A stretch of DNA of 64,000 nt. Source: Dehalococcoidia bacterium (GTDB taxonomy: Bacteria > Chloroflexota > Dehalococcoidia > CAUJGQ01). The notes under the pieces were generated by a model. It did not search any database and was not told the DNA's origin. It saw only the letters and a program-made list of their open reading frames with translations. The position numbers and the translations under genes are program-made. The DNA is taken from assembly GCA_035310145.1 (NCBI GenBank), contig DATGEL010000089.1:1-64000 (forward strand), read 5' to 3'. This document shows positions 1-64,000 of the stretch, piece by piece; positions within the stretch are counted from its first letter, which is position 1; each line of letters begins with the position of its first letter.

Positions 1-1
1 C

Positions 2-2092
2 ATCGGCCGCGACGAGGAGATTCGGCGCGTCATCCAGGTGCTGTCGCGCCGCACCAAGAACAACCCCATGCTCATCGGCGAGCCCGGTGTCGGCAAGACC
101 GCCGTCGTCGAGGGACTGGCCCAGCGCATCGTGCGCGGCGACGTGCCGGAGGGCTTAAAGAACCGGAAGATCGTCGCCCTCGACATGGGCGCCCTCATCG
201 CCGGGGCCAAGTTCCGCGGCGAGTTCGAGGAGCGCCTCAAGGCGGTGCTCAAGGAGGTGCAGGAGTCGCAGGGGCAGATCGTCCTGTTCATCGACGAGCT
301 GCACACCATCGTCGGCGCCGGCAAGGCGGAAGGCGCGATGGACGCCGGCAACCTGCTCAAGCCGATGCTGGCCCGCGGCGAGCTGCACTGCATCGGCGCC
401 ACCACGCTGGACGAGTACCGCAAGCACATCGAGAAGGATGCCGCGCTGGAGCGCCGCTTCCAGCCGGTGCTGGTGGGCGAGCCGACGGTGGAGGACACGA
501 TCAGCATCCTGCGGGGCCTCAAGGAGCGCTACGAGGTGCACCACGGCGTACGCATCAAGGACAGCGCCCTGGTCGCCGCGGCCGTGCTCTCGCACCGCTA
601 CATCGCGGACCGCTTCCTGCCGGACAAGGCGATCGATCTCGTCGACGAGGCGGCCAGCCGCCTGCGCATGGAGATCGACTCGATGCCGCAGGCGCTGGAC
701 GAGACCGAGCGGCGCATCATGCAGCTCGAGATCGAGCGCGAGGCGCTGAAGCGCGAGCACGACGCCGCTTCTAAAGAACGGCTGGTGAATCTCGAAAAGG
801 AGCTGGCCGACCTCAAGGAGCAGAGCAGCGCCCTCAAGAGCCAGTGGCAGCGCGAGAAGGCGGTCGTGCAGTCGATCCGCGGTCTGAAAGAGCGCATCGA
901 GCGGCTACAGGTTGAAATCGATGCCGCCAAACGCCGGGCCGACTGGGAGGCTGCGGCGCGGCTGGAGTACGGCGAGCTACCCGAGCTGGGCCGCCAGCTC
1001 GCGCACCAGGAAGCCGAGGTCGGCGCCCTGCGCATGGTCAAGGAAGAGGTTGGCGAAGAGGACATCGCCACCGTGGTCAGCCGCTGGACGGGCATCCCGC
1101 TGAGCAAGCTGATGGAAGGCGAGCTGCAGAAGCTCGTGCAGATGGAAGAGCGGCTGCACCTGCGTGTGATCGGCCAGGACGAGGCGATCACCGCCGTGGC
1201 CAACGCCGTGCGCCGCTCGCGCGCCGGGTTGCAGGACCCGAACCGGCCGCTGGGCAGCTTCATCTTCCTCGGCCCCACCGGCGTGGGCAAAACCGAGCTG
1301 GCGCGGGCGCTGGCCGAGTTCCTCTTCGACGACGAGAGCGCGATGATCCGCATCGACATGTCCGAGTACATGGAGAAGCACACGGTCTCGCGCCTGGTCG
1401 GCGCCCCGCCCGGCTACGTCGGCTATGACGAGGGCGGCCAGCTCACCGAGGCGGTGCGGCGCCGGCCCTACAGCGTGGTGCTGCTGGACGAGATCGAGAA
1501 GGCGCACCCCGACGTCTTCAACGTGCTGCTGCAGGTGCTGGACGACGGCCGCCTGACCGATGGCCAGGGCCGCACCGTGGACTTCAAGAACACCGTGGTG
1601 ATCATGACCAGCAACATCGGCAGCCCCTACATCGCCGAGGCGGGTGGCAACGTGACCGCGGCCGTGCGCGAGCGCGTGCTGGAGGCGCTGCGGGCGGCGT
1701 TCCGGCCGGAGTTTTTGAACCGCGTGGATGAGATCATCGTCTTTCACGCCCTCAGCCGCGAGCACCTGGCGAAGATCATCGCGATCCAGCTCGCCGGCGT
1801 GGCCAGGCGCCTGGCGGAGCGGCACATCGGCATCAGCTTCACGCCGGCGGCGGAGCAACTGCTGATCAGTGAGGGCTTCGACCCGACGTACGGCGCCCGC
1901 CCGCTGAAGCGCACGGTGCAGCGGCTGGTGCTCGACCCGCTGGCGTTGCGCGTCTTGCAGGGCGACTTCCGCGACGGCGATCGGATCACGGTCGATGCCG
2001 CAGGCGGGGCGCTCAGCTTCCAGGCGGAGCATCCAGCGAAGGCCGAAGGCGAGCCGGGCGTGGTCCAAGGCGAAGCGGTGCGCTCGTCGTAA
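2..2092 (+). CDS. clpB: ATP-dependent chaperone ClpB, 5'-truncated by the window edge
   Basis: Protein disaggregase of the Clp/Hsp100 AAA+ family, working in the cytoplasm with DnaK. About 696 residues are present; the N-terminal domain and the start of the first ATPase domain lie outside the window. Visible in order: Walker A GEPGVGKT and Walker B VLFIDELH of domain 1, the ClpB-type run [20 protein letters not shown], a charged coiled-coil middle domain (roughly codons 210-330 of the fragment), the second Walker [35 protein letters not shown], Walker [12 protein letters not shown], sensor region TSNIGS and a C-terminal small domain with GARPLKR. The long middle domain separates ClpB from ClpA and ClpC. 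No regulatory site is visible because the 5' end is missing. Confidence 0.97.
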
Positions 2093-2624
2093 GGGAATGA
2101 GCCGGTAATTCAAGCGGCGGTGCGGAGACGCGCCGCCCCTTTTGTGCGCCGTCGGGGACAAGCCCTCACTCCGCCGTTGCTCGCTCCCAGTTCTGGGAGA
2201 GCGGGGACGGCGGTGCTGGCACCGGCAAACCGGCCGCGGTGTGGCGCGGCGCCGCCGGGACAGGCGCACGCCATGCGCCCCTGCAGGAGCTTGCTAACCC
2301 GATCCCGCCTCGGACCTTCCTCCCCAGGATCGCCCCTCTCCCTCGCCCAGGATTGGGAGAGGGAGAGGGGCCACACAGATGAGGTGAGGGTGAGGGCCAC
2401 TCCCGCGCCCGCCGCTCATCCGCAAGCGGCTTGTTCACGCTGGGCGGCGCGCGTATGGTAAGTGCCACCTGAAAGATTGCTGAAAAACTGACGGGCGGGC
2501 GCCCTGCGGCCCCGCGCGCCGTTGGCCACGAAAGGAGAGTTGCGGCTAACACAAATCTATGCTTTTCTATCTGCCAATCGGTGCGGGATCTGCCCGTGGA
2601 CGTCAAACAGGAGGGAAGTGCTTC
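2093..2624. other. Intergenic region with repeats and an SBP-gene leader
   Basis: No gene is supported. The stretch holds a degenerate palindrome near 2184-2205, a full copy of the dispersed repeat (2264-2395) and, just before the next gene, the ribosome binding site AGGAGG at 2609-2614. Confidence 0.6.
2264..2395. repeat. Dispersed intergenic repeat, long form, copy 1
   Basis: Shares modules in the same order with 59609-59755: GCGCACGCC, TGCGCCCCTGC, TGCTAACCCG, CGGACCTTCCTCC, GATCGCCCCTCTCCCT and the palindromic core CCCAGGATTGGGAGAGGGAG, followed by GTGAGGGTGAGGG. The core could fold in RNA or DNA. Confidence 0.8.
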
Positions 2625-4514
2625 ATGCTCCGCGAGAAACGATCGCCGGTATTGCTCACCGGCGTCATGGTAGCGGTGGCCGCGCTCGGCCTCGCCTGCG
2701 GCAGCAGCAATAACAACAAGACCAGCAAGGCGACCAACGCGGCGCCGTCCGCCAGCGCGGCAGCGGCGGCAGCGGCGCCCTCTGCCAGCGCGGCGGCCGC
2801 GGCGCCCACCGGTGGCTCGCCTGCCGCCGCCGCGGCCAGTGCGGCCGCGAAGCCCTCGGCTGCCGCCAACGCCGCGAGTCCGGCAGCGCCGGCCGCCAGC
2901 GCGAAGCCGGCCGACGCGGCGCCGGACGATCAGCAGAAGATCACGATCAACCTGGGCGCGGTGCCGGAGACGCTGGACTGGCAGGTCTCCGAGTTCGAGC
3001 AGGACATCGCCGTCGAGCACCTGCTGGCGCGCGGCCTCTTCTACTTCGACAAGGACTCGAACGTTGTACCGGCGCTGGCGGCGCAGATGCCAAGCAAAGA
3101 CAACGGCGGCATCTCGGCCGACGGCATGACCTACACGATCAAGCTGAAGCCCGGCCAGAAGTTCAGCGACGGCAATCCGCTGACGGCCAAGGACATGGCC
3201 TACACGGTGCAGCGCGCTTTTGACCCGAAGCTGGCCGGCAACTACGCCAGCTTCTTCTACGACATCGTCGGCGCCGAGGCCTACAACGAAGCGCTGGGCA
3301 CCAAGGACAAGCCCAAGACGCCGTCCGATGCCGAGCTGCAGCAGATGCGTGATGCGATCGGCGTGAAGGCCGTCGACGACACGACGCTGGAGCTGAAGCT
3401 GACCAAGCCCAGCGGCTCGTTCCTCACGCGCATGGCGCTGTGGACGATGTACCCGGTCGAGAAGTCGGTGATCGACAAGTTCGGCGACAAGTGGACGGAT
3501 CCGGCGAACATCGTCGGCAACGGCCCCTACGTGCTGAAAGAGAACGCCGAGAAAGACCACATCACCCTCGCCGCCAACCCGAACTACACGATGGACCCGA
3601 AGCCGATCATCAAGACGGTCACCCTGCGCGAGATCGAGGACCCGGTGCAGGCGCTGAACGCCTGGAAGAACGGCGAGATCGATGTGGCGTCCGTGCCCTC
3701 GCAGCAGGCGCAGCAGATCCTGAACGATGCCTCGCTCAAGGATCAGATCCACCGTGAGCCGCGGGCCGAGACGCGCGGCTGGGAGTTCAACAACACGCAG
3801 AAGCCGTTCGACAACGCCAAGGTGCGCATGGCCTTCGCCAAGGCCGTCAACCGCGACGACCTGATCAAGGCCGTCTACGGCGGCATCGGCACGCCGGCCG
3901 CCACCTGGCTGCCGCCGGGGCTGCCCGGCTACGACAAGGCGAATGAAGAGATCCAGAAGTTCGACCCCGCCGCGGCGAAGCAGTTGCTGGCCGACGCGGG
4001 CTATCCCAACGGCCAGGGTTTCCCGGACGTGAAGCTGCTGCTGACGGATACGCCGATCAACAAGACGCTGTTCGATTTCCTGCAGAAGCAGATCAAGGAC
4101 AACCTGAACATCACGATTCAGGCCGACCTGGTCGACAGCAAGACGCGCTCCTCGCGCTACAGCAACAAGCAGTTCAGCCTGTTCTACGGTGGCTGGGTGC
4201 AGGATTACCCCAACGCCGACGACTGGCTGCCCGGCCTGTGGACGACCGGGGATTCGCTGAACAAGCCCGGCTACTCGAACCCGCAGTTCGACGCCGCGGT
4301 GAAGACGGCGCTGGCCGAGATCGACCCGAAGAAGCAGGCGCCGCTGTGGAGCGCGGCGGAGAAGATCATGCTCACGGATGCGGCCGGCGGCTGGCTGTAC
4401 CACGGCGAACTGGTGCAGCTGTTCAAGCCGAAAGTGAAGGGCATGGTCGGCACCGGCATCGACTCGAGCTGGTTCGGCAGCGAGCTGTTCGAATCGACCT
4501 ACATCGCCAAATAA
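2625..4514 (+). CDS. ABC transporter substrate-binding lipoprotein, family 5 (oligopeptide/dipeptide type)
   Basis: Extracytoplasmic solute receptor of about 629 residues for a peptide/nickel-type ABC importer. The start ATG is set by AGGAGG ten bases upstream; it yields a lipoprotein signal MLREKRSPVLLTGVMVAVAA ending in lipobox LGLAC, so the protein is probably anchored to the membrane by a lipidated Cys near residue 25. Residues of about 30-115 form a low-complexity Ala/Ser/Pro linker, unusually long for the family. The remainder is a family 5 binding domain with TLDWQVSEFEQDIAVEHLLA, YTIKLKPGQKFSDG, VGNGPYVLKEN and VRMAFAKAVNRDDL. The two following permease genes complete the membrane part. 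The ligand cannot be deduced from sequence. Confidence 0.93.
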   Translation: MLREKRSPVLLTGVMVAVAALGLACGSSNNNKTSKATNAAPSASAAAAAAAPSASAAAAAPTGGSPAAAAASAAAKPSAAANAASPAAPAASAKPADAAPDDQQKITINLGAVPETLDWQVSEFEQDIAVEHLLARGLFYFDKDSNVVPALAAQMPSKDNGGISADGMTYTIKLKPGQKFSDGNPLTAKDMAYTVQRAFDPKLAGNYASFFYDIVGAEAYNEALGTKDKPKTPSDAELQQMRDAIGVKAVDDTTLELKLTKPSGSFLTRMALWTMYPVEKSVIDKFGDKWTDPANIVGNGPYVLKENAEKDHITLAANPNYTMDPKPIIKTVTLREIEDPVQALNAWKNGEIDVASVPSQQAQQILNDASLKDQIHREPRAETRGWEFNNTQKPFDNAKVRMAFAKAVNRDDLIKAVYGGIGTPAATWLPPGLPGYDKANEEIQKFDPAAAKQLLADAGYPNGQGFPDVKLLLTDTPINKTLFDFLQKQIKDNLNITIQADLVDSKTRSSRYSNKQFSLFYGGWVQDYPNADDWLPGLWTTGDSLNKPGYSNPQFDAAVKTALAEIDPKKQAPLWSAAEKIMLTDAAGGWLYHGELVQLFKPKVKGMVGTGIDSSWFGSELFESTYIAK

Positions 4515-4537
4515 CGGGCGCCAGACGGTGGAGTAAG

Positions 4538-4570
4538 GCCTGCCGGAAGCGGAGTACGCTTCCGGCAGGC
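4538..4570. terminator. Perfect 14-bp hairpin between binding-protein and permease genes
   Basis: Arms 4538-4551 (GCCTGCCGGAAGCG) and 4557-4570 pair perfectly around a 5-base loop and are followed by TCTTCC. There is no long T run, so it may be a partial terminator or an mRNA-stabilising stem giving more binding protein than permease. Confidence 0.7.
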
Positions 4571-4663
4571 TCTTCCGCCTATGCTTGAGCCGGCGGCGTC
4601 CACCAGCAGGTTGCCGCACGTTTATGTTGTAGTGGGATAGCGGGCAGCGCGGGAGGCGAGGAA

Positions 4664-5581
4664 GTGACCGGGTATTTGTTGCGTCGCTTGCTCTGGCTGG
4701 TGCCGGTGCTCTTCTTCGTCGCCACGATCACCTTCTTGCTCATGCACAACGTGCCCGGCGGACCCTGGTCGCAGGACCGGCCGCTGCCGCCGTCGGTGCA
4801 GGCCAACCTGAACAAGAAGTACAACCTCGACAAGCCGCTGTTCGAGCAGTACGGCCTCTACCTGAAGAACATCGTTCGCGGCGATTTCGGCGTCTCCTTC
4901 GCGCAGCGCGGCCGGCCGGTGTCGGACATCATCAAGAAGGGGCTGACGAAGACGGCGGAGCTTGGTGTGCTCGCCTTCGTGGTCGCCACCGTGATCGGAC
5001 TCGCGCTCGGCACGGTCGCCGCCTTTAATCAGAATGGCCCACTTGACTATATCGCCGTATTCTTCGCCACCATCGGCGCAAGCTTTCCAAATTTCATCAT
5101 CGCGATGTTCTTGATTATCATCTTCGTGGTCAAACTGCACTGGTTCAACGTGATCGGCTTCGGCAGTTGGAAGAACTCCGTTCTGCCGGTGCTGTCGCTG
5201 GCCTTCTTGCCGGCGTCCTACATTTCGCGCATTACCCGCTCGTCGGTGCTGGAAGTGATCCGCCAGGACTACGTGCGCACGGCGCGGGCGAAGGGTCTGA
5301 GCGAGCCCATCGTGGATCTGCGCCACATCGTGCGCAACTCGCTGATTCCGGTGCTCACCGTGCTCGGTCCGATCTTCGCCGCGCTGGTCTCCGGTTCGTT
5401 CATCATCGAGTTCGTCTTCTCGATCCCCGGCATCGGCCGGGAGTTTGTGCAGAGCGTGTTCAACCGCGACTACGGCGTGATCATGGGCACGACGCTCTTC
5501 TACGCGCTGGTGATCGTGCTGGCGAATCTCGTCGTCGACGTTCTGTACGCGGCCGTGGATCCGCGCATTCGCTACAGCTAG
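4664..5581 (+). CDS. ABC transporter permease, DppB/OppB family
   Basis: Inner-membrane channel subunit of 305 residues for the importer whose binding protein lies just upstream. The start is GTG preceded by GGAGGCGAGGA. N-terminal TGYLLRRLLWLVPVLFFVAT is the typical first helix with a basic start; six hydrophobic helices are apparent. The cytoplasmic EAA-like loop that contacts the ATPase is visible as YVRTARAKGLSEPIVDLRHI, and FVFSIPGIGREFVQSVFNRD is the family signature near the C-terminus. The gene is 14 bases before the second permease, so they are co-transcribed. No ATPase gene is present in the window, so the ATP-binding subunits must be encoded elsewhere. Confidence 0.95.
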   Translation: MTGYLLRRLLWLVPVLFFVATITFLLMHNVPGGPWSQDRPLPPSVQANLNKKYNLDKPLFEQYGLYLKNIVRGDFGVSFAQRGRPVSDIIKKGLTKTAELGVLAFVVATVIGLALGTVAAFNQNGPLDYIAVFFATIGASFPNFIIAMFLIIIFVVKLHWFNVIGFGSWKNSVLPVLSLAFLPASYISRITRSSVLEVIRQDYVRTARAKGLSEPIVDLRHIVRNSLIPVLTVLGPIFAALVSGSFIIEFVFSIPGIGREFVQSVFNRDYGVIMGTTLFYALVIVLANLVVDVLYAAVDPRIRYS

Positions 5582-5595
5582 GCGGGGGCGGCAGG

Positions 5596-6522
5596 ATGGC
5601 AACAGCATCATCGCAAGCCGCGATCTCGGCGTTCGGCGCCGGCGAGGTCTACGGCAAGCAGCGCAACCTCTGGCTCGACGCCGTGCGCCGCCTGTCGCGC
5701 AACCGCCTCGCGCTCGTCGGGCTGGCCGTGGTCGGGCTGTTCATTGTGCTCGCGCTGCTGGCCCACACGCCCTTCGGCATCAGCCTCGATCGCTACGAGC
5801 CGTACTCGTACCAGAACTACAGCGAGATCAACAAGGGGCCGAGCCTGCGGCACTTCTTCGGCACCGATCCGCTCGGCCACGACAACTGGAGCCGCGTGCT
5901 CGTCGGCCTGCAGGTGTCGCTGCTCGTGGGCTTCGTGGTGGCGGCGATCGACCTGTTCATCGGCCTGAGCGTGGGCACGCTGGCGGCGCTCGGCGGCCGC
6001 TGGTCGGATAACATCGTCATGCGGGCCACCGACGTCGCCTACGCCTTTCCCGACCTGCTGCTGATCATCCTCATCCAGGCGACGTTCGGCGGCGGCCGCT
6101 GGCAGGTGATCGTGGCGATCTCGCTCGTCGCCTGGACCGGCATCGCCCGGCTGGTGCGCGCCCAGATGCTGAGCCTGCGCGAGAGCGATTTCGTCACCGC
6201 GGCGCGCACGCTGGGCGCCTCACAGTTACGCGTCGTCGTCGTGCACATCCTGCCGAATACCCTGGGGCCGGTGATCGTGGCGCTGACCTTTGCGATTCCC
6301 GCCGCGATCTTCGCCGAGGCGGCGCTGACCTTCATCGGCATCGGCCTGCCGCCGCCGACGGCCAGCCTCGGCCGGCTGGTGAACGACGGCTACACGCTGG
6401 TCAGCGTCAACCCCTGGATCGTGGTCTTCCCGGCGCTGGCCATCGGCCTGCTGATGCTCTCCTTCACCTTCATCGGCGACGGCCTGCGCGACGCGCTCGA
6501 CCCGCGTACGCGCGGCGCCTGA
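5596..6522 (+). CDS. ABC transporter permease, DppC/OppC family
   Basis: Second membrane subunit of the peptide-type importer, 308 residues. I chose ATG 5596 (after GGCAGG) because the open frame upstream overlaps the previous permease and has no homology-like content. The N-terminal cytoplasmic tail and WLDAVRRLSRNRLALVGLAV lead into helix 1; HFFGTDPLGHDNWSRVLVGL is the conserved OppC periplasmic segment; the EAA loop is seen as FVTAARTLGASQLRVVVVHI; FAEAALTFIGIGLPPPTASL is the family C-terminal motif. It ends eight bases before the phosphatase gene, suggesting read-through. Confidence 0.95.
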   Translation: MATASSQAAISAFGAGEVYGKQRNLWLDAVRRLSRNRLALVGLAVVGLFIVLALLAHTPFGISLDRYEPYSYQNYSEINKGPSLRHFFGTDPLGHDNWSRVLVGLQVSLLVGFVVAAIDLFIGLSVGTLAALGGRWSDNIVMRATDVAYAFPDLLLIILIQATFGGGRWQVIVAISLVAWTGIARLVRAQMLSLRESDFVTAARTLGASQLRVVVVHILPNTLGPVIVALTFAIPAAIFAEAALTFIGIGLPPPTASLGRLVNDGYTLVSVNPWIVVFPALAIGLLMLSFTFIGDGLRDALDPRTRGA

Positions 6523-6530
6523 CGGCCCCA

Positions 6531-7355
6531 ATGTCCACTGAAGCCGAACCGGCGGACGCCGCGCGGCTGCGTGGCCTGCTGGCACGCCGCCCCTTCGGCC
6601 TCTTCCTCGACATCGACGGCACGATCAGCCCACTGGCCGCCACGCCGCTCGAAGCGGTGGTACCCGCCGACATTCGCACGTTGTTGCGCGAGTTGAGCCG
6701 GCGCGTGCAGGTCGTGATCGTCTCCGGCCGCACGCTGGTCGATGCGCGGCGCATGCTGGGCGTGGACAGCCTCAGCTACGTCGGCTCGCACGGACTGGCG
6801 AGCTGGATCGACGGCCGCGAGGAACTGGATGCCTCGGTGCGGCCGTACGTGCGCTTCGCCCAGCGGGCGATGGTCGAGCTGGCGCCGCTGCGCCGCATCG
6901 ACGGTATCCTCTTCGAAGAGAAGGGCACCGGCCTCGCGATCCACTACCGCCTCACGCGCGACGCCGCCGAGGCGCGCGCCGACATCCTGCGCGGTATCGC
7001 CGCCTCCGGCTCGGCGGCGCACTTCGACCTGCTCGAAGGGGTCAAGGTGATCGAGCTGCGGCCGCGGCTGGGCCTGAACAAGGGCACGTCGGTGCGCTCG
7101 CTGGTCAACCGCTTCCGCCTGGAAGGGCTGATCTACGCCGGCGACGACGTGACCGATGTCGAGGCGTTCGAGGCGGTGCGCGACCTGCGCCGCGGCGGCC
7201 GCGTGGATGGCATCGCCGTCTGCGTGCTGCACCCGGATTCCTCGCCGTTGGTGGAACGGGCCTCGGACTACACGGTCGAAGGGGTTGACGGCATGCGCCA
7301 GCTCCTCGCCTACACGTTGCGCGAGCTCGCCCGCGACGCGTCCGGCCCTCGCTGA
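6531..7355 (+). CDS. otsB: Trehalose-6-phosphate phosphatase-like HAD hydrolase
   Basis: Cytoplasmic HAD-superfamily phosphatase of 274 residues, probably removing phosphate from trehalose 6-phosphate. HAD motif I is PFGLFLDIDGTISPLA (nucleophile and acid/base Asp), motif II is VVIVSGRT, and motif IV is YAGDDVTDVEAF with the metal-binding Asp pair; GSHGLASWIDG and KVIELRPRLGLNKG match OtsB proteins. The gene lies eight bases after a permease stop and is read in the same direction, but no trehalose synthase (OtsA) is nearby. A role with another sugar phosphate cannot be excluded. The stop is followed by a dispersed repeat. Confidence 0.88.
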   Translation: MSTEAEPADAARLRGLLARRPFGLFLDIDGTISPLAATPLEAVVPADIRTLLRELSRRVQVVIVSGRTLVDARRMLGVDSLSYVGSHGLASWIDGREELDASVRPYVRFAQRAMVELAPLRRIDGILFEEKGTGLAIHYRLTRDAAEARADILRGIAASGSAAHFDLLEGVKVIELRPRLGLNKGTSVRSLVNRFRLEGLIYAGDDVTDVEAFEAVRDLRRGGRVDGIAVCVLHPDSSPLVERASDYTVEGVDGMRQLLAYTLRELARDASGPR

Positions 7356-7386
7356 AAGTCACCGACGGTTGCGCTGCGGCCGTTCG

Positions 7387-7500
7387 GCCCTCACCCCCGG
7401 CCCCTCTCCCAATCCTGGGCGAGGGGAGCATCTACGCCCGCCTTCAGCCTCGTTCATCCGTTTAGCGATCGCCCCTTCCCCGGCTATTGGGGGCAGAGAG
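7387..7500. repeat. Dispersed palindromic repeat copy between convergent genes
   Basis: CCTCACCCCCGGCCCCTCTC followed by CCAATCCTGGGCGAGGGG (to about 7430), then a second degenerate copy GATCGCCCCTTCCCCGGCTA to 7500. It sits between the 3' ends of the phosphatase and Nudix genes, where it might act as a bidirectional transcription barrier. Confidence 0.75.
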
Positions 7501-7533
7501 ATGAACCGGCGGACGGGGGCCGCGCGCCCGACG

Positions 7534-8190
7534 TCAGAAGGTCGCCCGCTCGCGTGAGCAGAAGCGGTAGAGCCGCGCCGGCCGGTGGGCGCCGCTGCGC
7601 AGAAACTGTGCCGTCTCTTCCACGAAACCAAGTGAGAGCACGCGCTTGCGGAAGTTGCGCTTGTCCAGCCGCCGGCCGAGGATCGCCTCGTAGACGCGCT
7701 GCAACTGCGTGAGCGTGAAGCGCTCCGGCACCAGCGCCCAGGCGACGTTGCTGTAGCCGAGCTTCGCCTGCAGCCGTTGCAGCGCGTAGGCGACGATCGC
7801 GTTGTTAGCGAAGGCCAGCTCGGGCAGCTCGGCGATCACGAACCAGGCCGGCCGCCAGGCGGTGCGCTCCTCCAGGGTCACCTGGCCCTCGTCTACCAGC
7901 GCGAAGTAGGCGACGGTGGCGCGCGGGCCGCCGTTCTGATCCGCCGCGTCGAAGGTGAAGAGCTGCTCCAGGTAGACATCGGCGACGCCGGTCTCGCGCA
8001 CCAGCCGGCGCGCCGCCGCGGCCTGCAGCGTCTCGCCGGGGAGCAGCAGGCCGCCGGGCAGGGCCCAGCGGCCGACGAAGGGCTCGGCGGCGCGGTTGAT
8101 CAGCAGCACGCCCAGCCCCTCGCGTCGCACCGTGAAGATCACGACGACGACGGCCACGCCCGCGGCGTCGGCAGTGAGAGGATCGGACAT
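7534..8190 (-). CDS. NrtR-like Nudix-domain transcriptional regulator
   Basis: About 218 residues from ATG 8190 (a GTG start ten codons upstream is possible but has no better ribosome site). The N-terminal half is a Nudix fold with a box at residues 46-69 starting GGLLLPGET; the C-terminal half (RFTLTQLQRVYEAILGRRLD, KRNFRKRVLSLGF, RPARLYRF) is the winged-helix region found in NrtR proteins, ADP-ribose-responsive repressors of NAD metabolism. The box core reads RRLVRE where catalytic Nudix enzymes have RExxEE, so two acidic residues are Arg and hydrolysis is probably lost. No NAD gene is adjacent, so the regulon is unknown. Confidence 0.88.
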   Translation of the reverse strand: MSDPLTADAAGVAVVVVIFTVRREGLGVLLINRAAEPFVGRWALPGGLLLPGETLQAAAARRLVRETGVADVYLEQLFTFDAADQNGGPRATVAYFALVDEGQVTLEERTAWRPAWFVIAELPELAFANNAIVAYALQRLQAKLGYSNVAWALVPERFTLTQLQRVYEAILGRRLDKRNFRKRVLSLGFVEETAQFLRSGAHRPARLYRFCSRERATF

Positions 8191-8340
8191 CGCGAGCCTC
8201 AATCGATCAATTGCGCCCACTGTGCGCCGTCTCCGCTATAGTAATGGCTACTTCGCCGGCAAGCCGCGAATCGGCCAGCGGATCGCGCGACATTCTCTCC
8301 CTTGCGCCCCGCGTGGCGATGAAAACCGACGGGCAGGCGA

Positions 8341-9015
8341 GTGCGTCACTTGCGGGAGGAAGCGAGCACGGACGAGGAAGCCGCCATCGCCGTATCTCTG
8401 CCCACGGCCGACGAGGCCCGGGCGCTCCACCAGAGGCTGCTCGACGGCTCGCGCACGGTATCCGCCGACATCGCTGATGCGTATTTCGATCACCTGGTTC
8501 GCAGGTTGCGGGCAAGCTATCCAAACGTGGACGAGCATCTCTGGTCCACCGCGGCCGGCGATACACTGATCTCCTACCTCAAACGTCCGACCGCCTACGA
8601 TCCGATCCGACTGGACCTCGAGCCGTATCTGTACATGTCGGCAAAGCGCGATCTGCTCAACGAGCTAGCGAAGCAGCGGCGTCACCAGCTACGCGCCGTC
8701 GAACTTTCGGAGGAAACACCGGAACACCGCGTGAACGAGTTCGGCGATCCTGCACGTTTTCTTGAACGCCAGGAGACCCTGGCCGAGGCACTCGCCGGGG
8801 CGCGGCCTCCATTGCCGCCGTCGCTTGAGGATGGACTGACACCCGTGGAAGCCCGAGTTATGGAGATGATCCGCGACAAGGTTCGCCGGACCGCAGAGTA
8901 CGCCGAGGTCATGGGCATCACCCACCTGCCGCGGCGTGAACAGGCCGAGTTGGTCAACAATATGAAGGACAAGTTGAAGCACCGGATCCGCCGGGCCGGA
9001 GTCGGAGATGGCTGA
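8341..9015 (+). CDS. ECF-like RNA polymerase sigma factor
   Basis: A 224-residue protein with the layout of a small sigma-70-family factor. Region 2 is around residues 45-120 (DAYFDHLVRRLRASYPNVDE, DTLISYLKRPTAYDP, YLYMSAKRDLLNELAKQRRH) and a helix-turn-helix of region 4 type is near 165-220 (LTPVEARVMEMIRDKVRRTA, EYAEVMGITHLPRREQAELV). The start is GTG; no ATG suits and the ribosome site is weak, so the N-terminus is uncertain. A TATAGT box lies at 8237-8242. It overlaps the next gene by eight bases, so sigma factor, small protein and metallopeptidase form one transcript. That arrangement suggests a sigma factor controlled by regulated proteolysis (inference). Confidence 0.8.
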   Translation: MRHLREEASTDEEAAIAVSLPTADEARALHQRLLDGSRTVSADIADAYFDHLVRRLRASYPNVDEHLWSTAAGDTLISYLKRPTAYDPIRLDLEPYLYMSAKRDLLNELAKQRRHQLRAVELSEETPEHRVNEFGDPARFLERQETLAEALAGARPPLPPSLEDGLTPVEARVMEMIRDKVRRTAEYAEVMGITHLPRREQAELVNNMKDKLKHRIRRAGVGDG

Positions 9016-9385
9016 AGTGCTGGACATCCTGGCCCGCCGCACAGCATCAGACCCGGCCTTCCTCGGACAGGTGCTCGACGAGTATGCGCGCAGCGAAGCG
9101 CTTGACGACGACGGCCTCGCCGCCGCGCTCCACTGCCGGCGAGCCGATCTGAATCTCCTGCGTCTCTGCCTGCGCCCGCGGCTTGAGCCGGCGCACTTCC
9201 GCGGCGATATTGAGGAGATCGCCGCCCGCTTCGGCGCCGACGGCGCCGTGCTTGCCGAGGCGGTGCGGCGCAGCGATGCCTTGGCGGCCCTGCGCGGCGC
9301 CCCCGCCGCGCAGGGTACGTTGCTGGCAGCCCGCGATCGAACGCGCGGCGAGGCGGACGACAGCGAACAGGGGGAACAGCCTTGA
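9008..9385 (+). CDS. Small unknown protein between sigma factor and ImmA/IrrE peptidase
   Basis: I do not recognise a family in this 125-residue protein. It is predicted helical, with a possible helix-turn-helix-like stretch (LDDDGLAAALHCRRADLNLL) followed by FRGDIEEIAARFGADGAVLA and an acidic disordered tail. There is no signal peptide or membrane segment. It overlaps the sigma gene by eight bases and the metallopeptidase gene by four, so the three are translationally coupled. By analogy with IrrE/DdrO and ImmA/ImmR, it could be the regulatory partner of the sigma factor or the substrate of the peptidase; nothing in the sequence proves that. Confidence 0.7.
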   Translation: MAEVLDILARRTASDPAFLGQVLDEYARSEALDDDGLAAALHCRRADLNLLRLCLRPRLEPAHFRGDIEEIAARFGADGAVLAEAVRRSDALAALRGAPAAQGTLLAARDRTRGEADDSEQGEQP

Positions 9386-10125
9386 GCGTCCCCCTCTGGG
9401 TGATCGAGGCGGCCGAGCATTTCTGGAAGCTGGCAGGCGCCGAGGAGCCGTTTCCCCGCGAGCTGCGATGCGCGGTCGGCTTCGCGGTGCCGGTTTCGGT
9501 GTGGTACCTGCCCAGGTTGCGGACGGCAGAGATCGACGACTGGGCGCGGCGCTACGGTCTTCCTTGTCGACTCAGCCTGCGCGACCGGCCATTGCGTGCG
9601 TGTACGGTTGCGCACGACGATCGCGCCGTCGTCCTGATCGACTCGACCGACGATCCAGACGAGCAACGCTTCTCGCTCGCCCACGAGCTGGGGCACTTCC
9701 TTCGAGACTATGATGAGCCGCGGGAACGAGCACGGCAGGTTCTGGGGCGGCAAGCGGTCGAAGTGCTCGATGGACGACGCTTGGCTACGTTTGACGAGCG
9801 GGTGGGCGGCGTCTTGCGTGGCGTCGAGCTGGAAGCATACGTCCACCTGATGGAGCGCACGCCCGACGGCCACGCTGCCAGTGCGGCGATTTCAACCGCG
9901 GAGCATCAGGCCGATCTGCTCGCCTACGAGCTGCTGGCGCCGCACACCGCCGTGCAGAAGCTGCTCTCGCAATTTCCCGCCGGCGAATGGCGGTTTCATG
10001 GCGCCCGCCTGCTGCAGGAGGCCTTCGGGTTTCCTCCCGCGCCAGCGGCGCGCTATGCGGCGCTGCTCGCACCCGCGCCTCCTGCGCCCGGCGGACTGGT
10101 GACGCGCCTGCGCGGGGGCGTTTGA
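9382..10125 (+). CDS. ImmA/IrrE-family zinc metallopeptidase
   Basis: A 247-residue protein, translated from TTG inside the stop of the preceding gene, with GGGG seven bases upstream. It holds the metalloprotease motif HELGH at residues 101-105 in the context RFSLAHELGHFLRD, and a downstream EHQADLLAYELLAP (Glu174 the likely third zinc ligand), the pattern of the ImmA/IrrE family. Known members cleave a transcription regulator: ImmA cuts ImmR in ICEBs1, and IrrE cuts DdrO after DNA damage in Deinococcus. Here it is coupled to a sigma factor and a small protein, and followed 97 bases later by NurA- and HerA-like genes, which makes a DNA-damage or invasion response plausible. Confidence 0.88.
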   Translation: MSVPLWVIEAAEHFWKLAGAEEPFPRELRCAVGFAVPVSVWYLPRLRTAEIDDWARRYGLPCRLSLRDRPLRACTVAHDDRAVVLIDSTDDPDEQRFSLAHELGHFLRDYDEPRERARQVLGRQAVEVLDGRRLATFDERVGGVLRGVELEAYVHLMERTPDGHAASAAISTAEHQADLLAYELLAPHTAVQKLLSQFPAGEWRFHGARLLQEAFGFPPAPAARYAALLAPAPPAPGGLVTRLRGGV

Positions 10126-10222
10126 GCCGTCGTACTTCTGCGGCCGGCTCCGGAATGTTCTGTGAGGCGGCAACTGCCGATGCATAGGACAGGAATAGCC
10201 GCGATCCGGGAGGCGATCGGTG

Positions 10223-11500
10223 ATGGCTGAAGCGGGCGAAGAGATGCTGCGGAGCACTGCCCCCATCGCACCGGATGCTGGAGGTGTCGACGAGGTTGAT
10301 CCCGCATCGTTCAGGGAAGGCTTCGGCGAAGACCTGCACCACGTGCTGGATCTGCACAACTGGACAGCAGGCACCGATCTCGCCAGTCTGCACGACCGTG
10401 CCGAAGCCGAGGTCCGAGCCGCCATCGCGCAGGAGAGCGCGGCCGCACGCCAGATACGCCGCGATATCTTTCCGCGCATCGGCGATCCGGAGCACGGCGC
10501 ACCTGAGGGCGCAGGCGTGTACTGTGCCGAACGGGCCCAGCTTGAGCGTATCCACACCGGATTGCTATTCAGCGGCGGCGTCGAGGCGTGCGATGGCACC
10601 TACCGGGCGTTCGACACGATTCCGCTGACGCTCTACCAGATTGGCGTCAGCCTCGCCTCCTACAGGGGCGACCAGGGAAGCTGGGGGCACCGCCTCTTCC
10701 GGCGCGATCTGCGTCTCACTGGCGGCACCCTGTCGGGCGATATCATCGAGCTGCTCTCCCGCCGGCACCAACGTGGCGGGCTCAATCAGCAAGCGACCTC
10801 GGACAAGCTCAGCGAGTTGGCGCAGCGGGGCATTATGGCCTACGCGGAGCGGGCGCTCTTGCTTGAGCGGTCGATCGCGGCCTGGCGCATGGGGCACGGC
10901 AACCCGGCTCCGTATGAGATCCTCACCGGCTCGGGCAACATGGACCTGATGGTGGCCGGTACGACCGTCATCCGTCGCCTGGTCGAAGAACATCAGCGCT
11001 TCGTCTTCGTGGCAAGCGAGCCGCGCGAGCGGATGCTGCTCACCATCGGGCAGGCGTTGCGCCCGCTGGAATATGCAATTGTCGACACGATCCGCGAACG
11101 CGTCCGCTCGGTTACCGAAGAGGGGCACTACCGCAGCCACGGGGCTATGGCCGGGGAGTGGGACGGCAAGCACCTTACCCCGAGCCAGTGGATCGGCCGT
11201 TTTCTCGATGAAGTGACGCCGAAGATCGTCGTGGGCGTCTACCGGGCGGGGCGGTTCGCGCCGCCCCAGGTGTTCTACGCGCACGTCGATCACGCCCACA
11301 TGGCCGCGCACATCGCCATCGCCGACAGCATGTTGCAAGAGCACCGGGGATTCCCGCTGCTGATCGATCTCGCCGACAGCGTCTGCCGGCGCGTCTTCAC
11401 CGCCGACACGCTGGCGGCCCCTGTCTCGGCAGCGCAGGCCGGTGCGGACGGCCCCTACATGGCGGCCAGCGAGCGCGTCGGGCGTTACCGCGCGAGGTAG
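10223..11500 (+). CDS. NurA-like DNA nuclease
   Basis: About 425 residues from ATG 10223, preceded by GGGAGG. NurA nucleases work with the HerA hexamer to resect DNA ends, and the next gene encodes a HerA-like ATPase. Supporting features are an N-terminal Asp in VEACDGTYRAFDTIPLTLYQ (Asp124, in the place of the NurA DGS metal ligand), a long helical insertion before it, and a C-terminal segment HRGFPLLIDLADSVCRRVFT matching the family's closing motif, though the usual His there is not evident. The assignment rests on these motifs plus adjacency to HerA. It is a divergent member, so enzymatic activity should not be assumed. Confidence 0.72.
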   Translation: MAEAGEEMLRSTAPIAPDAGGVDEVDPASFREGFGEDLHHVLDLHNWTAGTDLASLHDRAEAEVRAAIAQESAAARQIRRDIFPRIGDPEHGAPEGAGVYCAERAQLERIHTGLLFSGGVEACDGTYRAFDTIPLTLYQIGVSLASYRGDQGSWGHRLFRRDLRLTGGTLSGDIIELLSRRHQRGGLNQQATSDKLSELAQRGIMAYAERALLLERSIAAWRMGHGNPAPYEILTGSGNMDLMVAGTTVIRRLVEEHQRFVFVASEPRERMLLTIGQALRPLEYAIVDTIRERVRSVTEEGHYRSHGAMAGEWDGKHLTPSQWIGRFLDEVTPKIVVGVYRAGRFAPPQVFYAHVDHAHMAAHIAIADSMLQEHRGFPLLIDLADSVCRRVFTADTLAAPVSAAQAGADGPYMAASERVGRYRAR

Positions 11501-11536
11501 TCCTGCTTCTCAACGGCATGGCAGAGGGGTGATGTG

Positions 11537-13453
11537 ATGACGGGTCCAACTCGCGGCGCCAACGATCGCGTCCACAACGGCGCGGAGCCTTCCGCGGTCG
11601 CCACACCTGGCCCTGACTTCGCCGATCGGCTGACCAGCGAGATTCGCGATGCGGGCGGTGATGGGCAGGTGGATCCCGCCTGGGAGGGCGCGGTTGGCTC
11701 TACCATGTTCGACCTACCGACCAGCGAAGACGGGACCGTGACGATTCTGGTCCCGCAAGACAAGATCGACCAGGCGCCTTCGCAGGCGCTGGTGCGGATC
11801 ATGAGCCGCGACGAGAAGCGCTATCTCGGCGTCGTTTCCGCGGGCCCGTTTGCGGAGCCGGACATCCTGCGTGGCGATTCGGGCGTCATCGTCACGCCGA
11901 GTGTGCGCGGTGCGCCGTACAACCCGCCCTATCACGGACGCGTACAGGTCACGCTTCTGGGGGAAGAGCTGACGGACGAGATCGGTCAATCCGTGCTCTC
12001 GCCGCCGCGCCTGCGCCCGTTGCCGAACAGCCCGGCATTCGTGCTCGACGATGACGAAGCGGCGCGCATCCTAAAGTCCGAGGGCGACATCGAGCTGGGG
12101 CTTGCCAGCGGCTACAACGATCTTCGAGTCACGGTCCCTTCAAAGAACAAGCAGGTGCTGCCGCGCCATACCGCGATTCTCGGGACAACGGGCGGCGGCA
12201 AGTCCACCACGGTGGCTCGCCTCGTGCAGCGGGCGCAGGCCGCCGGCATGGCGGTGGTTATCCTGGATGTGGAAGGCGAGTACACCTTTCTGTACGAACC
12301 GACCGACGACCGGCGCATGCTGGCGGGCCTCGCGTCCCGCGGCCTTGAGCCGGCGGGCGTGCCCGCGGAGATGATGGCGCTCTACCACCTGGTGGATCGC
12401 AAGACCGCCAACCCACGCCACCCGCACCGGCACGAGTTCTCGCTGGAGTTCGCTCGGCTCTCGCCGTACACCGTAGCCGAAATCCTTGAGCTGACCGAGG
12501 CGCAGCAGGAGCGCTTCCTCCGCGCGTACGAGATCGCGAAGCTCATCATGCGCGATCTTGGGATCTATCCGCGGCGCGGCAACGCAGACGAAGAGCAGCA
12601 GGCGATCGGGCTTGATGAGTTTGAGCGGGGCTATCCGCGCATGACGCTCTCCCTTCTCATCGACGTGACCGAAGCCTGTCTGGCGTCGGTTGAGAAGCGG
12701 TCGGGTTTTGAGCCGTTCAACTCGTTTCTCGGCAGCGATCAGGGCATGAACGTGCTCGCTGGCCGCGTTCACGCAAAGGAGCTGCCCGCAAGTCCGATTT
12801 CATGGCGGGTGTTGCTATCGCGCTTGTGGCGTCTTCAGCACTTGAAAGTATTCGATGCACCGCGTCGCGAAGAGCGAGAGGGTGCGCCAATCAGCTATCC
12901 CGATCTGCTTCGACCGGGCCAGGTGTCGGTGATCGATCTCTCCGACTCCGGCATGTCCGTACTGACCAACATCGTCATCGCCGACCTAATGCGCGGCATC
13001 CAGCAGGCACAGGAGCGCGCCTACCAGGCGGCGGAACGACAACGTGAACGCGGCGGAGTCGCCGAGCCGGCGCGCGTGCTGCTCATCGTAGAGGAGGCGC
13101 ACGAGTTCCTGAGCGCCGAGCGCATCGACAAGATGCCGAACCTCTTCCAGCAGATCGCGTCCATCGCGAAGCGCGGGCGCAAGCGCTGGCTCGGGCTCGT
13201 CTTCGTCACGCAGCTGCCGCAGCACCTGCCCCGGCAGGTGTTTGGGCTCGTGAACTCCTACGTTCTGCACAAGATTACCGACCCACAGGTCGTCAGCACG
13301 TTGCAGCGCACGGTCAGCGGCATCGACGCCAGCCTCTGGCAACGGCTGCCCGGCCTGGCCCCGGGGCAGGCGATCGTCTCTTTCCCGCACCTGACGAAGC
13401 CGCTTTTGGTATCGATTCACCCGACACCGGCACGTCTACGGCTGATCGATTGA
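11537..13453 (+). CDS. herA: HerA-like hexameric DNA-translocating ATPase
   Basis: A 638-residue protein of the HerA/FtsK superfamily (DUF87). ATG 11537 is chosen over GTG 11534 because AGAGGGG lies seven bases before it. The N-terminus (to about residue 190) is beta-rich like the HAS-barrel. Walker A is LGTTGGGKSTTVARLV near residue 216; VVILDVEGEYTFLY follows; Walker B is VLLIVEEAHEFL near residue 514; SIAKRGRKRWLGLVFVTQLP and VNSYVLHKITDPQVV are typical sensor regions. HerA pumps DNA and, with NurA, processes double-strand breaks; related ATPases act in phage-defence systems. It is 36 bases after the NurA-like gene and convergent with the methyltransferase gene. Confidence 0.92.
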   Translation: MTGPTRGANDRVHNGAEPSAVATPGPDFADRLTSEIRDAGGDGQVDPAWEGAVGSTMFDLPTSEDGTVTILVPQDKIDQAPSQALVRIMSRDEKRYLGVVSAGPFAEPDILRGDSGVIVTPSVRGAPYNPPYHGRVQVTLLGEELTDEIGQSVLSPPRLRPLPNSPAFVLDDDEAARILKSEGDIELGLASGYNDLRVTVPSKNKQVLPRHTAILGTTGGGKSTTVARLVQRAQAAGMAVVILDVEGEYTFLYEPTDDRRMLAGLASRGLEPAGVPAEMMALYHLVDRKTANPRHPHRHEFSLEFARLSPYTVAEILELTEAQQERFLRAYEIAKLIMRDLGIYPRRGNADEEQQAIGLDEFERGYPRMTLSLLIDVTEACLASVEKRSGFEPFNSFLGSDQGMNVLAGRVHAKELPASPISWRVLLSRLWRLQHLKVFDAPRREEREGAPISYPDLLRPGQVSVIDLSDSGMSVLTNIVIADLMRGIQQAQERAYQAAERQRERGGVAEPARVLLIVEEAHEFLSAERIDKMPNLFQQIASIAKRGRKRWLGLVFVTQLPQHLPRQVFGLVNSYVLHKITDPQVVSTLQRTVSGIDASLWQRLPGLAPGQAIVSFPHLTKPLLVSIHPTPARLRLID

Positions 13454-13468
13454 AGGGCCTGCGCCTGG

Positions 13469-14875
13469 CTAAGGCACGTCGGTCGCGGTCAGCCCGGACG
13501 GCACAGCGAAGGTTCGCGACGCCGGCTGCCGCTCGAACGCGAGCACACGCTCGATCCGCATACCTTCGCCGTTGCGCCCGCGTTTGATCGGAAGCTGGCG
13601 ATTTTGTTCGCGAATGGTGCGGAGATAGGTGTCTCGGTGGACAAGCCGATCCCCTTCATGCCCGAGCGACCCGGCTATCTCCGCCAAACAGGCCGCCGTG
13701 GGCACGGCGACGCCGGCGAGCAGCGAATCGCCGACCACGAGCACCGCTGCTCCGCCGGGTCGTAGCACGCGCAGGATCTCGCCCATTGTTGCCCGCATGT
13801 CCTGGAAGTAACGCCGGGCGCGGCCGCCGCGTATCTCGCTGATCGCATCGAGTTCGGCGGCGACACGATCAATGAGTGCCAGCCCTGTCCCACGCTCACG
13901 CAGCGCCGCCCGCTCAGCGCGATGGACGTTCTCGGTACCGATATACCGCTCGCGCAGCGACTCATAGATGCGTCCCGGGACGCCGAGCAGCTCTCCGATC
14001 CACCAGACGGAGAACTTATGTGCGCGCGGATATTCGATGGCCGTCACGTACGGCGGGCTCGTGAGGACAAGGTCCACGAAACGGCCTCGCACCGGCAGAG
14101 CCCGCGCATCCGCGCCCAGCACGACGCTCCTCATTTCGGACCGGGCCGCCTCTTGGAACTCCGCCAGCCCGCGTAGCGCCCGGGCAAACCGCGCCTCGAA
14201 ACGAGCGCGGACGTCGGGTGGCTTTTGGCGCACGATATGGTGGGCGCGCGAGTGCGCGATGTCGAGCGCGTTGGCAACCGTGGACGGCCCCTTCGCGATA
14301 ATCACCGAAGAGTAAACAGTGAGCAGGAAGTCGCGTGCGGCTCGGTCACGAATTGCGCCGATGGTATCGCGCAGGTGCGCCAGGTCGTGCTGCACTACGG
14401 GATCAAACCAGTAGTCGCGGTTCGGGATGTCGGGAAGCGAGACGCCGCACGCAGCCGCAGTGTCGCTGCCGGGCGGGCAGCGCTGCCAGGCGCGCACGAC
14501 GGCTTCCCAAGCGATGAGGATGCGGGCCTGGGGCAGAGGCGTTGCTTTCGCGCGGCTAATGAGCAGGGCCAGCGGATCGATCTCCGAGCCGATGGCATTG
14601 CGGCCAAGCAACCGCGCTTCGACCAGCGCGGTGCCGCTGCCGGCGAGCGGATCGAGCAGCCAGCCGCCCGGCTCCGTGAACTGCTCGATCGCCCAGCGCG
14701 CGAGGGCCGGCGGAAACTTCGCGGCGTATGGATGCAGCGCGTGCGTACCGAACGGGCGTGTGTGCATGTCGAACGTCAGATCGAGCGGCGCCTCGCTATC
14801 GCCCGGCGCGGACACGGCGGCTTCGCTTGCCGAGCGTCGGTCGCCTCCCGCGCCTGGCGGAGTCTGGCTGGACAC
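13469..14875 (-). CDS. DNA (adenine-N6 or cytosine-N4) methyltransferase
   Basis: A 468-residue SAM-dependent methyltransferase. Motif I is LLDPLAGSGTALVEARLLG (residues about 73-91), with EIDPLAL as the acidic SAM-ribose contact; motif IV is LTSPPYVTAIEYPRAHKFS, the [DNS]PP[YFW] catalytic loop at 272-276, in the TSPPY form common in cytosine-N4 enzymes. The order I before IV fits gamma-like or COG0863/COG1041-type enzymes. HTRPFGTHALHPYAAKFPP before motif I is strongly conserved in related modification proteins. The start is GTG. It converges on the HerA gene with 15 bases between stops. No restriction endonuclease is evident, so it may modify host DNA to protect it from the HerA-NurA module, or it may be an orphan. 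Confidence 0.87.
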   Translation of the reverse strand: MSSQTPPGAGGDRRSASEAAVSAPGDSEAPLDLTFDMHTRPFGTHALHPYAAKFPPALARWAIEQFTEPGGWLLDPLAGSGTALVEARLLGRNAIGSEIDPLALLISRAKATPLPQARILIAWEAVVRAWQRCPPGSDTAAACGVSLPDIPNRDYWFDPVVQHDLAHLRDTIGAIRDRAARDFLLTVYSSVIIAKGPSTVANALDIAHSRAHHIVRQKPPDVRARFEARFARALRGLAEFQEAARSEMRSVVLGADARALPVRGRFVDLVLTSPPYVTAIEYPRAHKFSVWWIGELLGVPGRIYESLRERYIGTENVHRAERAALRERGTGLALIDRVAAELDAISEIRGGRARRYFQDMRATMGEILRVLRPGGAAVLVVGDSLLAGVAVPTAACLAEIAGSLGHEGDRLVHRDTYLRTIREQNRQLPIKRGRNGEGMRIERVLAFERQPASRTFAVPSGLTATDVP

Positions 14876-14926
14876 GCTTGCACTCCCTCGATTCGGGACT
14901 CTCTGGCATGGAGCGCGGCAGCCGGG

Positions 14927-15796
14927 TCACCCCGCCGCTTTCTGGTCCTCTTCCCCCGCGTCCGCGCGGGCTGCACGGGCCTCGCGCACGTTGCGCGAGA
15001 CGGCGCGGAGCACCGTTTTCACCTGCCACGGTGTCAGGCCGGGGTGCTTGCCCAAAATGCGCGCTGCCAGCCCCGCGATCTGCGGCGCCGCGAAGCTGTT
15101 GCCCATCACCGTCATACGGCCGCCGCTCAGCCAGGCAACGTCCACGTTGATGCCCGGGGCGCCGAAGTCCACCGGCGGCGTCGGGTTGTAGAGGAGGTTC
15201 TCCGGGTTCGGGTCCTCCGTGGCCGCTACGGAGATCACGGAGGCGTACATCGAGGGGAAGCTGGGCACGGGCATGTTGTTCGCCGCCGCCACCAGCAGCA
15301 CGTTGCGGAAGGCGGCCATGTCCGCCAGCTCGTGCAGCGCCTCGCGGAAGTCTTTGACCGTGGTGCCCAGGCTGAGGTTGCAGACCTGCACGCCCTGCTC
15401 GATCGCCCAGCGCAGCCCCGCGGCGAAGACCACGCCCGCGCCGGAGAGCCGCGCGCCCAGCACACGCACGCTTACCAGCTCCACCTCCGGCGCAAGCCGG
15501 CGGATGATCGCCGCGCAGGCGGTGCCGTGACCGAAGGCGTCGTCGTGCGGCTCGAACGAATAGCTGATGTTGCCGGCCTCGTCGCGGTCGGGCTGGCAGA
15601 AGGTTGTCACCGCGCCGCCGATGTCGGGATGCGTGTTCTCGATGCCGCTGTCGATCACGGCGACGCGCACGCCCTTGCCGGTGCTGCCGCCCCAGGCCTG
15701 CTCCGGCGTAAACCCGTCGAGCAACGGGTCGCAGGAGACGGGGGGCAGGTGCTCCGGGTCGAACTGCGAAGACCAGGCCGGCCGGAAGCCGCTCAT
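14927..15796 (-). CDS. Subtilisin-like serine protease (S8), apparently cytoplasmic
   Basis: A 289-residue subtilase with a complete catalytic triad: Asp49 in VAVIDSGIENTHPDI, His90 in GHGTACAAII and Ser234 in MGNSFAAPQIAGLAA, with the oxyanion Asn in VAAANN near residue 173. There is no signal peptide, prodomain or membrane helix, unlike most secreted subtilases, so it probably acts inside the cell. Its ATG overlaps the stop of the GAF-domain gene by four bases, so the two are translationally coupled and may be a sensor/protease pair (inference). Substrate unknown. Confidence 0.93.
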   Translation of the reverse strand: MSGFRPAWSSQFDPEHLPPVSCDPLLDGFTPEQAWGGSTGKGVRVAVIDSGIENTHPDIGGAVTTFCQPDRDEAGNISYSFEPHDDAFGHGTACAAIIRRLAPEVELVSVRVLGARLSGAGVVFAAGLRWAIEQGVQVCNLSLGTTVKDFREALHELADMAAFRNVLLVAAANNMPVPSFPSMYASVISVAATEDPNPENLLYNPTPPVDFGAPGINVDVAWLSGGRMTVMGNSFAAPQIAGLAARILGKHPGLTPWQVKTVLRAVSRNVREARAARADAGEEDQKAAG

Positions 15797-16653
15797 CGCA
15801 CGCCTCCGGCCCCGAAGGCGGGGCCGAGGCCGGCCATCACGTCGGCCAGGCCGGCTTCGGCAGAGCCGGTGCCGCGCGAGAATTCCAGCACCGCGTTCAG
15901 GATCGCGGAGCAGAGCCGCGCCTGCCGCTCGCCCGCGCCGGCGATCGCGGCGATCTGCCGCGCCAGCTCCAGCGTGCGATAGTGGCCCGGCGAGCCTTCC
16001 CCCTGAGCGACGGCGGCGCGGATCTCCGCCGCCAGCTCGGCGTCGTCCTCGCCGTGCAGCAGGCCGGCCAATAGCCGTTCCAGCGACTGCGTTTGCAGCG
16101 AGAGGTCGATCGCCAGCGCCGCCTGCTCGCCGAAGGAGGAGAGCACGGCGGTGTCGGCAGGCGTGAAGGGCGTGGCGCCGCCGCCCTTGTCCAGCAGCTC
16201 CATCACGCCGATCACGTCGCCGCCGAGCATGAGCGGCACGCAGAGCAGGTTCCTGGGCACGTAGCCGCTGCCCTCGGCGATCTGGCGGGCGAAGCGCGCG
16301 TCCTTGGAGGTGTCGGCGATCGCCAGCGCCTGGCCGGTGGAGGCGGTGAAGCCGGCCACGCCCTCACCCAGCGGCACGCGGAACTGCTTGATCTCCTGCG
16401 AGCCCGGCCCGACCGCGACCTTGAACTCCAGCTCGCCGGCGGTGCGGTCCACCAGCATCAGCGAGCCGGCGGTGGCGTCGATCACGCGCGCGGCCGTGGC
16501 GACCACCGCCTCGAGCAGGCGCAGATGGTCCTCCTGGCGCAGCTCGATCGAGGCCGAGGCGGCGTTTACCGCCTGCCGCAGCCGCGCGGAGACCAGCAGC
16601 GGCGTCTCGTTCTGCGGTGCCGGACCCGGTTGGGCGCCAGCGGCGTCTGCCAT
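15793..16653 (-). CDS. GAF-domain sensor-like protein
   Basis: A 286-residue cytoplasmic protein. Residues of about 45-195 form a GAF domain: DATAGSLMLVDRTAGELEF, VPLGEGVAGFTASTGQALAI, DTSKDARFARQIAEGSGYVP and LCVPLMLGGDVIGVMELLDK are the usual core strands and hinge. The C-terminal 90 residues are helical, with no kinase, cyclase or HTH motif. The start ATG has GAGG upstream. It is first in a two-gene operon with the subtilase. A ligand-sensing role controlling the protease is a reasonable guess; the ligand cannot be read from sequence. Confidence 0.88.
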   Translation of the reverse strand: MADAAGAQPGPAPQNETPLLVSARLRQAVNAASASIELRQEDHLRLLEAVVATAARVIDATAGSLMLVDRTAGELEFKVAVGPGSQEIKQFRVPLGEGVAGFTASTGQALAIADTSKDARFARQIAEGSGYVPRNLLCVPLMLGGDVIGVMELLDKGGGATPFTPADTAVLSSFGEQAALAIDLSLQTQSLERLLAGLLHGEDDAELAAEIRAAVAQGEGSPGHYRTLELARQIAAIAGAGERQARLCSAILNAVLEFSRGTGSAEAGLADVMAGLGPAFGAGGVR

Positions 16654-16800
16654 CGTTCCTCGCTTCCGCGCCGTGCCGGCCGGCCGTGCGGCGTCGTGGG
16701 TATCGCCCCCGATTCTACCGCAGTCGGGCGTGCTGCCGCTGCCAGGCGGGGCCGCACAACGCCGCCGTGTCCGCTACGATAGGCAGGACGAGGGATGGCG

Positions 16801-17139
16801 ATGAGCGTGCTGGGACGGCTGTTCGGCAACAGAAGGCGGCGGCGTGAGCAGGCGGCTGCCGGCGCGGGCACGCCTCCGTCGATCGGGCAAGAGGCGCCTG
16901 CCCCGGAGCCCGCCGAGATTGAGCCCTCGCTTGCCGAGTCGGATCGTGCAGGCGCGACCGGTGCCGAGCCGGCCGCGCACGCCGGGCAAGCGGCGGCCGA
17001 GACTCCGTTGCGTTCGCTGCAACGCTACCGCCACGATCCGGCCTTCAAGAACTTCATGGCGAAGGCGCAGAAGCCGCCGGGCGCCGTGCGCCGAACCAAC
17101 CTTCCGCCGGATGCCTTCGACCGCGAGCAACGCCGCTGA
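16801..17139 (+). CDS. Small basic/low-complexity hypothetical protein
   Basis: About 112 residues. ATG 16801 has GAGGG six bases upstream; ATG 16795 is an alternative. The N-terminus MSVLGRLFGNRRRRREQ is basic, the middle is Ala/Pro/Glu-rich and probably disordered, and the C-terminus has a conserved-looking stretch RSLQRYRHDPAFKNFMAKAQ. I recognise no family. It is divergent from the GAF gene and ends in a hairpin. Confidence 0.6.
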   Translation: MSVLGRLFGNRRRRREQAAAGAGTPPSIGQEAPAPEPAEIEPSLAESDRAGATGAEPAAHAGQAAAETPLRSLQRYRHDPAFKNFMAKAQKPPGAVRRTNLPPDAFDREQRR

Positions 17140-17181
17140 GCAGGGCCACGGTTTGGCACCACGGTGTCGTGGCCGCTGCTC
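17138..17181 (+). terminator. Inverted repeat overlapping the stop of the preceding gene
   Basis: GAGCAGGGCCACG (17138-17150) pairs with CGTGGCCGCTGCTC (17168-17181) with one bulged base. There is no T run, so it is only a candidate terminator. Confidence 0.5.
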
Positions 17182-17300
17182 CTGCGCAGGCTGTCATGCT
17201 TCGGGCAGCGCGGCCCTGGACGCGTCACGACCTTCTCAACGCCAAACCGGCACGGAACCGTAACGCGTAACGCATTGCTCCCGTTCCGTGTCTTGTCCAC

Positions 17301-18212
17301 GGAAAGGACGCGCTCGGCTACACGACGACGAACACCTACGACGGCCTCAACAACCTGCTGAGTAGCAGCGACCCGCGCGGCTATCAGACCATCAACAGCT
17401 ACGACGGCCGCGGCAACCTGGTGGACCGGACGGGGAGTGCCTACGAGGAGTTCCAGTTCGCCGGCCAGCAGACCGACCCCGCTGGCCGGCAATACCTTCG
17501 CGCCCGCTACTCTGACCCCGCCACCGGCCGGTTCTTGAGCCGCGACCCCAAGGATGGTTGGTCCTACAGCTACGCCGGCGACAATCCAGCCACGGGCACG
17601 GACCCCACCGGCCGCGATACGCTGCTGCACAACCCTTGTATCCGCGGGCGCACGGACGGTACCTTCGCCTATACCCTGGAGGAGGCCGAGAGCGGCACCG
17701 GCTCGGTTAACGATGCCATGTATGCGGCCGCCGTCACTGATCCAACCGCGGCCCGCGTTGCCGCGGCGGAAGCCGTGGGCGCGAGTATTGACGTGAGCAA
17801 CTCCACGCAAATTGCGGCGGCAAAAGAAGGCGAGTCACAGGGTTTAACGCCGCGTGAATCTAGGATGGAATCTGAAAATGCTGGGTGCTTCACCCTGAGC
17901 GCCGAGTCTTTGGGTAAAGGCCGGGTGTACGTCCACGTGCAGATGGCCCTTCACGAAGGTGCAGGCGGCATCACCGGCTGGCACATCGGAATCCAATGGC
18001 TGAATGAAAAGTCTGGCAGGCGTGGCTACATCACGCTATATAATGACTGGCCACAGCTACCGTCGCAAGAGAAAAGCGACGGTGAGCACAAGTTTGTAGG
18101 CGAGGGACCGGTCAGCTTCTCGCTCGACTCGGACAACCGCTACCGGGTTGACGACTACTTTGAGCCCGGTTCCTTCGTTTCCGCGTCGGTGACCATACGG
18201 GTCGACCGATGA
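17301..18212 (+). pseudogene. 5'-truncated Rhs/YD-repeat protein: core end plus variable tip
   Basis: From about 17301 the frame reads one YD repeat (TNTYDGLNNLLSSSDPRGYQ, INSYDGRGNLVDRTG) and the Rhs-associated core (QQTDPAGRQYLRARYSDPAT, GRFLSRDPKDGW, YSYAGDNPATGTDPTGRD), then about 200 unique residues. An in-frame TAA at 17268 closes the frame upstream and no signal peptide or repeat array precedes it, so this is a displaced tip, as found beside rhs loci. A GTG at 17421 is the only plausible start. The post-core segment (residues about 75-263 from that GTG) is beta-rich at its end (VYVHVQMALHEG, GWHIGIQWLNEKSGRRGYIT) and has lower GC than neighbouring genes, which suits a recombined Rhs-CT. 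A toxin activity is not identifiable. Confidence 0.8.
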
Positions 18213-18254
18213 ACATCAGATTCGCTGCTACCAAATTGAGAGGAGACGTTGGCA

Positions 18255-18653
18255 GTGATCCGACGACAAGACGAACAGGCTGAGGCAGTTGAGGAGCTCG
18301 CGGAACGAGCATGGCTGGTGGAGGTGCCAACGCCCAGCCTCCCCGATCGACAGGAGGGCGAGGGGAAGTATGCCGCGTTAATTCGCCGACTAGACGAGGA
18401 CAATGGTCATATCATGTACTCGGGTGACACAAAGGCAGCCACGACGCTCATGCGTATGCGCGAGAGCAATGGCTGGCGAGAAGCACGGGCAAGTTGGCTA
18501 CTTAATGACTGCACGCCCATCGCGCCGCGAGGCGCTTTGGCCATCGTCTTCACTGCGCTCCGCCGCGATCCGGAGGGAACTCAGCGCCGGTTTCGGGCAG
18601 CGAAGCTCGTTCCAGGCATCACCGTCCGGCGCAACGGGGCTTCGGTAGTTTAG
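18255..18653 (+). CDS. Small unknown protein after the Rhs tip (possible immunity protein)
   Basis: About 132 residues from GTG 18255, with AGGAG nine bases upstream (TTG 18249 is too close to it). It is soluble, with alternating charged helices (VIRRQDEQAEAVEELAERAW) and a segment IMYSGDTKAATTLMRMRESN. I recognise no family. It begins 42 bases after the Rhs tip in the same direction, the place of an immunity gene in Rhs systems; that is the only reason to suggest immunity. Confidence 0.6.
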   Translation: MIRRQDEQAEAVEELAERAWLVEVPTPSLPDRQEGEGKYAALIRRLDEDNGHIMYSGDTKAATTLMRMRESNGWREARASWLLNDCTPIAPRGALAIVFTALRRDPEGTQRRFRAAKLVPGITVRRNGASVV

Positions 18654-18905
18654 CTGGCCTCTGCGGATCGAGGGCGGAGCTGCCGGGTTCCACTTTTCCT
18701 TTATCCCTGTCGCCTGCTGGTTATCCCGCTGGCGGCTACGGACTCGATGCAGGAGGACATTTACTGCGCTTCCCGGACTAGGAGAACGAGTCCCGGCAGC
18801 GCAGGCTCCTTCTTGCTAGGGAGAGCGCAATAGATCGCTAACGGTCTTACGCAGGCGAACGTCCGGGCGATCTGCGGCGGCTCGCCCGGAGACGGATGGT
18901 TAGAT
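18654..18905. other. Intergenic stretch, lower GC
   Basis: No gene, repeat or clear promoter is seen in this stretch between two small unknown genes. Confidence 0.5.
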
Positions 18906-19175
18906 GTGGCCGGGTTGATTAGCCGTTCGCGGCACTCACTGCTTGCCGCAGCCGTCGTCGGTGGGATCGTGATTCTCGGCGGCTGCATCCAACATACGTC
19001 CGGACCTGGACTGGCTACGGTCTCGAGAGAGTCCACGGCCGTGAGTCGAACGGCAGCCGGCGCTGGCCAGCCATCTCCGGCCGCAAAGGTGCTCTCCAAC
19101 GCCGCGCTTCGATCGGGCGATCTTCCCGGCTTTCACATGCCCCGGCAGGCCAGCGGCGTCGAACCTGATGGATAG
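18906..19175 (+). CDS. Short putative lipoprotein, possibly truncated
   Basis: An 89-residue frame from GTG. The N-terminus SRHSLLAAAVVGGIVI followed by lipobox LGGC is a convincing lipoprotein signal. After the Cys there are only about 65 Ser/Ala/Gly-rich residues ending in LSNAALRSGDLPGFHMPRQA, a phrase that in longer lipoproteins starts a folded domain, so the gene may be a remnant. The stop lies eight bases inside the next gene. Confidence 0.5.
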   Translation: MAGLISRSRHSLLAAAVVGGIVILGGCIQHTSGPGLATVSRESTAVSRTAAGAGQPSPAAKVLSNAALRSGDLPGFHMPRQASGVEPDG

Positions 19176-19563
19176 TTGGCGGCGGGAGTCTACCACCGTA
19201 GCAGATGGTGGCGAAATGCGGACGACTGACGTTGTACGAATGGTCGTCGACTGGTTCGGCTCGGCGAAGCATGCGAACATCGTGCTCCCAAGTGGCTGGG
19301 TGGGTCGCCCCTATGATGAATTCGTTGACCTCACGTGGTCCACAGCATTGGATCGGACGGTGCTTCTCGAGTTCCGCCGACAGAACGTGCTCGTCGTCAC
19401 CGAACCCGGACGGGTCATAGCCGATGCGTTCGAACTTCGGATCGAGGAGTGCGCGCTAGTAACCTATACTCTGCGTGGCTACGGCACTCCAGAATGGCGT
19501 GCTTTGGACGCCGGCGCGGGTACTGTGCGCTTTCTCTCTCCGCAGGCGGCCCTCCGTCATTAA
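19168..19563 (+). CDS. Hypothetical protein
   Basis: A 131-residue frame; ATG 19168 overlaps the previous frame, and ATG 19216 (MRTTDVVRMVVDWFGSAKHA) is an equally good start. The protein is alpha/beta, soluble, with VLLEFRRQNVLVVTEPGRVI. No family recognised. Base composition is lower in GC than flanking genes, in keeping with the accessory character of 17.3-19.7 kb. Confidence 0.5.
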   Translation: MDSWRRESTTVADGGEMRTTDVVRMVVDWFGSAKHANIVLPSGWVGRPYDEFVDLTWSTALDRTVLLEFRRQNVLVVTEPGRVIADAFELRIEECALVTYTLRGYGTPEWRALDAGAGTVRFLSPQAALRH

Positions 19564-19689
19564 GGGCCTATTCATATGAAATCTGCACGCATGAGGGCGA
19601 TATACGCACAGGCCAAGCGGATGTTGCCGGCGGGTGACGCGCTCCCAGGCGCCGGTACTGGCCATCCACGCTCACTCGCTCACTTACAG

Positions 19690-19761
19690 ATGGTTTCAAA
19701 ACCGGCGTTCAGGTGCGATCGCACACCTACAAGCGGGAACTCGAGCCGGTTTTGAAACCAT
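19690..19761. repeat. Perfect 17-bp inverted repeat with an inner 12-bp palindrome
   Basis: ATGGTTTCAAAACCGGC (19690-19706) is repeated inverted at 19745-19761. Between the arms, GTGCGATCGCAC at 19713-19724 is a perfect palindrome. It lies between a forward hypothetical gene and the end of the reverse tetR gene, at the right end of the low-GC accessory stretch. It may be a bidirectional terminator or a recombination/attachment site. Confidence 0.8.
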
Positions 19762-19764
19762 GTC

Positions 19765-20391
19765 TTAGAAAGAGCCTGTTCGGGCCTTGTCGGCGGCGAA
19801 GGCGGGCCAGAGGGTGGCGACGACGCGCTCGGCCCAGCCGCGCGCCGGCGGGCCGACGGCGATGTAGTGGAAGAGGAAGCTGCCCATCACCGCGTGGGCG
19901 GCCAACTGCAGGTCGAGGTCGGCGCGCACCTCGCCGCGCGCCTGGCCGCGCGCCAGCGCCGCCATCACGTCCTCGCTGCGCGGCGCGATCATGCGCTCGC
20001 GGAAGCGGCGCAACAGCTCCGGGTGCTGGCGCTCTTCCACCAGCAGCGTGCCCATCAGCGTCGTGTCGAACTTCTGCCGCGCCTGCTCCAGGTGCCGGAC
20101 CAGGTCGGCGCGCGTGTCGCCGCTGTCCGGCGCCGCGGCCTGGTTGCGCATGTAGGCGATCGCCGCCAGCACCAGCTCGGACTTGTCGCGGTAACGGCGG
20201 TAGATCGCCGGCCGCCCCACGCCGGCGGCCTCGGCCACGCCGGCGATCGACATGCGCGCGTAGCCCTGCTTGATCAGCAGCCGCACCGCCGCGCGCAGGA
20301 TGGCCGTGTCCACCGCCTCGTCGAGCGGGCGGCCGCCGCGCGCCGCGGGCGCGGATACAGCAGCTTCGGCGTCACTTGCTAGGTGTGGCAT
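19765..20391 (-). CDS. TetR/AcrR-family transcriptional repressor
   Basis: About 208 residues from ATG 20391 (an in-frame ATG at 20427 adds 12 residues). The DNA-binding domain is residues of about 28-75: AILRAAVRLLIKQGYARMSI, AGVAEAAGVGRPAIYRRYRD and KSELVLAAI, the classic TetR helix-turn-helix. The C-terminal ligand domain begins near residue 80, with TLLVEERQHPELLRRFRERM, as in TetR_C regulators of exporters. It is divergent from the ABC exporter genes, and a perfect palindrome lies in the shared upstream region, so it very likely represses the exporter and is released by the exported compound. Confidence 0.93.
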   Translation of the reverse strand: MPHLASDAEAAVSAPAARGGRPLDEAVDTAILRAAVRLLIKQGYARMSIAGVAEAAGVGRPAIYRRYRDKSELVLAAIAYMRNQAAAPDSGDTRADLVRHLEQARQKFDTTLMGTLLVEERQHPELLRRFRERMIAPRSEDVMAALARGQARGEVRADLDLQLAAHAVMGSFLFHYIAVGPPARGWAERVVATLWPAFAADKARTGSF

Positions 20392-20543
20392 CGGCGCCAG
20401 TGTAGCAAAGCCCGCGCCTGCCGCCATGCGTGCGGGCGCCGGTACCTGCCCAAACGGCCAGTGCCCGCCTCGGCCGCTTTGCCCGGGGCCGATCGGACCG
20501 CAAGACGCGAGCGCCGCGCGGCGGCATCGCGCACCGTGATCAT

Positions 20544-20560
20544 AGATACGTTACGTATCT
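20544..20560. promoter_or_regulatory. TetR-type operator
   Basis: AGATACGTTACGTATCT is a perfect palindrome (8-bp arms, central T) in the intergenic space between tetR and the divergent ABC exporter genes, 49 bases before the ATPase start. A TATCCT -10-like box follows at 20572-20577, so binding would block that promoter. Confidence 0.85.
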
Positions 20561-20608
20561 GCATTGGAATCTATCCTGAAGCACGGAGCCAACACGGAAG
20601 GAGCAGTC

Positions 20609-21655
20609 ATGGCCGCTGAACCGCGCGGACGTCCCCCGGCAGTGGGCGACACTGGCCCGCACGCAGCAGACCGCACGGCGGGCACATCCGCCGCCTCGCC
20701 TCCCCTGCCCATGCACGCCGGCACAGGCGTCTGGGTACGCGAGCTGTGCAAGACCTACGCGGGCGGCGTCGAGGCGCTGCGCGGCGTCTCCTTTGAGGTG
20801 CGCCGCGGCGAGGCGTTCGGCCTGCTCGGCCCCAACGGCGCCGGCAAGTCCACCACGATCGGCATCCTCACGACGACCGTGCGCCCCACCAGCGGCAAGG
20901 TCATGCTCGCCGGCCACGACGTCGATCGCGAGGCGATCGCGGCGCGGCGCGTCTCCGGCATCGTCTTCCAGGACTCGGTGCTGGACGGGGCCTTGTCGGG
21001 CCGGGCCAATCTGACGCTGCACGCCCGCCTCTGGGGCGTGCCCAAAGACCGCGCCAGCCAGCGCATGGCCGAGCTGATCGAGCTGATGGGCCTCGGCGAG
21101 GTGATCGACCGGCCGGCGCGCAGCTTCAGCGGCGGCCAGCGCCGGCGGCTGGAGATCGCCCGCGCCGTGCTCAGCGACCCGCAGGTGCTCTTTCTCGACG
21201 AGCCGACCGTCGGCCTGGACCCGGCGATCCGCCACGAGTTGTGGGCGCTGATCCAGGACCTGCGCGCCCGGCAGGGGCTCACCCTCCTGCTCACCACGCA
21301 CTACCTGGACGAGGCCGAGCGGCTCTGCGACCGCATCGCGATCATGCACGCCGGCCGCATCGTCGCCATGGATTCGCCCGCGAACCTGCTGGCCGCCCTG
21401 GGCGCCGAGGTGCTGGAAGTGGACGCGGCCGGCGCCGCGGCTGCCGTACGCGAAGCCCTGAGCGCCGGCGGCATCCCGACGGAGAACGCGCTGGCGATCG
21501 GCACGCTGCTCACGATCCCGCTGCAGGAGGGCCAGGGCGACGTCGCCGTGCGCTGCCTGCGCGACGCCGCCCTGCCGCTGCGCTCGATCGCCGTGCGCCG
21601 CCCGACGCTGGACGACGTGTATTTGCGTCACACCGGCGCCCGTCTCGCCGCCTGA
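20609..21655 (+). CDS. ABC exporter ATPase, DrrA-like
   Basis: ATP-binding subunit of about 348 residues for a two-gene ABC-2 exporter. ATG 20609 follows GGAAGGA; upstream TTG frames cross the operator and are rejected. Walker A is LLGPNGAGKSTTIGILTT, the Q-loop is GIVFQDSVLD, the signature FSGGQRRRLEIARAVL, Walker B VLFLDEPTVGLDP and the switch His TTHYLDEAERLCDRIA. The C-terminal extension with PTLDDVYLRHTG is the mark of DrrA-type daunorubicin-resistance ATPases. The permease follows 31 bases downstream. Substrate is probably a hydrophobic drug or secondary metabolite. Confidence 0.95.
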   Translation: MAAEPRGRPPAVGDTGPHAADRTAGTSAASPPLPMHAGTGVWVRELCKTYAGGVEALRGVSFEVRRGEAFGLLGPNGAGKSTTIGILTTTVRPTSGKVMLAGHDVDREAIAARRVSGIVFQDSVLDGALSGRANLTLHARLWGVPKDRASQRMAELIELMGLGEVIDRPARSFSGGQRRRLEIARAVLSDPQVLFLDEPTVGLDPAIRHELWALIQDLRARQGLTLLLTTHYLDEAERLCDRIAIMHAGRIVAMDSPANLLAALGAEVLEVDAAGAAAAVREALSAGGIPTENALAIGTLLTIPLQEGQGDVAVRCLRDAALPLRSIAVRRPTLDDVYLRHTGARLAA

Positions 21656-21686
21656 CGCCGGCCTCCCAACCCTGAAAGGAAGCGTA

Positions 21687-22487
21687 ATGATGCTCTCGCA
21701 ACTGATCACGCTCTACCGCCGGCGCCTGCGGCTGCTCGCGGGCAGCCCGCGCGAGCTGCTGGTGCCGCTGACCACACCGCTGCTCTTCGCCCTGGTGATC
21801 GCGCCGGCGCTGAACGATTCGCTCGGCTCGTTCAACCCGAGAGTGAATTACATGACCTTCGTCTCCGTCGCCACCGTGGTGCTGCTCGTGCCGCTGAACG
21901 CGCTGTTCACCGGCATCAGCGTCTTCGCCGACCGCGAGCACGGCGGCCTGCGCGAGCTGCTGGCGGCGCCGCTGCCGCGCTGGCTGGTGCCGCTGGGCAA
22001 CGTGCTGGCAACACTGACGGTGACATCGTTGCAGGTGGTCGTGCTCGTGCTGGCGGCCGTGGTGCGCGGCGCCACGCTGCACACCTCGATGAGCGGCGTG
22101 CTCTGGTTCGCCGTGTCCGCGGTGCTGTTGGCCGCGATCGTCGCGGCGATCGCGGAGGTGCTGGCCTTCCGCGCCCGCTCGCAGGAGGAGTACGTCGGCA
22201 TCATCCCCGCGATCGCGATCGTGCCCTGGTTCTTCGCCGGCTCACTCTTCCCGATCGACGTGCTGCCGAAGGGGCTCGCGGGCGTCGCCAAGGTCTTGCC
22301 CTCGACGCACGCGCTGGCGCTGATGCGGCACGGCCTGGTCGGAGGCTCGCCCAGCGGCCTGCAGTCGATCTGGGGCAGCCACTCGGAGACGGCGCTGGCG
22401 GCGGCCAGCCTCGCCGTGCTCGCCGGCTTCGCCGTCCTGTTCGTCTTCGCCTCCATGCAGGTCTTCCGCCGCTCGGCGCTGCAGTAG
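21687..22487 (+). CDS. ABC-2 type exporter permease, DrrB-like
   Basis: A 266-residue inner-membrane protein with about six hydrophobic helices. It starts at ATG 21687 after AAAGGAAG. The ABC-2 pattern is visible: VPLTTPLLFALVIAPALNDS, SVFADREHGGLRELLAAPLP (cytoplasmic coupling region), SQEEYVGIIPAIAIVPWFFA and SLFPIDVLPKGLAGVAKVLP. It pairs with the ATPase just upstream and lies under the same TetR operator. Confidence 0.93.
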   Translation: MMLSQLITLYRRRLRLLAGSPRELLVPLTTPLLFALVIAPALNDSLGSFNPRVNYMTFVSVATVVLLVPLNALFTGISVFADREHGGLRELLAAPLPRWLVPLGNVLATLTVTSLQVVVLVLAAVVRGATLHTSMSGVLWFAVSAVLLAAIVAAIAEVLAFRARSQEEYVGIIPAIAIVPWFFAGSLFPIDVLPKGLAGVAKVLPSTHALALMRHGLVGGSPSGLQSIWGSHSETALAAASLAVLAGFAVLFVFASMQVFRRSALQ

Positions 22488-22599
22488 CCCTGCCGCGTCT
22501 GCTCGACACCCCGCCTGGACGCCGACCCGAGCAACGGCTGCCGCTCCCGCGCAGCCCTACATCTAAAGCCATGAAGACATGAAGACAGGAGCAAGAGAG

Positions 22600-22887
22600 A
22601 TGTCCGCATTCGTCGTCGTGCAAGCCCTGGAGGTCACCGATGCCGAGGGCATGAGCCGCTACGCGCAGGTCGTCGGGCAGACGATCCAGCAGCACGAGGG
22701 CCGCGTGGTCGCCGGCAGGCAGCCACGCGTGCTGGAAGGGGAGCTGCAGCCGCTGAGCATGTTCGTGATTGAGTTCCCCAGCCCGGAGCATGTGCAGCGC
22801 TGGTACGACTCTGAAGAGTACCGCGAGCCGAAGGAACTGCGGCTGCGCTCCTCGCGCATGAACCTCTTCGTCGTCCCCGGCATCTAG
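22600..22887 (+). CDS. DUF1330 family protein
   Basis: A 95-residue cytoplasmic protein of the dimeric alpha+beta barrel type. ATG 22600 is chosen (AGGAGCAAGAGAG upstream). FVVVQALEVTDAEGMSRYAQ, HEGRVVAGRQPRVLEGE, VIEFPSPEHVQRWYDSEEY and RLRSSRMNLFVVPGI match DUF1330 proteins, whose function is unknown. It is downstream of the exporter in the same direction. Confidence 0.88.
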   Translation: MSAFVVVQALEVTDAEGMSRYAQVVGQTIQQHEGRVVAGRQPRVLEGELQPLSMFVIEFPSPEHVQRWYDSEEYREPKELRLRSSRMNLFVVPGI

Positions 22888-23053
22888 CGAAGCGGGCGGC
22901 GGCGCACCCGCCGTCGACTGGTTTCGTCCCATCCACCCCGCAGCCATCGCAACTCTGCACAGCACTGCCGGCGGCGACCGCCTGCACCCCGGCGCGCCGC
23001 CTCGGCAGAGCGCGCCGCCGATTCGGCCCCAGATTCACCTGAGGAACAAGACT

Positions 23054-23623
23054 ATGACGACGCCAGCTACCGCCAACGACTCCGACACCGCGACCACCTG
23101 GCAGATCGATCCCGCCCGCTCGCGGGTGAGCTTCGCCGTTCACAAGCGCCAACTCGTCGTGCCGCGCCGGGTGCGCGGCCGCTTCACCGAGGTCGCCGGC
23201 ACGATCGCGCTCAACGCCGCCCAACCGTCCGAGTCGCACGTGGCCGCCACGATCCAGACCGCGAGCGTAACCACCGGCAACAGCATGGAGAGCCGCATGC
23301 GCGACAAGCATCTGCGCGGCCGCGACTTCCTCGACGTCGAGAGGTACCCCGCGATCACGTTCGAAAGCCGCGTAGTGACGCCGGTGGACCCAGCGGCCGG
23401 CAGCTACCGCATCAGCGGCGATCTCACCATCCACGGCGTGACGCGTCCCGTGGAGCTGGAGACGCATGCCGCGCCCGAGCAGGATCCGCGGCTGCCGCGG
23501 CTCAGCTTCAGCGCCACCACCGTGGTGAACCGGCGCGACTTCGGCCTGACCTGGCGCGCGTGGTACCTCGGCGTCGGCGATGAGCTGGCGATCAGCATCG
23601 ACATCGAGGCCGTCCGCGCCTAA
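23054..23623 (+). CDS. YceI-like lipocalin-fold protein
   Basis: A 189-residue YceI-domain protein: TWQIDPARSRVSFAVHKRQL, FTEVAGTIALNAAQPSESHV, SMESRMRDKHLRGRDFLDVE, PAITFESR, SGDLTIHGVTRPVELETHA and NRRDFGLTW are in family order. YceI proteins bind polyisoprenoids or other lipids in a beta-barrel. No signal peptide is seen, so this one may stay in the cytoplasm. It precedes the MMPL transporter by 37 bases; a lipid-carrier role with the transporter is speculative. Confidence 0.92.
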   Translation: MTTPATANDSDTATTWQIDPARSRVSFAVHKRQLVVPRRVRGRFTEVAGTIALNAAQPSESHVAATIQTASVTTGNSMESRMRDKHLRGRDFLDVERYPAITFESRVVTPVDPAAGSYRISGDLTIHGVTRPVELETHAAPEQDPRLPRLSFSATTVVNRRDFGLTWRAWYLGVGDELAISIDIEAVRA

Positions 23624-23660
23624 CGAGCGCCGCCGGCTGGTGGAATACAGGACACTCTCG

Positions 23661-25907
23661 ATGCACACCGCACACAGACGCAGCAACAGTGAACGCAACG
23701 GACTGCTGAGCCGCTGGGCGGGCGTGGTGACACGCCGTCGCGGCCTGGTGGTCGGTATCTGGGTGGTCGCCCTGATCGGCCTGCTCGCCCTCTCGCGGGC
23801 GGCGGGCGGCAGCTTCTCCAGCAACCTCGATATCCCCGGCACCGAGTCGCAGAAGGCCGCCGACCTGCTGAAGAGCCGTTTTCCGCAGCAGGCCGGCGAC
23901 AGCGCCACGATCGTCTTCAAGGATGCCCGCGGGCTGAACGACCCCGCCGTGCAGGGCGTGGTGGCGACGGTTCTGCACGAAGCGGCCGGTCTCAAGGGCG
24001 TGGTCGGCGTCGGTTCGCCGTATCAGCAGAACGGCGCCGGCGGCATCTCGCAGGACGGCACGATCGGCTACGCCAGCGTGCAGTACGCCAAGCGCGCTAG
24101 CTCGCTCACGGCGCCCGACGTGAAGCCGCTTCTGAACCTGGTCGACCGGGCGAAGGGCGGCGGGCTGACGGTCGAGGCGGGCGGCGCCGTGGTCTACCAG
24201 ACGGACGTGGCGCCGCCCGGCGCCAGCGAGGCGATCGGCGTGCTCTTCGCCGTCTTCATCCTGCTGCTCGCCTTCGGCTCCGTCGTGGCGATGGGCCTGC
24301 CGCTGGCGACGGCGATCGTGGCGCTCGGCGTCAGCTTCGCCGGGATCGCCTTTCTGGCCAACGTGCTGGAGTTTCCCTCGTTCGCAAGCGAGTTCGCCGC
24401 GCTGATCGGCCTCGGCGTGGGCATCGACTACGCGCTGCTCGTCGTCACCCGCTACCGCGAGGGGCTGCACGCCGGCAAGAGCGTCGCGGAGAGCGTCGAG
24501 CTGGCGCTGACGACGGCCGGCCGCTCGGTGATCTTCGCGGGCAGCGTGGTGGTGATCGCGCTGCTCGGCCTCACGCTGGTCGGCATCCCCTTCGTCGGCG
24601 CCCTGGGCGTCGGCTCCTCGCTGGTCGTCGCCGTGGCCGTGCTGGTGGCGCTGACGCTGCTGCCGGCGCTGCTCGCTTTCAGCGGGCGCGGCATCGACCG
24701 CTGGTCCGTCCCCTTCCTGCACGTGGAGCTCGGCGGCAGCCAGCAGACTGGCGGCTGGTACCGCCTGGCGCGGCGCATCCAGCGACGGCCGCTGCTCTGG
24801 TTCGGCGCCTCGCTGGCCCTGCTGCTGGCGCTGGCGCTGCCGGTGCTGCGGCTCCAGCTCGGCTCGTCGGACGCCGGCAACGGGCCGACCTCGCTGCACT
24901 CGCGCCGCGCCTACGATCTGCTGAGCGACGGGTTCGGCGCCGGCTTCAACGGCCCGCTGGCGATCGTGGTGGACACGAAGGGGGCCGGCGCGAAGGGCGG
25001 CGCAGCGCTGGCGACCCTGGGCCGCGTGCTCTCCGCCCAGCCGGGCGTGGCGCAGGTCTCGGCGCCGCTGCAGAACGCGGCCGGCGACGCGGCGATCATC
25101 CAGGTGACGCCGTCCACTTCGCCGCAGGACACGGCGACGCAGGACCTGATCCACACCCTGCGCCACGGCACGCTGCCTCCGGCGCTGGCAGGCACGGGTG
25201 TCCGCGCCTACGTCGCCGGACCGACCGCGGCGTTCATCGATATCGGCGACCGCATCCAGAGCCGCCTGCCGCTCTTCTTCACCGCGGTGATCGGCCTCTC
25301 GGTGCTGGTGCTGACGGCCGTCTTCCGCTCGGCCGTCGTGGCGCTGAAGGCGGGCGTGATGAACCTGATCTCGATCGGCGCGGCCTACGGCGTGCTGGTC
25401 GCGGTCTTCCAGTGGGGCTGGTTCTCGAACGTGGTCGGCGTGCGCAAGGGGCCGGTGGAGAGTTTCCTGCCGATGTTCCTCTTCGCCATCCTCTTCGGCC
25501 TTTCGATGGACTATGAAGTGTTCCTGATCAGCCGCGTGCGCGAAGCGTACCTGGCGACGGGAGACAACAAGTCGGCCGTCGCGCACGGCCTGGCCGTGAC
25601 CGCGCGGGTGATCACGGCCGCGGCGGCGATCATGGTCGTCGTCTTCCTCAGCTTCGCACTGGGCGACGCGCGCGTGGTCAAGGAGTTCGGCGTCGGCCTA
25701 GCGACGGCAGTCTTCGTCGATGCGACGATCGTGCGGCTGGTGCTGGTGCCGTCCACGATGGAGCTGCTGGGCAACGGCAACTGGTGGCTGCCTGCCTGGC
25801 TCGACCGCATGCTGCCCCACCTGGATGTTGAAGGCAAGGCGGGGCACGGCGCCGGCCTGCCCGGCACGCCGCTGCTCCAGCCGGTGCCGGTGCGCCGGGA
25901 CGACTGA
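23661..25907 (+). CDS. MMPL/RND-family transporter
   Basis: A 748-residue inner-membrane transporter. ATG 23661 is preceded by AGGA at nine bases. There are two sterol-sensing/RND halves, each with an extracellular loop followed by five helices. Half 1 has GLGVGIDYALLVVTRYREGL (residues near 255), carrying the proton-relay Asp of the MMPL signature; half 2 has FAILFGLSMDYEVFLISRVR, again with the MDYEVFL signature. Members export lipids or hydrophobic compounds using the proton gradient, consistent with the neighbouring TetR/ABC exporter and YceI genes. Confidence 0.95.
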   Translation: MHTAHRRSNSERNGLLSRWAGVVTRRRGLVVGIWVVALIGLLALSRAAGGSFSSNLDIPGTESQKAADLLKSRFPQQAGDSATIVFKDARGLNDPAVQGVVATVLHEAAGLKGVVGVGSPYQQNGAGGISQDGTIGYASVQYAKRASSLTAPDVKPLLNLVDRAKGGGLTVEAGGAVVYQTDVAPPGASEAIGVLFAVFILLLAFGSVVAMGLPLATAIVALGVSFAGIAFLANVLEFPSFASEFAALIGLGVGIDYALLVVTRYREGLHAGKSVAESVELALTTAGRSVIFAGSVVVIALLGLTLVGIPFVGALGVGSSLVVAVAVLVALTLLPALLAFSGRGIDRWSVPFLHVELGGSQQTGGWYRLARRIQRRPLLWFGASLALLLALALPVLRLQLGSSDAGNGPTSLHSRRAYDLLSDGFGAGFNGPLAIVVDTKGAGAKGGAALATLGRVLSAQPGVAQVSAPLQNAAGDAAIIQVTPSTSPQDTATQDLIHTLRHGTLPPALAGTGVRAYVAGPTAAFIDIGDRIQSRLPLFFTAVIGLSVLVLTAVFRSAVVALKAGVMNLISIGAAYGVLVAVFQWGWFSNVVGVRKGPVESFLPMFLFAILFGLSMDYEVFLISRVREAYLATGDNKSAVAHGLAVTARVITAAAAIMVVVFLSFALGDARVVKEFGVGLATAVFVDATIVRLVLVPSTMELLGNGNWWLPAWLDRMLPHLDVEGKAGHGAGLPGTPLLQPVPVRRDD

Positions 25908-25923
25908 CCGCGCCGATCCCTTC

Positions 25924-25959
25924 GCCCGCCTACGGACGCTCGTGCTTCCGTAGGCGGGC
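25924..25959. terminator. Bidirectional hairpin terminator between convergent genes
   Basis: GCCCGCCTACGGA (25924-25936) pairs perfectly with 25947-25959 around a 10-base loop, between the MMPL stop at 25907 and the cytochrome b stop at 25978. Confidence 0.8.
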
Positions 25960-25977
25960 TTGCCCCGCCTCGATCGC

Positions 25978-26994
25978 TTACAGAATGCGGCTGGCGCCCC
26001 GCGCGTCTTCCTCCCGCTCGGCCTCCGCTTCCCAGCCCGGCAGGTGGTGCTTCGCGTAGGCTCGCGGCACGCGCGTGGTGAACATCGAGCCGACGAGCGG
26101 CCAGTTGCGCGGCACCAGGACTAACGCCGCCACGTGGATGCAGAGGAAGGCGAGGATGAAGAGCGTGGCGCCGTCGTGCAGGAAGGTCGCCGCCTGCCTG
26201 AGCCCGGCCGGCATGGCGAAGACGTAGTGCAGCGACTTGACCAGGCCCGTCAGCACGATGATCGCGATCAGCACCGTCCAGATCGTGTAGGAGAGCACCT
26301 TCTCCGTGGCCAGGTACTTGCCCGGCGGATCCGGCGCGAGCTTCAGCGCCCGCAGCGGCTTCTGCAGCGGCCGCCGGATCACCGGCGGCAGCTGCACGCC
26401 GAAGGCGCCTCGCAGGCCGCGGTAGACGCCGGTGTAGCTGATCACCTCGGCCAGCGCATTCTTAACGTCGGCAAGCCGGCGCGGCACGAGGCCGGCGCCG
26501 CCGCCAGCCAGCTCAAAGGTGAGGTGGTAGGCGACGGCCGCGAGCGTGAGCCCGGCGCCGATGAAGTGCAGCAGGTAGGTCGTTTCCAGCGAGAAGGGCC
26601 GGCCGATCCAGCGCTTCAGCCAGGCCGCCGTGATCAGGCCGATACCGATGCCGGCGGCGTTGGCCCAGTGCGTAACCACTTCGCTCCACTCGTGCCGGCG
26701 CAGCGAGGTGCCGACCACGAGCACATGACGCCGCCCGCGGCCGCGCACGATCAGCGCCAGGCAGACGCCGGCCGCGAGGATGAACGGCGCCAGCCGCGCG
26801 AAGGCGACGTCCAGCCGGTACAGCCCGCTGCCGCCGAGCAGACCGCGGTACCAGCTACGCGCCCCCTGGTCGTGCGTGACCATCGGCAGCACCAGCACCG
26901 CCCCGACGACGGTCAGCAGCAGCAACAGGGCGGGCAACCAGCGCGTGGACGGGCGTGGCGCTGCGCCGGGGATACGCTCCTGTCGTGCGCTCAT
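25978..26994 (-). CDS. Cytochrome b membrane subunit (formate dehydrogenase gamma / b561-like)
   Basis: About 338 residues from ATG 26994 (GAGGAAG upstream). It has about six hydrophobic helices; likely haem-b His residues are in RRHEWSEVVTHWANAAGIGI, TTYLLHFIGAGLTLAAVAYH and FLHDGATLFILAFLCIHVAA. The layout resembles FdnI/FdhC-type di-haem cytochromes that pass electrons from a periplasmic iron-sulfur protein to quinone. It is the last gene of the molybdo-hydroxylase operon, 73 bases after the ferredoxin gene. The quinone-reducing role is inferred. Confidence 0.85.
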   Translation of the reverse strand: MSARQERIPGAAPRPSTRWLPALLLLLTVVGAVLVLPMVTHDQGARSWYRGLLGGSGLYRLDVAFARLAPFILAAGVCLALIVRGRGRRHVLVVGTSLRRHEWSEVVTHWANAAGIGIGLITAAWLKRWIGRPFSLETTYLLHFIGAGLTLAAVAYHLTFELAGGGAGLVPRRLADVKNALAEVISYTGVYRGLRGAFGVQLPPVIRRPLQKPLRALKLAPDPPGKYLATEKVLSYTIWTVLIAIIVLTGLVKSLHYVFAMPAGLRQAATFLHDGATLFILAFLCIHVAALVLVPRNWPLVGSMFTTRVPRAYAKHHLPGWEAEAEREEDARGASRIL

Positions 26995-27067
26995 CGCTTC
27001 TTCCTCATGCCGGCGATTGAAACCGCCCTGAAGCTGCTGGAGGCCCGGCCTCAGCAAGACCGGCGCA

Positions 27068-27832
27068 TCAGGCCGGCGCCGTCTGTTGCGCCCGCATCTT
27101 CTCGAAGTTGCTCTTGTTCTCGGGCTTCAGCAGGTCGAGGCACATCACGTCGCTCTTGATGATCCCCTGCTTGATGCGCACGTTCACCGGGCAGCGCTCG
27201 ATGCAGGCCGGTCCCTCCGGCCGGAAGTTGCAGAGGTCGCACTTGGCGAAGACGTTCAGCTTCGTGTCGCGCGTGATGCGCGACGTTTGGTGGTAGTGCT
27301 CGCTGGAGACGGCCTGGCTCTCTGGCGGCGTCGGGAAGATGCAGGCCTGCTCGCACTTGCCGCAGGCGATGCAGGTCTTCGGATCGATCACGCGGGCGCC
27401 GGTCTTCCCGTCCACATGCAGCGCATTTACCGGGCAGACGGGCACACAGGGCGCGTCCGGGCACTGCAAGCAGACGTGTTGGAAGAAGCGCCCGCGGTCG
27501 CCGAAGTTCGCCACGATCTGCGGGTCCACCTGCACCGTGTCGCGGTGGTAGATGCGGATACGCGGCACGTCGGAGAGGCCCGCCTGCTTGTGGACTTCGG
27601 AGCACTGGACTTCGCAGGTGAGGCAGCCGATGCAGAGCGACGGATCGGGCATGATCACGCCGCTCGCGTTGGCGATCGAGGGGAAGGCGACGCCCTTGAG
27701 CGCCCCGACGAGCCCCAGCCCGACGAGCGCCACGGAGGCGACGGCGCCGCCCGTCGTCTTCAGAAACGCCCGCCGGTCCATGTCGGCCTGGACCGGCGCG
27801 GCGCCGCCTTGCTGCGTCACCCTTGCCCCCAC
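27068..27832 (-). CDS. Tat-exported four-cluster ferredoxin (electron-transfer subunit)
   Basis: Up to 254 residues. GTG 27832 overlaps the preceding FAD-subunit gene by 16 bases; ATG 27781 (MDRRAFLKTTGGAVASVALV) would give a classic short Tat signal and is equally possible. Cys motifs appear in the order CIGCLTCEVQC, CLQCPDAPCVPVCP, CIACGKCEQAC and CDLCNFRPEGPACIERCP, the four [4Fe-4S] pattern of FdhB/DmsB-type subunits. The Tat motif RRAFLK places the protein outside the membrane. It should carry electrons from the molybdo-hydroxylase to the cytochrome b encoded next. Confidence 0.92.
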   Translation of the reverse strand: MGARVTQQGGAAPVQADMDRRAFLKTTGGAVASVALVGLGLVGALKGVAFPSIANASGVIMPDPSLCIGCLTCEVQCSEVHKQAGLSDVPRIRIYHRDTVQVDPQIVANFGDRGRFFQHVCLQCPDAPCVPVCPVNALHVDGKTGARVIDPKTCIACGKCEQACIFPTPPESQAVSSEHYHQTSRITRDTKLNVFAKCDLCNFRPEGPACIERCPVNVRIKQGIIKSDVMCLDLLKPENKSNFEKMRAQQTAPA

Positions 27833-28797
27833 GCCTCGAGGATCGAGCGCACGATCAGGCTCTTCGCCAGGCCGACCTTGTAGGCGTTGTTCGTCATCGG
27901 CCGCGCCGGCAGCAGCGCCTGGTCGGCCGCCTGCTGGGCAAGCCTGGCGTCGACGGCCTGCCCTTTGATCACGTCTTCGGCCGCCGTCGCGCGGTAGGGC
28001 GTCGGCGCCACACCGCTGAGCACGATGCGGCTTTCGCTGACCTTGCCGTTCTCCTTGGTGATCACCGTGGCGATGTTCGCCATGGCGAAGTCGTAGGTCT
28101 GGCCGCGCCGCTGCGCCTTGAACCAGGCCATCCCCGTGCCCGGTTTCGGCGCCGGGATGCGGATCTCCTTGAGCAGATCCCCCTGCGAGAGGATGTTCTC
28201 GCGCAGCACGTCGACACGCGGGCCGGTGAAGTAGTTGTCGAACGAGACCGTCTTGTCGGCGGTCGGCGTGCTGATCACGGCGCTTGCGTTCAGCGCCATC
28301 AGGGCGGGCGCCGTATCCGAGGGGTGCACGATGTAGCAGAGCTCGCCGTTGAGGATGGCGTGATAGGTGTTGGAGCCCGTGACGGCGAAGCAGAAGTTGC
28401 CGCCCTTCTTGTAGCAGTCGAACTCCGTGTTGCGGAAGTACCAGCAGCGCGGCCGCTGGTTGATGTTGCCGCCGATCGTGCCCACGTTGCGGATGTTCGG
28501 CGAGGCGGCGGCGCCGGCAGCCCTGGACAGCACGGAATACGTCTTGACGATGTCGGGGTGCCGTTCGATCGCGGAGAGTGTGGCCAGGGCGCCGATCGTC
28601 AGGCCGTCGGACTTGGCGGTGATCGCGTCGCTGCCGTCGATCGTGCGGATGTCGACGAACGTCTCCCAGCGCGGCAGGCCGCTCCCCTGCAGGCCTTCCT
28701 TAACCATGTCGAGCAGGTCGCTGCCGCCGGCGATGGCGCGCGCCTTCGGCGCCTTCGCCAGCGCAACCGATGCCTGCCGCCAGTCTGTGTGCTTCAT
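27817..28797 (-). CDS. Molybdo-hydroxylase FAD subunit (PaoB/YagS-like)
   Basis: A 326-residue FAD-binding subunit of the xanthine oxidase family. FAD motifs are AIAGGSDLLDMVK near residue 22 and NVGTIGGNINQ near residue 105. It also has four Cys in PRCWYFRNTEFDCYKKGG, NFCFA and LCYIVHPSD, as in the E. coli aldehyde oxidoreductase subunit PaoB, which carries an extra [4Fe-4S] cluster. No signal peptide, so export would be by co-transport with the Tat-tagged 2Fe-2S subunit. It is third in the operon, 62 bases after the molybdenum subunit. Confidence 0.93.
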   Translation of the reverse strand: MKHTDWRQASVALAKAPKARAIAGGSDLLDMVKEGLQGSGLPRWETFVDIRTIDGSDAITAKSDGLTIGALATLSAIERHPDIVKTYSVLSRAAGAAASPNIRNVGTIGGNINQRPRCWYFRNTEFDCYKKGGNFCFAVTGSNTYHAILNGELCYIVHPSDTAPALMALNASAVISTPTADKTVSFDNYFTGPRVDVLRENILSQGDLLKEIRIPAPKPGTGMAWFKAQRRGQTYDFAMANIATVITKENGKVSESRIVLSGVAPTPYRATAAEDVIKGQAVDARLAQQAADQALLPARPMTNNAYKVGLAKSLIVRSILEAWGQG

Positions 28798-28859
28798 GTA
28801 GCCAATGGTTCGCGTCTCGGCCTCCTCGCAGCCGTCTCAGCCCTCGGCCAATCAGCAGG

Positions 28860-31352
28860 CTAGGCGCCGCGCAGCGCGTCCAGAATGCGCGGAGGCGTCA
28901 TGGGCTGGTGGTCGACGTAGATGCCCAGCGCGTCGTGGATGGCGGCATGGATGCTGGCCGAAGCCGGCAGCAGCGCCGGCTCGCCGATCCCCTTGGCGCC
29001 GAACGGGCCGATATGGTCATACGGCTCGACAAAGTCCACCTGCACCTTGTCGGGCAGCGCGTCGAGCATGTGCAGCTTGTAGTCGTCCAGGTTGGGGTTC
29101 ATGATCACGCCCGTCGGCGGATCGTAGAGCAGCTCCTCGGTCAGCGCCTTGTTCATCCCCTGCGTCACGCCGCCGTGGATCTGGTTGATCACCCCGGTCG
29201 GATTGATGGCGCGCCCGACGTCGTGCACCTGGACGGCCTCGGTGACGTGCACGTAGCCGGTGCCCGGATCGACCTCGATCTCATAAAAGCCGGCGCCGAA
29301 GGTCTTCTGCGAGTACCCGCTCGGCGCGGGCACGCGCGATTCGCCGATCAGCGTGCCGGAGACCGGCTGCGGCTGTCCGTCGACGATCACGACGCTGGAA
29401 GCCGCGGCCTGGGCCATGGTGAACTGGAAGTCCCTGTTGCCGGGATCGCTCTTGCGGAAGACGATGCCGTCTTTGATGTCCAGGTCCGAGGTGTCGGGCA
29501 GCTTCCACTTGACGGCGACGCCCTCCAAGAGCTTGTTCTTCGCGTCCTGCGCCGCGGCCAGCATCGCCAGCCCGACGGACTTGGTGCCGCGGCTGCCGGC
29601 GACGATGCCCGTGTTCGGGCCGGCGTGGGTGTCCATGCGCGCGATGCTGACCTGAGAGAGCGGCACGCCGATCGCCTCGGCGGCGATCATGCTCCAGGTC
29701 GTGCCCTGGCCGCCGCCGATATCCGCCGCGCCGGTGTTCAGCAACACCGAGCCATCGGTCTGGATCTGGACGAGGCCGGTCATCGGCGGTCCGGCCGCAC
29801 CCTTGTTGCAGGTGAAGCACATCATGCCGATGCCCTTTTGGGGCCGGGTGAGGTCGAATGGCCCCTTCTTCCAGCCCTTCCAGCGCGCCTGCCAGTTGAA
29901 CAGCTCCGCGCCGCGCATAATCGCCTCGCGCAGGCCGTTGCTGGAGTAGGGCAGGTTCACCACCTGGTCGACGTCGGTGACGATGTTCTTCAGCCGGAAC
30001 TCCAGCGGGTCCATGTCGATCGCTTCGGCGGCCTTGTTGATCAGGTTCTCCGTCATGAAGTTGCCGGAGGCCTCGCCCACCGAGCGCAGCGCCGCGGTGA
30101 TCACCGTATTGGTGAAGGCGGCGAACCCGGCCACCTTCACGTTGGGGATGCGGTAGGTGCGCGTCGCGGACTCCCAGTCGTCGGCGTTGGCGACCGTGCC
30201 GTAGGCGCCGCCGGCGATGTACGACGTGCCCTCGATCGCCGTGATCGTGCCGTCCTTCTTGACGCCGAGCCTGGCGCTGGCGAAGAGCGGATAGTTGTGA
30301 CCTGTATCGACGAAGATGTCCTTGCGGCTCAGCTCCCAGCGCACCGGGCGCCCGGTCTTCTTCGCTAGCAGCGCCGTGAGGATGTGGTAGGCCTGGCGGC
30401 CCGTCTTGTCGCCGAAGCCGCCGCCGGTGTCGTGCGCGAGCAGGTGCACGGCCGACTGCGGCATGCCCAACTCCGCGGCGATCGCGGAGGCGACGCCGTG
30501 CGCGTACTGCGTGCCGCTGTAGATCGTCAACTGGTCGCGGTCCCAGACGGCAACGGCGTTGTGCGGTTCGAGCGCCACGTGCTGCTCGTAAGACGTCTCG
30601 ACGCTGATTTCGACCGTCACGTCCGCCGCGGCGAAGCCCTGGGCCGTATCGCCGCGGGAGTAGCTGAACTGCGGATCGCGGATCGCGTTCGCCTTCAGCG
30701 CATTCCGCACGGCCGCCGCGCCCGCCTTGAGCGCCTCGCGCGGGTCCAGGACGTGGGGAAGTTGCTGGAACTTGACGTCGATCAGCGCCAGCGCCTCTTC
30801 GGCGATCGCCGCGGAGTCGGCGGCGACGGCGGCGACCGGCTCGCCGGCGAAGGCGGGTTCGCCGGTCAGCGCCGGCCGCGGAACTTTGGTCGGTACGTCC
30901 TTGTAAGTGATCACCGCGCGCACTCCGGGGTACGCCTCGGCCTTGCTCGTATCGATCGAGGCCACGGTCGCGTGCGGCAGCGGGCTGCGCAGCACCTTTG
31001 CCCAGAGCATGCCGGGCAGATAGGTATCGACGGAGTACTGGGCGCGCCCGGTCACCTTGTCACGCGCGCGAAAATCCACCGTGGGCTTGCCCACCACGCT
31101 GCCGGCCGCGACGCGCAGCGTGGTGCGGGGTCCGGCCTGCGGGCCGAGCGCCCCCAGGCCGCGCAGGCGCTCCCGGTCGCGCTCCACGTCGGCGGGGCGC
31201 TCTTCCCCGCTGAGGACGCGCTCGATCTGCGAGATGCCGGTGCGGTCTTTAGACTCAATCTCCCGCTGCTGGTGGAGGGCGTGGGTCGAAAGCAGGTCGC
31301 CGTAGACGTAGTCGATCGTGCGGCGGCCGGGCCTTTGCGTATTCTCAGCCAT
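28860..31352 (-). CDS. Molybdo-hydroxylase catalytic (molybdopterin) subunit
   Basis: A large catalytic subunit of about 830 residues; ATG 31352 has AAAGAGG upstream. Xanthine oxidase-family motifs include DTGGGFGDKTGRQAYH (molybdopterin contact), YIAGGAYGTV, the substrate-loop ALRSVGEASGNFMTENL, GLVQIQTDGSVLLNTGAADI, GGGQGTTWSMIAAEAIG, and GPFGAKGIGEPALLP with the catalytic Glu. The loop differs from the CO dehydrogenase form I motif (AYXCSFR) and from the usual RAPGEAPG, so this is not CoxL; PaoC-like aldehyde oxidation is the nearest known type, but the substrate is open. It is second in the five-gene operon. Confidence 0.94.
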   Translation of the reverse strand: MAENTQRPGRRTIDYVYGDLLSTHALHQQREIESKDRTGISQIERVLSGEERPADVERDRERLRGLGALGPQAGPRTTLRVAAGSVVGKPTVDFRARDKVTGRAQYSVDTYLPGMLWAKVLRSPLPHATVASIDTSKAEAYPGVRAVITYKDVPTKVPRPALTGEPAFAGEPVAAVAADSAAIAEEALALIDVKFQQLPHVLDPREALKAGAAAVRNALKANAIRDPQFSYSRGDTAQGFAAADVTVEISVETSYEQHVALEPHNAVAVWDRDQLTIYSGTQYAHGVASAIAAELGMPQSAVHLLAHDTGGGFGDKTGRQAYHILTALLAKKTGRPVRWELSRKDIFVDTGHNYPLFASARLGVKKDGTITAIEGTSYIAGGAYGTVANADDWESATRTYRIPNVKVAGFAAFTNTVITAALRSVGEASGNFMTENLINKAAEAIDMDPLEFRLKNIVTDVDQVVNLPYSSNGLREAIMRGAELFNWQARWKGWKKGPFDLTRPQKGIGMMCFTCNKGAAGPPMTGLVQIQTDGSVLLNTGAADIGGGQGTTWSMIAAEAIGVPLSQVSIARMDTHAGPNTGIVAGSRGTKSVGLAMLAAAQDAKNKLLEGVAVKWKLPDTSDLDIKDGIVFRKSDPGNRDFQFTMAQAAASSVVIVDGQPQPVSGTLIGESRVPAPSGYSQKTFGAGFYEIEVDPGTGYVHVTEAVQVHDVGRAINPTGVINQIHGGVTQGMNKALTEELLYDPPTGVIMNPNLDDYKLHMLDALPDKVQVDFVEPYDHIGPFGAKGIGEPALLPASASIHAAIHDALGIYVDHQPMTPPRILDALRGA

Positions 31353-31378
31353 CGTGATCGCCTCTTTCCGCTCACCGC

Positions 31379-32188
31379 TCAGCCGGCGCTCGCCTTGGCG
31401 GCCTGCGCGACCGCCGCCAGGATGTTTGGATAGGCCGCGCACTTGCAGAGGTTGCCCGACATCGCGCGCCGTATGGCCGCTTCATCCGGGCTCTTGTTGG
31501 TCTGCAGCAGCGCCGTGGCCTGCATGATCTGACCCGGAGTGCAGAAGCCGCACTGCAGCCCCATGTGCTCCATGAACGCCTGCTGCACCGCGCTGAGCGT
31601 GGTGCCCTGCTCAAGACCCTCCACGGTCGTGATCTTCCTGCCGTCTTCACGGATGGCCAGCAGGGAGCAGGAGTTTTGCGGCACGCCGTCCACGATCACG
31701 GTGCAGGCGCTGCACTCGGAGCGATCGCAGCCGATCTTGGTTCCCGTCAGGCCCAGGTTCTGCCGCAGGACTTCGGCCAGGGTCTCGTGCGGGGCGACGC
31801 TGAGCCAGTGGTCGGCGCCGTTCACGTTGAGCCGCACCAGCGCCTGCGAGATCGTTTGCCCCGCGGGTAGGCCGACCGTCACGCCCTGGGCCGCGGCGCC
31901 GCCCGCGGCGCCGGCCGATGTGCCGTTCGTCCCCTTGGCAGGCTGTGCGTTTGTCGCGCCGCCGCTGCTCTTCTTGCCGCCGCCGAGCGAACCGATGCCG
32001 ACCGTGCCCGCCGTACCCGCCGCCGCCCCCGCCGCCGCCGCCACGCCGGCGCCGACGAGAAAGCGTCGCCTCGAGACGGCGCCCCGCGGCGCACCTCCCT
32101 CCTGGCCGGGTTGGCCCTGGGCAGGCGCGGACGCGGGCTCCTGCGGCTTCTCCGGCTCGTCGTCAAACAGACTTCCGTTGTCTGCCAT
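31379..32188 (-). CDS. Molybdo-hydroxylase 2Fe-2S subunit with Tat signal (PaoA/YagT-like)
   Basis: About 269 residues from ATG 32188 (GGGAG upstream). An acidic leader of about 35 residues is followed by SRRRFLVGAGVAAAAGAAAG, a Tat signal, and then a Gly/Ala linker. The mature part has the plant-type cluster CDRSECSACTVIVDGVPQNS plus the distal CGFCTPGQ and NLCKCAAYPN motifs, so two [2Fe-2S] clusters. It is the only one of the three enzyme subunits with an export signal, the arrangement known for E. coli PaoABC. First gene of the operon; an inverted repeat lies 55 bases upstream. Confidence 0.94.
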   Translation of the reverse strand: MADNGSLFDDEPEKPQEPASAPAQGQPGQEGGAPRGAVSRRRFLVGAGVAAAAGAAAGTAGTVGIGSLGGGKKSSGGATNAQPAKGTNGTSAGAAGGAAAQGVTVGLPAGQTISQALVRLNVNGADHWLSVAPHETLAEVLRQNLGLTGTKIGCDRSECSACTVIVDGVPQNSCSLLAIREDGRKITTVEGLEQGTTLSAVQQAFMEHMGLQCGFCTPGQIMQATALLQTNKSPDEAAIRRAMSGNLCKCAAYPNILAAVAQAAKASAG

Positions 32189-32242
32189 ACTGACGCTCCC
32201 GACGCAGAGCACGGTCGACGGTCGGCTGTGTCCTTTTCTGCG

Positions 32243-32259
32243 CCTTACGATGCGTAAGG
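32243..32259. promoter_or_regulatory. Palindromic operator candidate for the molybdo-hydroxylase operon
   Basis: CCTTACGATGCGTAAGG has perfect 7-bp arms around ATG, 55 bases before the start of the first gene and downstream of a minus-strand TTGACA at 32278-32283. It covers the place where a -10 box would be expected, suiting repressor control. No -10 hexamer is obvious. Confidence 0.6.
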
Positions 32260-32608
32260 TGGAACTGTCCGTACCGGTTGTCAAGCCCGTTTGTACGGCA
32301 TTGACGACATATTCTGTATCGGGACGCGGGCGGAGGTTCAGCCAGATTTGCGCGAGTTCTGCGCGGCGCGCTCAGCGCAGCATGCCGGGCTGCCGTTGCG
32401 CTGGGCCGGCAAGGGCAAGCGGCGTCTGCTGCCGCCGTGCGGCCGGCCGGAGAGGCCGCGAGGGCCGAACGCGGCCATCACGTCCAGATCCAGGGCTCGA
32501 GCGTATGCAGCGCGGTAGGCGGGCGAGTCTGGACGGGTCGCTCGCGGTTCCGGCTACGCCGGAGGCGGGCGCGGAGCGTTAGATCGCTTGAGAGAATCGC
32601 TGTAGACA

Positions 32609-32640
32609 GCTGTAGATATAGATCGCTGTAGATATAGATC
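32609..32640. repeat. 16-bp tandem duplication
   Basis: GCTGTAGATATAGATC occurs twice head to tail (32609-32624 and 32625-32640), with a partial third copy GCTGTAGA at 32599-32606, just beyond the 3' end of the response-regulator gene. It is AT-rich against a GC-rich background. Confidence 0.85.
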
Positions 32641-32656
32641 AATGAGGGGATGGCGA

Positions 32657-33412
32657 TTACGACGGCCCCGCCGCGAGGCCGATCTGGCTGTCGGTCTCGA
32701 TGAAGATCAGCCCCTTGCGAATCGCGTAGTGAATCAGCTCGGCGCTGCCGCGGATGCCCAGCTTGCGCACAATGTGCTCCTTGTGCGCCTCGACGGTCTT
32801 GGGGCTGATGAACAGCCGCTCGGCGATGCCCTTGTTGCTGTGGCCCTCGGCCACCAGTTGCAGCACTTCCCGTTCGCGGGCGGTCAGCACCGGCTCCCGC
32901 TTGGCGGGGTCGGCGACGCTGCCCAACCCGTCGCGCTCTCCCGCGCGGTCGGCGATCGTGGTGGAGAGGTAGGTGCCGGACTGGCTGACCTGCTGAATCG
33001 CCTTGAGCAGCTCTTCCACCGGCGCGTTCTTGACCACGTAGCCGGCTGCCCCGGCGCGCAGCGCCGCGGTCACGCGGTCGTCCTGGTCGTAGCCGCTGAG
33101 CATGAGCACACGGGTGCGGGGCAGGCGCCGGCGGATCAGTTGCGTCGCCTCGATGCCGTTGAGGGCGGGCATGCCCATGTCCATCAGCACCACGTCGGGT
33201 TTCAGCCGCTCGGCCATGTCCACGGCTTCGCGGCCGTCATCCGCCTCGCCGACCACATCGACTTCGTGGCGCAGCTCCAGCAGCAGGCGCAGCGTCTCGC
33301 GCAGGATGCGGTGGTCGTCCGCGATCAGCACGCGGATGCTGCGCGCCGGCCGGCGCGCCCCCAAGGGCATGGACGCGGCCTGCTGGCCGTCGGATTCGAA
33401 AGTTCGCGCCAT
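32657..33412 (-). CDS. NarL/FixJ-type response regulator, orphan
   Basis: A 251-residue two-domain regulator. Receiver domain residues of about 26-145: acidic pair in IRVLIADDHRILRETLRLLL, phospho-acceptor Asp78 in DVVLMDMGMPALNG, Thr/Ser in VLMLSGYDQ and Lys in GYVVKNAPVEELL. The LuxR-type HTH begins near residue 178: LTAREREVLQLVAEGHSNKG and IAERLFISPKTVEAHKEHIV. ATG 33412 has GAGGAG upstream. No histidine kinase gene is nearby, so its partner must be encoded elsewhere. Confidence 0.95.
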   Translation of the reverse strand: MARTFESDGQQAASMPLGARRPARSIRVLIADDHRILRETLRLLLELRHEVDVVGEADDGREAVDMAERLKPDVVLMDMGMPALNGIEATQLIRRRLPRTRVLMLSGYDQDDRVTAALRAGAAGYVVKNAPVEELLKAIQQVSQSGTYLSTTIADRAGERDGLGSVADPAKREPVLTAREREVLQLVAEGHSNKGIAERLFISPKTVEAHKEHIVRKLGIRGSAELIHYAIRKGLIFIETDSQIGLAAGPS

Positions 33413-33832
33413 CGTTACTCCTCGCGGGGCAGGCGTATGCTGGCGCCCGCGGCACCTTCCCCTGATCGGACTTTCTGCCGTCGACGCATTATAGGCGTGG
33501 CCAGCGATCCCTTCGTCTCGCAGGTTTCTGGCGGATCTGGCAAATTCCGCGCTCCTGCAATGGTTGCGCCACGCCCCGCGCGGTCAAGCCGCGCGGCGGG
33601 GATGGGCGAAGGGCGCCGGGCGAGGATCGTGCTGCCGGCGGATCACGCTGCAGCGCCAGCCCTGCCGAACCAGCAGCTGCTCGCAAGATTTCTGTCACAA
33701 CAATACGCAGCCGGCACGATTGGGCGCATCAGGAAATCCCCTAACTTATGGCGAGCAATGGCTCATTCGGGCGACGCGGCGCTACTGTGCCACTGCCCGC
33801 AGATCAGCGGAGGCGTCGGCGCGGGTGGCCGC
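33413..33832. other. Intergenic region with a motif shared with the fliA upstream region
   Basis: No gene is supported. The 12-mer GGAAATCCCCTA at 33732-33743 recurs exactly at 36823-36834, upstream of fliA; both lie upstream of minus-strand regulators. Confidence 0.55.
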
Positions 33833-34813
33833 TCAGGCGATCGCGAGCTGGAGCTTCGTGCGCTTCTCAATGAAGCGGCGCACGCGCTTGACGTAGCGCG
33901 GTGTGGTCAGCGTGGCGGCGTCGGGATTGAGCACGGCGGGGCCGGCGTCCGGCAGATACGAGGGCAGGAAGATCAGCAGCCAGCGCAGGGCGCCGTAGAC
34001 CTCGCCCCAGCGCAGCGCCCGCCGGTCCAGGCCGCCCGCCTTCCACAGCAGGCCGAGGTAGATCTTGTGCGCCACGCTGCGGTAGGGCGCCAGCCGCCGG
34101 TCTTCCCTTTTGTCCGGCGATGAGACGGTGGCGATCAGCATGCTGGACCAGCCGATGTCCTCCCAGCGCGTGGCGAAGCCGCAGCCGCCCCAGTCGAGAA
34201 TGCCGCTGATGCGCGTGCCCTCGACGAAAATGTTGAGCGGGTGAAAGTCGCCGTGCACGAAGACCTCGGGCGCTCGCTTCAGCATGCGGCGGTTCTGCTC
34301 CAGCCAGTCGGCGACCGGCAGCAGCGTGGTGAGGCCGCGCGCCTGCAGCTCGGTCCGTGCCGCCTGCAAACGCCCCGGCGCCCAGGCCAGCGCGTCGAAG
34401 GCGCTGTTCGCCTGTGCGGCGCGCAGCAGTTCGCGGCCCTCCGGCCAGTCGATCGCCTGGATGCGCGTCTGCATCTCGGCGTAGGCCTTGAGCAGCTTCA
34501 CCACGGTGACCGTGCCGCTCGCGAGCGCCGCCTCGTCCATGCGCCGGCCCGGCACGACGCCGAGGACGAGGAAGGGGGCGCCGAGCGGGGCCGCGTCCGG
34601 CTCGTAGAGATAGAGCGGCGGCGTGGGAATGCCACGGGCCTGCATCGCCGCGATCGCCGTCGCCTCCCAGCGGCCGCGTTCGACGACGTTCACGCCGCGG
34701 TAGATGCGCACGATCAGCTCCGGCCCGGCAGGCAGCAGCGCGCCCCGTCCTTCCAGGCGCGCGCGGTAGATGAACGTCTCGTAGCCGCCGGAGACGCGTT
34801 CGCAGGCGATCAC
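33833..34813 (-). CDS. Aminoglycoside phosphotransferase (APH)-family kinase, 5' end uncertain
   Basis: At least 326 residues. The kinase-like Brenner motif is FVHGDFHPLNIFVEG, followed by the metal-binding Asp in ISGILDWGGCGFATRWEDIG; ELIVRIYRG holds the likely ATP-contacting Lys region. GTG 34813 is the first usable start, but the family needs about 35 more N-terminal residues, and the frame stays open upstream with fitting sequence (IGAALQAYLDGRDAGLR) into a dispersed repeat, without ATG, GTG or TTG. Either a rare start codon is used or the 5' end was damaged. The phosphate acceptor is unknown; these proteins are often not resistance enzymes. Confidence 0.85.
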   Translation of the reverse strand: MIACERVSGGYETFIYRARLEGRGALLPAGPELIVRIYRGVNVVERGRWEATAIAAMQARGIPTPPLYLYEPDAAPLGAPFLVLGVVPGRRMDEAALASGTVTVVKLLKAYAEMQTRIQAIDWPEGRELLRAAQANSAFDALAWAPGRLQAARTELQARGLTTLLPVADWLEQNRRMLKRAPEVFVHGDFHPLNIFVEGTRISGILDWGGCGFATRWEDIGWSSMLIATVSSPDKREDRRLAPYRSVAHKIYLGLLWKAGGLDRRALRWGEVYGALRWLLIFLPSYLPDAGPAVLNPDAATLTTPRYVKRVRRFIEKRTKLQLAIA

Positions 34814-34915
34814 GCGCAGGCCGGCGTCGCGCCCGTCCAGGTAGGCTTGCAGGGCGGCGCCGATCGCGGTAGCTTCGGGCGCGGTTTCGAGCTGAGGTTC
34901 TTCGGCGAGCGTGGC

Positions 34916-34960
34916 CTCACCCCCGGCCCCGCTCCAGTTACTGGAGAGGGGTAGAGCTGA
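34916..34960. repeat. Dispersed palindromic repeat at the 5' side of the APH gene
   Basis: CCTCACCCCCGGCCCCGCTC followed by CAGTTACTGGAGAGGGGTAG, a divergent copy of the GGGAGAG family. It overlaps the open upstream extension of the APH reading frame. Confidence 0.7.
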
Positions 34961-35094
34961 TTTCCATCGTAGCGGATCGGGCTCACGGCGCGACGGCAGA
35001 CGGTTGTGAGGCGGTTCCTGCGGGCGGTGTCCGCTGCTGCCTGGCGGTCCGGTGGGGCGCAGGTAAACGCCGGCTTCCAGCGGCGGCCGCTTCG

Positions 35095-35307
35095 CTAGTC
35101 CGGGTGCAGCAGCTTCTTTGCCACGGCGGCATCGTCGATCTGGTAGGCGCCGGCGCGGATTCGCGCCTTCAGTTCGGCCAGGCGCGCGGCGCGGGCCTTC
35201 TCGTCGAGTACCGGGTCTTCAGCCGGCCGGCCGGCACGCACGGGGGGCCGCGCCGCGTCCGGCTGCGCCGGCGCCACGCTGCTCCGTCGTGCCCGCTTCC
35301 TGCTCAC
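35095..35307 (-). CDS. flgM: FlgM-like anti-sigma-28 factor
   Basis: A 70-residue protein with a basic disordered start and a C-terminal helix pair ARLAELKARIRAGAYQIDDA, AVAKKLL, closely matching the sigma-28-binding end of FlgM. FlgM holds FliA inactive until it is exported or titrated. It is the last of a minus-strand set fliA-csrA-flgM (118 bases after csrA). It is shorter than typical FlgM (about 95 residues), lacking most of the N-terminal export region. Confidence 0.8.
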   Translation of the reverse strand: MSRKRARRSSVAPAQPDAARPPVRAGRPAEDPVLDEKARAARLAELKARIRAGAYQIDDAAVAKKLLHPD

Positions 35308-35425
35308 CGCTCAAGCGTACCGCATCGCCCGCGGGTGCAGGACCAGCCGGCGGCGTGCCACGGACCGTTATGCGCGCGAGCCGGCCGCGACTTCACGCGA
35401 CTTCAGAGGAGACGACGAAGGACGG

Positions 35426-35683
35426 TCACGAAGGCTTCGGCAGGGGGTTGTCGACCGGGGCGGCGAGGTCGGGCGGCGCCGGCGCGTCGCAAGCGGCTGT
35501 GGGCAGCTCGGCGCGGCGGTTCCCGAGGGCCATGCTGCGTTGTACCTCTTCGCGGAGCACCGGCACCTCGGCCGGTGCTTCGATGCCGAGCTTGACGCGG
35601 TCGCCGTCCACGGCCAGCACGCTGATCACGATGTTGTCGTTGATGATGATGCGCTGGTCCGGCTTGCGTGTGAGGATCAGCAT
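35426..35683 (-). CDS. csrA: Carbon storage regulator CsrA
   Basis: An 85-residue RNA-binding protein: MLILTRKPDQRIIINDNIVI, SVLAVDGDRVKLGIEAPAEV and PVLREEVQR are the CsrA fold, including the C-terminal RNA-contact region of its dimer. The last 35 residues are a Pro/Ala tail beyond the usual length. CsrA binds GGA-containing leaders to control translation; its own leader reads AAGGAACGGGCAGGG just before ATG, with a GGA that could allow self-control. It lies between fliA and flgM. Confidence 0.95.
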   Translation of the reverse strand: MLILTRKPDQRIIINDNIVISVLAVDGDRVKLGIEAPAEVPVLREEVQRSMALGNRRAELPTAACDAPAPPDLAAPVDNPLPKPS

Positions 35684-35728
35684 CCCTGCCCGTTCCTTGC
35701 CCGCGGCGGCCCGGCGGGCTTCCCCTGA

Positions 35729-35756
35729 TCATCGAGCCCCGGCCCGATCTCCTTTA
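35729..35756 (-). promoter_or_regulatory. Candidate sigma-28-type promoter upstream of csrA
   Basis: On the minus strand TAAA (35753-35756) is followed after 16 bases by CTCGATGA (35729-35736), matching five of eight positions of GCCGATAA. FliA from the gene upstream could therefore drive csrA-flgM. The match is weak. Confidence 0.35.
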
Positions 35757-35779
35757 GACAACTAGAGTAGACAACTAGA
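35755..35779. repeat. Short tandem repeat TAGACAACTAGA
   Basis: TAGACAACTAGA occurs at 35755-35766 and 35768-35779 between the fliA and csrA genes, AT-rich in a GC-rich background. Confidence 0.7.
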
Positions 35780-35817
35780 CAACCGTGTCGGGGCGGCGGG
35801 CGAATGGCCGCTTCGCA

Positions 35818-36636
35818 TCACCTGCCGGCGAAGAAGGCGGGGGTCTTTTGGCCCAGCATCACGCGCAGCTTGTGCAGGGCGCGGGCGTGCAACTGGCAGA
35901 CGCGGCCTTCCGAGATCTCCAGCACCTGGCCGATCTCGCGCATCGTCAGCTCTTCGTGGTAGTAGAGGCTGAGGATCAGCCGCTCGCGCTCGTCAAGGCC
36001 CTTCAACGCCTCGCTCAGCTCGTCGATCGTCTCCGCGCGCTCGACCGTGCCAAGGACGTCGTCGTCGCGGTTGCGCGAGGTGAGGGCGCCGAGGTGGCCG
36101 TCGCTCTGCGCTTCGAGGATCGAGTCCAGCGAGACGGTGACCCACGACGCATCGACCATCTGCTGGTTCAGTTCGGCCGGCGTAATCGCGAGCGCGGTGG
36201 CCAGCTCGTCGTCCGTGGGCGTGCGCCCGAGCGTTTGTTCCAACTCGATCGAGGCCTTCTGCAGCCGCTTCGCCTTGTCGGTCACCGACTGCGGCAGGCC
36301 GCGCAGGGAGCGCAGTGCGTCGAGGATGGCGCCGCGGATGCGCATCACCGCGTAGGACTGGAACTTGACACCGCGGCTGGGATCGTAGCGGTCGAGCGCC
36401 TGGATCAGGCCGAGCGTGCCGTAGGCGAGCACGTCTTCATAGTCGATGACCTGGGGCAGGTGAATCGCCAGCCGGCCGATCACGTACTTGACCAGCGGCG
36501 TGTGCTGGACGATGAGCTGCTCGCGGCTGGCGGGGTCGTTGTCCCTGAGGAAACGCTCCCACGCCTCTTCAACGCTCTGCGGTGCGCCGCCGGGCGCCGC
36601 GATGGGAGTCCTGGCCGGGGCGATCATCGTGACCAT
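35818..36636 (-). CDS. fliA: Flagellar-type sigma factor FliA/WhiG (sigma-28)
   Basis: A 272-residue sigma-70-family factor of the FliA/WhiG group. Region 2 is seen as VKYVIGRLAIHLPQVIDYED, VLAYGTLGLIQALDRYDPSR and GVKFQSYAVMRIRGAILDAL; region 3 as GRTPTDDELATALAITPAEL; region 4 as LDERERLILSLYYHEELTMR and EIGQVLEISEGRVCQLHARA. The csrA and flgM genes follow in the same direction, matching flagellar regulatory logic, yet no flagellar structural gene lies in the window. It may control something else, as WhiG does in Streptomyces sporulation. Confidence 0.95.
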   Translation of the reverse strand: MVTMIAPARTPIAAPGGAPQSVEEAWERFLRDNDPASREQLIVQHTPLVKYVIGRLAIHLPQVIDYEDVLAYGTLGLIQALDRYDPSRGVKFQSYAVMRIRGAILDALRSLRGLPQSVTDKAKRLQKASIELEQTLGRTPTDDELATALAITPAELNQQMVDASWVTVSLDSILEAQSDGHLGALTSRNRDDDVLGTVERAETIDELSEALKGLDERERLILSLYYHEELTMREIGQVLEISEGRVCQLHARALHKLRVMLGQKTPAFFAGR

Positions 36637-37192
36637 TGCCGTCCTCGCCGTTCAGGTTGTGCTGCTTGGGCAGTAGCCTTCTCGGCGGTGCGGCATCCGT
36701 GCCGCGGTCCAGAATCGGTCCCGCCCAGGGCTTGTTCGCGGCAGGCTCCGGCGGAAAGGGAGAGCGAGTACCGGTTCCTGCCGTACTTCACTCTCAGCCG
36801 CGGGCGAAGCACCAGCCATACCGGAAATCCCCTATTCTCGACGTTCGCGGGCGGCGGCGCCGCGGGTTGTTACTGTTGCCGGCGGGCCCTCACCCTCACC
36901 TCATCTGTGTGGCCCCTCTCCCTCTCCCAATCCTGGGAGAGGGAGAGGGGAAGGGGGTGAGGGTGAGGGTGAGGGCCGCCCGCCGCCTTCGCAATGATCG
37001 TGAAATGCGTGTGCACACGCATGACAAGGCGCGCGGGCGGGTGCAGGCTGGTTGCACCGGCGGCCCGCCGGACGCGGAAGGTCTCGCCGGTCCGCACCCG
37101 GCGAGCCCCCGGCGCTTCGCCGTCACCCGGCGGGCGGGGATTCTCCTCCTCCCCGCCCGCCGGCCAGGCATGCTGCACCGCCGGAGCGATCG
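36637..37192. other. Intergenic region between fliA and a divergent flavoprotein gene
   Basis: No gene is supported. It holds the 12-mer GGAAATCCCCTA (36823-36834) shared with 33732-33743, and the best copy of the dispersed palindrome (36886-36975). Confidence 0.6.
36886..36975. repeat. Dispersed palindromic repeat, best-preserved copy
   Basis: Arms 36913-36929 (CCCCTCTCCCTCTCCCA) and 36934-36950 are a perfect 17-bp inverted repeat around ATCC, flanked by CCTCACCCTCACC on the left and GTGAGGGTGAGGGTGAGGG on the right, so the flanks also pair. Confidence 0.9.
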
Positions 37193-38377
37193 ATGACCGC
37201 CCTTGCCACGGACCTGAGCAGCCAACTGATCGCGGCCGCGCGGGAGCTGGCGCCGCGCATCGCCGCCCGCGGCGACGAGATCGAGCAGGCCCGCCGCCTG
37301 CCCGACGACATCGTCCAGGACCTGAAGGACGCGCGCATCTTCTGCATGTTCCAGCCCCGCGCCTACGGTGGCGACGAAATCGACCCGCTCACCGCGCTGG
37401 TCGTGGAGGAAGAGCTGGCGCGCGCCGACGCCTCCGTGGCGTGGTGCATCATTCGGGGTCTTGCCAGCAGTTACTTGATCGGCGCACAGCTCGATCCCGA
37501 GGGCGCCGCCGACATCTTCGGCCCGGACCCAACCGCCACGCTGGCGGGGGGACTCAACCCTCCCGGCGATGCGCTCGTCGCCGACGGCGGCTTCCGGGTG
37601 AGCGGCCGCTGGCCCTTCGGCAGCGGCTGCCGCCACGCCTCCTGGCTGGGCGGCATCTGCCGCGTGATCGAGAACGGCGAGGCTCGGCTTACGTCGAACG
37701 GCCAGCCGGAAATGCGTTTCGTCTGCTTCCCGGCGGGCGAGGCCGAGATTCTCGATACCTGGTACACCACCGGCCTGCGCGGCACCGGCAGCCACGACGT
37801 CGAGGCGCGCGACGTCTTCGTGCCGGCGCGCCGGACCGCCCTTGCCGGCGCTGCGCGGGTGCGTGCGCCCGAGACGGGGCCGCTCTTCAACGCCTATCCC
37901 CTGATGATCTTTCCGATCGAAGGCGCCTTCGCCGTGGGCGTGGCCCAGCACGCGCTGGACGCCCTGGTCGAGCTGGCCGAGCGCAAGACGCCGTATATGG
38001 CGACGCAGCCGCTGCGCGAGCAGCCGGGCATGCAGGAGACCGTCGCCGAGGCGTATGCGCTGATCAGCTCCGCCCGCCACCACCTGCGCGGGGCGACACG
38101 CGAGCTGTGGCAGGCCGCGCTGGCCGGCGAGGACGGCACGCCGATGCAGCGGCTGGACCTGCGCATGGCGGCCTCGCAGGCGATGCGCAGCGCCGTGCGC
38201 GCCGTGGACCTGATCCACAGCGCCGCGGGCACGACGGCGATCTACGCCCGCAGCCCGATCGAGCGCTGCTTCCGCGACCTGCACACCGCCGAGGCCGACG
38301 TCGCGATCAATGCGCTGACCTACCGCACCGCGGGCCGCGTGCTCTTCGGCCTGCCCGCGAACAATCCCAACTTCTGA
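37193..38377 (+). CDS. Acyl-CoA dehydrogenase-like flavoprotein (HpaB/DszC-like monooxygenase group)
   Basis: A 394-residue soluble flavoprotein from ATG 37193 (GGAG upstream). N-terminal helical domain with RRLPDDIVQDLKDARIFCMF and QPRAYGGDEIDPLTALVVEE; central beta domain with DGGFRVSGRWPFGSGCRHAS and GLRGTGSHDVEARDVFVPAR; C-terminal helices ending IHSAAGTTAIYARSPIERCF and RDLHTAEADVAINALTYRT. These patterns suit the acyl-CoA dehydrogenase fold of two-component flavin monooxygenases such as DszC and HsaA rather than a beta-oxidation enzyme, as no obvious acyl-CoA catalytic Glu is seen. Substrate unknown. A paralogue lies at 39882. Confidence 0.88.
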   Translation: MTALATDLSSQLIAAARELAPRIAARGDEIEQARRLPDDIVQDLKDARIFCMFQPRAYGGDEIDPLTALVVEEELARADASVAWCIIRGLASSYLIGAQLDPEGAADIFGPDPTATLAGGLNPPGDALVADGGFRVSGRWPFGSGCRHASWLGGICRVIENGEARLTSNGQPEMRFVCFPAGEAEILDTWYTTGLRGTGSHDVEARDVFVPARRTALAGAARVRAPETGPLFNAYPLMIFPIEGAFAVGVAQHALDALVELAERKTPYMATQPLREQPGMQETVAEAYALISSARHHLRGATRELWQAALAGEDGTPMQRLDLRMAASQAMRSAVRAVDLIHSAAGTTAIYARSPIERCFRDLHTAEADVAINALTYRTAGRVLFGLPANNPNF

Positions 38378-38605
38378 ACGCCGTTGCGTGCATGCACCGT
38401 CCGCTGGAACGGCGTGGCCGAGATCACGCGCACGATATGAAAGCCTCCGTAGAATGCGTGCCATGTTGCTGAAGGATCGCAGCATTCCAACCGGTAAATC
38501 CCTCAGGGCGGCCGCGCCGGGAGAGGAGGCGGGCGCGGCGGCCACGGTCTCTCGGCGTCACTACCCCCAGCCCGCCACGCGGGCAGAACGCGGAGGAACA
38601 GAAAG

Positions 38606-39682
38606 ATGACCGCGCAGCAACTGGACCAGGCGAAGGTCGAAGCGTTTGCCGGGCAGATGCTCGGCGCCCTCAACGGCGCCTCGCTGGCGCTGATGACGAG
38701 CATCGGTCACCAGACGGGCCTGTTCGAGGCGATGGCGACGCTGCCGCCGTCCACGAGCGAGCAGATCGCGCGGGCAGCGGGCCTGCAGGAGCGCTACGTG
38801 CGCGAGTGGCTGGGCGCGATGGTCGCCGGGCACATCGTGACCTGCGACGCGGCCGGCAAGACGTTCACGCTGCCGCCCGAGCACGCCGTCTGCCTGACGA
38901 AGGCCGCCGGCCCGAACAACCTGGCCAACTTCGCGCAGTTCATCCCGGCCCTTGGCACGGTGGAACAGAAGATCATCACCAGCTTCCGCAACGGCGGCGG
39001 CGTGCCCTACTCCGAGTACGCGAACTTCCAGGGCTTGATGGCGCAGATGAGCGGCCCCACGGTGGACGCCACGCTGCTGCAGACGACGCTGCCGCTGGTG
39101 CCCGGCCTGGTGCAGAAGCTGCGCGACGGCATCGACGTGGCGGATGTGGGCTGCGGCAGCGGCCACGCGATCAACACGATGGCGCAGGCCTTTCCGCAGA
39201 GCCGCTTCACCGGCTTCGACTTCTCCGAAGACGGGATCGCCGCGGGCACGGCCGAAGCGGCGAAACTCGGACTCACCAACGCCCGCTTCGTCCTGCAGGA
39301 TGCCGCAACGCTGGATACGCCCGCGCAGTTCGACCTGGTTACCGTCTTCGACGCGATCCACGACCAGGCGCAACCGCGCAAAGTGCTGCGCAACATCGCG
39401 TCGGCGCTGCGGCCGGGCGGCGCCTATCTGATGGTCGATGTCCGCGCTTCAAGCAACATCGCCGAGAACGCCGAGCACCCGCTGGCGCCGTTCCTCTACA
39501 CCGTCTCCTGCATGCACTGCATGACCGTCTCCCTGGCGCTGAACGGCGAGGGGCTGGGCGCGGCCTGGGGCGAGCAGAAGGCGCTGGAGCTGCTGGCCGA
39601 AGCGGGCTTCCGCGACGTCGACGTGAAGCAAGTCGAAGGCGACATCGTCAACAACTACTACATCTGCCGCGCGGGCGGCTAA
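38606..39682 (+). CDS. SAM-dependent methyltransferase with N-terminal winged helix
   Basis: A 358-residue protein; ATG 38606 has GGAGGAA upstream. N-terminal winged-helix-like domain (TSIGHQTGLFEAMATLPPST, IARAAGLQERYVREWLGAMV) of the Rv2258c-like type, then a Rossmann methyltransferase with motif I DVADVGCGSGHAINTMAQAF near residue 173, acidic FTGFDFSEDGI, and LVTVFDAIHDQAQPRKVLRN. It is between two related flavoprotein genes, which suggests one catabolic or tailoring locus. Substrate unknown. Confidence 0.9.
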   Translation: MTAQQLDQAKVEAFAGQMLGALNGASLALMTSIGHQTGLFEAMATLPPSTSEQIARAAGLQERYVREWLGAMVAGHIVTCDAAGKTFTLPPEHAVCLTKAAGPNNLANFAQFIPALGTVEQKIITSFRNGGGVPYSEYANFQGLMAQMSGPTVDATLLQTTLPLVPGLVQKLRDGIDVADVGCGSGHAINTMAQAFPQSRFTGFDFSEDGIAAGTAEAAKLGLTNARFVLQDAATLDTPAQFDLVTVFDAIHDQAQPRKVLRNIASALRPGGAYLMVDVRASSNIAENAEHPLAPFLYTVSCMHCMTVSLALNGEGLGAAWGEQKALELLAEAGFRDVDVKQVEGDIVNNYYICRAGG

Positions 39683-39699
39683 CCCCGCTTTCGCGTGCG

Positions 39700-39795
39700 C
39701 GCAATCTCCCTTCCCAACACGGGAAGGGTTGGATTGGGGAGACTCGGTCGTTCTCAGACCAACCCCTCCTGTCTCGGGAGGGGACAGGTTGCGAA
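39700..39795. repeat. Dispersed repeat, variant palindromes
   Basis: CCCTTCCC (39708-39715) pairs with GGGAAGGG (39721-39728) and CCCCTCC (39763-39769) pairs with GGAGGGG (39777-39783). These are related in style to the GGGAGAG family, in the gap between the methyltransferase and the frameshifted flavoprotein gene. Confidence 0.6.
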
Positions 39796-39881
39796 GCAAC
39801 CAGCGGTAGGCGACCGGGCGGGCGCCCGCCGGCGGTTTCTGAACGAGGAACGCGCGTAGTCGGAAAAGAGAGGAACGCGCC

Positions 39882-41065
39882 ATGACCACCACAAGCACCG
39901 CCCCAACCGTGGACGAGATGGTCGCGCAGGTCGAGCCGACGCTGCGCCAGTACACGGCCCAGGCCGAAGCGGACCGGCGCCTTGCGCCCGAAGCGATCGA
40001 GGCACTGCACGACGCTGGCGTGTTCCGCTCGATGCTACCCAAAGCATACGGCGGCCTGGAGATGGATCCGGTCTGCGCCCTGCGGCTGTTCGAGGCGATC
40101 GCCTGCATCGACGGCGCGGCCGGCTGGATCGCCGCGAACCAGTCAGGCATCAGCACGCTGCCGATGCTCTTTCCCGCCGCCTGCGGCGATGAGTTGTTCG
40201 CGCAGCCGCGAACGCTGCTCGCCGGCGGCTGGTTTCCGCCGGGCAAGGCGGAGCCGGTGCAGGGCGGCTATCGTGTGAGCGGCCAGTGGGCGTTCGCAGC
40301 GGCAGCAACTACGCGACCTGGTTCACCGGGCAGGCGCTCGTCTTCGACAACGGGGCGCCCAAGCTCGGTCCGGACGGCAATCCGACCCCGATGATCGTCT
40401 GGATGCGCGCAAGCGAGGCGCGGGTGCTGGATAACTGGAACACGCTCGGTATGCGTGGCACCGGCAGCCACGATTACGTGGTCAACGATGCCTTCGTGCC
40501 GGAGCACCGCACCTGGAGAATCGGACCGCTCGGCGACCTGCCGCCCGCGTACGCCGGCCCGCTCTGCCGGCTGGGCATCTGGTGGGTGGGGCCGCTGAAC
40601 GCCAGCGTCGCGCTCGGCATCGCCCGCGCGATGGTGGAAGACGCGATCGCGCTGGCGGCGACAAAGACGCCAAGTTACACGATGACGGGACTGGCGGACC
40701 GTCCCGTGGCGCAGGACCGCATCGCCCGGGCGAAGGCAGCGATCGACGCCGGCATGAGCTACATCGAGCGCTCGGTGCAGCGCGCCTATGAGCACACGTT
40801 GATGAGCGGGGATCGCATCGGCGTCGAGCAGGGCATCCCTCTGGCGCTGGCGGGCAGCTACGGGCACGAGGCCGCCAACCAGGCGGTGGATCTCGTGCAC
40901 TCGGTCGTCGGCACCAGCGGCATTCGCGCCGAGCAGCGCTTCCAGCAGTACTTCCGCGACGTACACACCGTCAGCCAGCACGCCTTCTCGACGCCAAGCC
41001 GCTTCGAGTCGATCGGCAAGCTCTTGCTCGGCCGCGAGACGGACTGGGCGTTCTACACGCTGTAG
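39882..41065 (+). pseudogene. Acyl-CoA dehydrogenase-like flavoprotein, broken by a one-base frameshift
   Basis: Two frames together encode a full paralogue of the 37193 protein. The first (from ATG 39882) covers the N-terminal domain up to GGYRVSGQWAFA; the second (frame +3, from about 40297) continues SGSNYATWFTGQALVFDNG, LGMRGTGSHDYVVNDAFVPE and runs to the end. The paralogue reads VSGRWPFGSGCRHASW at the same place; adding one G after 40296 would restore VSGQWAFGSGSNYATW. So one G is missing, by mutation or by assembly/sequencing error. If real, the protein is truncated at about 170 residues and is non-functional. Confidence 0.9.
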
Positions 41066-41092
41066 CGGGCTGCGGCCCTCATATCCCCCGTT

Positions 41093-41158
41093 CCCTTCTC
41101 TCCCATACACAATCTGTGAGAAATCCGCATCTGTTCGAGCGCGTATGGGAGAGAAGGG
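41093..41158. repeat. Dispersed repeat, CCCATAC variant
   Basis: CCCTTCTCTCCCATAC (41093-41108) is perfectly inverted at 41143-41158. The same arms recur, extended to 18 bp, at 61566-61583/61620-61637, so this is a sub-family. Confidence 0.85.
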
Positions 41159-41232
41159 GCGATCCGGCGGCGGAAGCTCGGTTGGCGTTCGGCTCCCGAA
41201 CGACGGTAGGGGCGGTTCGTGAACCATCAGGA

Positions 41233-41376
41233 CCAACTAATAGGGCCGCTGAGCGGTATAGACCTGTGCAATGCTCGCAATTCCTCGTCGCCGGATGACC
41301 TCGACGGACGCGGCCATCGAGGCGCCGATGTGCACGCCGCGCGGGCACCATACCGATCCCCCACTCTATTAGTTGG
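41233..41376. repeat. Inverted repeat enclosing 122 bases, MITE-like
   Basis: CCAACTAATAG (41233-41243) is inverted at 41366-41376. Outward of both arms the match continues imperfectly (GGTTCGTGAACC-like sequence on each side), about 185 bases in total. No transposase is encoded. It could be a miniature element or a fold-back structure. Confidence 0.5.
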
Positions 41377-41584
41377 TTCCGGTCTTCGTGAACCGTCCGT
41401 CGCGGCGCCAGCCGCGAGCAACGGCGCCCCGACAACTACACGCCGGCTGGTCTGCCCGCCGCCGCCTCTCCCCTCTCTCCCATTACCACAATTCATTCAC
41501 ATGAAAGCGATGGGAGAGAGGGGCGGGGGGAGTGAGGGCCAACCCGACCGCAGCCGGCAACGAGCATCTCGAAGGAGGAACGCG

Positions 41585-42412
41585 ATGCAAACCACACAGA
41601 TCAACGGCGCCACAATTGAATACGAGGTTCAGGGCACGGGCGAGCCGGTGTTGCTCATCCACGGCAGCATCATTGCCGACGCCTACGCGCCGCTGCTGGC
41701 GGAGCCTGCTATCGCCAATCGGCTCCAACTCATTGCGTATCACCGGCGGGGTTTCGCCGGCAGCAGTCGTGCCGTCGCCCCCTTTAGCATTGCCCAGCAG
41801 GCGGCAGATGCACGGGTGCTGCTGCGTACGCTCGGTATCGAGCGCGCGCATGTGGCCGGGCATTCCTACGGCGGCGTAATCGCGCTACAACTGGCGCTCG
41901 ATGCGCCGGAGGTGGTCCATAGCCTTGCGCTGCTGGAGCCGGCGGTGATGGCGGTGCCCAGCGGGCAGCAGTTCGCCGAGAACATGGCGCCGGCAGGAGA
42001 GCTGTATGCCTCCGGCAAGGTCGCCGAGGCGGTCGATGCTTTTCTGCAAGGGGCCGCCGGCGCCGGCTACCGCGCCGTGACCGAGCGCGTGTTGCCGGGA
42101 GCGATGGTGCAGGCGGTGGCCGACGCCGCTACCTTCTTCCAAATCGAGTTGCCCGCGCTCGCGGAGTGGAGCTTCACGCAGGAGCAGGCGGCGCGCATCG
42201 CCGCACCGGCGCTCAGCGTGCTCGGCGGCGAAAGCCCTGGCCTCTGGCCCGGATGGACGGAGATCGACAATCTGCTGAAGACCTGGCTGCCGCAGACTGA
42301 GGGCTTCGTGCTGCCGAACGCCACCCACCTGCTGCAAATCCAGAACCCGCGCGGCATGGCCGAGGGACTGGCCGGCTTCTTCGCCCGCCACCCAATACCC
42401 GTCACCGCCTGA
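41585..42412 (+). CDS. Alpha/beta-hydrolase
   Basis: A 275-residue hydrolase; ATG 41585 follows an excellent GAAGGAGGAA site, while the longer upstream frame crosses repeats and is rejected. Oxyanion motif VLLIHGSIIAD near residue 22, nucleophile elbow VAGHSYGGVIALQLA with Ser94, and a C-terminal His in VLPNATHLLQIQNPRG. There is no signal peptide. It could be an esterase, a haloperoxidase-like enzyme or another fold member; substrate cannot be told from sequence. Confidence 0.92.
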   Translation: MQTTQINGATIEYEVQGTGEPVLLIHGSIIADAYAPLLAEPAIANRLQLIAYHRRGFAGSSRAVAPFSIAQQAADARVLLRTLGIERAHVAGHSYGGVIALQLALDAPEVVHSLALLEPAVMAVPSGQQFAENMAPAGELYASGKVAEAVDAFLQGAAGAGYRAVTERVLPGAMVQAVADAATFFQIELPALAEWSFTQEQAARIAAPALSVLGGESPGLWPGWTEIDNLLKTWLPQTEGFVLPNATHLLQIQNPRGMAEGLAGFFARHPIPVTA

Positions 42413-42526
42413 CCGCAGCTGCCGAAAGCAGGCTGCCCCACCTGCTGGAACCGTTCGCGGTATGTTGCATCGTCATGTCGGCGCACCAGGCTCGGGCGCC
42501 GGCGTGGCACGGAGAGGAGAGACACG

Positions 42527-43384
42527 ATGACCACGCATACGACCACCGGCACGTTCCGGGTCGGCAACGTCGAGATCCAGTGCCTGACCGACGTCGACTG
42601 CGTGATGCCCTTCCCGCTCGACGCCGTCTTCCCGAACGCGCCCGCGTCGGCCTGGGACGAGTACAAACGGCGCTACCCGCAGGCGTTCTCCGCGGATGGT
42701 CTGTGGAGCGCGCACATCGGCTCGCTGCTGCTGCGCTCCGGCGGCAAGACGGTGATGGTCGACACCGGCGTCGGCCCGGAGAAGGTGGAGATGCTGGGCG
42801 GTGTCTCCGGCACGCTGCCCAATGACATCAAGGCGAAGGGCGTCAACCTCGACGACGTGAGCAGCGTGGTGCTCACGCACCTGCACTTCGATCACGTCGG
42901 CTGGAACACGCTCAACGGCCGCCCGCTCTGCCCGAAGGCGCGCTACATCATGGGTGGGGCCGACTGGGAGTTCTTCAGCCAGCCGGAAGTCCAGCAGAAC
43001 TTCCCGCCCTACTTCGACCGCACGCTCTCGCCGCTGAAGACGCTGGACATCGTTGACCTGGTGTCCGGCGAGACGGCGGTGACCGATGAAATCACGCTGC
43101 TGCCGACGCCGGGCCACACGCCGGGCCACCTGGCCGTGCTGATCGCCTCCGCGGGCGAGAAGGCGCTGATCACCGGCGACGCGCTGGTGCACCCGGCGCA
43201 AGTGAGCGAACCGGAGTGGAAGTTCGGCTTCGACGCCGACGCCGACCAGGCGGTCGCCACGCGCAAGCAAATGATCGACCGACTGGAGGCCGACGGCATC
43301 CGGCTGATCGGCTGCCATTTCCCCAGCCCCGGCTACGGCAGCGTCGTGCGCATCGCGGGTAAGCGCTACTTCCAGGCGGTGTAG
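42527..43384 (+). CDS. Metallo-beta-lactamase-fold hydrolase
   Basis: A 285-residue MBL-fold protein with the zinc motif THLHFDHVGW (His118, His120, Asp122, His123), the second His in PTPGHTPGHLAVLI, and the bridging Asp in ALITGDALVHP. KTVMVDTGVGPEKVE is the usual first Asp region. It resembles quorum-quenching lactonases and related hydrolases rather than true beta-lactamases. No signal peptide. It stands alone, with AGAGGAGAG before its ATG. Confidence 0.93.
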   Translation: MTTHTTTGTFRVGNVEIQCLTDVDCVMPFPLDAVFPNAPASAWDEYKRRYPQAFSADGLWSAHIGSLLLRSGGKTVMVDTGVGPEKVEMLGGVSGTLPNDIKAKGVNLDDVSSVVLTHLHFDHVGWNTLNGRPLCPKARYIMGGADWEFFSQPEVQQNFPPYFDRTLSPLKTLDIVDLVSGETAVTDEITLLPTPGHTPGHLAVLIASAGEKALITGDALVHPAQVSEPEWKFGFDADADQAVATRKQMIDRLEADGIRLIGCHFPSPGYGSVVRIAGKRYFQAV

Positions 43385-43523
43385 GCAGCCCTCTACCACG
43401 GCGGGCGGCAGTCGAGAGGCGCAACATGCCGGGGTCGCTTCTCCGCCAGATCGCCATCGTGACGGCTGGCGGACGCGGCACCGGTTCGCTACCCCGCCCA
43501 ACAGCGGTTTCCGCAGCCGTGGA

Positions 43524-43892
43524 CTACGGTTCCAGCGTGAGCCGCCGCGCGTGGTCGATCGTGAGGGTGAAGTGACCGACGACCTGCATACCGATGATAG
43601 TTTCGTCGCCGAGATCGGTGATGGCGATGTCGGTCAGCGTGTAGGCGCCGATACGCAGAACCCCGCGGTAGGCCGGAGCAAGCACTGTTGAGCCATCGGC
43701 AAGTTGCAGCCTGAGCCGGTGCCGTGGTGCGGCGTCGTTGGGGAAGGAGCCCTGTGGCACCACGACAAAGCCCGTGTACCCGGTATCCACCAGGGCCTCG
43801 ACGCCCAACTCATGGGCGGAATGATTGGCGCGAACGGAGATCGGCACGTAGGGGACGCGCGTGCTCTCGACACCCCGGGCGTTCAGCGCCAT
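43524..43892 (-). CDS. Clan AA (retropepsin-like) aspartic protease
   Basis: A 122-residue protein with a single catalytic motif ALVDTGYTGFVVVP (Asp-Thr-Gly), RLQLADGSTVLAPAYRGVLR and a second strand GDETIIGMQVVGHFTLTIDH, the pattern of small bacterial clan AA proteases, which act as dimers. Its start overlaps the stop of the gene at 43883-44113 by ten bases, so the two are coupled. Confidence 0.87.
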   Translation of the reverse strand: MALNARGVESTRVPYVPISVRANHSAHELGVEALVDTGYTGFVVVPQGSFPNDAAPRHRLRLQLADGSTVLAPAYRGVLRIGAYTLTDIAITDLGDETIIGMQVVGHFTLTIDHARRLTLEP

Positions 43893-44113
43893 GTGTCGAC
43901 GGCGACGGCGCCAACTTTGAACAGGAACGTGTCAATGAGCTGCGCCTCTTCTGCCTTTTGCATCGCCTCGGGCAGGGTCAGCGCCAGGACCAGCCGGCCG
44001 TCAGGTGCCACCGCGACGTATTCGCCCCGGTGATCGCGCTCCAACGGTTGTACATAGCGGGCATAGAGCTGGTCGGCTTGCTCCAGGAGATCAGCCTGGG
44101 ACTCGGCGGTCAT
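43883..44113 (-). CDS. DUF5678-like small partner of the aspartic protease
   Basis: A 76-residue soluble protein from ATG 44113. YARYVQPLERDHRGEYVAVA, PDGRLVLALTLPEAMQKAEE and DTFLFKVGAV fit the DUF5678-type pattern often found just before clan AA proteases. It may be the partner or substrate of the protease; a toxin-antitoxin-like pairing has been suggested by layout only. Confidence 0.7.
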   Translation of the reverse strand: MTAESQADLLEQADQLYARYVQPLERDHRGEYVAVAPDGRLVLALTLPEAMQKAEEAQLIDTFLFKVGAVAVDTWR

Positions 44114-44249
44114 CGGCGGACACCTCGACGCGGCATGCGCTGTGGTCGGCGTCTCGCATTTGTTTATCTCTCCGGGAAGTTTATCACCGCCGCGCCATCG
44201 ACATCGAAAGTCGTGTGGGCGCGGCAGGTAGTGGCCGAGGAGCAAGGCG

Positions 44250-45071
44250 ATGGCCGAACTCACGGGTCAGGTGGCGATCGTGACCGGCGGCGGCCGCGGC
44301 ATCGGCCGCGCGATCGCGCTGGCGCTCGCCGCCGCGGGCGCCGCGGTGACGGTCACGGCGCGCTCGGCCGATCAGCTCGGCGAGACCGCCGCCGCCATCA
44401 CGGCCGCTGGCGGCAGGGCGCTCGTCCTGCCGGCCGATGTGACCGACCGCCAGGCCGTGGAGGGCGTCGTTTCTGAGACGGAGCAGCAGCTCGGCCCGGT
44501 CACGCTGCTGGTGAATAACGCCGGCATCATCACGCCCTTCGGCCCAGTCTGGGAGGTGGATCCCGAGGCATGGCGGCGCTGCATGGACACGAACGTCTAC
44601 GGGACGTTCCTCTGCAGCCGGGCGGTACTGCCGGGGATGATCGCCCGTCGAGAGGGTCGAATCGTCAATCTGGCTGGGTCGGATCCCGCGCAGAAGGCCG
44701 TGCCGATGGCCACCTGCTACGACGGCTCCAAGGCGGTGATCCTGCGACTGAGCGAGGGGCTCGCCGCCGAGACCAGGGAGTACGGCGTGAGTGTCTTTTC
44801 ACTGATGCCGGGCGGTGTTCACACCGCGATGGTGGACGAGCTGGTTCGCTCCCCGTGGATGCTGAAGCTGAATCCGGCTGTCGGCGACTTCGATCGCTAC
44901 TGGCGTACACCCCCCGAGCGGGCGGCGGCGCTGTGTGTGCTCATCGCCTCCGGCCGGGCCGACGCGCTTTCGGGCCGCTTTCTCAGCGTCCATGACGATC
45001 TGGAGGAACTGGTCCGCAACTCCGAGGAGATTTGCAAGGAAGACCGCTACGTGCTGCGGCTGAAGACCTGA
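44250..45071 (+). CDS. Short-chain dehydrogenase/reductase
   Basis: A 273-residue NAD(P)-dependent oxidoreductase with cofactor motif VTGGGRGIGRAIALALAAAG (residues about 11-30), LVNNAGIITPFGPV, catalytic Ser in GRIVNLAGSDP and YxxxK as CYDGSKAVI. The C-terminal part (LSGRFLSVHDDLEELVRNSE) is longer than the minimal family and more like the SDRs acting on larger substrates. Its ATG lies divergent from, and 136 bases away from, the DUF5678-like gene. Substrate unknown. Confidence 0.95.
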   Translation: MAELTGQVAIVTGGGRGIGRAIALALAAAGAAVTVTARSADQLGETAAAITAAGGRALVLPADVTDRQAVEGVVSETEQQLGPVTLLVNNAGIITPFGPVWEVDPEAWRRCMDTNVYGTFLCSRAVLPGMIARREGRIVNLAGSDPAQKAVPMATCYDGSKAVILRLSEGLAAETREYGVSVFSLMPGGVHTAMVDELVRSPWMLKLNPAVGDFDRYWRTPPERAAALCVLIASGRADALSGRFLSVHDDLEELVRNSEEICKEDRYVLRLKT

Positions 45072-45275
45072 GACGGTGGCGAGTCCTGCCGCGGCAGATG
45101 CACGGCGTCCGCGCTGGCGTGGACTGGGTAAACAATCACTGCGCACCGAGGTTCTGTACGAACATCGCAGGCTCCACTCGGCCGCGGCGTGCGGTAATCT
45201 TTGGTGTCGGCCGCGGCCGGCCCCTGCCGGAATGGCGAGGCGGCCCGCCGGCCCGCGCGGAGAGGAGCGCCAGCT

Positions 45276-47315
45276 ATGACCGCCGCACCACGGCCGATCA
45301 GCCCCGAGGACGTGCTGCGTTTCCAGAACGTGAGCGAGGCGCAGATCTCGCCGGATGGCACGCGCGTCGCCTACACCGTGCACACGACGGACCTCGACGC
45401 CGACACGGTGCGCAGCGCGATCTGGCTCGTCCCGTACGACGGCGGCGCGCCCGTACAGTTTACGTCCGGCACGCACAGCGACAGCGCCCCGCGCTGGTCG
45501 CCGGACGGCACGCGGCTCGCCTTTCTCTCGGACCGCGAGGGCAAGCCGCAGCTCTATCTCATGCCCGTGGCGGGCGGCGAGCCGCGGAAGCTCACCGACC
45601 TACCGGACGGCGCGGGCGTGCCCGTCTGGTCACCGGACGGCACGCGGATCGCCTTCTCCGCCAGCGTCTCGCGCGAAGAGCCGCCGAGCGATCCCAAGGA
45701 GCGCGAGCGCTGGGCGCGGCGGCCGAGGCACCTGACCACCACCGCCTACAAGGCCGATGGCGCCGGCTTCGTCGCCGACCGCTGCCTGCGCCTGTACGTC
45801 GTGCCGGCCCAAGGGGGCGAGGCTCGGGCGGTCACGGACCTGGCGCAGGACGCGAGCGATCCGGCCTGGTCGCCGGACGGCGCCACGCTCGCCTTCGCCG
45901 GCGCCCGGCCAGAAGAACGCGACCTCGAACATCCCTTCGGCCTGCTCGGCCTGAACGGGCTCTACCTCGTGCCCGCCGAGGGCGGCGAGCCACGCCGGCT
46001 CTGCGTGCTGGCGAAGCTGGGACAGCCCGCCTTCGCGCCCGACGGCCGGACGATCGCCGTGCATGCGAGTGGCACCGACCTGAGCGATCGCCTCGCCGAC
46101 TTGCACGTCTGGCTGGTGCCGCTCGCTGGCGGCGCGCCGCGCGACCTGACGCCCGGGCTTGATCGCGGCGTCTCCCTGCCGTTTCCGCCCACGCCGCCGC
46201 CGCGCCCGGTCTTCTCGGCCGACGGCTCGCGCCTGCTCTTCGCCGTCGGCGACCACGGCAACGCGAATCTCTGCTCGGCGGGCGTGCAGGATGGGGCGAT
46301 ATCCGTGCTGCTCGGCGGCGAGCGCGAGGTCATCGCCTGGAGCTACGCGCCGGCGGCCGAGCGGCTGGCCTTCGTTGAGAGCGACCCGCGCACGCCGGCC
46401 GAAGTCTCGGTTGCGCGGGCGGACGGCAGCGCCGAGCGGCGGCTGACGCGTCTGAACGGCGCGCTGCTCGCGGAGCTGGCCTGGCAGCCGGCCGAGCGGC
46501 GCAACTTCGCCACGCCGCACGGCGAGATCGAGGGCTGGCTGCGCCTGCCGCTGGGCGGGCAGCGTCCCGCGCCGCTGCTCGTGCTGATCCACGGCGGGCC
46601 GCAAGGGGCACACGGCAGCGCCTTCCTGGGATTGGACCATGCGCTTGCCCACTGCGCGGCGGCGCGCGGCTGGGCGGTGCTGATGCTGAACCCCACCGGC
46701 AGCGGCAGCTACGGCCACGACTTCGCCACGCGCCTCGTCGGGCGCTGGGGCGAGGAGGACTTGCCGGAGCAGCTTGCCGCGGTCGATGCGCTGATCGCGG
46801 AGGGGATCGCAGACGCAGAGCGGCTGGCCGTCGCGGGCTACAGTTACGGCGGCTACATGACGAGCTGGGTGGTGGGGCACACGGACCGCTTCAAGGCGGC
46901 GGTGATCGGCGCGCCGGTCACGAATCTGGAGTCGATGTACGGCACGAGCGACATTGGCGTACCCTTCCTGCCGGCCGAGATGGGCGGCCCGCTGCCGGAG
47001 ACGCGGGAGACGTACCGCCGCCTCTCGCCGATCAACTCCATCGACCGGGTGCGCACGCCCTGCCTAATTCTGCACGGCGAGGCGGACGATCGCTGCCCGA
47101 TCGGCCAGGGCGAAGAGTGGTTCGCCGGCCTGCGCGCCCGCGGGCAGACGGCGGAAATGGTGCGCTACCCCGGCGGCAGCCACGGCTTCATCTTGCTTGG
47201 CCCGCCGAGCCATCGGCTCGACTTCCTGCAGCGCGTGCTGGGCTGGATCGAGCGCTACACGCTGACCCCCGCGGCCGAGCCGGCGCTGGCTGCCAGCCCG
47301 GCGCCGGCCGACTGA
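45276..47315 (+). CDS. S9 family prolyl oligopeptidase-like peptidase
   Basis: About 679 residues from ATG 45276 (GAGAGGA upstream). The N-terminal 400 residues form a WD40-like beta-propeller with repeated SPDGTRLAFLSDREG and WSPDGATLAFAG units, which gates substrate entry. The C-terminal hydrolase domain has LLVLIHGGPQGAHG, nucleophile Ser in AGYSYGGYMTSW near residue 523, Asp in LHGEADDRCPIGQ near 603 and His in PGGSHGFILLG near 636. It looks cytoplasmic. Acylaminoacyl- or dipeptidyl-peptidase activity is likely. Confidence 0.95.
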   Translation: MTAAPRPISPEDVLRFQNVSEAQISPDGTRVAYTVHTTDLDADTVRSAIWLVPYDGGAPVQFTSGTHSDSAPRWSPDGTRLAFLSDREGKPQLYLMPVAGGEPRKLTDLPDGAGVPVWSPDGTRIAFSASVSREEPPSDPKERERWARRPRHLTTTAYKADGAGFVADRCLRLYVVPAQGGEARAVTDLAQDASDPAWSPDGATLAFAGARPEERDLEHPFGLLGLNGLYLVPAEGGEPRRLCVLAKLGQPAFAPDGRTIAVHASGTDLSDRLADLHVWLVPLAGGAPRDLTPGLDRGVSLPFPPTPPPRPVFSADGSRLLFAVGDHGNANLCSAGVQDGAISVLLGGEREVIAWSYAPAAERLAFVESDPRTPAEVSVARADGSAERRLTRLNGALLAELAWQPAERRNFATPHGEIEGWLRLPLGGQRPAPLLVLIHGGPQGAHGSAFLGLDHALAHCAAARGWAVLMLNPTGSGSYGHDFATRLVGRWGEEDLPEQLAAVDALIAEGIADAERLAVAGYSYGGYMTSWVVGHTDRFKAAVIGAPVTNLESMYGTSDIGVPFLPAEMGGPLPETRETYRRLSPINSIDRVRTPCLILHGEADDRCPIGQGEEWFAGLRARGQTAEMVRYPGGSHGFILLGPPSHRLDFLQRVLGWIERYTLTPAAEPALAASPAPAD

Positions 47316-47345
47316 CGCGGGCTGACTCAGTGGGTGGCGTGGTAC

Positions 47346-47393
47346 CATGCGCCCCGCGGCGCGCTGTTTGTCTCGCGCGCCGCGGGGCGCATG
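47346..47393 (+). promoter_or_regulatory. Very stable 19-bp hairpin immediately before a start codon
   Basis: Arms 47346-47364 (CATGCGCCCCGCGGCGCGC) and 47375-47393 pair perfectly around a 10-base loop and end two bases before the ATG of the LLM oxidoreductase. Any ribosome site (GGGGCGC) is inside the stem. It could be a terminator for the S9 peptidase gene or a translational block. Confidence 0.75.
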
Positions 47394-47395
47394 CG

Positions 47396-48616
47396 ATGCC
47401 GCTCAAGCTCGGCCTGATGTACATCCCCGCTTACGAGAGCGGCTTCACGCAGCCGTTCGCCGCCTGGTACGCGCAGATGCTGGAGCAGATCGCGCTGGCC
47501 GACGCTGCCGGCCTGCACGGCGTCTGGCTGGCCGAGCACCGCATCCCCGGCTACGCCTTCGCCGCGCCGCAGGTCTTTCTCAGCGCTGCTGCCATGCGCA
47601 CGCGCCGCATCCGCCTGGGCACGGCCGTCTGCCTGGTCTCGCTGCACCACCCCGTGCAGACGGCGGAGGACTTCGCCGCGCTCGACGTGCTTTCCGGCGG
47701 GCGGCTCAACTTCGGCGCCGGCCGCGGGCAGTTCCCCTACGACTTTGCCGTAGCCGGCGTGCCGCTGGAGGAGTCGCGCGAGCGCTTCGACGAAAACCTG
47801 GACGCGATCCTGCGCCTCTGGTCGGAAGACGGCCCGGTACGGCACCGCGGCCGCTTCCACCTGTTCACGCACCGCCTGCTGCCGAAGCCGCTGCAACGGC
47901 CGCACCCGCCCGTCTTCGCCGCGGCGGCGCGCACGCCGGCTTCGTATACCTGGGCCGGCGAGCGCGGCTTCCATCTGCAGATCGCGCCGTTGCTCTTCTC
48001 CGACCTCGAGGTGCTGCGCGGCCACGTCGCCAGCTACCGCGCGGCCGCCGCGGCCGCCGGCCACGACCCGGCCGCGCTCGACCTGCTCGCCGCCTATCCG
48101 CTCTACGTGGGTGAGCGTGAAGAAGACGCGGTGCGCGCCGCCGACCCGCATCTGCGGCGCCTCGCCCGCTACAACGCCTTCGCCCTCTTCGCCGGCATGG
48201 ACTGCGGCCGCCCCGGCGCCTTCGAGGAGTATTTCCGCCGGCGCGAAGGCGCCGGCCCGACCGAAGACGGCGTGCCCGCAGGCGCCGGCCGCGACTGGGA
48301 CGCCTGGAAGCGCGGCCGCGTGATCTTCGGCCCGCCCGACCGCGTGGTGGAGCAGATCGGCCGCGTGGCCGAAGAACACGGCGCCACCTACCTGCTCTTC
48401 GAGGTCTTCTACGGCGGCCAGTCGCACGCCGAGACGATGGCCTACCTGGAACGCCTCGCCGCCCGCGTCATGCCCCAGCTCGACCTCGCCCCGCCCCCGC
48501 CGGCCGTCACCAACCAACTCGCAGATCCGCGAGCCGACGAACTCGGCAACCTCAAAACCGCCTCCACAGCTCTCCCCTCGCCCAGGATTGGGACAGTGAG
48601 ATCGTCCCGGGGGTGA
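47396..48616 (+). CDS. LLM-class (luciferase-like) flavin-dependent oxidoreductase
   Basis: A 406-residue TIM-barrel flavoprotein. ATG 47396 begins MPLKLGLMYIPAYESGFTQP; AGLHGVWLAEHRIPGYAF, RIRLGTAVCLVSLHHPVQTA and FAALDVLSGGRLNFGAGRGQ are bacterial-luciferase-family strands using FMNH2 or F420. The last about 15 residues (LPSPRIGTVRSSRG) are encoded by a copy of the dispersed repeat, which also supplies the stop codon, so the natural C-terminus was replaced or lengthened. A strong hairpin abuts the start. Substrate unknown. Confidence 0.92.
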   Translation: MPLKLGLMYIPAYESGFTQPFAAWYAQMLEQIALADAAGLHGVWLAEHRIPGYAFAAPQVFLSAAAMRTRRIRLGTAVCLVSLHHPVQTAEDFAALDVLSGGRLNFGAGRGQFPYDFAVAGVPLEESRERFDENLDAILRLWSEDGPVRHRGRFHLFTHRLLPKPLQRPHPPVFAAAARTPASYTWAGERGFHLQIAPLLFSDLEVLRGHVASYRAAAAAAGHDPAALDLLAAYPLYVGEREEDAVRAADPHLRRLARYNAFALFAGMDCGRPGAFEEYFRRREGAGPTEDGVPAGAGRDWDAWKRGRVIFGPPDRVVEQIGRVAEEHGATYLLFEVFYGGQSHAETMAYLERLAARVMPQLDLAPPPPAVTNQLADPRADELGNLKTASTALPSPRIGTVRSSRG

Positions 48617-48622
48617 GGGCCG
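48571..48622. repeat. Dispersed repeat copy that forms the 3' end of a coding sequence
   Basis: CTCCCCTCGCCCAGGATTGG then GACAGTGAGATCGTCCCGGG and GGTGAGGGCCGAGGG; the first TGA of this repeat is the stop codon of the LLM oxidoreductase gene. Confidence 0.8.
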
Positions 48623-48666
48623 AGGGCCGAGGGTGAGCGCCGAACAGCGGAAGTGATGAACGGACC

Positions 48667-50325
48667 ATGTCAGAACAGTCAACCACCGGCCCGGCATTTG
48701 ACCTGATTGTGCGTCGCGGCAGCGTTTGCGACGGCAGCGGCGGCGAGCCGTACGCGGCCGACGTGGCCGTTGCCGGCGATCGCATCGCCGTCGTGGCGCG
48801 GGAGGGCGATCTGCGGCTGGCCGGCGCCCGCGCCGAAGTCGTGATCGACGCGGCCGGCATGGCCGTGGCGCCCGGCTTCATCAACATGCTCAGCCACTCC
48901 TACATCACCATGCTGCACGACGGCCGATCGCTGGGCGAGCTGAAGCAGGGCGTGACCACACAGATCTTCGGCGAAGGCACCTCGATGGGGCCGCTCACTG
49001 ACCAGGACCGGCGCCGCCTGCAGGGGCTCGACCCCGCGCTCGACTACCGCGTCGAGTGGCGCTCGCTGGCCGAGTACCTGCAGTACGCCGAGAAGCATGG
49101 CATCAGCCAGAACGTCGCCTCGTACATCGGCGCCACCACGCTGCGCACCTACGCCGCCGGCCATGCGAACCGCCCGCTGACGGCCGGAGAGCTGGACACC
49201 GTGCGTGGCCTGATCCGCGAGGAGATGGTGGCCGGGGCGCTGGGCGTCGGCTCGGCGCTGATCTATCCGCCCGGCTTCTTCTCCGACACCGACGAGCTGG
49301 TCGCGCTGTGCGCCGCCGCGGCGCCGTATCAGGGCAAGTACATCTCGCACATGCGCAGCGAGGGGCTGGGCCTGTTGCAGGGCGTGGACGAGCTGATCCG
49401 CATCGCGCGCGAGGGCGGCGTGCCGGCCGAGATCTACCACCTCAAGGCGTCGGGCCGCGAATCGTGGCCCTTGATGGCCGATGCGATCGCGCGCGTCGAG
49501 CGCGCGCGGGCCGAAGGCTTGCGGATCACGGCCGACATGTACACCTACACCGCCGGCGCCACGGGCCTCTCCAACTGCATCCCACCCTGGTTCCACGAGG
49601 GCGGCCAGGACCGGCTGGTCGAGCGGCTGGGCGATGCGGCGGTGCGGCGGGAGATCCGCGAGGCGATCGAGACGACAAGCGACGGCTGGGAGAACCTCTA
49701 CCGGGCGGCCGGCGACCCGGAAAACATCCTCCTCCTGCAAACGCGCAGCCCCGATCTGCGCCACCACCAGGGCAAGACGCTCGCCGCCGTCGCCCGCGCT
49801 GAGGGCAAAGACCCGATCGAGACGATCTTCGACCTCGTGGCGCAGGACCGCTCCCGCATCGGCACGGCCTACTTCATGATGTCCGATGAGAACGTACGGC
49901 TGGGGTTGAGCCAGCCCTGGGTCTCGCTCGGCTCGGACGCCGGCTCGATGGCGGCGGAGGGCGCCTTCCTGCTGCGCTCCACGCACCCGCGCGCCTACGG
50001 CAACTTCGCCCGCTATCTGGGCAAGTACGTGCGCGAGGAGCGGCTGGCGCCGCTGGGCGAGGCGGTGCGCCGGCTCAGCCGCCTGCCGGCGGAGAACCTG
50101 GGGCTCGCCGGGCGCGGCCGCATCGAGGAAGGCTGCTTCGCCGACCTCGTCGTCTTCGACCCCGTGACGATCGCCGATCGCGCGACCTACGAAAACCCTC
50201 ACCAATACGCCGTGGGCGTGCGCGACGTGATCGTCAACGGCCGCGCCGCCCTGCGCGACGGCGAATTCGCCGGCCACCTCCCCGGCCGGGCGCTGCATGG
50301 GCCGGGCAGAAGCGGCCGGGCTTAG
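48667..50325 (+). CDS. N-acyl-D-amino-acid deacylase-like amidohydrolase
   Basis: A 552-residue amidohydrolase of the D-aminoacylase group: FDLIVRRGSVCDGSGGEPYA (composite beta domain), APGFINMLSHSYITMLHDGR, KQGVTTQIFGEGTSMGPLTD, YISHMRSEG, AEIYHLKASGRESW and VSLGSDAG (active-site Asp). The usual metal site D-x-HxH of PGFIDxHxHxD reads NMLSHSY here: the Asp is Asn and the first His is Leu, so the binuclear site is altered as in a known subgroup. Hydrolysis of N-acyl-D-amino acids is likely but not certain. Confidence 0.88.
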   Translation: MSEQSTTGPAFDLIVRRGSVCDGSGGEPYAADVAVAGDRIAVVAREGDLRLAGARAEVVIDAAGMAVAPGFINMLSHSYITMLHDGRSLGELKQGVTTQIFGEGTSMGPLTDQDRRRLQGLDPALDYRVEWRSLAEYLQYAEKHGISQNVASYIGATTLRTYAAGHANRPLTAGELDTVRGLIREEMVAGALGVGSALIYPPGFFSDTDELVALCAAAAPYQGKYISHMRSEGLGLLQGVDELIRIAREGGVPAEIYHLKASGRESWPLMADAIARVERARAEGLRITADMYTYTAGATGLSNCIPPWFHEGGQDRLVERLGDAAVRREIREAIETTSDGWENLYRAAGDPENILLLQTRSPDLRHHQGKTLAAVARAEGKDPIETIFDLVAQDRSRIGTAYFMMSDENVRLGLSQPWVSLGSDAGSMAAEGAFLLRSTHPRAYGNFARYLGKYVREERLAPLGEAVRRLSRLPAENLGLAGRGRIEEGCFADLVVFDPVTIADRATYENPHQYAVGVRDVIVNGRAALRDGEFAGHLPGRALHGPGRSGRA

Positions 50326-50407
50326 ACGTTAGATTGACAGCATCGGATTTCGGATCATACGCGTCAGACCATTCGGCAGTTTTTCATAGCCGGTCGGGAG
50401 AATCACG

Positions 50408-50875
50408 ATGCGTATCCCTGCCGTCGCCCTGCTGCTCAGCGTTTTCCTGCTGTTCCCGGCCCGCTCGCTGCAAGCGCAGCAGGCGCCGGACATCAAGACC
50501 GTGATCGAAACCTACAAACAGGCGCTGATGAAGCTCGACGGCCCGACCGTAGCGAGTCTCTTCGACGACAATATCGTGGTCAACGATCTGGGGATGACTG
50601 CCAAAGGGAAGGCCGAAGCGATCGCCGAACTGGGGCAGGCCGTCGCGCAGAACCCCGGCCTGACGATCACCTTCGGCGACACGGTGTACGTACTGGATAC
50701 CGCACTGGAGCGCTTCGCCTTCAGTTCCGATCCGGTTACGGCGGCCGGATTTAGCCGGCTGTGGGTGATCGAGACGATCGTGGTGCAGAACGGCAAAATC
50801 GTCAGCTACACTGCCATCTTTGACAGCAGCGACGCCGAAACTGCCCGCTTCCTTGCCGCAACAGCCGGCGGCTAA
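50408..50875 (+). CDS. Exported NTF2-like (SnoaL/DUF4440-type) protein
   Basis: A 155-residue protein with a cleavable signal peptide (MRIPAVALLLSVFLLFPARS, LQAQQ). The mature part is a cone-fold domain: VIETYKQALMKLDGPTVASL, FDDNIVVNDLGMTAKGKAEA, LWVIETIVVQNGKIVSYTAI and FDSS. Function within this very broad fold is not predictable. It is separated by 82 bases from the amidohydrolase in the same direction. Confidence 0.8.
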   Translation: MRIPAVALLLSVFLLFPARSLQAQQAPDIKTVIETYKQALMKLDGPTVASLFDDNIVVNDLGMTAKGKAEAIAELGQAVAQNPGLTITFGDTVYVLDTALERFAFSSDPVTAAGFSRLWVIETIVVQNGKIVSYTAIFDSSDAETARFLAATAGG

Positions 50876-50889
50876 CGTCCGGCGGCCGG

Positions 50890-51711
50890 TCAGGCTTCGC
50901 CGGTGCCCAGCATCACCACGCCGGTGAAGTTGACCTGGCGGCCGTCGTACTGGCTGGCGATCGACTGCAGGACGCGCGACTGGGCCGCGGCCCGCTGTGC
51001 GGGCGCAACGCCGGCGAAGAGCCGCTGCACGTCAGGCTGCAGCTCGAAGAGACCCTGCCAGGCCTGCTCCGGCCCACCCGGCCAGGGAAACGGCAGCGTG
51101 TGCTCGCTTTCGCGGATGCCGGTGAAGCCTGCCGCCCGGAAGGCCGCGGCGAGGGCGCCGGGCCGCGCGTAGCGCAGGGCATCCGGCAGGCCCGCGGCGA
51201 CCGGTGCGGCGTGGTTCGCCAGCAGCGTGCGCACGGCGAACAGCGTGTTCCGCTGCGGCGGACCCCAAGAAAGCACGGCAAGTCGCCCGCCCGGCTTCAG
51301 CACGCGGCGGCACTCCAGCAGCGCCCGCGCGGGATCGGGAAAGAGGGTGATCGCCAGGCGGCAGACCACCGCGTCGAATACGCTGTCGGCGAAGGGCAGC
51401 GCCTGCGCATCGGCCTGTTGCAGCCGCACGTTCGTGCAGGCCGCGCGGCGCAGCCGCTCCGCCGCGCCGGCCAGCATGGCCGGCGCCAGGTCAACCGCGG
51501 CCACGCTGCCGCCGGGCGCCACGGCTCCGGCCAGGGCAAGGGTCAGATCGCCCGTGGCGCAGGCGAGGTCGAGCGCGCGGGCGCCGGGCGCCGGGCGCGC
51601 CGCACGGACCGCCAGCGCCGTGGCCCCGGCGTAATGTGCCGCGAACTCATGCTGCCAGCGGCGCCAGGCCGGCGCCCGCTCGCTCCAGGTTTCGAGTGCG
51701 GTGTTCTGCAT
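50890..51711 (-). CDS. Class I SAM-dependent methyltransferase (UbiE/Methyltransf_11 type)
   Basis: A 273-residue enzyme from ATG 51711 (GGGAGAG upstream; the longer open frame reaching 52059 is rejected because it overlaps the PPOX gene). Motif I is ARALDLACATGDLTLALAGA near residue 40, with the acidic VAAVDLAPAMLAGAAERLRR, LQQADAQALPFADSVFDAVV and LLECRRVLKPGGRLAVLSWG. These suit small-molecule methyltransferases such as UbiE/MenG relatives. Substrate unknown. Confidence 0.92.
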   Translation of the reverse strand: MQNTALETWSERAPAWRRWQHEFAAHYAGATALAVRAARPAPGARALDLACATGDLTLALAGAVAPGGSVAAVDLAPAMLAGAAERLRRAACTNVRLQQADAQALPFADSVFDAVVCRLAITLFPDPARALLECRRVLKPGGRLAVLSWGPPQRNTLFAVRTLLANHAAPVAAGLPDALRYARPGALAAAFRAAGFTGIRESEHTLPFPWPGGPEQAWQGLFELQPDVQRLFAGVAPAQRAAAQSRVLQSIASQYDGRQVNFTGVVMLGTGEA

Positions 51712-51961
51712 TTGCTCTCCCGGCCGGGGCGAAATCATTCGCACGGCGCGCGACGCCCCTCCATCCAGTCGAGCGTAGCGGCCGAACGTTACGAATGCAG
51801 AACGAAGCTTGCAGGGTATGCACGCTGCCGGGTCGCCGTGTGGGGTAGGGCGATGCAGTCGCTTTCCGTGCACACTGCGGGTGCGGGCTGGGTCGCTTGT
51901 CGCCTCGCTGCCTGGCGCCAGTGTGGCATACGACGGCATGCCGCAGCGTGCTCCCACAGAG

Positions 51962-52438
51962 TCATTGCCGCGGCAGTTTGGTGTTGTCCCAACTGACGGT
52001 GTGCGCCGGCTGAAAACGCACCCAGCGCCAGTGGCGGCCGCGGGCCGTGCGGCTGGCATATTCGCGCCGGCCGGCCTCGCCGTGCCCCAGCGCGTACTTG
52101 TCCGCCATCTGCTCTTTCGCCTTCGCCAGGTCTGGGTCGGCCTGCTCGGCGGCCTGGTCTTCCAGCACGGTGGCGCGGCCCTGCAGCATCACGCCCTGCA
52201 GCTCGGGGAAGCGCTCGTTGCGGTCGACCAGCACCGTGGCGATCGGGTTGCGGCGCAGGTTCACGACCTTCTGCCCGCGGCAGTAGAAGTAGACTTTGCC
52301 GCCGGCCCAGCCGAACCAGAGCGGCGTAAGGTTGATGCGGCTGCCGGGGCCGATCGTGGCGACGCGCATGTTCCAGCAGCTCGCCATCAGCTCGTCCAGC
52401 TCGGCGGGTGAGAGCGCCAGTTCGGCGGGAATGGGCAT
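51962..52438 (-). CDS. PPOX-family (split beta-barrel) flavin/F420-binding protein
   Basis: A 158-residue protein of the pyridoxamine 5'-phosphate oxidase-like fold: MRVATIGPGSRINLTPLWFG, KVYFYCRGQKVVNLRRNPIA, TVLVDRNERFPELQGVMLQG and WRWVRFQPAHTVSWD. Many relatives bind FMN or F420. The enzyme activity is not predictable. It precedes the methyltransferase on the same strand by 250 bases. Confidence 0.9.
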   Translation of the reverse strand: MPIPAELALSPAELDELMASCWNMRVATIGPGSRINLTPLWFGWAGGKVYFYCRGQKVVNLRRNPIATVLVDRNERFPELQGVMLQGRATVLEDQAAEQADPDLAKAKEQMADKYALGHGEAGRREYASRTARGRHWRWVRFQPAHTVSWDNTKLPRQ

Positions 52439-52524
52439 CGTTGCGCCTCCTGCGGCGGGCTCGGCCGCTGCCGCGAGTGTACGGCCCGGCGGCGCGATCT
52501 GTCGCCCGATCTCGGCGACGGGCG

Positions 52525-53466
52525 CTACTGTCCCGCCGGTGCCAGGTATTCCGCGGCCACGAAGCCTTGCTGGCCGTTGTAGGAGACGCCGATCCAGTCG
52601 TGGCCGTCGGCGTTCGGCGGCGGGAAGGGGCCGACCACGCTCACCGTCGTGCCTTCCGGCAGCAGCGTCAGCTTGTTGTCGCCGATGCCGGCGCCGCCGC
52701 GCAGGTAGGCGCCGTCACCGTCTGTGCCGCTGACCCTGGCCTGCATGCCGGCGTGCAGGGCGCCGCGCCCCGGCGCGTAGACGATCAGGCCGTACGGCCC
52801 CGGCTGCGCCTTCAGCATCGCCTGCTCGAACAGCCCCAGCGGCAGGGTGATGTCGCCGCCGCGGATCCAGCCGTCCCAGCGCGGGCGCTGGTCGTCCGAG
52901 TCGAGCAGGTGCACGCTGTCGTCGCCGAAGCCGACCACCACCACCCAGTGATCGCCGTAGTCGGGGCTGCGGCCGAGGACCGTGCCGTGGACTTCGGCGA
53001 TCACCAGGTTGCCCGCGGCCACCGCGTCGCGCATCATCTGCGCCTCTGCCGCGGGCTCGCCGGGCAAGCTGGAGGGCACGTAGTCGTAGCGCAGGCCGTA
53101 TCGATCGAGGGCGCGCTTCAGATCGTCGTAGACCGTGCCGATGGAGACCGGCTCGCCGGTAGCGCGACGCACGGAGGCGACGAAGGCCGCGTCGGAGAGG
53201 CCGGCCGGCCGCAGGCCGTAGCCGGTGAGCACCATCGCGATGCTGGTCGGGCCGCAGTCGAAGTCGTCGCTGGCGTTGCCCAGGTACTGGTGGATGTAGC
53301 GCAGCGGCAGGTCGTTCATCAGGTCGTGGCCCAGCGCCGGACGCGGGGCGGCGAGCGTTGGCGCGTGCAGCAGCGCCAGCAGCACGACGGCGCCGGCGAG
53401 CGGGCGAAGGAAGTGGCGAGGGGGCGATGACGCGCGTGTGGCGAGCGGCGCGACCGAGATCCTCAT
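52525..53466 (-). CDS. Secreted C39-like cysteine peptidase with C-terminal SH3 domain
   Basis: A 313-residue protein with an N-terminal signal or anchor helix (FLRPLAGAVVLLALLHAPTL). The papain-like C39 core has Cys71 in DDFDCGPTSIAMVL, His near 172 in GDHWVVVVGF and Asp in VHLLDSDDQ. The C-terminal 70 residues (ARVSGTDGDGAYLRGGAGIG, LTLLPEGTTVSVVGPF, WIGVSYNGQQGFVAAEYLAP) are a bacterial SH3 domain that binds cell-wall material. Probably extracellular. A near-consensus promoter lies about 100 bases upstream. Confidence 0.9.
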   Translation of the reverse strand: MRISVAPLATRASSPPRHFLRPLAGAVVLLALLHAPTLAAPRPALGHDLMNDLPLRYIHQYLGNASDDFDCGPTSIAMVLTGYGLRPAGLSDAAFVASVRRATGEPVSIGTVYDDLKRALDRYGLRYDYVPSSLPGEPAAEAQMMRDAVAAGNLVIAEVHGTVLGRSPDYGDHWVVVVGFGDDSVHLLDSDDQRPRWDGWIRGGDITLPLGLFEQAMLKAQPGPYGLIVYAPGRGALHAGMQARVSGTDGDGAYLRGGAGIGDNKLTLLPEGTTVSVVGPFPPPNADGHDWIGVSYNGQQGFVAAEYLAPAGQ

Positions 53467-53567
53467 AGGCGGGCGATGCTCCGAGGCGCTGGTATCGTGG
53501 GCCAGTCAGCCAGGCCTGGACGGCGTGCCGCCAGACGCATGCAGCATCGGCGCAAGGCCCGAGCGCC

Positions 53568-53595
53568 AGTATAGCGGCGCCCGGGTAACTGTCAA
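53568..53595 (-). promoter_or_regulatory. Near-consensus sigma-70 promoter for the C39 peptidase gene
   Basis: On the minus strand TTGACA (53590-53595) is followed after 16 bases by TATACT (53568-53573), about 100 bases before the peptidase start. GTCAA/TTGAC arms around the -35 region (53590-53612) form a short inverted repeat that could be an operator, possibly for the adjacent MerR protein. Confidence 0.75.
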
Positions 53596-53616
53596 GTTAT
53601 GTTAGCAGTTGACGCA

Positions 53617-54120
53617 TTATTGTGCAGGAATAGCGGCCAGGGGCGCGGCGCCGCAGGAGCAGGCGCCGGCGCCGCCCTCCGCCTCGCCCAGCAGACTGCA
53701 GCCCGAGCACTCGCCCGCCGGGTGGTCGCAGGCACAGTCACCGGCCAGGTGCGCGTCGAGGTTCTGCAACTGGCTCTGCAGCAGGGTCAGCTCGGCGATC
53801 TGCCGGCCCACGTCGTCGATGCGCAGCCCCAGCGCCTCCTTCAGGCGCGGCTCGAAGGCGCGGCAGGGCTCCTCGAAGGCAGCGCGCACCAGCTCGCGCA
53901 CGGCGGGCAGCGCCAGGCCGAGCGCCCGCGCCCGGCGGATCAGCTTCAGACGGCGTACGTCTGCGGCGGAGTAGAGGCGGTAGTTGCCCTCGCTGCGCGG
54001 CGCCGCGCTCAGCAGACCCTGGCTTTCGTAAAAGCGCACCGTCGGCACGGAGACACCGGCCTCGCGCGCCACGGCGCCGATCGTGAAGTGGTGAGCAGGG
54101 ATCGCGGAGGTCGTCGTCAT
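53617..54120 (-). CDS. MerR-family regulator with Cys-rich C-terminus
   Basis: A 167-residue regulator from ATG 54120. The N-terminal HTH is TIGAVAREAGVSVPTVRFYE, SQGLLSAAPRSEGNYRLYSA and ADVRRLKLIRRARALGLALP, as in CueR/SoxR/ZntR relatives. After the dimer helix it has a Cys-rich tail (LAGDCACDHPAGECSGCSLL, GACSCG) suggesting metal or thiol sensing. It begins five bases after the stop of the 128-residue gene, in the operon starting at the encapsulin or just downstream of it. Its own target may be the promoter at 53568-53595. Confidence 0.9.
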   Translation of the reverse strand: MTTTSAIPAHHFTIGAVAREAGVSVPTVRFYESQGLLSAAPRSEGNYRLYSAADVRRLKLIRRARALGLALPAVRELVRAAFEEPCRAFEPRLKEALGLRIDDVGRQIAELTLLQSQLQNLDAHLAGDCACDHPAGECSGCSLLGEAEGGAGACSCGAAPLAAIPAQ

Positions 54121-54125
54121 GCCGG

Positions 54126-54512
54126 CTAGTTCGTGGAGAAGGGGCCGCTGCCGGGCTCGCCGGGCTGGTCGTCGATCTGCTTGCGCAGTTGCTCGGCCAG
54201 CTCCTTCGCCATCTCCTCCATCTTCTCCGGCGTGAGGCCGATGCGCGTCAGCATCTCCTGCATCAAGCGCGAGACTTCGTTGAAGTCCTCCTTGATCAGG
54301 GCGGCGGCCAGCTCGAGCTGCGATTCGAGGTGGGTGAACAGCTCGCGGCGGTCGCTGTCGCTGGTGGTGGCGAGGCCGGCGGCCATCAGTTTGGTGAACA
54401 GGTTCACCGTGCGCGCCACGTGGATGCGGTCTTCGGGCGCGAGGGGAAACTGCCCGGTGATCGCGATCTCCAGCCCGCTCTGCTTGTCGGTGGCGATGTA
54501 CTGATCGGCCAT
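54126..54512 (-). CDS. Unknown acidic helical protein next to the encapsulin gene
   Basis: A 128-residue soluble protein: GLEIAITGQFPLAPEDRIHV (beta-rich start), then helices DRRELFTHLESQLELAAALI, KEDFNEVSRLMQEMLTRIGL and PEKMEEMAKELAEQLRKQID. I recognise no family. It lies 93 bases downstream of the encapsulin gene and five bases before merR. There is no cargo-loading motif at either end (C-terminus GEPGSGPFSTN), so encapsulation is unsupported. A TATACT box six bases before the ATG suggests a leaderless mRNA. Confidence 0.7.
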   Translation of the reverse strand: MADQYIATDKQSGLEIAITGQFPLAPEDRIHVARTVNLFTKLMAAGLATTSDSDRRELFTHLESQLELAAALIKEDFNEVSRLMQEMLTRIGLTPEKMEEMAKELAEQLRKQIDDQPGEPGSGPFSTN

Positions 54513-54518
54513 AAATCA

Positions 54519-54524
54519 AGTATA
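54519..54524 (-). promoter_or_regulatory. TATACT -10 box for a probable leaderless transcript
   Basis: Minus-strand TATACT ends six bases before the ATG of the 54126-54512 gene, and no ribosome site is present between, so the transcript would start at or next to the start codon. A -35 box is not clear. Confidence 0.55.
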
Positions 54525-54605
54525 GAGCGACCGGAGCTGCAAGCGCAGGCGTTCGCGAGATCTGGCCGATCTGACCGGCTGCGATCCGCCTCTGAACTCG
54601 CCGGC

Positions 54606-55445
54606 TCAGCCCGCCAGCACCACGATCGCGCGTGGCTGCTTGATGCGCAGCACCAGCATCTCCAGCACGCGGAAGAGGTGGTTGAGGTTCTCCGGTCCCT
54701 GATAGGCGACGATCATGTCCTGCGCCAGCGCCAGGTCCATCGTTGCGCTTTCGGCGCTCAGCACCAGCGCCGTCTGCTCCGGCACGACCGGCGACTGGTA
54801 GACGCCGCCGCGCACCAGCTTCTGCACCTGTTCCACCGTGAGCAGGCCCGAGTTGCCGTACATGCGGTTCAGCCGCGAGAACAGGAGCGGGCTGGTCAGC
54901 ACGGTCGCAGCGCCGTAGAAGCCCGCACTGAACAGCGCCTCCGTGGCGGCAACGACGGCGTTCAGCGCCTGCTCGGGGTCGTTCCAGTCGCCCAGCGGCC
55001 GCTGCTGGGCGCCGTCCACGGCGCGCAGGCCGGGCAGGCCCAGCAGCAGGTTGCCGTTGACGATCAGGTCGTCCTCGGCGTGGGCGCAGGCGGCGGCGGC
55101 CGCGTCGGCGCCGCCCATGTCGAGCGGGGCGCCGGTCTGCGCCGCCGCTTCCAGGTCGCGCCAGGGCAGGCGGAAGTCCTTGTAGATCAGCGGCACGGGC
55201 AGATAGCGCCGCACGGAGAGGCGCACGCTGGCCGACTCGGCGTTGCCCATCAGGTCCACGGCGCCGCCCGCGCCGCCGGAGAGGCGATCATCGGGCACGG
55301 CCTGCGTGCCGGGGCCGAGCGGCCCGAAGATCGGGATGAAGCGCCGGCAGACCAGCGCCCGGCGCGCGGTCTGCACCACGGTCTCGTCCAGCGCCAACCA
55401 CTGCTCCGGCGTCAACGGCGCCTGATCGCGCAACAGCAGGTCCAT
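54606..55445 (-). CDS. Family 1 encapsulin (Linocin M18-like) nanocompartment shell protein
   Basis: A 279-residue HK97-fold shell protein. ATG 55445 (GGGGGCGAAG upstream) gives MDLLLRDQAPLTPEQWLALD, aligning with the start of T. maritima encapsulin (APLTEKQWQEID). Further matches are RRFIPIFGPLG (GPxG), YLPVPLIYKDFRLPWRDLEA (E-loop/P-domain region), AAACAHAEDDLIVNG, VQKLVRGGVYQSPVVPEQTA, VLSAESATMDLALAQDMIVA and VLEMLVLRIKQPRAIVVL, all in family order. Such shells self-assemble and load cargo by short peptides. A candidate cargo gene lies divergently at 55646. No DyP peroxidase, ferritin-like or flavoprotein cargo is nearby. Confidence 0.9.
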   Translation of the reverse strand: MDLLLRDQAPLTPEQWLALDETVVQTARRALVCRRFIPIFGPLGPGTQAVPDDRLSGGAGGAVDLMGNAESASVRLSVRRYLPVPLIYKDFRLPWRDLEAAAQTGAPLDMGGADAAAAACAHAEDDLIVNGNLLLGLPGLRAVDGAQQRPLGDWNDPEQALNAVVAATEALFSAGFYGAATVLTSPLLFSRLNRMYGNSGLLTVEQVQKLVRGGVYQSPVVPEQTALVLSAESATMDLALAQDMIVAYQGPENLNHLFRVLEMLVLRIKQPRAIVVLAG

Positions 55446-55645
55446 GCTTCGCCCCCATGCCCGGCGCATCGCGCACCGGCGCAGCGCCCAGATCGGCGGC
55501 GCCAGCGTAGTACGTCCGCAACCGCTTGCACATGCCCCGATAAGCTGAAGACAGCCGCCGCGCGGCCGCTACGATGCGGGAGAAGCCGCGCGCCGCGATC
55601 GGCGCAGGCGCCGCGGCGCAGCAGTGCCGGTGCGAGGTGCGCGAG

Positions 55646-56182
55646 ATGGCTGCAAGCGGAACGGGGAAGCCGGCGCAGTTTACCGTGGGCAGCCTGATCC
55701 CCGGCTGGCAGCCGCCGGCCGAGGCTCTGCCGCTGGAAGCGCCGAACTGGGCGGTCAGCGACGGCGTGGTGCGGCAGGGCGCGCCGCTGGCCGGCTACAC
55801 CGCGGCGGGCGTGGAGCGGCTGCACTACAACAACCCGTACGGCCAGACGATGGAGCGGGTCTGGTTCGACGGGAAGATCGTCTTCGCCATCGATGTCGGC
55901 CGCGTCGAGGTCGACGTGTCGAAAGTGAAGGTCGCGCAGGAGTACCAGGTCGTCTACGCCGTCGATCTGGACGAGGAGCTGAAGCTGCGCGCCGAGCCGG
56001 AGCTCGTGCCGGACCAGCTCAACATCTACGACTCGGTGCCGGGCATGGCGAAGTACAGCCCGCTCTGGCAGTTCAACTACGTGATCGTGCCGCGCGGCTA
56101 CGCGCCGAACACGCTGCGCTCGGAGCGTGACTGCCTCGCCAGCGGCTACGAGATACGCCGGAGCAACGTCGTCGAGAACTGA
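55646..56182 (+). CDS. Unknown protein divergent from encapsulin, with cargo-loading-peptide-like motif
   Basis: About 178 residues from ATG 55646 (GAGGTG upstream); an in-frame ATG at 55574 would add 24 residues without homology signs. Residues 11-20 read QFTVGSLIPG, very similar to encapsulin cargo-loading motifs such as LTVGSLRR of Myxococcus EncB/EncC. The rest is a compact beta-rich domain: ERLHYNNPYGQTMERVWFDG, KIVFAIDVGRVEVDVSKVKV, NIYDSVPGMAKYSPLWQFNY, VIVPRGYAPNTLRSERDCLA. I know no enzyme with this pattern. Its start faces the encapsulin gene across 200 bases, so a shared control region is likely. Confidence 0.75.
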   Translation: MAASGTGKPAQFTVGSLIPGWQPPAEALPLEAPNWAVSDGVVRQGAPLAGYTAAGVERLHYNNPYGQTMERVWFDGKIVFAIDVGRVEVDVSKVKVAQEYQVVYAVDLDEELKLRAEPELVPDQLNIYDSVPGMAKYSPLWQFNYVIVPRGYAPNTLRSERDCLASGYEIRRSNVVEN

Positions 56183-56376
56183 CCGGTGGTGTAACGGCCG
56201 CCGTGCGCGGCCCAATCACAGCCCGGGCCACAGTTCCCGAGGTCGGTGAACGCTCCCGCGGCCGTATCACGCCCGCGCCGCGTGGCATACACTGGTCGCG
56301 TGCCCGGCGTGACCGCTTTGCCGGACACATGTGCGTGCCCGGAACGGCCGGCCGTTGCCGATCTGTCGAGGTGCCG

Positions 56377-57321
56377 ATGGTCCAGCTTGCAGCCATGCTG
56401 CTGCTGCCCGAATACCGCCCGCGTGTGTGGGGCGGCCGGCGGCTGAAGGCCGCCGACCCGCCGATCGGCGAGGCCTGGATCTGTTACGAGGGCAGCGAGC
56501 TTGGCGGCGGTGCGCAGGCAGGCGCCACGCTTCAGGAACTTGCCGCGCGCTTCGGCCCCGCGCTGACCGGCCGCCGCGCCCCGCACGGCGGCAAGCGCTT
56601 TCCCATCCTGCTCAAACTGCTGGACACGGCCGACTGGCTCTCCATCCAGGTGCATCCGAACGACGCGCAGGCCCGGCGGCTGGAAGGCCGCGAGGCGATC
56701 GGCAAAACCGAGGCGTGGCATGTGCTGGACGCCGGCGCCGAGGCGCGCCTGATCGCCGGGCTGCGGCCGGGCAGCAGCCGCGGCGCCCTGCGTCGGGCGC
56801 TCGCTAACGGCGGGCTGCTGCCGCTGCTCTGCGAGCGCGCTGTCACGCCAGGCGACACACTGCTGATTCCGGCCGGCACGGTGCACGCGCCGGGTCCCGG
56901 TCTGCTGCTTTACGAGGTGCAGCAGATGTCGGACATCACCTATCGCCTCTGGGACTGGGACCGCCCGCAGACGGCCGGCCGCGCGCTGCATCTCGACCAG
57001 GCACTCAGTGTCGTGGACGCGGCCGCCGATCCGCCGCTGCGCCATGCCGGCCCGCCGGCCGAGGGCTACACCCCGCTCACCGGCTGCCCCTACTTCACGC
57101 TCACGCTGCTGCGCGCGGAGCGACAGCCGCTGCGCCTGGCGCCGGACGGGGAGACGTTTCACGCCCTGACGCTGACGGCGGGCGCGGCCGAGCTGCACGG
57201 CGCGGGCTGGAGCCTGCCGCTCGCGCCGTACGAGACCGCCGTGGTGCCCGCCGAGTGCCCGGATTACGCGTTCATCCCAGCGTCAGGTGGTTGCACGGCA
57301 CTGCTGGCGGCGCTGCCCTGA
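56377..57321 (+). CDS. manA: Type I mannose-6-phosphate isomerase
   Basis: A 314-residue zinc enzyme interconverting mannose 6-phosphate and fructose 6-phosphate. ATG 56377 follows GAGGTG. Zinc ligands are in SIQVHPNDAQARRL (Gln, His), IGKTEAWHVLDAGAEARLIA (Glu) and PAGTVHAPGPG (His); LPEYRPRVWGGRRLKA and YRLWDWDRP are family hallmarks. It is shorter than the E. coli enzyme (391), like many bacterial short forms. Downstream, a small reading frame and a terminator follow. Confidence 0.93.
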   Translation: MVQLAAMLLLPEYRPRVWGGRRLKAADPPIGEAWICYEGSELGGGAQAGATLQELAARFGPALTGRRAPHGGKRFPILLKLLDTADWLSIQVHPNDAQARRLEGREAIGKTEAWHVLDAGAEARLIAGLRPGSSRGALRRALANGGLLPLLCERAVTPGDTLLIPAGTVHAPGPGLLLYEVQQMSDITYRLWDWDRPQTAGRALHLDQALSVVDAAADPPLRHAGPPAEGYTPLTGCPYFTLTLLRAERQPLRLAPDGETFHALTLTAGAAELHGAGWSLPLAPYETAVVPAECPDYAFIPASGGCTALLAALP

Positions 57322-57431
57322 TGGGCGTTACACAACCAATTGTCAGGCCACGTTCATGGACGGCCCGCGCCTGCGAATGCTACGCTGAACGTAGTTCGGA
57401 AGCAGTTCGCTCTCGCGGAGGCAGGGCACTC

Positions 57432-57542
57432 GTGCGGCAATTCCGGCGGCCAACCGCGCAACACTGGGCGACGCTCGTGCAAGGCGGGCGTCACCCGCTG
57501 CTGACCGCCCATGGCCCGTTCGTCGCTGCCGCAAGCCCCTAG
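57432..57542 (+). CDS. Possible 36-residue small protein
   Basis: GTG-initiated frame reading VRQFRRPTAQHWATLVQGGR, HPLLTAHGPFVAAASP, with GGAGG 11 bases upstream and a stem-loop with a T-rich tail 26 bases after the stop. It could be a small protein, a leader peptide or chance. Confidence 0.35.
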   Translation: MRQFRRPTAQHWATLVQGGRHPLLTAHGPFVAAASP

Positions 57543-57567
57543 ATCGCCTCAACGGCAGCCGTGTTCG

Positions 57568-57594
57568 AGAGCCACGGGAATTTCCCGCGGCTCT
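57568..57594 (+). terminator. Rho-independent terminator-like stem-loop
   Basis: AGAGCCACGGGAA (57568-57580) pairs with TTCCCGCGGCTCT (57582-57594) with one mismatch, followed by TCTGTTTTGCTTGTGTTTG. This is the most T-rich hairpin tail in the window; it would end manA or the small frame. Confidence 0.7.
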
Positions 57595-57699
57595 TCTGTT
57601 TTGCTTGTGTTTGCCGCTCCCGCGCCGCACGGAAGGAGGGTCTGAAGGCGTCGCTCAGTGAGCGGGTCCAGCCGTGTTGACGACCTGGGAGAGAGCGTG

Positions 57700-58050
57700 A
57701 TGTCCCACATCGAAACCTGGGCAGAGATTGTGCGCCTGGAAGCGGCGCTGCGGGAGCGCAAGGCTGCGCGGCGCGCCCGGCTGGGTCCTCTCCCGGAGCG
57801 CAAGAACGGCTGGCTTGGCCTGCGGGCGGCGATCGAGCGGCTGGCGCACCGCCTGCGGCGCCGTCCCGCCGCGCCGCAGGCGGCCGCGGACACGGCGCCC
57901 AGGCAACCCGCCTGCCGCGGCCGCACGCTGGCGGCGCGCCGGGTGTGCCGGGTCTGCGGCGCTCGCACACACGGCGCGACGGCCTTCCGCCCCGGCTACC
58001 GCCCGCGCCGCTGCGCACGGCCGATCGCGCGGGGCAAGTCGCGGATCTGA
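57700..58050 (+). CDS. Small basic hypothetical protein with a CxxC motif
   Basis: About 116 residues from ATG 57700, preceded by GGGAGAGAG. It is Arg-rich (RLEAALRERKAARRARLG, AIERLAHRLRRRPA), with VCRVCGARTHGATAFRPGYR near the end, a half zinc-ribbon-like CxxC. No second pair is seen. It may bind nucleic acid. The coding potential is moderate. Confidence 0.45.
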   Translation: MSHIETWAEIVRLEAALRERKAARRARLGPLPERKNGWLGLRAAIERLAHRLRRRPAAPQAAADTAPRQPACRGRTLAARRVCRVCGARTHGATAFRPGYRPRRCARPIARGKSRI

Positions 58051-58104
58051 GGTTCCACGGCGCAACGCAGTGCCGGTCTGCCGGTCCGCTCAGGTCGAGC
58101 TCGC

Positions 58105-59427
58105 TCACAGTGGCGGCGGTTGCCAGCCGCCCAGCGCGGCCTCGACCTGCCGTGCCAGCGCGAGCGCTACCTCCTCCCGCCAGGGCCGGGCGACGATCTG
58201 CACGCCGATCGGCAGCCCCTCGGGCGAGGCGCCGGCGCGCACCACGACACAGGGCCAGCCGGTGAGGCTGTACGGCACGGTGTAGCTGATCATGCTCGCC
58301 TGCCGGAAGTCGTTCGCCGTCCAGTTCTTCGATGTCCCGTGCGGCACGGCGGGCACCGCGGCCACGGGGCAGACGATCGCGTCCCAGCGCTGCATGAACT
58401 GCAGCATCGTGCTGCGGAAGCGGCCCCAGCGGCGCAACAGGCGGTAGAAGTCCGCGGTGGGCATCCTACCGTCGATCACCGACTCCCAGTAGCCCTGCGT
58501 GATCGGCCAGGCGCGCTCGATGCCCTCCGGCCGCTGCTCCTCCAGCGCCGCAACGCACGCCCTGAGCGATTGCGCCGCCGCGCGCACCGCCGCCGCGACG
58601 GCCGCAGCCGCCTCGCTCACGCCATCATTGGTGAAGCAGGCGACGCGCAGCACGGCCAGGTCCACGCCGGCCGCGTCGAGCAGCGGCACCGGCGCAACGC
58701 CGGCGTCGAAGCCGTCCGGACCGGCGATCAGCGGCAGCGCCAGGCAGAGATCCTCGACGCGGCGGGCGAGCAGCCCGACCTGCGTGCGCGGATCGTGCAT
58801 GTCGCCGGTCTGGCCGCCGGTGGTGGTCGGCACGCGGCCGGCGGTCGGCTTGATCGTGACGATGCCGCAGTTGTGCGCCGGCAGGCGCAGGCTGCCGCCC
58901 GAGTCGCTGCCCAGGCCGAGCGGTGAACCGCCCGCGGCGATCAGCGCCGCCTCGCCGCCGCTGCTGCCGCCGGGTGTGCGGCTCAGGTTGTACGGATTGC
59001 TGGTGCGGCCGTAGACCGGGTTGTCGGTCTCGATGCCGCCGCCCCAGGGCGGCACGTTGGTCTTGCCCAGCACGATGCCGCCCGCCGCGCGCAGCCGCGC
59101 GACAACCGTCGCGTCGCGATCAGGGATGAAGCCGGCGCGCTCCGCCACGCCCATCGCGCCGATTACGCCGGCCACATCGAGCGTGTCTTTGACGGTGAAG
59201 GGGACGCCGTGCAGCGGGCCCGGCTGCTCGCCCCGCGCGAGGGCCGCATCGGCCGTGCGGGCAGCCGCCCGCGCCTCTTCTGCCGGCAGTTGCACGACGG
59301 CGTTGATCTGCGGATTGATCGCCGCAATCCGCGCCAGGTGCGCCTCGATCACCGCGGCCGACGAGACCTCGCGCTCACGGACTGCCCGCGCCAGCTCCGT
59401 GGCCGGCGCGAACGTCAGCGGGATCAT
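58105..59427 (-). CDS. Amidase signature family enzyme
   Basis: A 440-residue amidase; ATG 59427 has AAAGGA upstream, and the longer open frame into the repeat is rejected. Catalytic Lys80 in VPFTVKDTLDVAG, cis-Ser155 and neighbour in RTPGGSSGGEAALIAAG, and nucleophile Ser179 in LGSDSGGSLRLP are all present. It resembles bacterial amidases of the GatA/6-aminohexanoate group but no gatB/gatC is near. It is probably a hydrolase of small amides. It stands alone and is flanked by repeat copies. Confidence 0.95.
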   Translation of the reverse strand: MIPLTFAPATELARAVREREVSSAAVIEAHLARIAAINPQINAVVQLPAEEARAAARTADAALARGEQPGPLHGVPFTVKDTLDVAGVIGAMGVAERAGFIPDRDATVVARLRAAGGIVLGKTNVPPWGGGIETDNPVYGRTSNPYNLSRTPGGSSGGEAALIAAGGSPLGLGSDSGGSLRLPAHNCGIVTIKPTAGRVPTTTGGQTGDMHDPRTQVGLLARRVEDLCLALPLIAGPDGFDAGVAPVPLLDAAGVDLAVLRVACFTNDGVSEAAAAVAAAVRAAAQSLRACVAALEEQRPEGIERAWPITQGYWESVIDGRMPTADFYRLLRRWGRFRSTMLQFMQRWDAIVCPVAAVPAVPHGTSKNWTANDFRQASMISYTVPYSLTGWPCVVVRAGASPEGLPIGVQIVARPWREEVALALARQVEAALGGWQPPPL

Positions 59428-59608
59428 GGATGTCCTTTCGTGGCCCTCCGCGCCTCCGCGGACGCGGAGCCGGCATGCTCTGTTCGACTCGCCCGTGTGC
59501 GGTTGCCGCCATCGCATCCACCTCCGCAGCTGGTGCCGCGACGATAGCACAGCGCGCCGCGCCGCACGCCTGCTCGCCGCGCCGCGGGTCGCGCCGGCAG
59601 GCGCGACG

Positions 59609-59755
59609 GGCGCACGCCGTGCGCCCCTGCCGCGGCCTGCTAACCCGGCGCCGCCGCGGACCTTCCTCCGCGAGATCGCCCCTCTCCCTCTCCCAGGATT
59701 GGGAGAAGGAGAGGGGTCGTAGAAACGAAGTGAGGATGAGGGTCCGCTCCACCCT
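59609..59755. repeat. Dispersed intergenic repeat, long form, copy 2
   Basis: Shares with 2264-2395, in order, GCGCACGCC, TGCGCCCCTGC, TGCTAACCCG, CGGACCTTCCTCC, ATCGCCCCTCTCCCT and the core CCCAGGATTGGGAGAAGGAG. It lies upstream of the exporter gene on the plus strand. Confidence 0.85.
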
Positions 59756-59797
59756 CACGTTGACGTGAGAGTTGGCGGTCGCGTACCCTGCGGATGC

Positions 59798-61558
59798 ATG
59801 CGAACCGTCCTGCGCATCTTCTCGTATCTGCGTTACAACCGCGGCGCCACCGCGCTGGCCTACATCGCCCTGGCCGGCGCGGCGCTGTTCAACATCATCA
59901 CGCCGCTGGTGATCAAGCAGGCGATCGACTTCGGCCTGGCGCACAACAGCCGCTCCTTCCTGGTGCTCGCGGGTGTGCTGGTCGTGGCCGTTGCGCTCGT
60001 GCAGGGCGTCTTCGAGTTCTTCCAGAGCTATCTCGGCCAGTACCTCTCGCAGACCGTGGCGTTGCGCCTGCGCGACGACCTCTACGAGGCCGTGCAGCGG
60101 CAGAGCTTCGCCTTCCACGACCGCAGCGAGACGGGCCAGCTCATGTCCCGCGCCACGGTCGACGTCGAGCAGGTGCGGGCCTTCATCCAGCTCGGCCTGC
60201 TGCAGTTGACTTACGCGGTGGTGCTCTTCGCGATCACCGTGGTGGTGGCGCTGCGCATCAACTGGCAGATGGGACTGCTCTTCCTCGCCGTGATGCCGCT
60301 GATCGGGTTGCGCGCCTGGAGCGTGAGCCGCAGCCTGCGGTCGCTCTGGGTGCGGGTGCAGGGGGCGCAGGGCGCCTTCACCAGCGTCTTGCAGGAGAAC
60401 CTGGTGGGCGCCCGCGTGGTGCGCGCCTTCACGCGCGAGCGCGAGGAGCTGGACAAATTCAACGTCTCCAACCGCATCGTGCGCGTCGATTCGCTGGAGG
60501 CGAACCGGCTCGCCGCCTTCAACCAGCCGCTGATGACCTTCCTGCTCAACGCCGCCACGGCGATCATCGTGATCTACGGCGGCTACGCGGTGATGCATCA
60601 CCAGCTGACGCTGGGCGGGCTCGTCGCCTTTCTTGAATACCGCACCAACCTCACCGGCCCGGTGCGCACGATCGGCTTCCTGCTCAACCTCTGGACGCGG
60701 GCCACGGCCGGCGGCCAACGCATCTTCGAGATCCTTGACGCCGAGCGCGAAGTGCACGAGCGGCCCGGCGCCGTGGCGCTGGCCGGCGTGCGGGGCCACG
60801 TACGCTTCGAGCGCGTCTCGTTCGGCTACAGCCGCGAGCGTCCCGTCCTGCGCGAGATCGAGATCGATGCGCCGCCGGGCACGCTTGTCGCCCTGCTCGG
60901 CCCCTCGGGCAGCGGCAAGAGCACGATTACCCAGCTCCTGCCGCGCTTCTACGATGTGACCGAGGGCCGCATCACGATCGACGGCCACGACATCCGCGAC
61001 GTGACGCTGGAGTCGCTGCGCCGCGCGGTCGGCATCGTCCTGCAGGACCCGTTCCTCTTCTCCGCCACGATCCGCGAGAACATCGCCTACGGCGCGCCGG
61101 GCGCCACGCCCGAGCAGATCGAGGCCGTGGCCCGCGCGGCGCGGCTGCACGAGTTCATCACCAGCCTGCCCGACGGCTATGAGACATGGGTGGGAGAGCG
61201 CGGCATCACGCTCTCCGGCGGCCAGCGCCAGCGCGTCGCCATCGCCCGCACGCTGCTGCTCGACCCGAAAGTGCTGATCCTGGACGACGCGACCAGCAGC
61301 GTGGACATGGAGACCGAATATCTGATTCAGCAGGCGCTGGCCGAGCTGCTGCGCGGCCGCACGACCTTCGTGATTGCGCAGCGGCTGCGCACCGTGCGCG
61401 ACGCCGACGAGATCCTGGTGCTGAAGGACGGGCGCATCGTGGAGCGCGGCCACCACGAGGAGCTGCTTGCGAACGAAGGCCCGTACCGCGAGATCTACGA
61501 CCTGGAGCTGCGCGACCAGGAGGAGCTGAGCGAGATGGCGGCGGTACGGCCCTCATAA
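59798..61558 (+). CDS. ABC exporter half-transporter, degenerate ATPase site (heterodimer subunit 1)
   Basis: A 586-residue MsbA-like protein: six-helix domain (residues 1-330) and a nucleotide-binding domain with Walker A ALLGPSGSGKSTITQLLPRF near residue 368, signature TLSGGQRQRVAIARTLLL near 472 and Walker B VLILDDATSSVDMETE near 493. The residue after the Walker B Asp is Asp instead of the catalytic Glu, so its site is degenerate. It forms a pair with the next gene, as in TmrAB or BmrCD. The start at ATG 59798 is preferred. Confidence 0.95.
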   Translation: MRTVLRIFSYLRYNRGATALAYIALAGAALFNIITPLVIKQAIDFGLAHNSRSFLVLAGVLVVAVALVQGVFEFFQSYLGQYLSQTVALRLRDDLYEAVQRQSFAFHDRSETGQLMSRATVDVEQVRAFIQLGLLQLTYAVVLFAITVVVALRINWQMGLLFLAVMPLIGLRAWSVSRSLRSLWVRVQGAQGAFTSVLQENLVGARVVRAFTREREELDKFNVSNRIVRVDSLEANRLAAFNQPLMTFLLNAATAIIVIYGGYAVMHHQLTLGGLVAFLEYRTNLTGPVRTIGFLLNLWTRATAGGQRIFEILDAEREVHERPGAVALAGVRGHVRFERVSFGYSRERPVLREIEIDAPPGTLVALLGPSGSGKSTITQLLPRFYDVTEGRITIDGHDIRDVTLESLRRAVGIVLQDPFLFSATIRENIAYGAPGATPEQIEAVARAARLHEFITSLPDGYETWVGERGITLSGGQRQRVAIARTLLLDPKVLILDDATSSVDMETEYLIQQALAELLRGRTTFVIAQRLRTVRDADEILVLKDGRIVERGHHEELLANEGPYREIYDLELRDQEELSEMAAVRPS

Positions 61559-61565
61559 CCCCCAT

Positions 61566-61637
61566 CCCCCTTCTCTCCCATACAGGCCGCAATCGTCTCG
61601 CGGTCCACCGAACTTCTGTGTATGGGAGAGAAGGGGG
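61566..61637. repeat. Dispersed repeat, CCCATAC variant, 18-bp arms
   Basis: CCCCCTTCTCTCCCATAC (61566-61583) is perfectly inverted at 61620-61637; same arms as 41093-41158. It lies between the two exporter genes. Confidence 0.85.
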
Positions 61638-61759
61638 CGATCGCTGGGAGGTTTCGCGGGCAAGCCGGTCGGCGTGGCTTGCGGCGTGCTGCGCAGGGAG
61701 CGCTGCCAACCGTCTGGTAGGGGCCGTCCGGGAACGGCCCGTCGCGGCCGCAGCCACGA

Positions 61760-61855
61760 CTCACGGCGCGCTGCTAACCCGGCAACCATACGTATCAGCA
61801 ACCAACGATCGCCCCTCTCCCAGGATTGGGAGAGGGGAAGGGGGTGAGGGCCGAG
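61760..61855. repeat. Dispersed repeat copy 3, just before a start codon
   Basis: TGCTAACCCGG, GATCGCCCCTCTCCCAGGAT and TGGGAGAGGGGAAGGGGGTG, then AGGGCCGAGG and ATG 61857: the repeat directly supplies the purine-rich ribosome-binding region of the second exporter gene. Confidence 0.8.
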
Positions 61856-61856
61856 G

Positions 61857-63737
61857 ATGGCGCTAGGTTTCGGCGGTATGGGCGGGGGCGGCGGCTTCGG
61901 CGGCGCCGGGCGCGGCATGATGCGCCGCGCCGGCATAGACGGGCGCTCGCCCGACGACGAGGAGTTCGGCAAGCCGTTCGACGGCAAGCTGCTGCGCCGC
62001 CTGCTGCCCTATCTCACGCCCTACAAAGGCCGCGTCACGATCGCGGCGCTGCTGATGCTCGTGGCCACGGCCACCAGCGTGGCCACGCCGTACTTCCTCA
62101 CCCTCGCGATCGACGACTTTATCGCCAGGAACGACATGCACGGGCTCGTGCTGCTGATGCTCGGCTTCGTGCTGATGCAGCTCGTCAACTGGTTCGCGAC
62201 CTACGGCCAGAGCTACTCGATGACCTACGCCGGCCAGTGGGCGCTCTACCGGCTCTCCGAAGACGTTTTCTGGCACCTGCAGGTGCTGCCGATCGCCTTC
62301 TTCGACCGCAACGAGACCGGGCGGATCATGTCGCGCGCCCAGAACGACATTTCTGTCCTGCAGCAGCTTTTGAGCAGCGGCCTGCTCAGCATCATCGCCA
62401 GCTCGCTCACCACCGTGGGCATCGTCTTCACGCTGCTGGCGCTCGACTGGCGGCTGGCGCTGGTGACGCTGATCTCGCTGCCCGTGCTGTTCGGGATTAT
62501 TGCCGTCTGGCAGCGCTACGCCCGCAAAAGCTTCGTACGCACCCGCGCCGCGATTTCCATCGTCAACGCCAGCCTGCAGGAGAACGTCTCCGGCGTGCGC
62601 ATCATCCAGAGCCTGACGCGTGAGGACGAGAACCGCCGCCGCTTCGGCACGGTCAACCGCCAGAACTTCAACGCCAACCTCGAAGCGAGCCGCGTCTCCG
62701 CGATCATCAACCCGCTGGTGGACCTGGTGAACGCGATTGCGATCGCGGTCGTGATCGCCGTGGGCGGCTCGCTCGTGCTCTCGCACGATCTGAAGGTCGG
62801 CGCGCTGGTCGGCTTCGCGCTGTACGTGAACCGCCTCTTCGACCCGATCGGCCAGGTGACGCAGCAGTACAGTACGCTGCAGCGCGCCACGGTCGCGGCC
62901 GAGCGCGTCTTCGCCCTGCTGGACGAGCCGGTGAAGATCGCCGACCGGCCCGGTGCGATCGAGCTGCCGCCGGTGCTGGGTCGCGTCGCCTTTGAATACG
63001 TGCGTTTCGCGTACGTGCCCGAGATCCCCGTGCTGCACGATTTGAACCTGGTGGCCGAGCCGGGGCAGACCGTCGCGCTGGTGGGCGAAACGGGTGCGGG
63101 CAAGAGCACGATCATCAGCCTGTTGGAACGCTTCTACGACGTGACCGGCGGGCGCATCACGGTGGATGGCCACGACATCCGCGATGTGACGCTCGCCTCG
63201 CTGCGCGGGCAGATGGGGATCGTCCTGCAGGAACCGTACCTGTTCAGCGGCACGATCGCGGACAACATCCGCCTGGGCCGGTTGCAGGCGACGGACGCCG
63301 AGGTGCAGGAGGCGGCCGAGATCGTGGGGCTGCATGAGCTGATCGCGCGTCTGCCGGAGGGCTACGACACGATCGTGCGCGAGCGCGGCGTCAACCTCTC
63401 CGTCGGCCAGCGGCAACTCGTCAGCTTTGCGCGGGCGCTGCTGCGCCGGCCGCGGATCCTGCTGCTGGACGAGGCGACGGCGAACATCGACTCGGCTACG
63501 GAGGCGCGGCTGCAGCGAGCGCTGGGCAAGCTGCTGCGCGGACGCACGGCCTTCGTGATTGCCCACCGCCTGGCGACGGTGCGCAACGCCGACCGGATCG
63601 TGGCGCTGCGCCACGGCGCGATCGTGGAGCAGGGCACGCACGAGGAACTGATCGCCCGCCGCGGCATGTACTACGACCTCTATTCGCTCGGTTTCGCCAG
63701 CGCCGGCGCCCCGGGCGTGCGCGCCGGCAGCGCATGA
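61857..63737 (+). CDS. ABC exporter half-transporter, canonical ATPase (heterodimer subunit 2)
   Basis: A 626-residue half-transporter with a Gly-rich start (GFGGMGGGGGFGGAGRGMM), a six-helix domain near residues 45-345, and an ATPase domain with Walker A GETGAGKSTIISLLERF near 410, signature NLSVGQRQLVSFARALL near 514 and Walker B RILLLDEATANIDS, having the catalytic Glu. The signature LSVGQ deviates from LSGGQ. With subunit 1 (Walker B Asp) it makes one active and one degenerate site, typical of heterodimeric exporters. The ribosome site is formed by a dispersed repeat. Confidence 0.95.
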   Translation: MALGFGGMGGGGGFGGAGRGMMRRAGIDGRSPDDEEFGKPFDGKLLRRLLPYLTPYKGRVTIAALLMLVATATSVATPYFLTLAIDDFIARNDMHGLVLLMLGFVLMQLVNWFATYGQSYSMTYAGQWALYRLSEDVFWHLQVLPIAFFDRNETGRIMSRAQNDISVLQQLLSSGLLSIIASSLTTVGIVFTLLALDWRLALVTLISLPVLFGIIAVWQRYARKSFVRTRAAISIVNASLQENVSGVRIIQSLTREDENRRRFGTVNRQNFNANLEASRVSAIINPLVDLVNAIAIAVVIAVGGSLVLSHDLKVGALVGFALYVNRLFDPIGQVTQQYSTLQRATVAAERVFALLDEPVKIADRPGAIELPPVLGRVAFEYVRFAYVPEIPVLHDLNLVAEPGQTVALVGETGAGKSTIISLLERFYDVTGGRITVDGHDIRDVTLASLRGQMGIVLQEPYLFSGTIADNIRLGRLQATDAEVQEAAEIVGLHELIARLPEGYDTIVRERGVNLSVGQRQLVSFARALLRRPRILLLDEATANIDSATEARLQRALGKLLRGRTAFVIAHRLATVRNADRIVALRHGAIVEQGTHEELIARRGMYYDLYSLGFASAGAPGVRAGSA

Positions 63738-64000
63738 AGGACGCTGCGGCCCGAAGCAAACGATGGCCATCCGTAACCGCTCACGCCTCAGCAACTGTAC
63801 GCGCAGGACGTAGAGTTGCGGTATACTCTAGATGAATCGCCCGGCTTCCGAACGGTGGTCGCAAATGGCCGCCTTCTCTCGGCGCAAGCGCGAGGGATAG
63901 GAGCCGGGACGCACAGACCCCGCAGCGCAACGCGCGGGGTTTCGTGTTGCTGCTCACTCAGCCGGCCAGTAGCCGCCTTCGCGAGCCCGTAGTAGGCGGC
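63738..64000. other. Right-edge intergenic region
   Basis: No coding sequence is supported; it holds only the candidate structured RNA. The last bases carry a short imperfect repeat (GTAGCCGCC/GTAGGCGGC). Confidence 0.5.
63822..63949 (+). ncRNA. Candidate structured RNA (riboswitch-like leader or small RNA) with terminator
   Basis: A TATACT box (63822-63827) is followed by a foldable stretch: closing stem CCCGGCT (63840-63846) with AGCCGGG (63902-63908), an inner stem GGTGGTC (63854-63860) with GGCCGCC (63867-63873), and then a terminator-like stem CCCCGC (63918-63923) with GCGGGG (63934-63939) followed by TTTCGTGTT. No known class is recognised, and the gene downstream lies outside the window. 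Confidence 0.45.

Follow-up and report, generated by a model that had tools for sequence, protein, structure and literature searches.

Closest Described Systems

Enzymes of the xanthine oxidase (XO) family are mostly soluble and use NAD, O2, ferredoxins or cytochromes c as electron acceptors; to our knowledge, no member is wired to quinone in the manner of formate dehydrogenase. Aerobic CO dehydrogenase (CoxSML) is an XO-family heterotrimer that feeds the respiratory chain from inside the cell, and 4-hydroxybenzoyl-CoA reductase (4-HBCR, HcrABC), which reverses the usual direction of the family, is a cytoplasmic, reductive enzyme with a soluble low-potential ferredoxin as partner. The periplasmic aldehyde oxidoreductase of E. 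coli, PaoABC, carries a Tat signal on PaoA, with which the other two subunits are co-exported (PMC4273604); the final acceptor of its electrons had not been identified by 2014 (PMC3958847). Formate dehydrogenase N (FdnGHI) passes electrons from an extracytoplasmic Mo enzyme through a four-cluster ferredoxin and a di-haem cytochrome b to quinone.

The locus described here lies in a 64,000-nucleotide stretch of Chloroflexota DNA, called the window below, and encodes a small (S), a catalytic (L) and an FAD (M) subunit, a ferredoxin (Fd) and a cytochrome b (cyt b). Its predicted plan is that of FdnGHI, although the catalytic subunit of FdnGHI is of the DMSO-reductase family, whereas L is of the XO family, and FAD and [2Fe-2S] stages intervene in the enzyme of the locus. 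Like PaoABC, the trio S-L-M is an XO-family heterotrimer in which the 2Fe-2S subunit alone bears a Tat signal and the FAD subunit contains the Cys for a [4Fe-4S] cluster, but PaoABC has another gene order and no dedicated ferredoxin or cytochrome. HcrABC also has the [4Fe-4S] cluster in its FAD subunit, and its alpha subunit (1rm6) is the closest solved relative of L, with 298 bits. CoxSML, in contrast, has neither the Tat signal nor the ferredoxin/cyt b pair.

Gene Organization

The original prediction of a five-gene operon held: the genes are intact and co-directional on the minus strand, from 32188 to 25978, in the order S, L, M, Fd and cyt b (Table 1). The intergenic gaps are 26 bp (S/L), 62 bp (L/M) and 73 bp (Fd/cyt b), and M and Fd overlap by 4 bp in a GTGA sequence (27820–27817) that comprises the GTG start of Fd and the stop of M; an alternative GTG start for Fd is found at 27832.

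Table 1. Genes and sequence features of the locus, with positions in the window.
Feature	Position	Strand	Basis
S: small subunit, 2x[2Fe-2S], N-terminal Tat signal	31379..32188	-	PF00111/PF01799, motif
Twin-arginine motif SRRRFLV of S, residues 39-45	32054..32074	-	sequence; motif kept in relatives
L: molybdenum-cofactor (catalytic) subunit, XO family, without signal peptide	28860..31352	-	PF01315, PF02738, PF20256
M: FAD subunit; four additional Cys as ligands of a [4Fe-4S] cluster	27817..28797	-	PF00941, PF03450
Cluster-binding insertion of M, C118-C154	28336..28446	-	Cys invariance and PaoB alignment
Fd: ferredoxin, Tat signal, 16 conserved Cys (four [4Fe-4S] sites)	27068..27832	-	domains, alignment
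cyt b: six-helix di-haem cytochrome b, ATG 26994	25978..26994	-	PF01292
cyt b His109, haem ligand matching FdnI H18	26668..26670	-	alignment
cyt b His143, haem ligand matching FdnI H57 with a one-column offset	26566..26568	-	alignment
cyt b His273, haem ligand matching FdnI H155	26176..26178	-	alignment
cyt b His287, haem ligand matching FdnI H169	26134..26136	-	alignment

The Molybdenum Enzyme

Pfam searches identified Fer2 and Fer2_2 in S (7e-30), Ald_Xan_dh_C and MoCoBD_1/2 in L (1e-64), and FAD_binding_5 and CO_deh_flav_C in M. The catalytic Glu is present in L, within GAKGIGEPALLP, where it lines up with the Glu of the PDB relatives 1t3q and 8uem, and this residue together with the [2Fe-2S], FAD and Moco domains satisfies membership of the XO family. 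In S, the Tat motif SRRRFLVGAG starts at residue 39 and precedes both [2Fe-2S] domains; no signal is present at the start of L or M, leaving S as the only one of the three with a Tat signal.

None of the five genes meets any curated NCBIfam equivalog cut-off, and the locus therefore does not fit any named XO-family enzyme. The best match of L is XdhA, with 457 bits against a cut-off of 780, and the other comparisons also fell short: XdhB (135 vs 310 bits) and XdhC (168 vs 217); 4-HBCR alpha (430 vs 995), beta (152 vs 405) and gamma (163 vs 258); and PaoA (144 vs 322) and PaoC (314 vs 1180). CO dehydrogenase was rejected as the identity of the trio because L lacks the Mo-Cu active-site Cys loop, having ALRSVG where CoxL of 8uem has ACSFR.

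Residues C118, C128, C136 and C154 of M are invariant in 14 sequences and align with the four Cys of PaoB. M scored higher against aldehyde oxidase/PaoB (273 and 206 bits) than against 4-HBCR beta (175 bits). In the XO family, the [4Fe-4S] cluster of the FAD subunit sits where electrons leave the enzyme, and that of M would therefore be a natural contact for Fd. We also considered this cluster as a mark of the exported class, and rejected it because its Cys are kept in most of the unlinked trios whose M was inspected, from a control set of 15 related Chloroflexota trios (M 38–43% identical) with no Fd or cyt b nearby.

The Ferredoxin and Cytochrome b

Fd contains several 4Fe-4S (dicluster) domains and a weak Pfam TAT_signal, and its 16 Cys and twin Arg are invariant in ten sequences. 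Its HMM scores were higher for the HybA/HydN/NrfC/YdhX type (65–55 bits) than for formate dehydrogenase beta (22 bits). FdnH has a C-terminal membrane helix, whereas no hydrophobic stretch was found at the C-terminus of Fd, which has its own Tat signal. An AlphaFold model of Fd from the 10-sequence alignment had a pLDDT of 36 and was not used, and a search of plasmids for named relatives returned only ferredoxins of the HycB/HyfA type or generic 4Fe-4S ferredoxins.

The product of the last gene matches PF01292 (1.4e-10), and its AlphaFold model (pLDDT 80.5) has six predicted membrane helices. The only significant PDB match of this model was 1kqf_C, the cytochrome b of FDH-N (Foldseek, E 3e-4, TM-score 0.78 by target). 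The FdnI-like core corresponds to the last four helices, which contain all four conserved His, while the two helices that FdnI lacks are N-terminal. These residues, H109, H143, H273 and H287, are kept in nearly all of 34 sequences (31–33 of 32–33), and both haem ligands and fold are thus common to FdnI and cyt b. The E. coli FdnI sequence in this alignment agrees with the stretches of FdnI given by a separate comparison. With these four His and the 16-Cys ferredoxin, the locus has two sequence features of a quinone-reducing module of the FDH-N type, quinone reduction itself being only inferred.

Most of what had been predicted for the individual proteins was confirmed. The resemblance to PaoABC held for the export signal and the cluster set and failed at the PaoA and PaoC cut-offs; the extra Cys of the FAD subunit were borne out by their invariance and the PaoB alignment, and the FdhC/FdnI-like cytochrome b by the FdnI haem ligands and the match to 1kqf_C. 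An FdhB-like ferredoxin had also been proposed, and this held only in part: four clusters and an own Tat signal are present, but the HMM scores are not specifically FdhB-like. The direct wiring to the quinone pool is supported as an inference, with no biochemical data.

Conservation of the Five-Gene Unit

A profile scan for Fd over one genome per species (about 85,000 species) identified close relatives in 35 loci, with 42–79% identity; a further 17 matches were weak and unrelated. All relatives are from metagenome bins, nearly all of them assigned to Chloroflexota, with one locus each labelled Tectomicrobia, Bacillota and Planctomycetota. After calling genes with a codon-usage gene caller, we found cyt b after Fd in 32/32 loci where the contig continues, and genes of the Tat-type XO trio described here in 27 of the 35 loci. 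The eight loci without any trio gene are mostly on short contigs or near contig ends, although one (L054) extends for several kb at the Fd locus without a trio. No other exported redox enzyme consistently accompanied the Fd-cyt b pair in the 35 loci.

An uninterrupted S-L-M-Fd-cyt b order occurs in the window and in five other loci (L038, L039, L040, L068 and L071). The group nearest to the window (L038, L039, L040, L041, L049 and L053) has the order S-L-M-Fd-(propeller)-cyt b, S lying beyond the contig end in L053; the gene between Fd and cyt b in one group of loci codes for an exported beta-propeller. In a wider group, Fd and cyt b often lie a few genes or several kb from the trio or face the opposite way, and we thus limit the shared operon to the tighter group. 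Several relatives have MocA and XdhC, which serve Moco maturation in XO-family enzymes, on the flanks of the unit, and in the wider group genes for both, an inositol-phosphatase-like gene and the propeller are found near the trio or the pair. The genome of the window itself encodes TatC and two XdhC homologues.

Between the two main clades M and Fd are about 50–55% conserved vs about 35% for L, which suggests, as an inference, one constant electron module serving varied substrates. In FastTree trees, the linked L and M proteins group together, apart from the non-exported homologues and with a few outliers; L068, L069 and L071 were less firmly placed, and branch supports were not taken into account.

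The Tat signal on S follows linkage to the pair: it was present in 24/24 linked trios and in 1/23 related trios without the Fd/cyt b pair (Fisher p 1.6e-12, uncorrected for shared ancestry). Tat calls rested on the motif and hydrophobicity, without a trained predictor. In L040, the signal of S is in a neighbouring frame, by an apparent frameshift in the metagenome bin, and the frame was left uncorrected. No Tat signal was found on S in five second trios situated within Fd loci, nor on three other S genes in the window's own genome. The one exception among the 15 control trios is L135 (genome G407, same class), whose trio is more distant (M 43% and L 31% identity).

In a sample of 400 genomes of the phylum, nine encoded an M with 50% identity or more, and each of these nine also had Fd; Fd itself occurred in ten genomes besides the window's own. 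Eight other stretches of the window's genome match L, and none is adjoined by an Fd or cyt b of the locus type.

The original prediction was exposed to two objections, that the ferredoxin and cytochrome belong to a different enzyme in relatives and that the trio occurs alone in the lineage. The first does not hold, given the presence of cyt b and of the Tat-type trio in the counts above; the second XO trios at Fd loci have no Tat signal and are only distantly related. The second does not apply to the same subfamily (M at least 50% identical, with Fd in 9/9 such genomes of the 400 sampled); one more distant Tat trio of the same class, that of L135, stands without the pair.

Other Genes Associated with the Loci

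A PD40 beta-propeller gene, whose product is exported and anchored C-terminally, lies beside the Fd-cyt b pair in most loci (L049:9708-10784, L041:9760-10842, L070:10726-11832 and about 20 others). Nearly all full-length members contain CTFACH or CTFGCH (CX3CH), usually with their sole two Cys; the motif might form a disulfide, or it might bind haem c in an unusual way. A search of the window's genome found no specific homologue of the propeller.

In several Chloroflexota from soil (L051:4607-8341, L062:3804-8261, L061:296-3723, L070:4188-8154), the Fd-cyt b pair and a MocA-like gene have beside them a second, non-exported XO trio, with RCNWYDQS...CxK in its FAD subunit. A TatA-like gene is found upstream of the XO trio in L049 (4219-4410, TatA_B_E domain confirmed) and L072 (287-514, by sequence clustering), and genes for plastocyanin-like copper proteins lie between the trio and the pair in some loci (L043:6676-7119 and relatives). 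In L135 (6368-10427), the Tat-like signal of S ends in a lipobox-like LLTACG, with no ferredoxin or cytochrome b nearby, and this trio is possibly an exported, lipid-anchored form.

Proposed Function and Alternatives

The gene content of the unit, its cofactor-ligand residues and export signals, its conservation and the co-occurrence of its parts are established by these data. The five genes likely code for one extracytoplasmic, membrane-attached XO-family dehydrogenase:quinone oxidoreductase of undetermined substrate; that the products form a complex, the direction of electron flow, the quinone acceptor and the activity are inferred from sequence alone. In this model, S, L and M would fold and gain their cofactors in the cytoplasm and then cross together by Tat through the signal of S, as in the 'hitchhiker' route of PaoABC, and Fd would cross by its own signal. 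Outside the cell, the Mo centre of L would hydroxylate a substrate with water, and electrons would pass from Mo to the two [2Fe-2S] clusters of S, the FAD and surface [4Fe-4S] cluster of M, the four [4Fe-4S] clusters of Fd, the two haems b and finally (mena)quinone.

One alternative is that the same complex works in reverse, as a respiratory reductase in which quinol reduces cyt b, the ferredoxin and the Mo site, and ultimately an external acceptor. The relationship of L to 4-HBCR alpha and the 4-HBCR/PaoB-type [4Fe-4S] cluster of M speak for this possibility. However, the scores of M favor aldehyde oxidase/PaoB over 4-HBCR beta, the core of cyt b is of the dehydrogenase type (FDH-N), and 4-HBCR requires a low-potential ferredoxin, beyond what quinol could supply, so that we regard reverse flow as unlikely.

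Alternatively, S-L-M could be an independent, PaoABC-like exported enzyme and the Fd-cyt b pair a general entry module for several extracytoplasmic donors, their adjacency being one of convenience, with no stable complex between them. This is favored by the wider clade, where the pair is several genes away or faces the other way, and by the more distant Tat trio of L135, which lacks it. Against it are the strict co-occurrence of the M subfamily and Fd (9/9), the absence from the 35 loci of an alternative exported redox enzyme consistently beside the pair, and the tight packing of the genes in the window, where M and Fd overlap at GTGA; we consider this explanation improbable too. Finally, the trio could be of a known type (PaoABC, xanthine dehydrogenase, 4-HBCR or aerobic CO dehydrogenase) with an acquired Fd-cyt b anchor, as every domain belongs to the XO family, but this is very unlikely given how widely all equivalog cut-offs were missed, those of XdhA, 4-HBCR alpha and PaoC included, and the missing CO dehydrogenase Cys loop.

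Under the preferred reading, a dehydrogenase complex that reduces quinone, Fd and the FDH-N-type cyt b seem, by analogy and without direct evidence, to supply the acceptor route left unidentified for PaoABC. A bolder reading, towards which the balance of evidence does not quite tip, is that of a distinct Chloroflexota family, in which a constant M-ferredoxin-cytochrome b module would be combined with catalytic subunits diverged to feed different extracellular organics into the quinone pool, and in which the exported propeller (CTFACH/CTFGCH) would be an added redox or binding subunit in most members. We are not aware of any paper describing this arrangement in the open-access literature searched, mostly by titles and abstracts, and this absence is not proof.

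For these relatives, the locus offers a testable answer to where the electrons of an exported PaoABC-like enzyme go, a question open for PaoABC itself (PMC3958847). An XO-family enzyme built on the formate dehydrogenase plan would allow oxidation outside the cell without importing the substrate, with the electrons conserved in respiration. Soils, groundwater and deep lakes or oceans, where recalcitrant organic matter is turned over, harbor abundant Chloroflexota.
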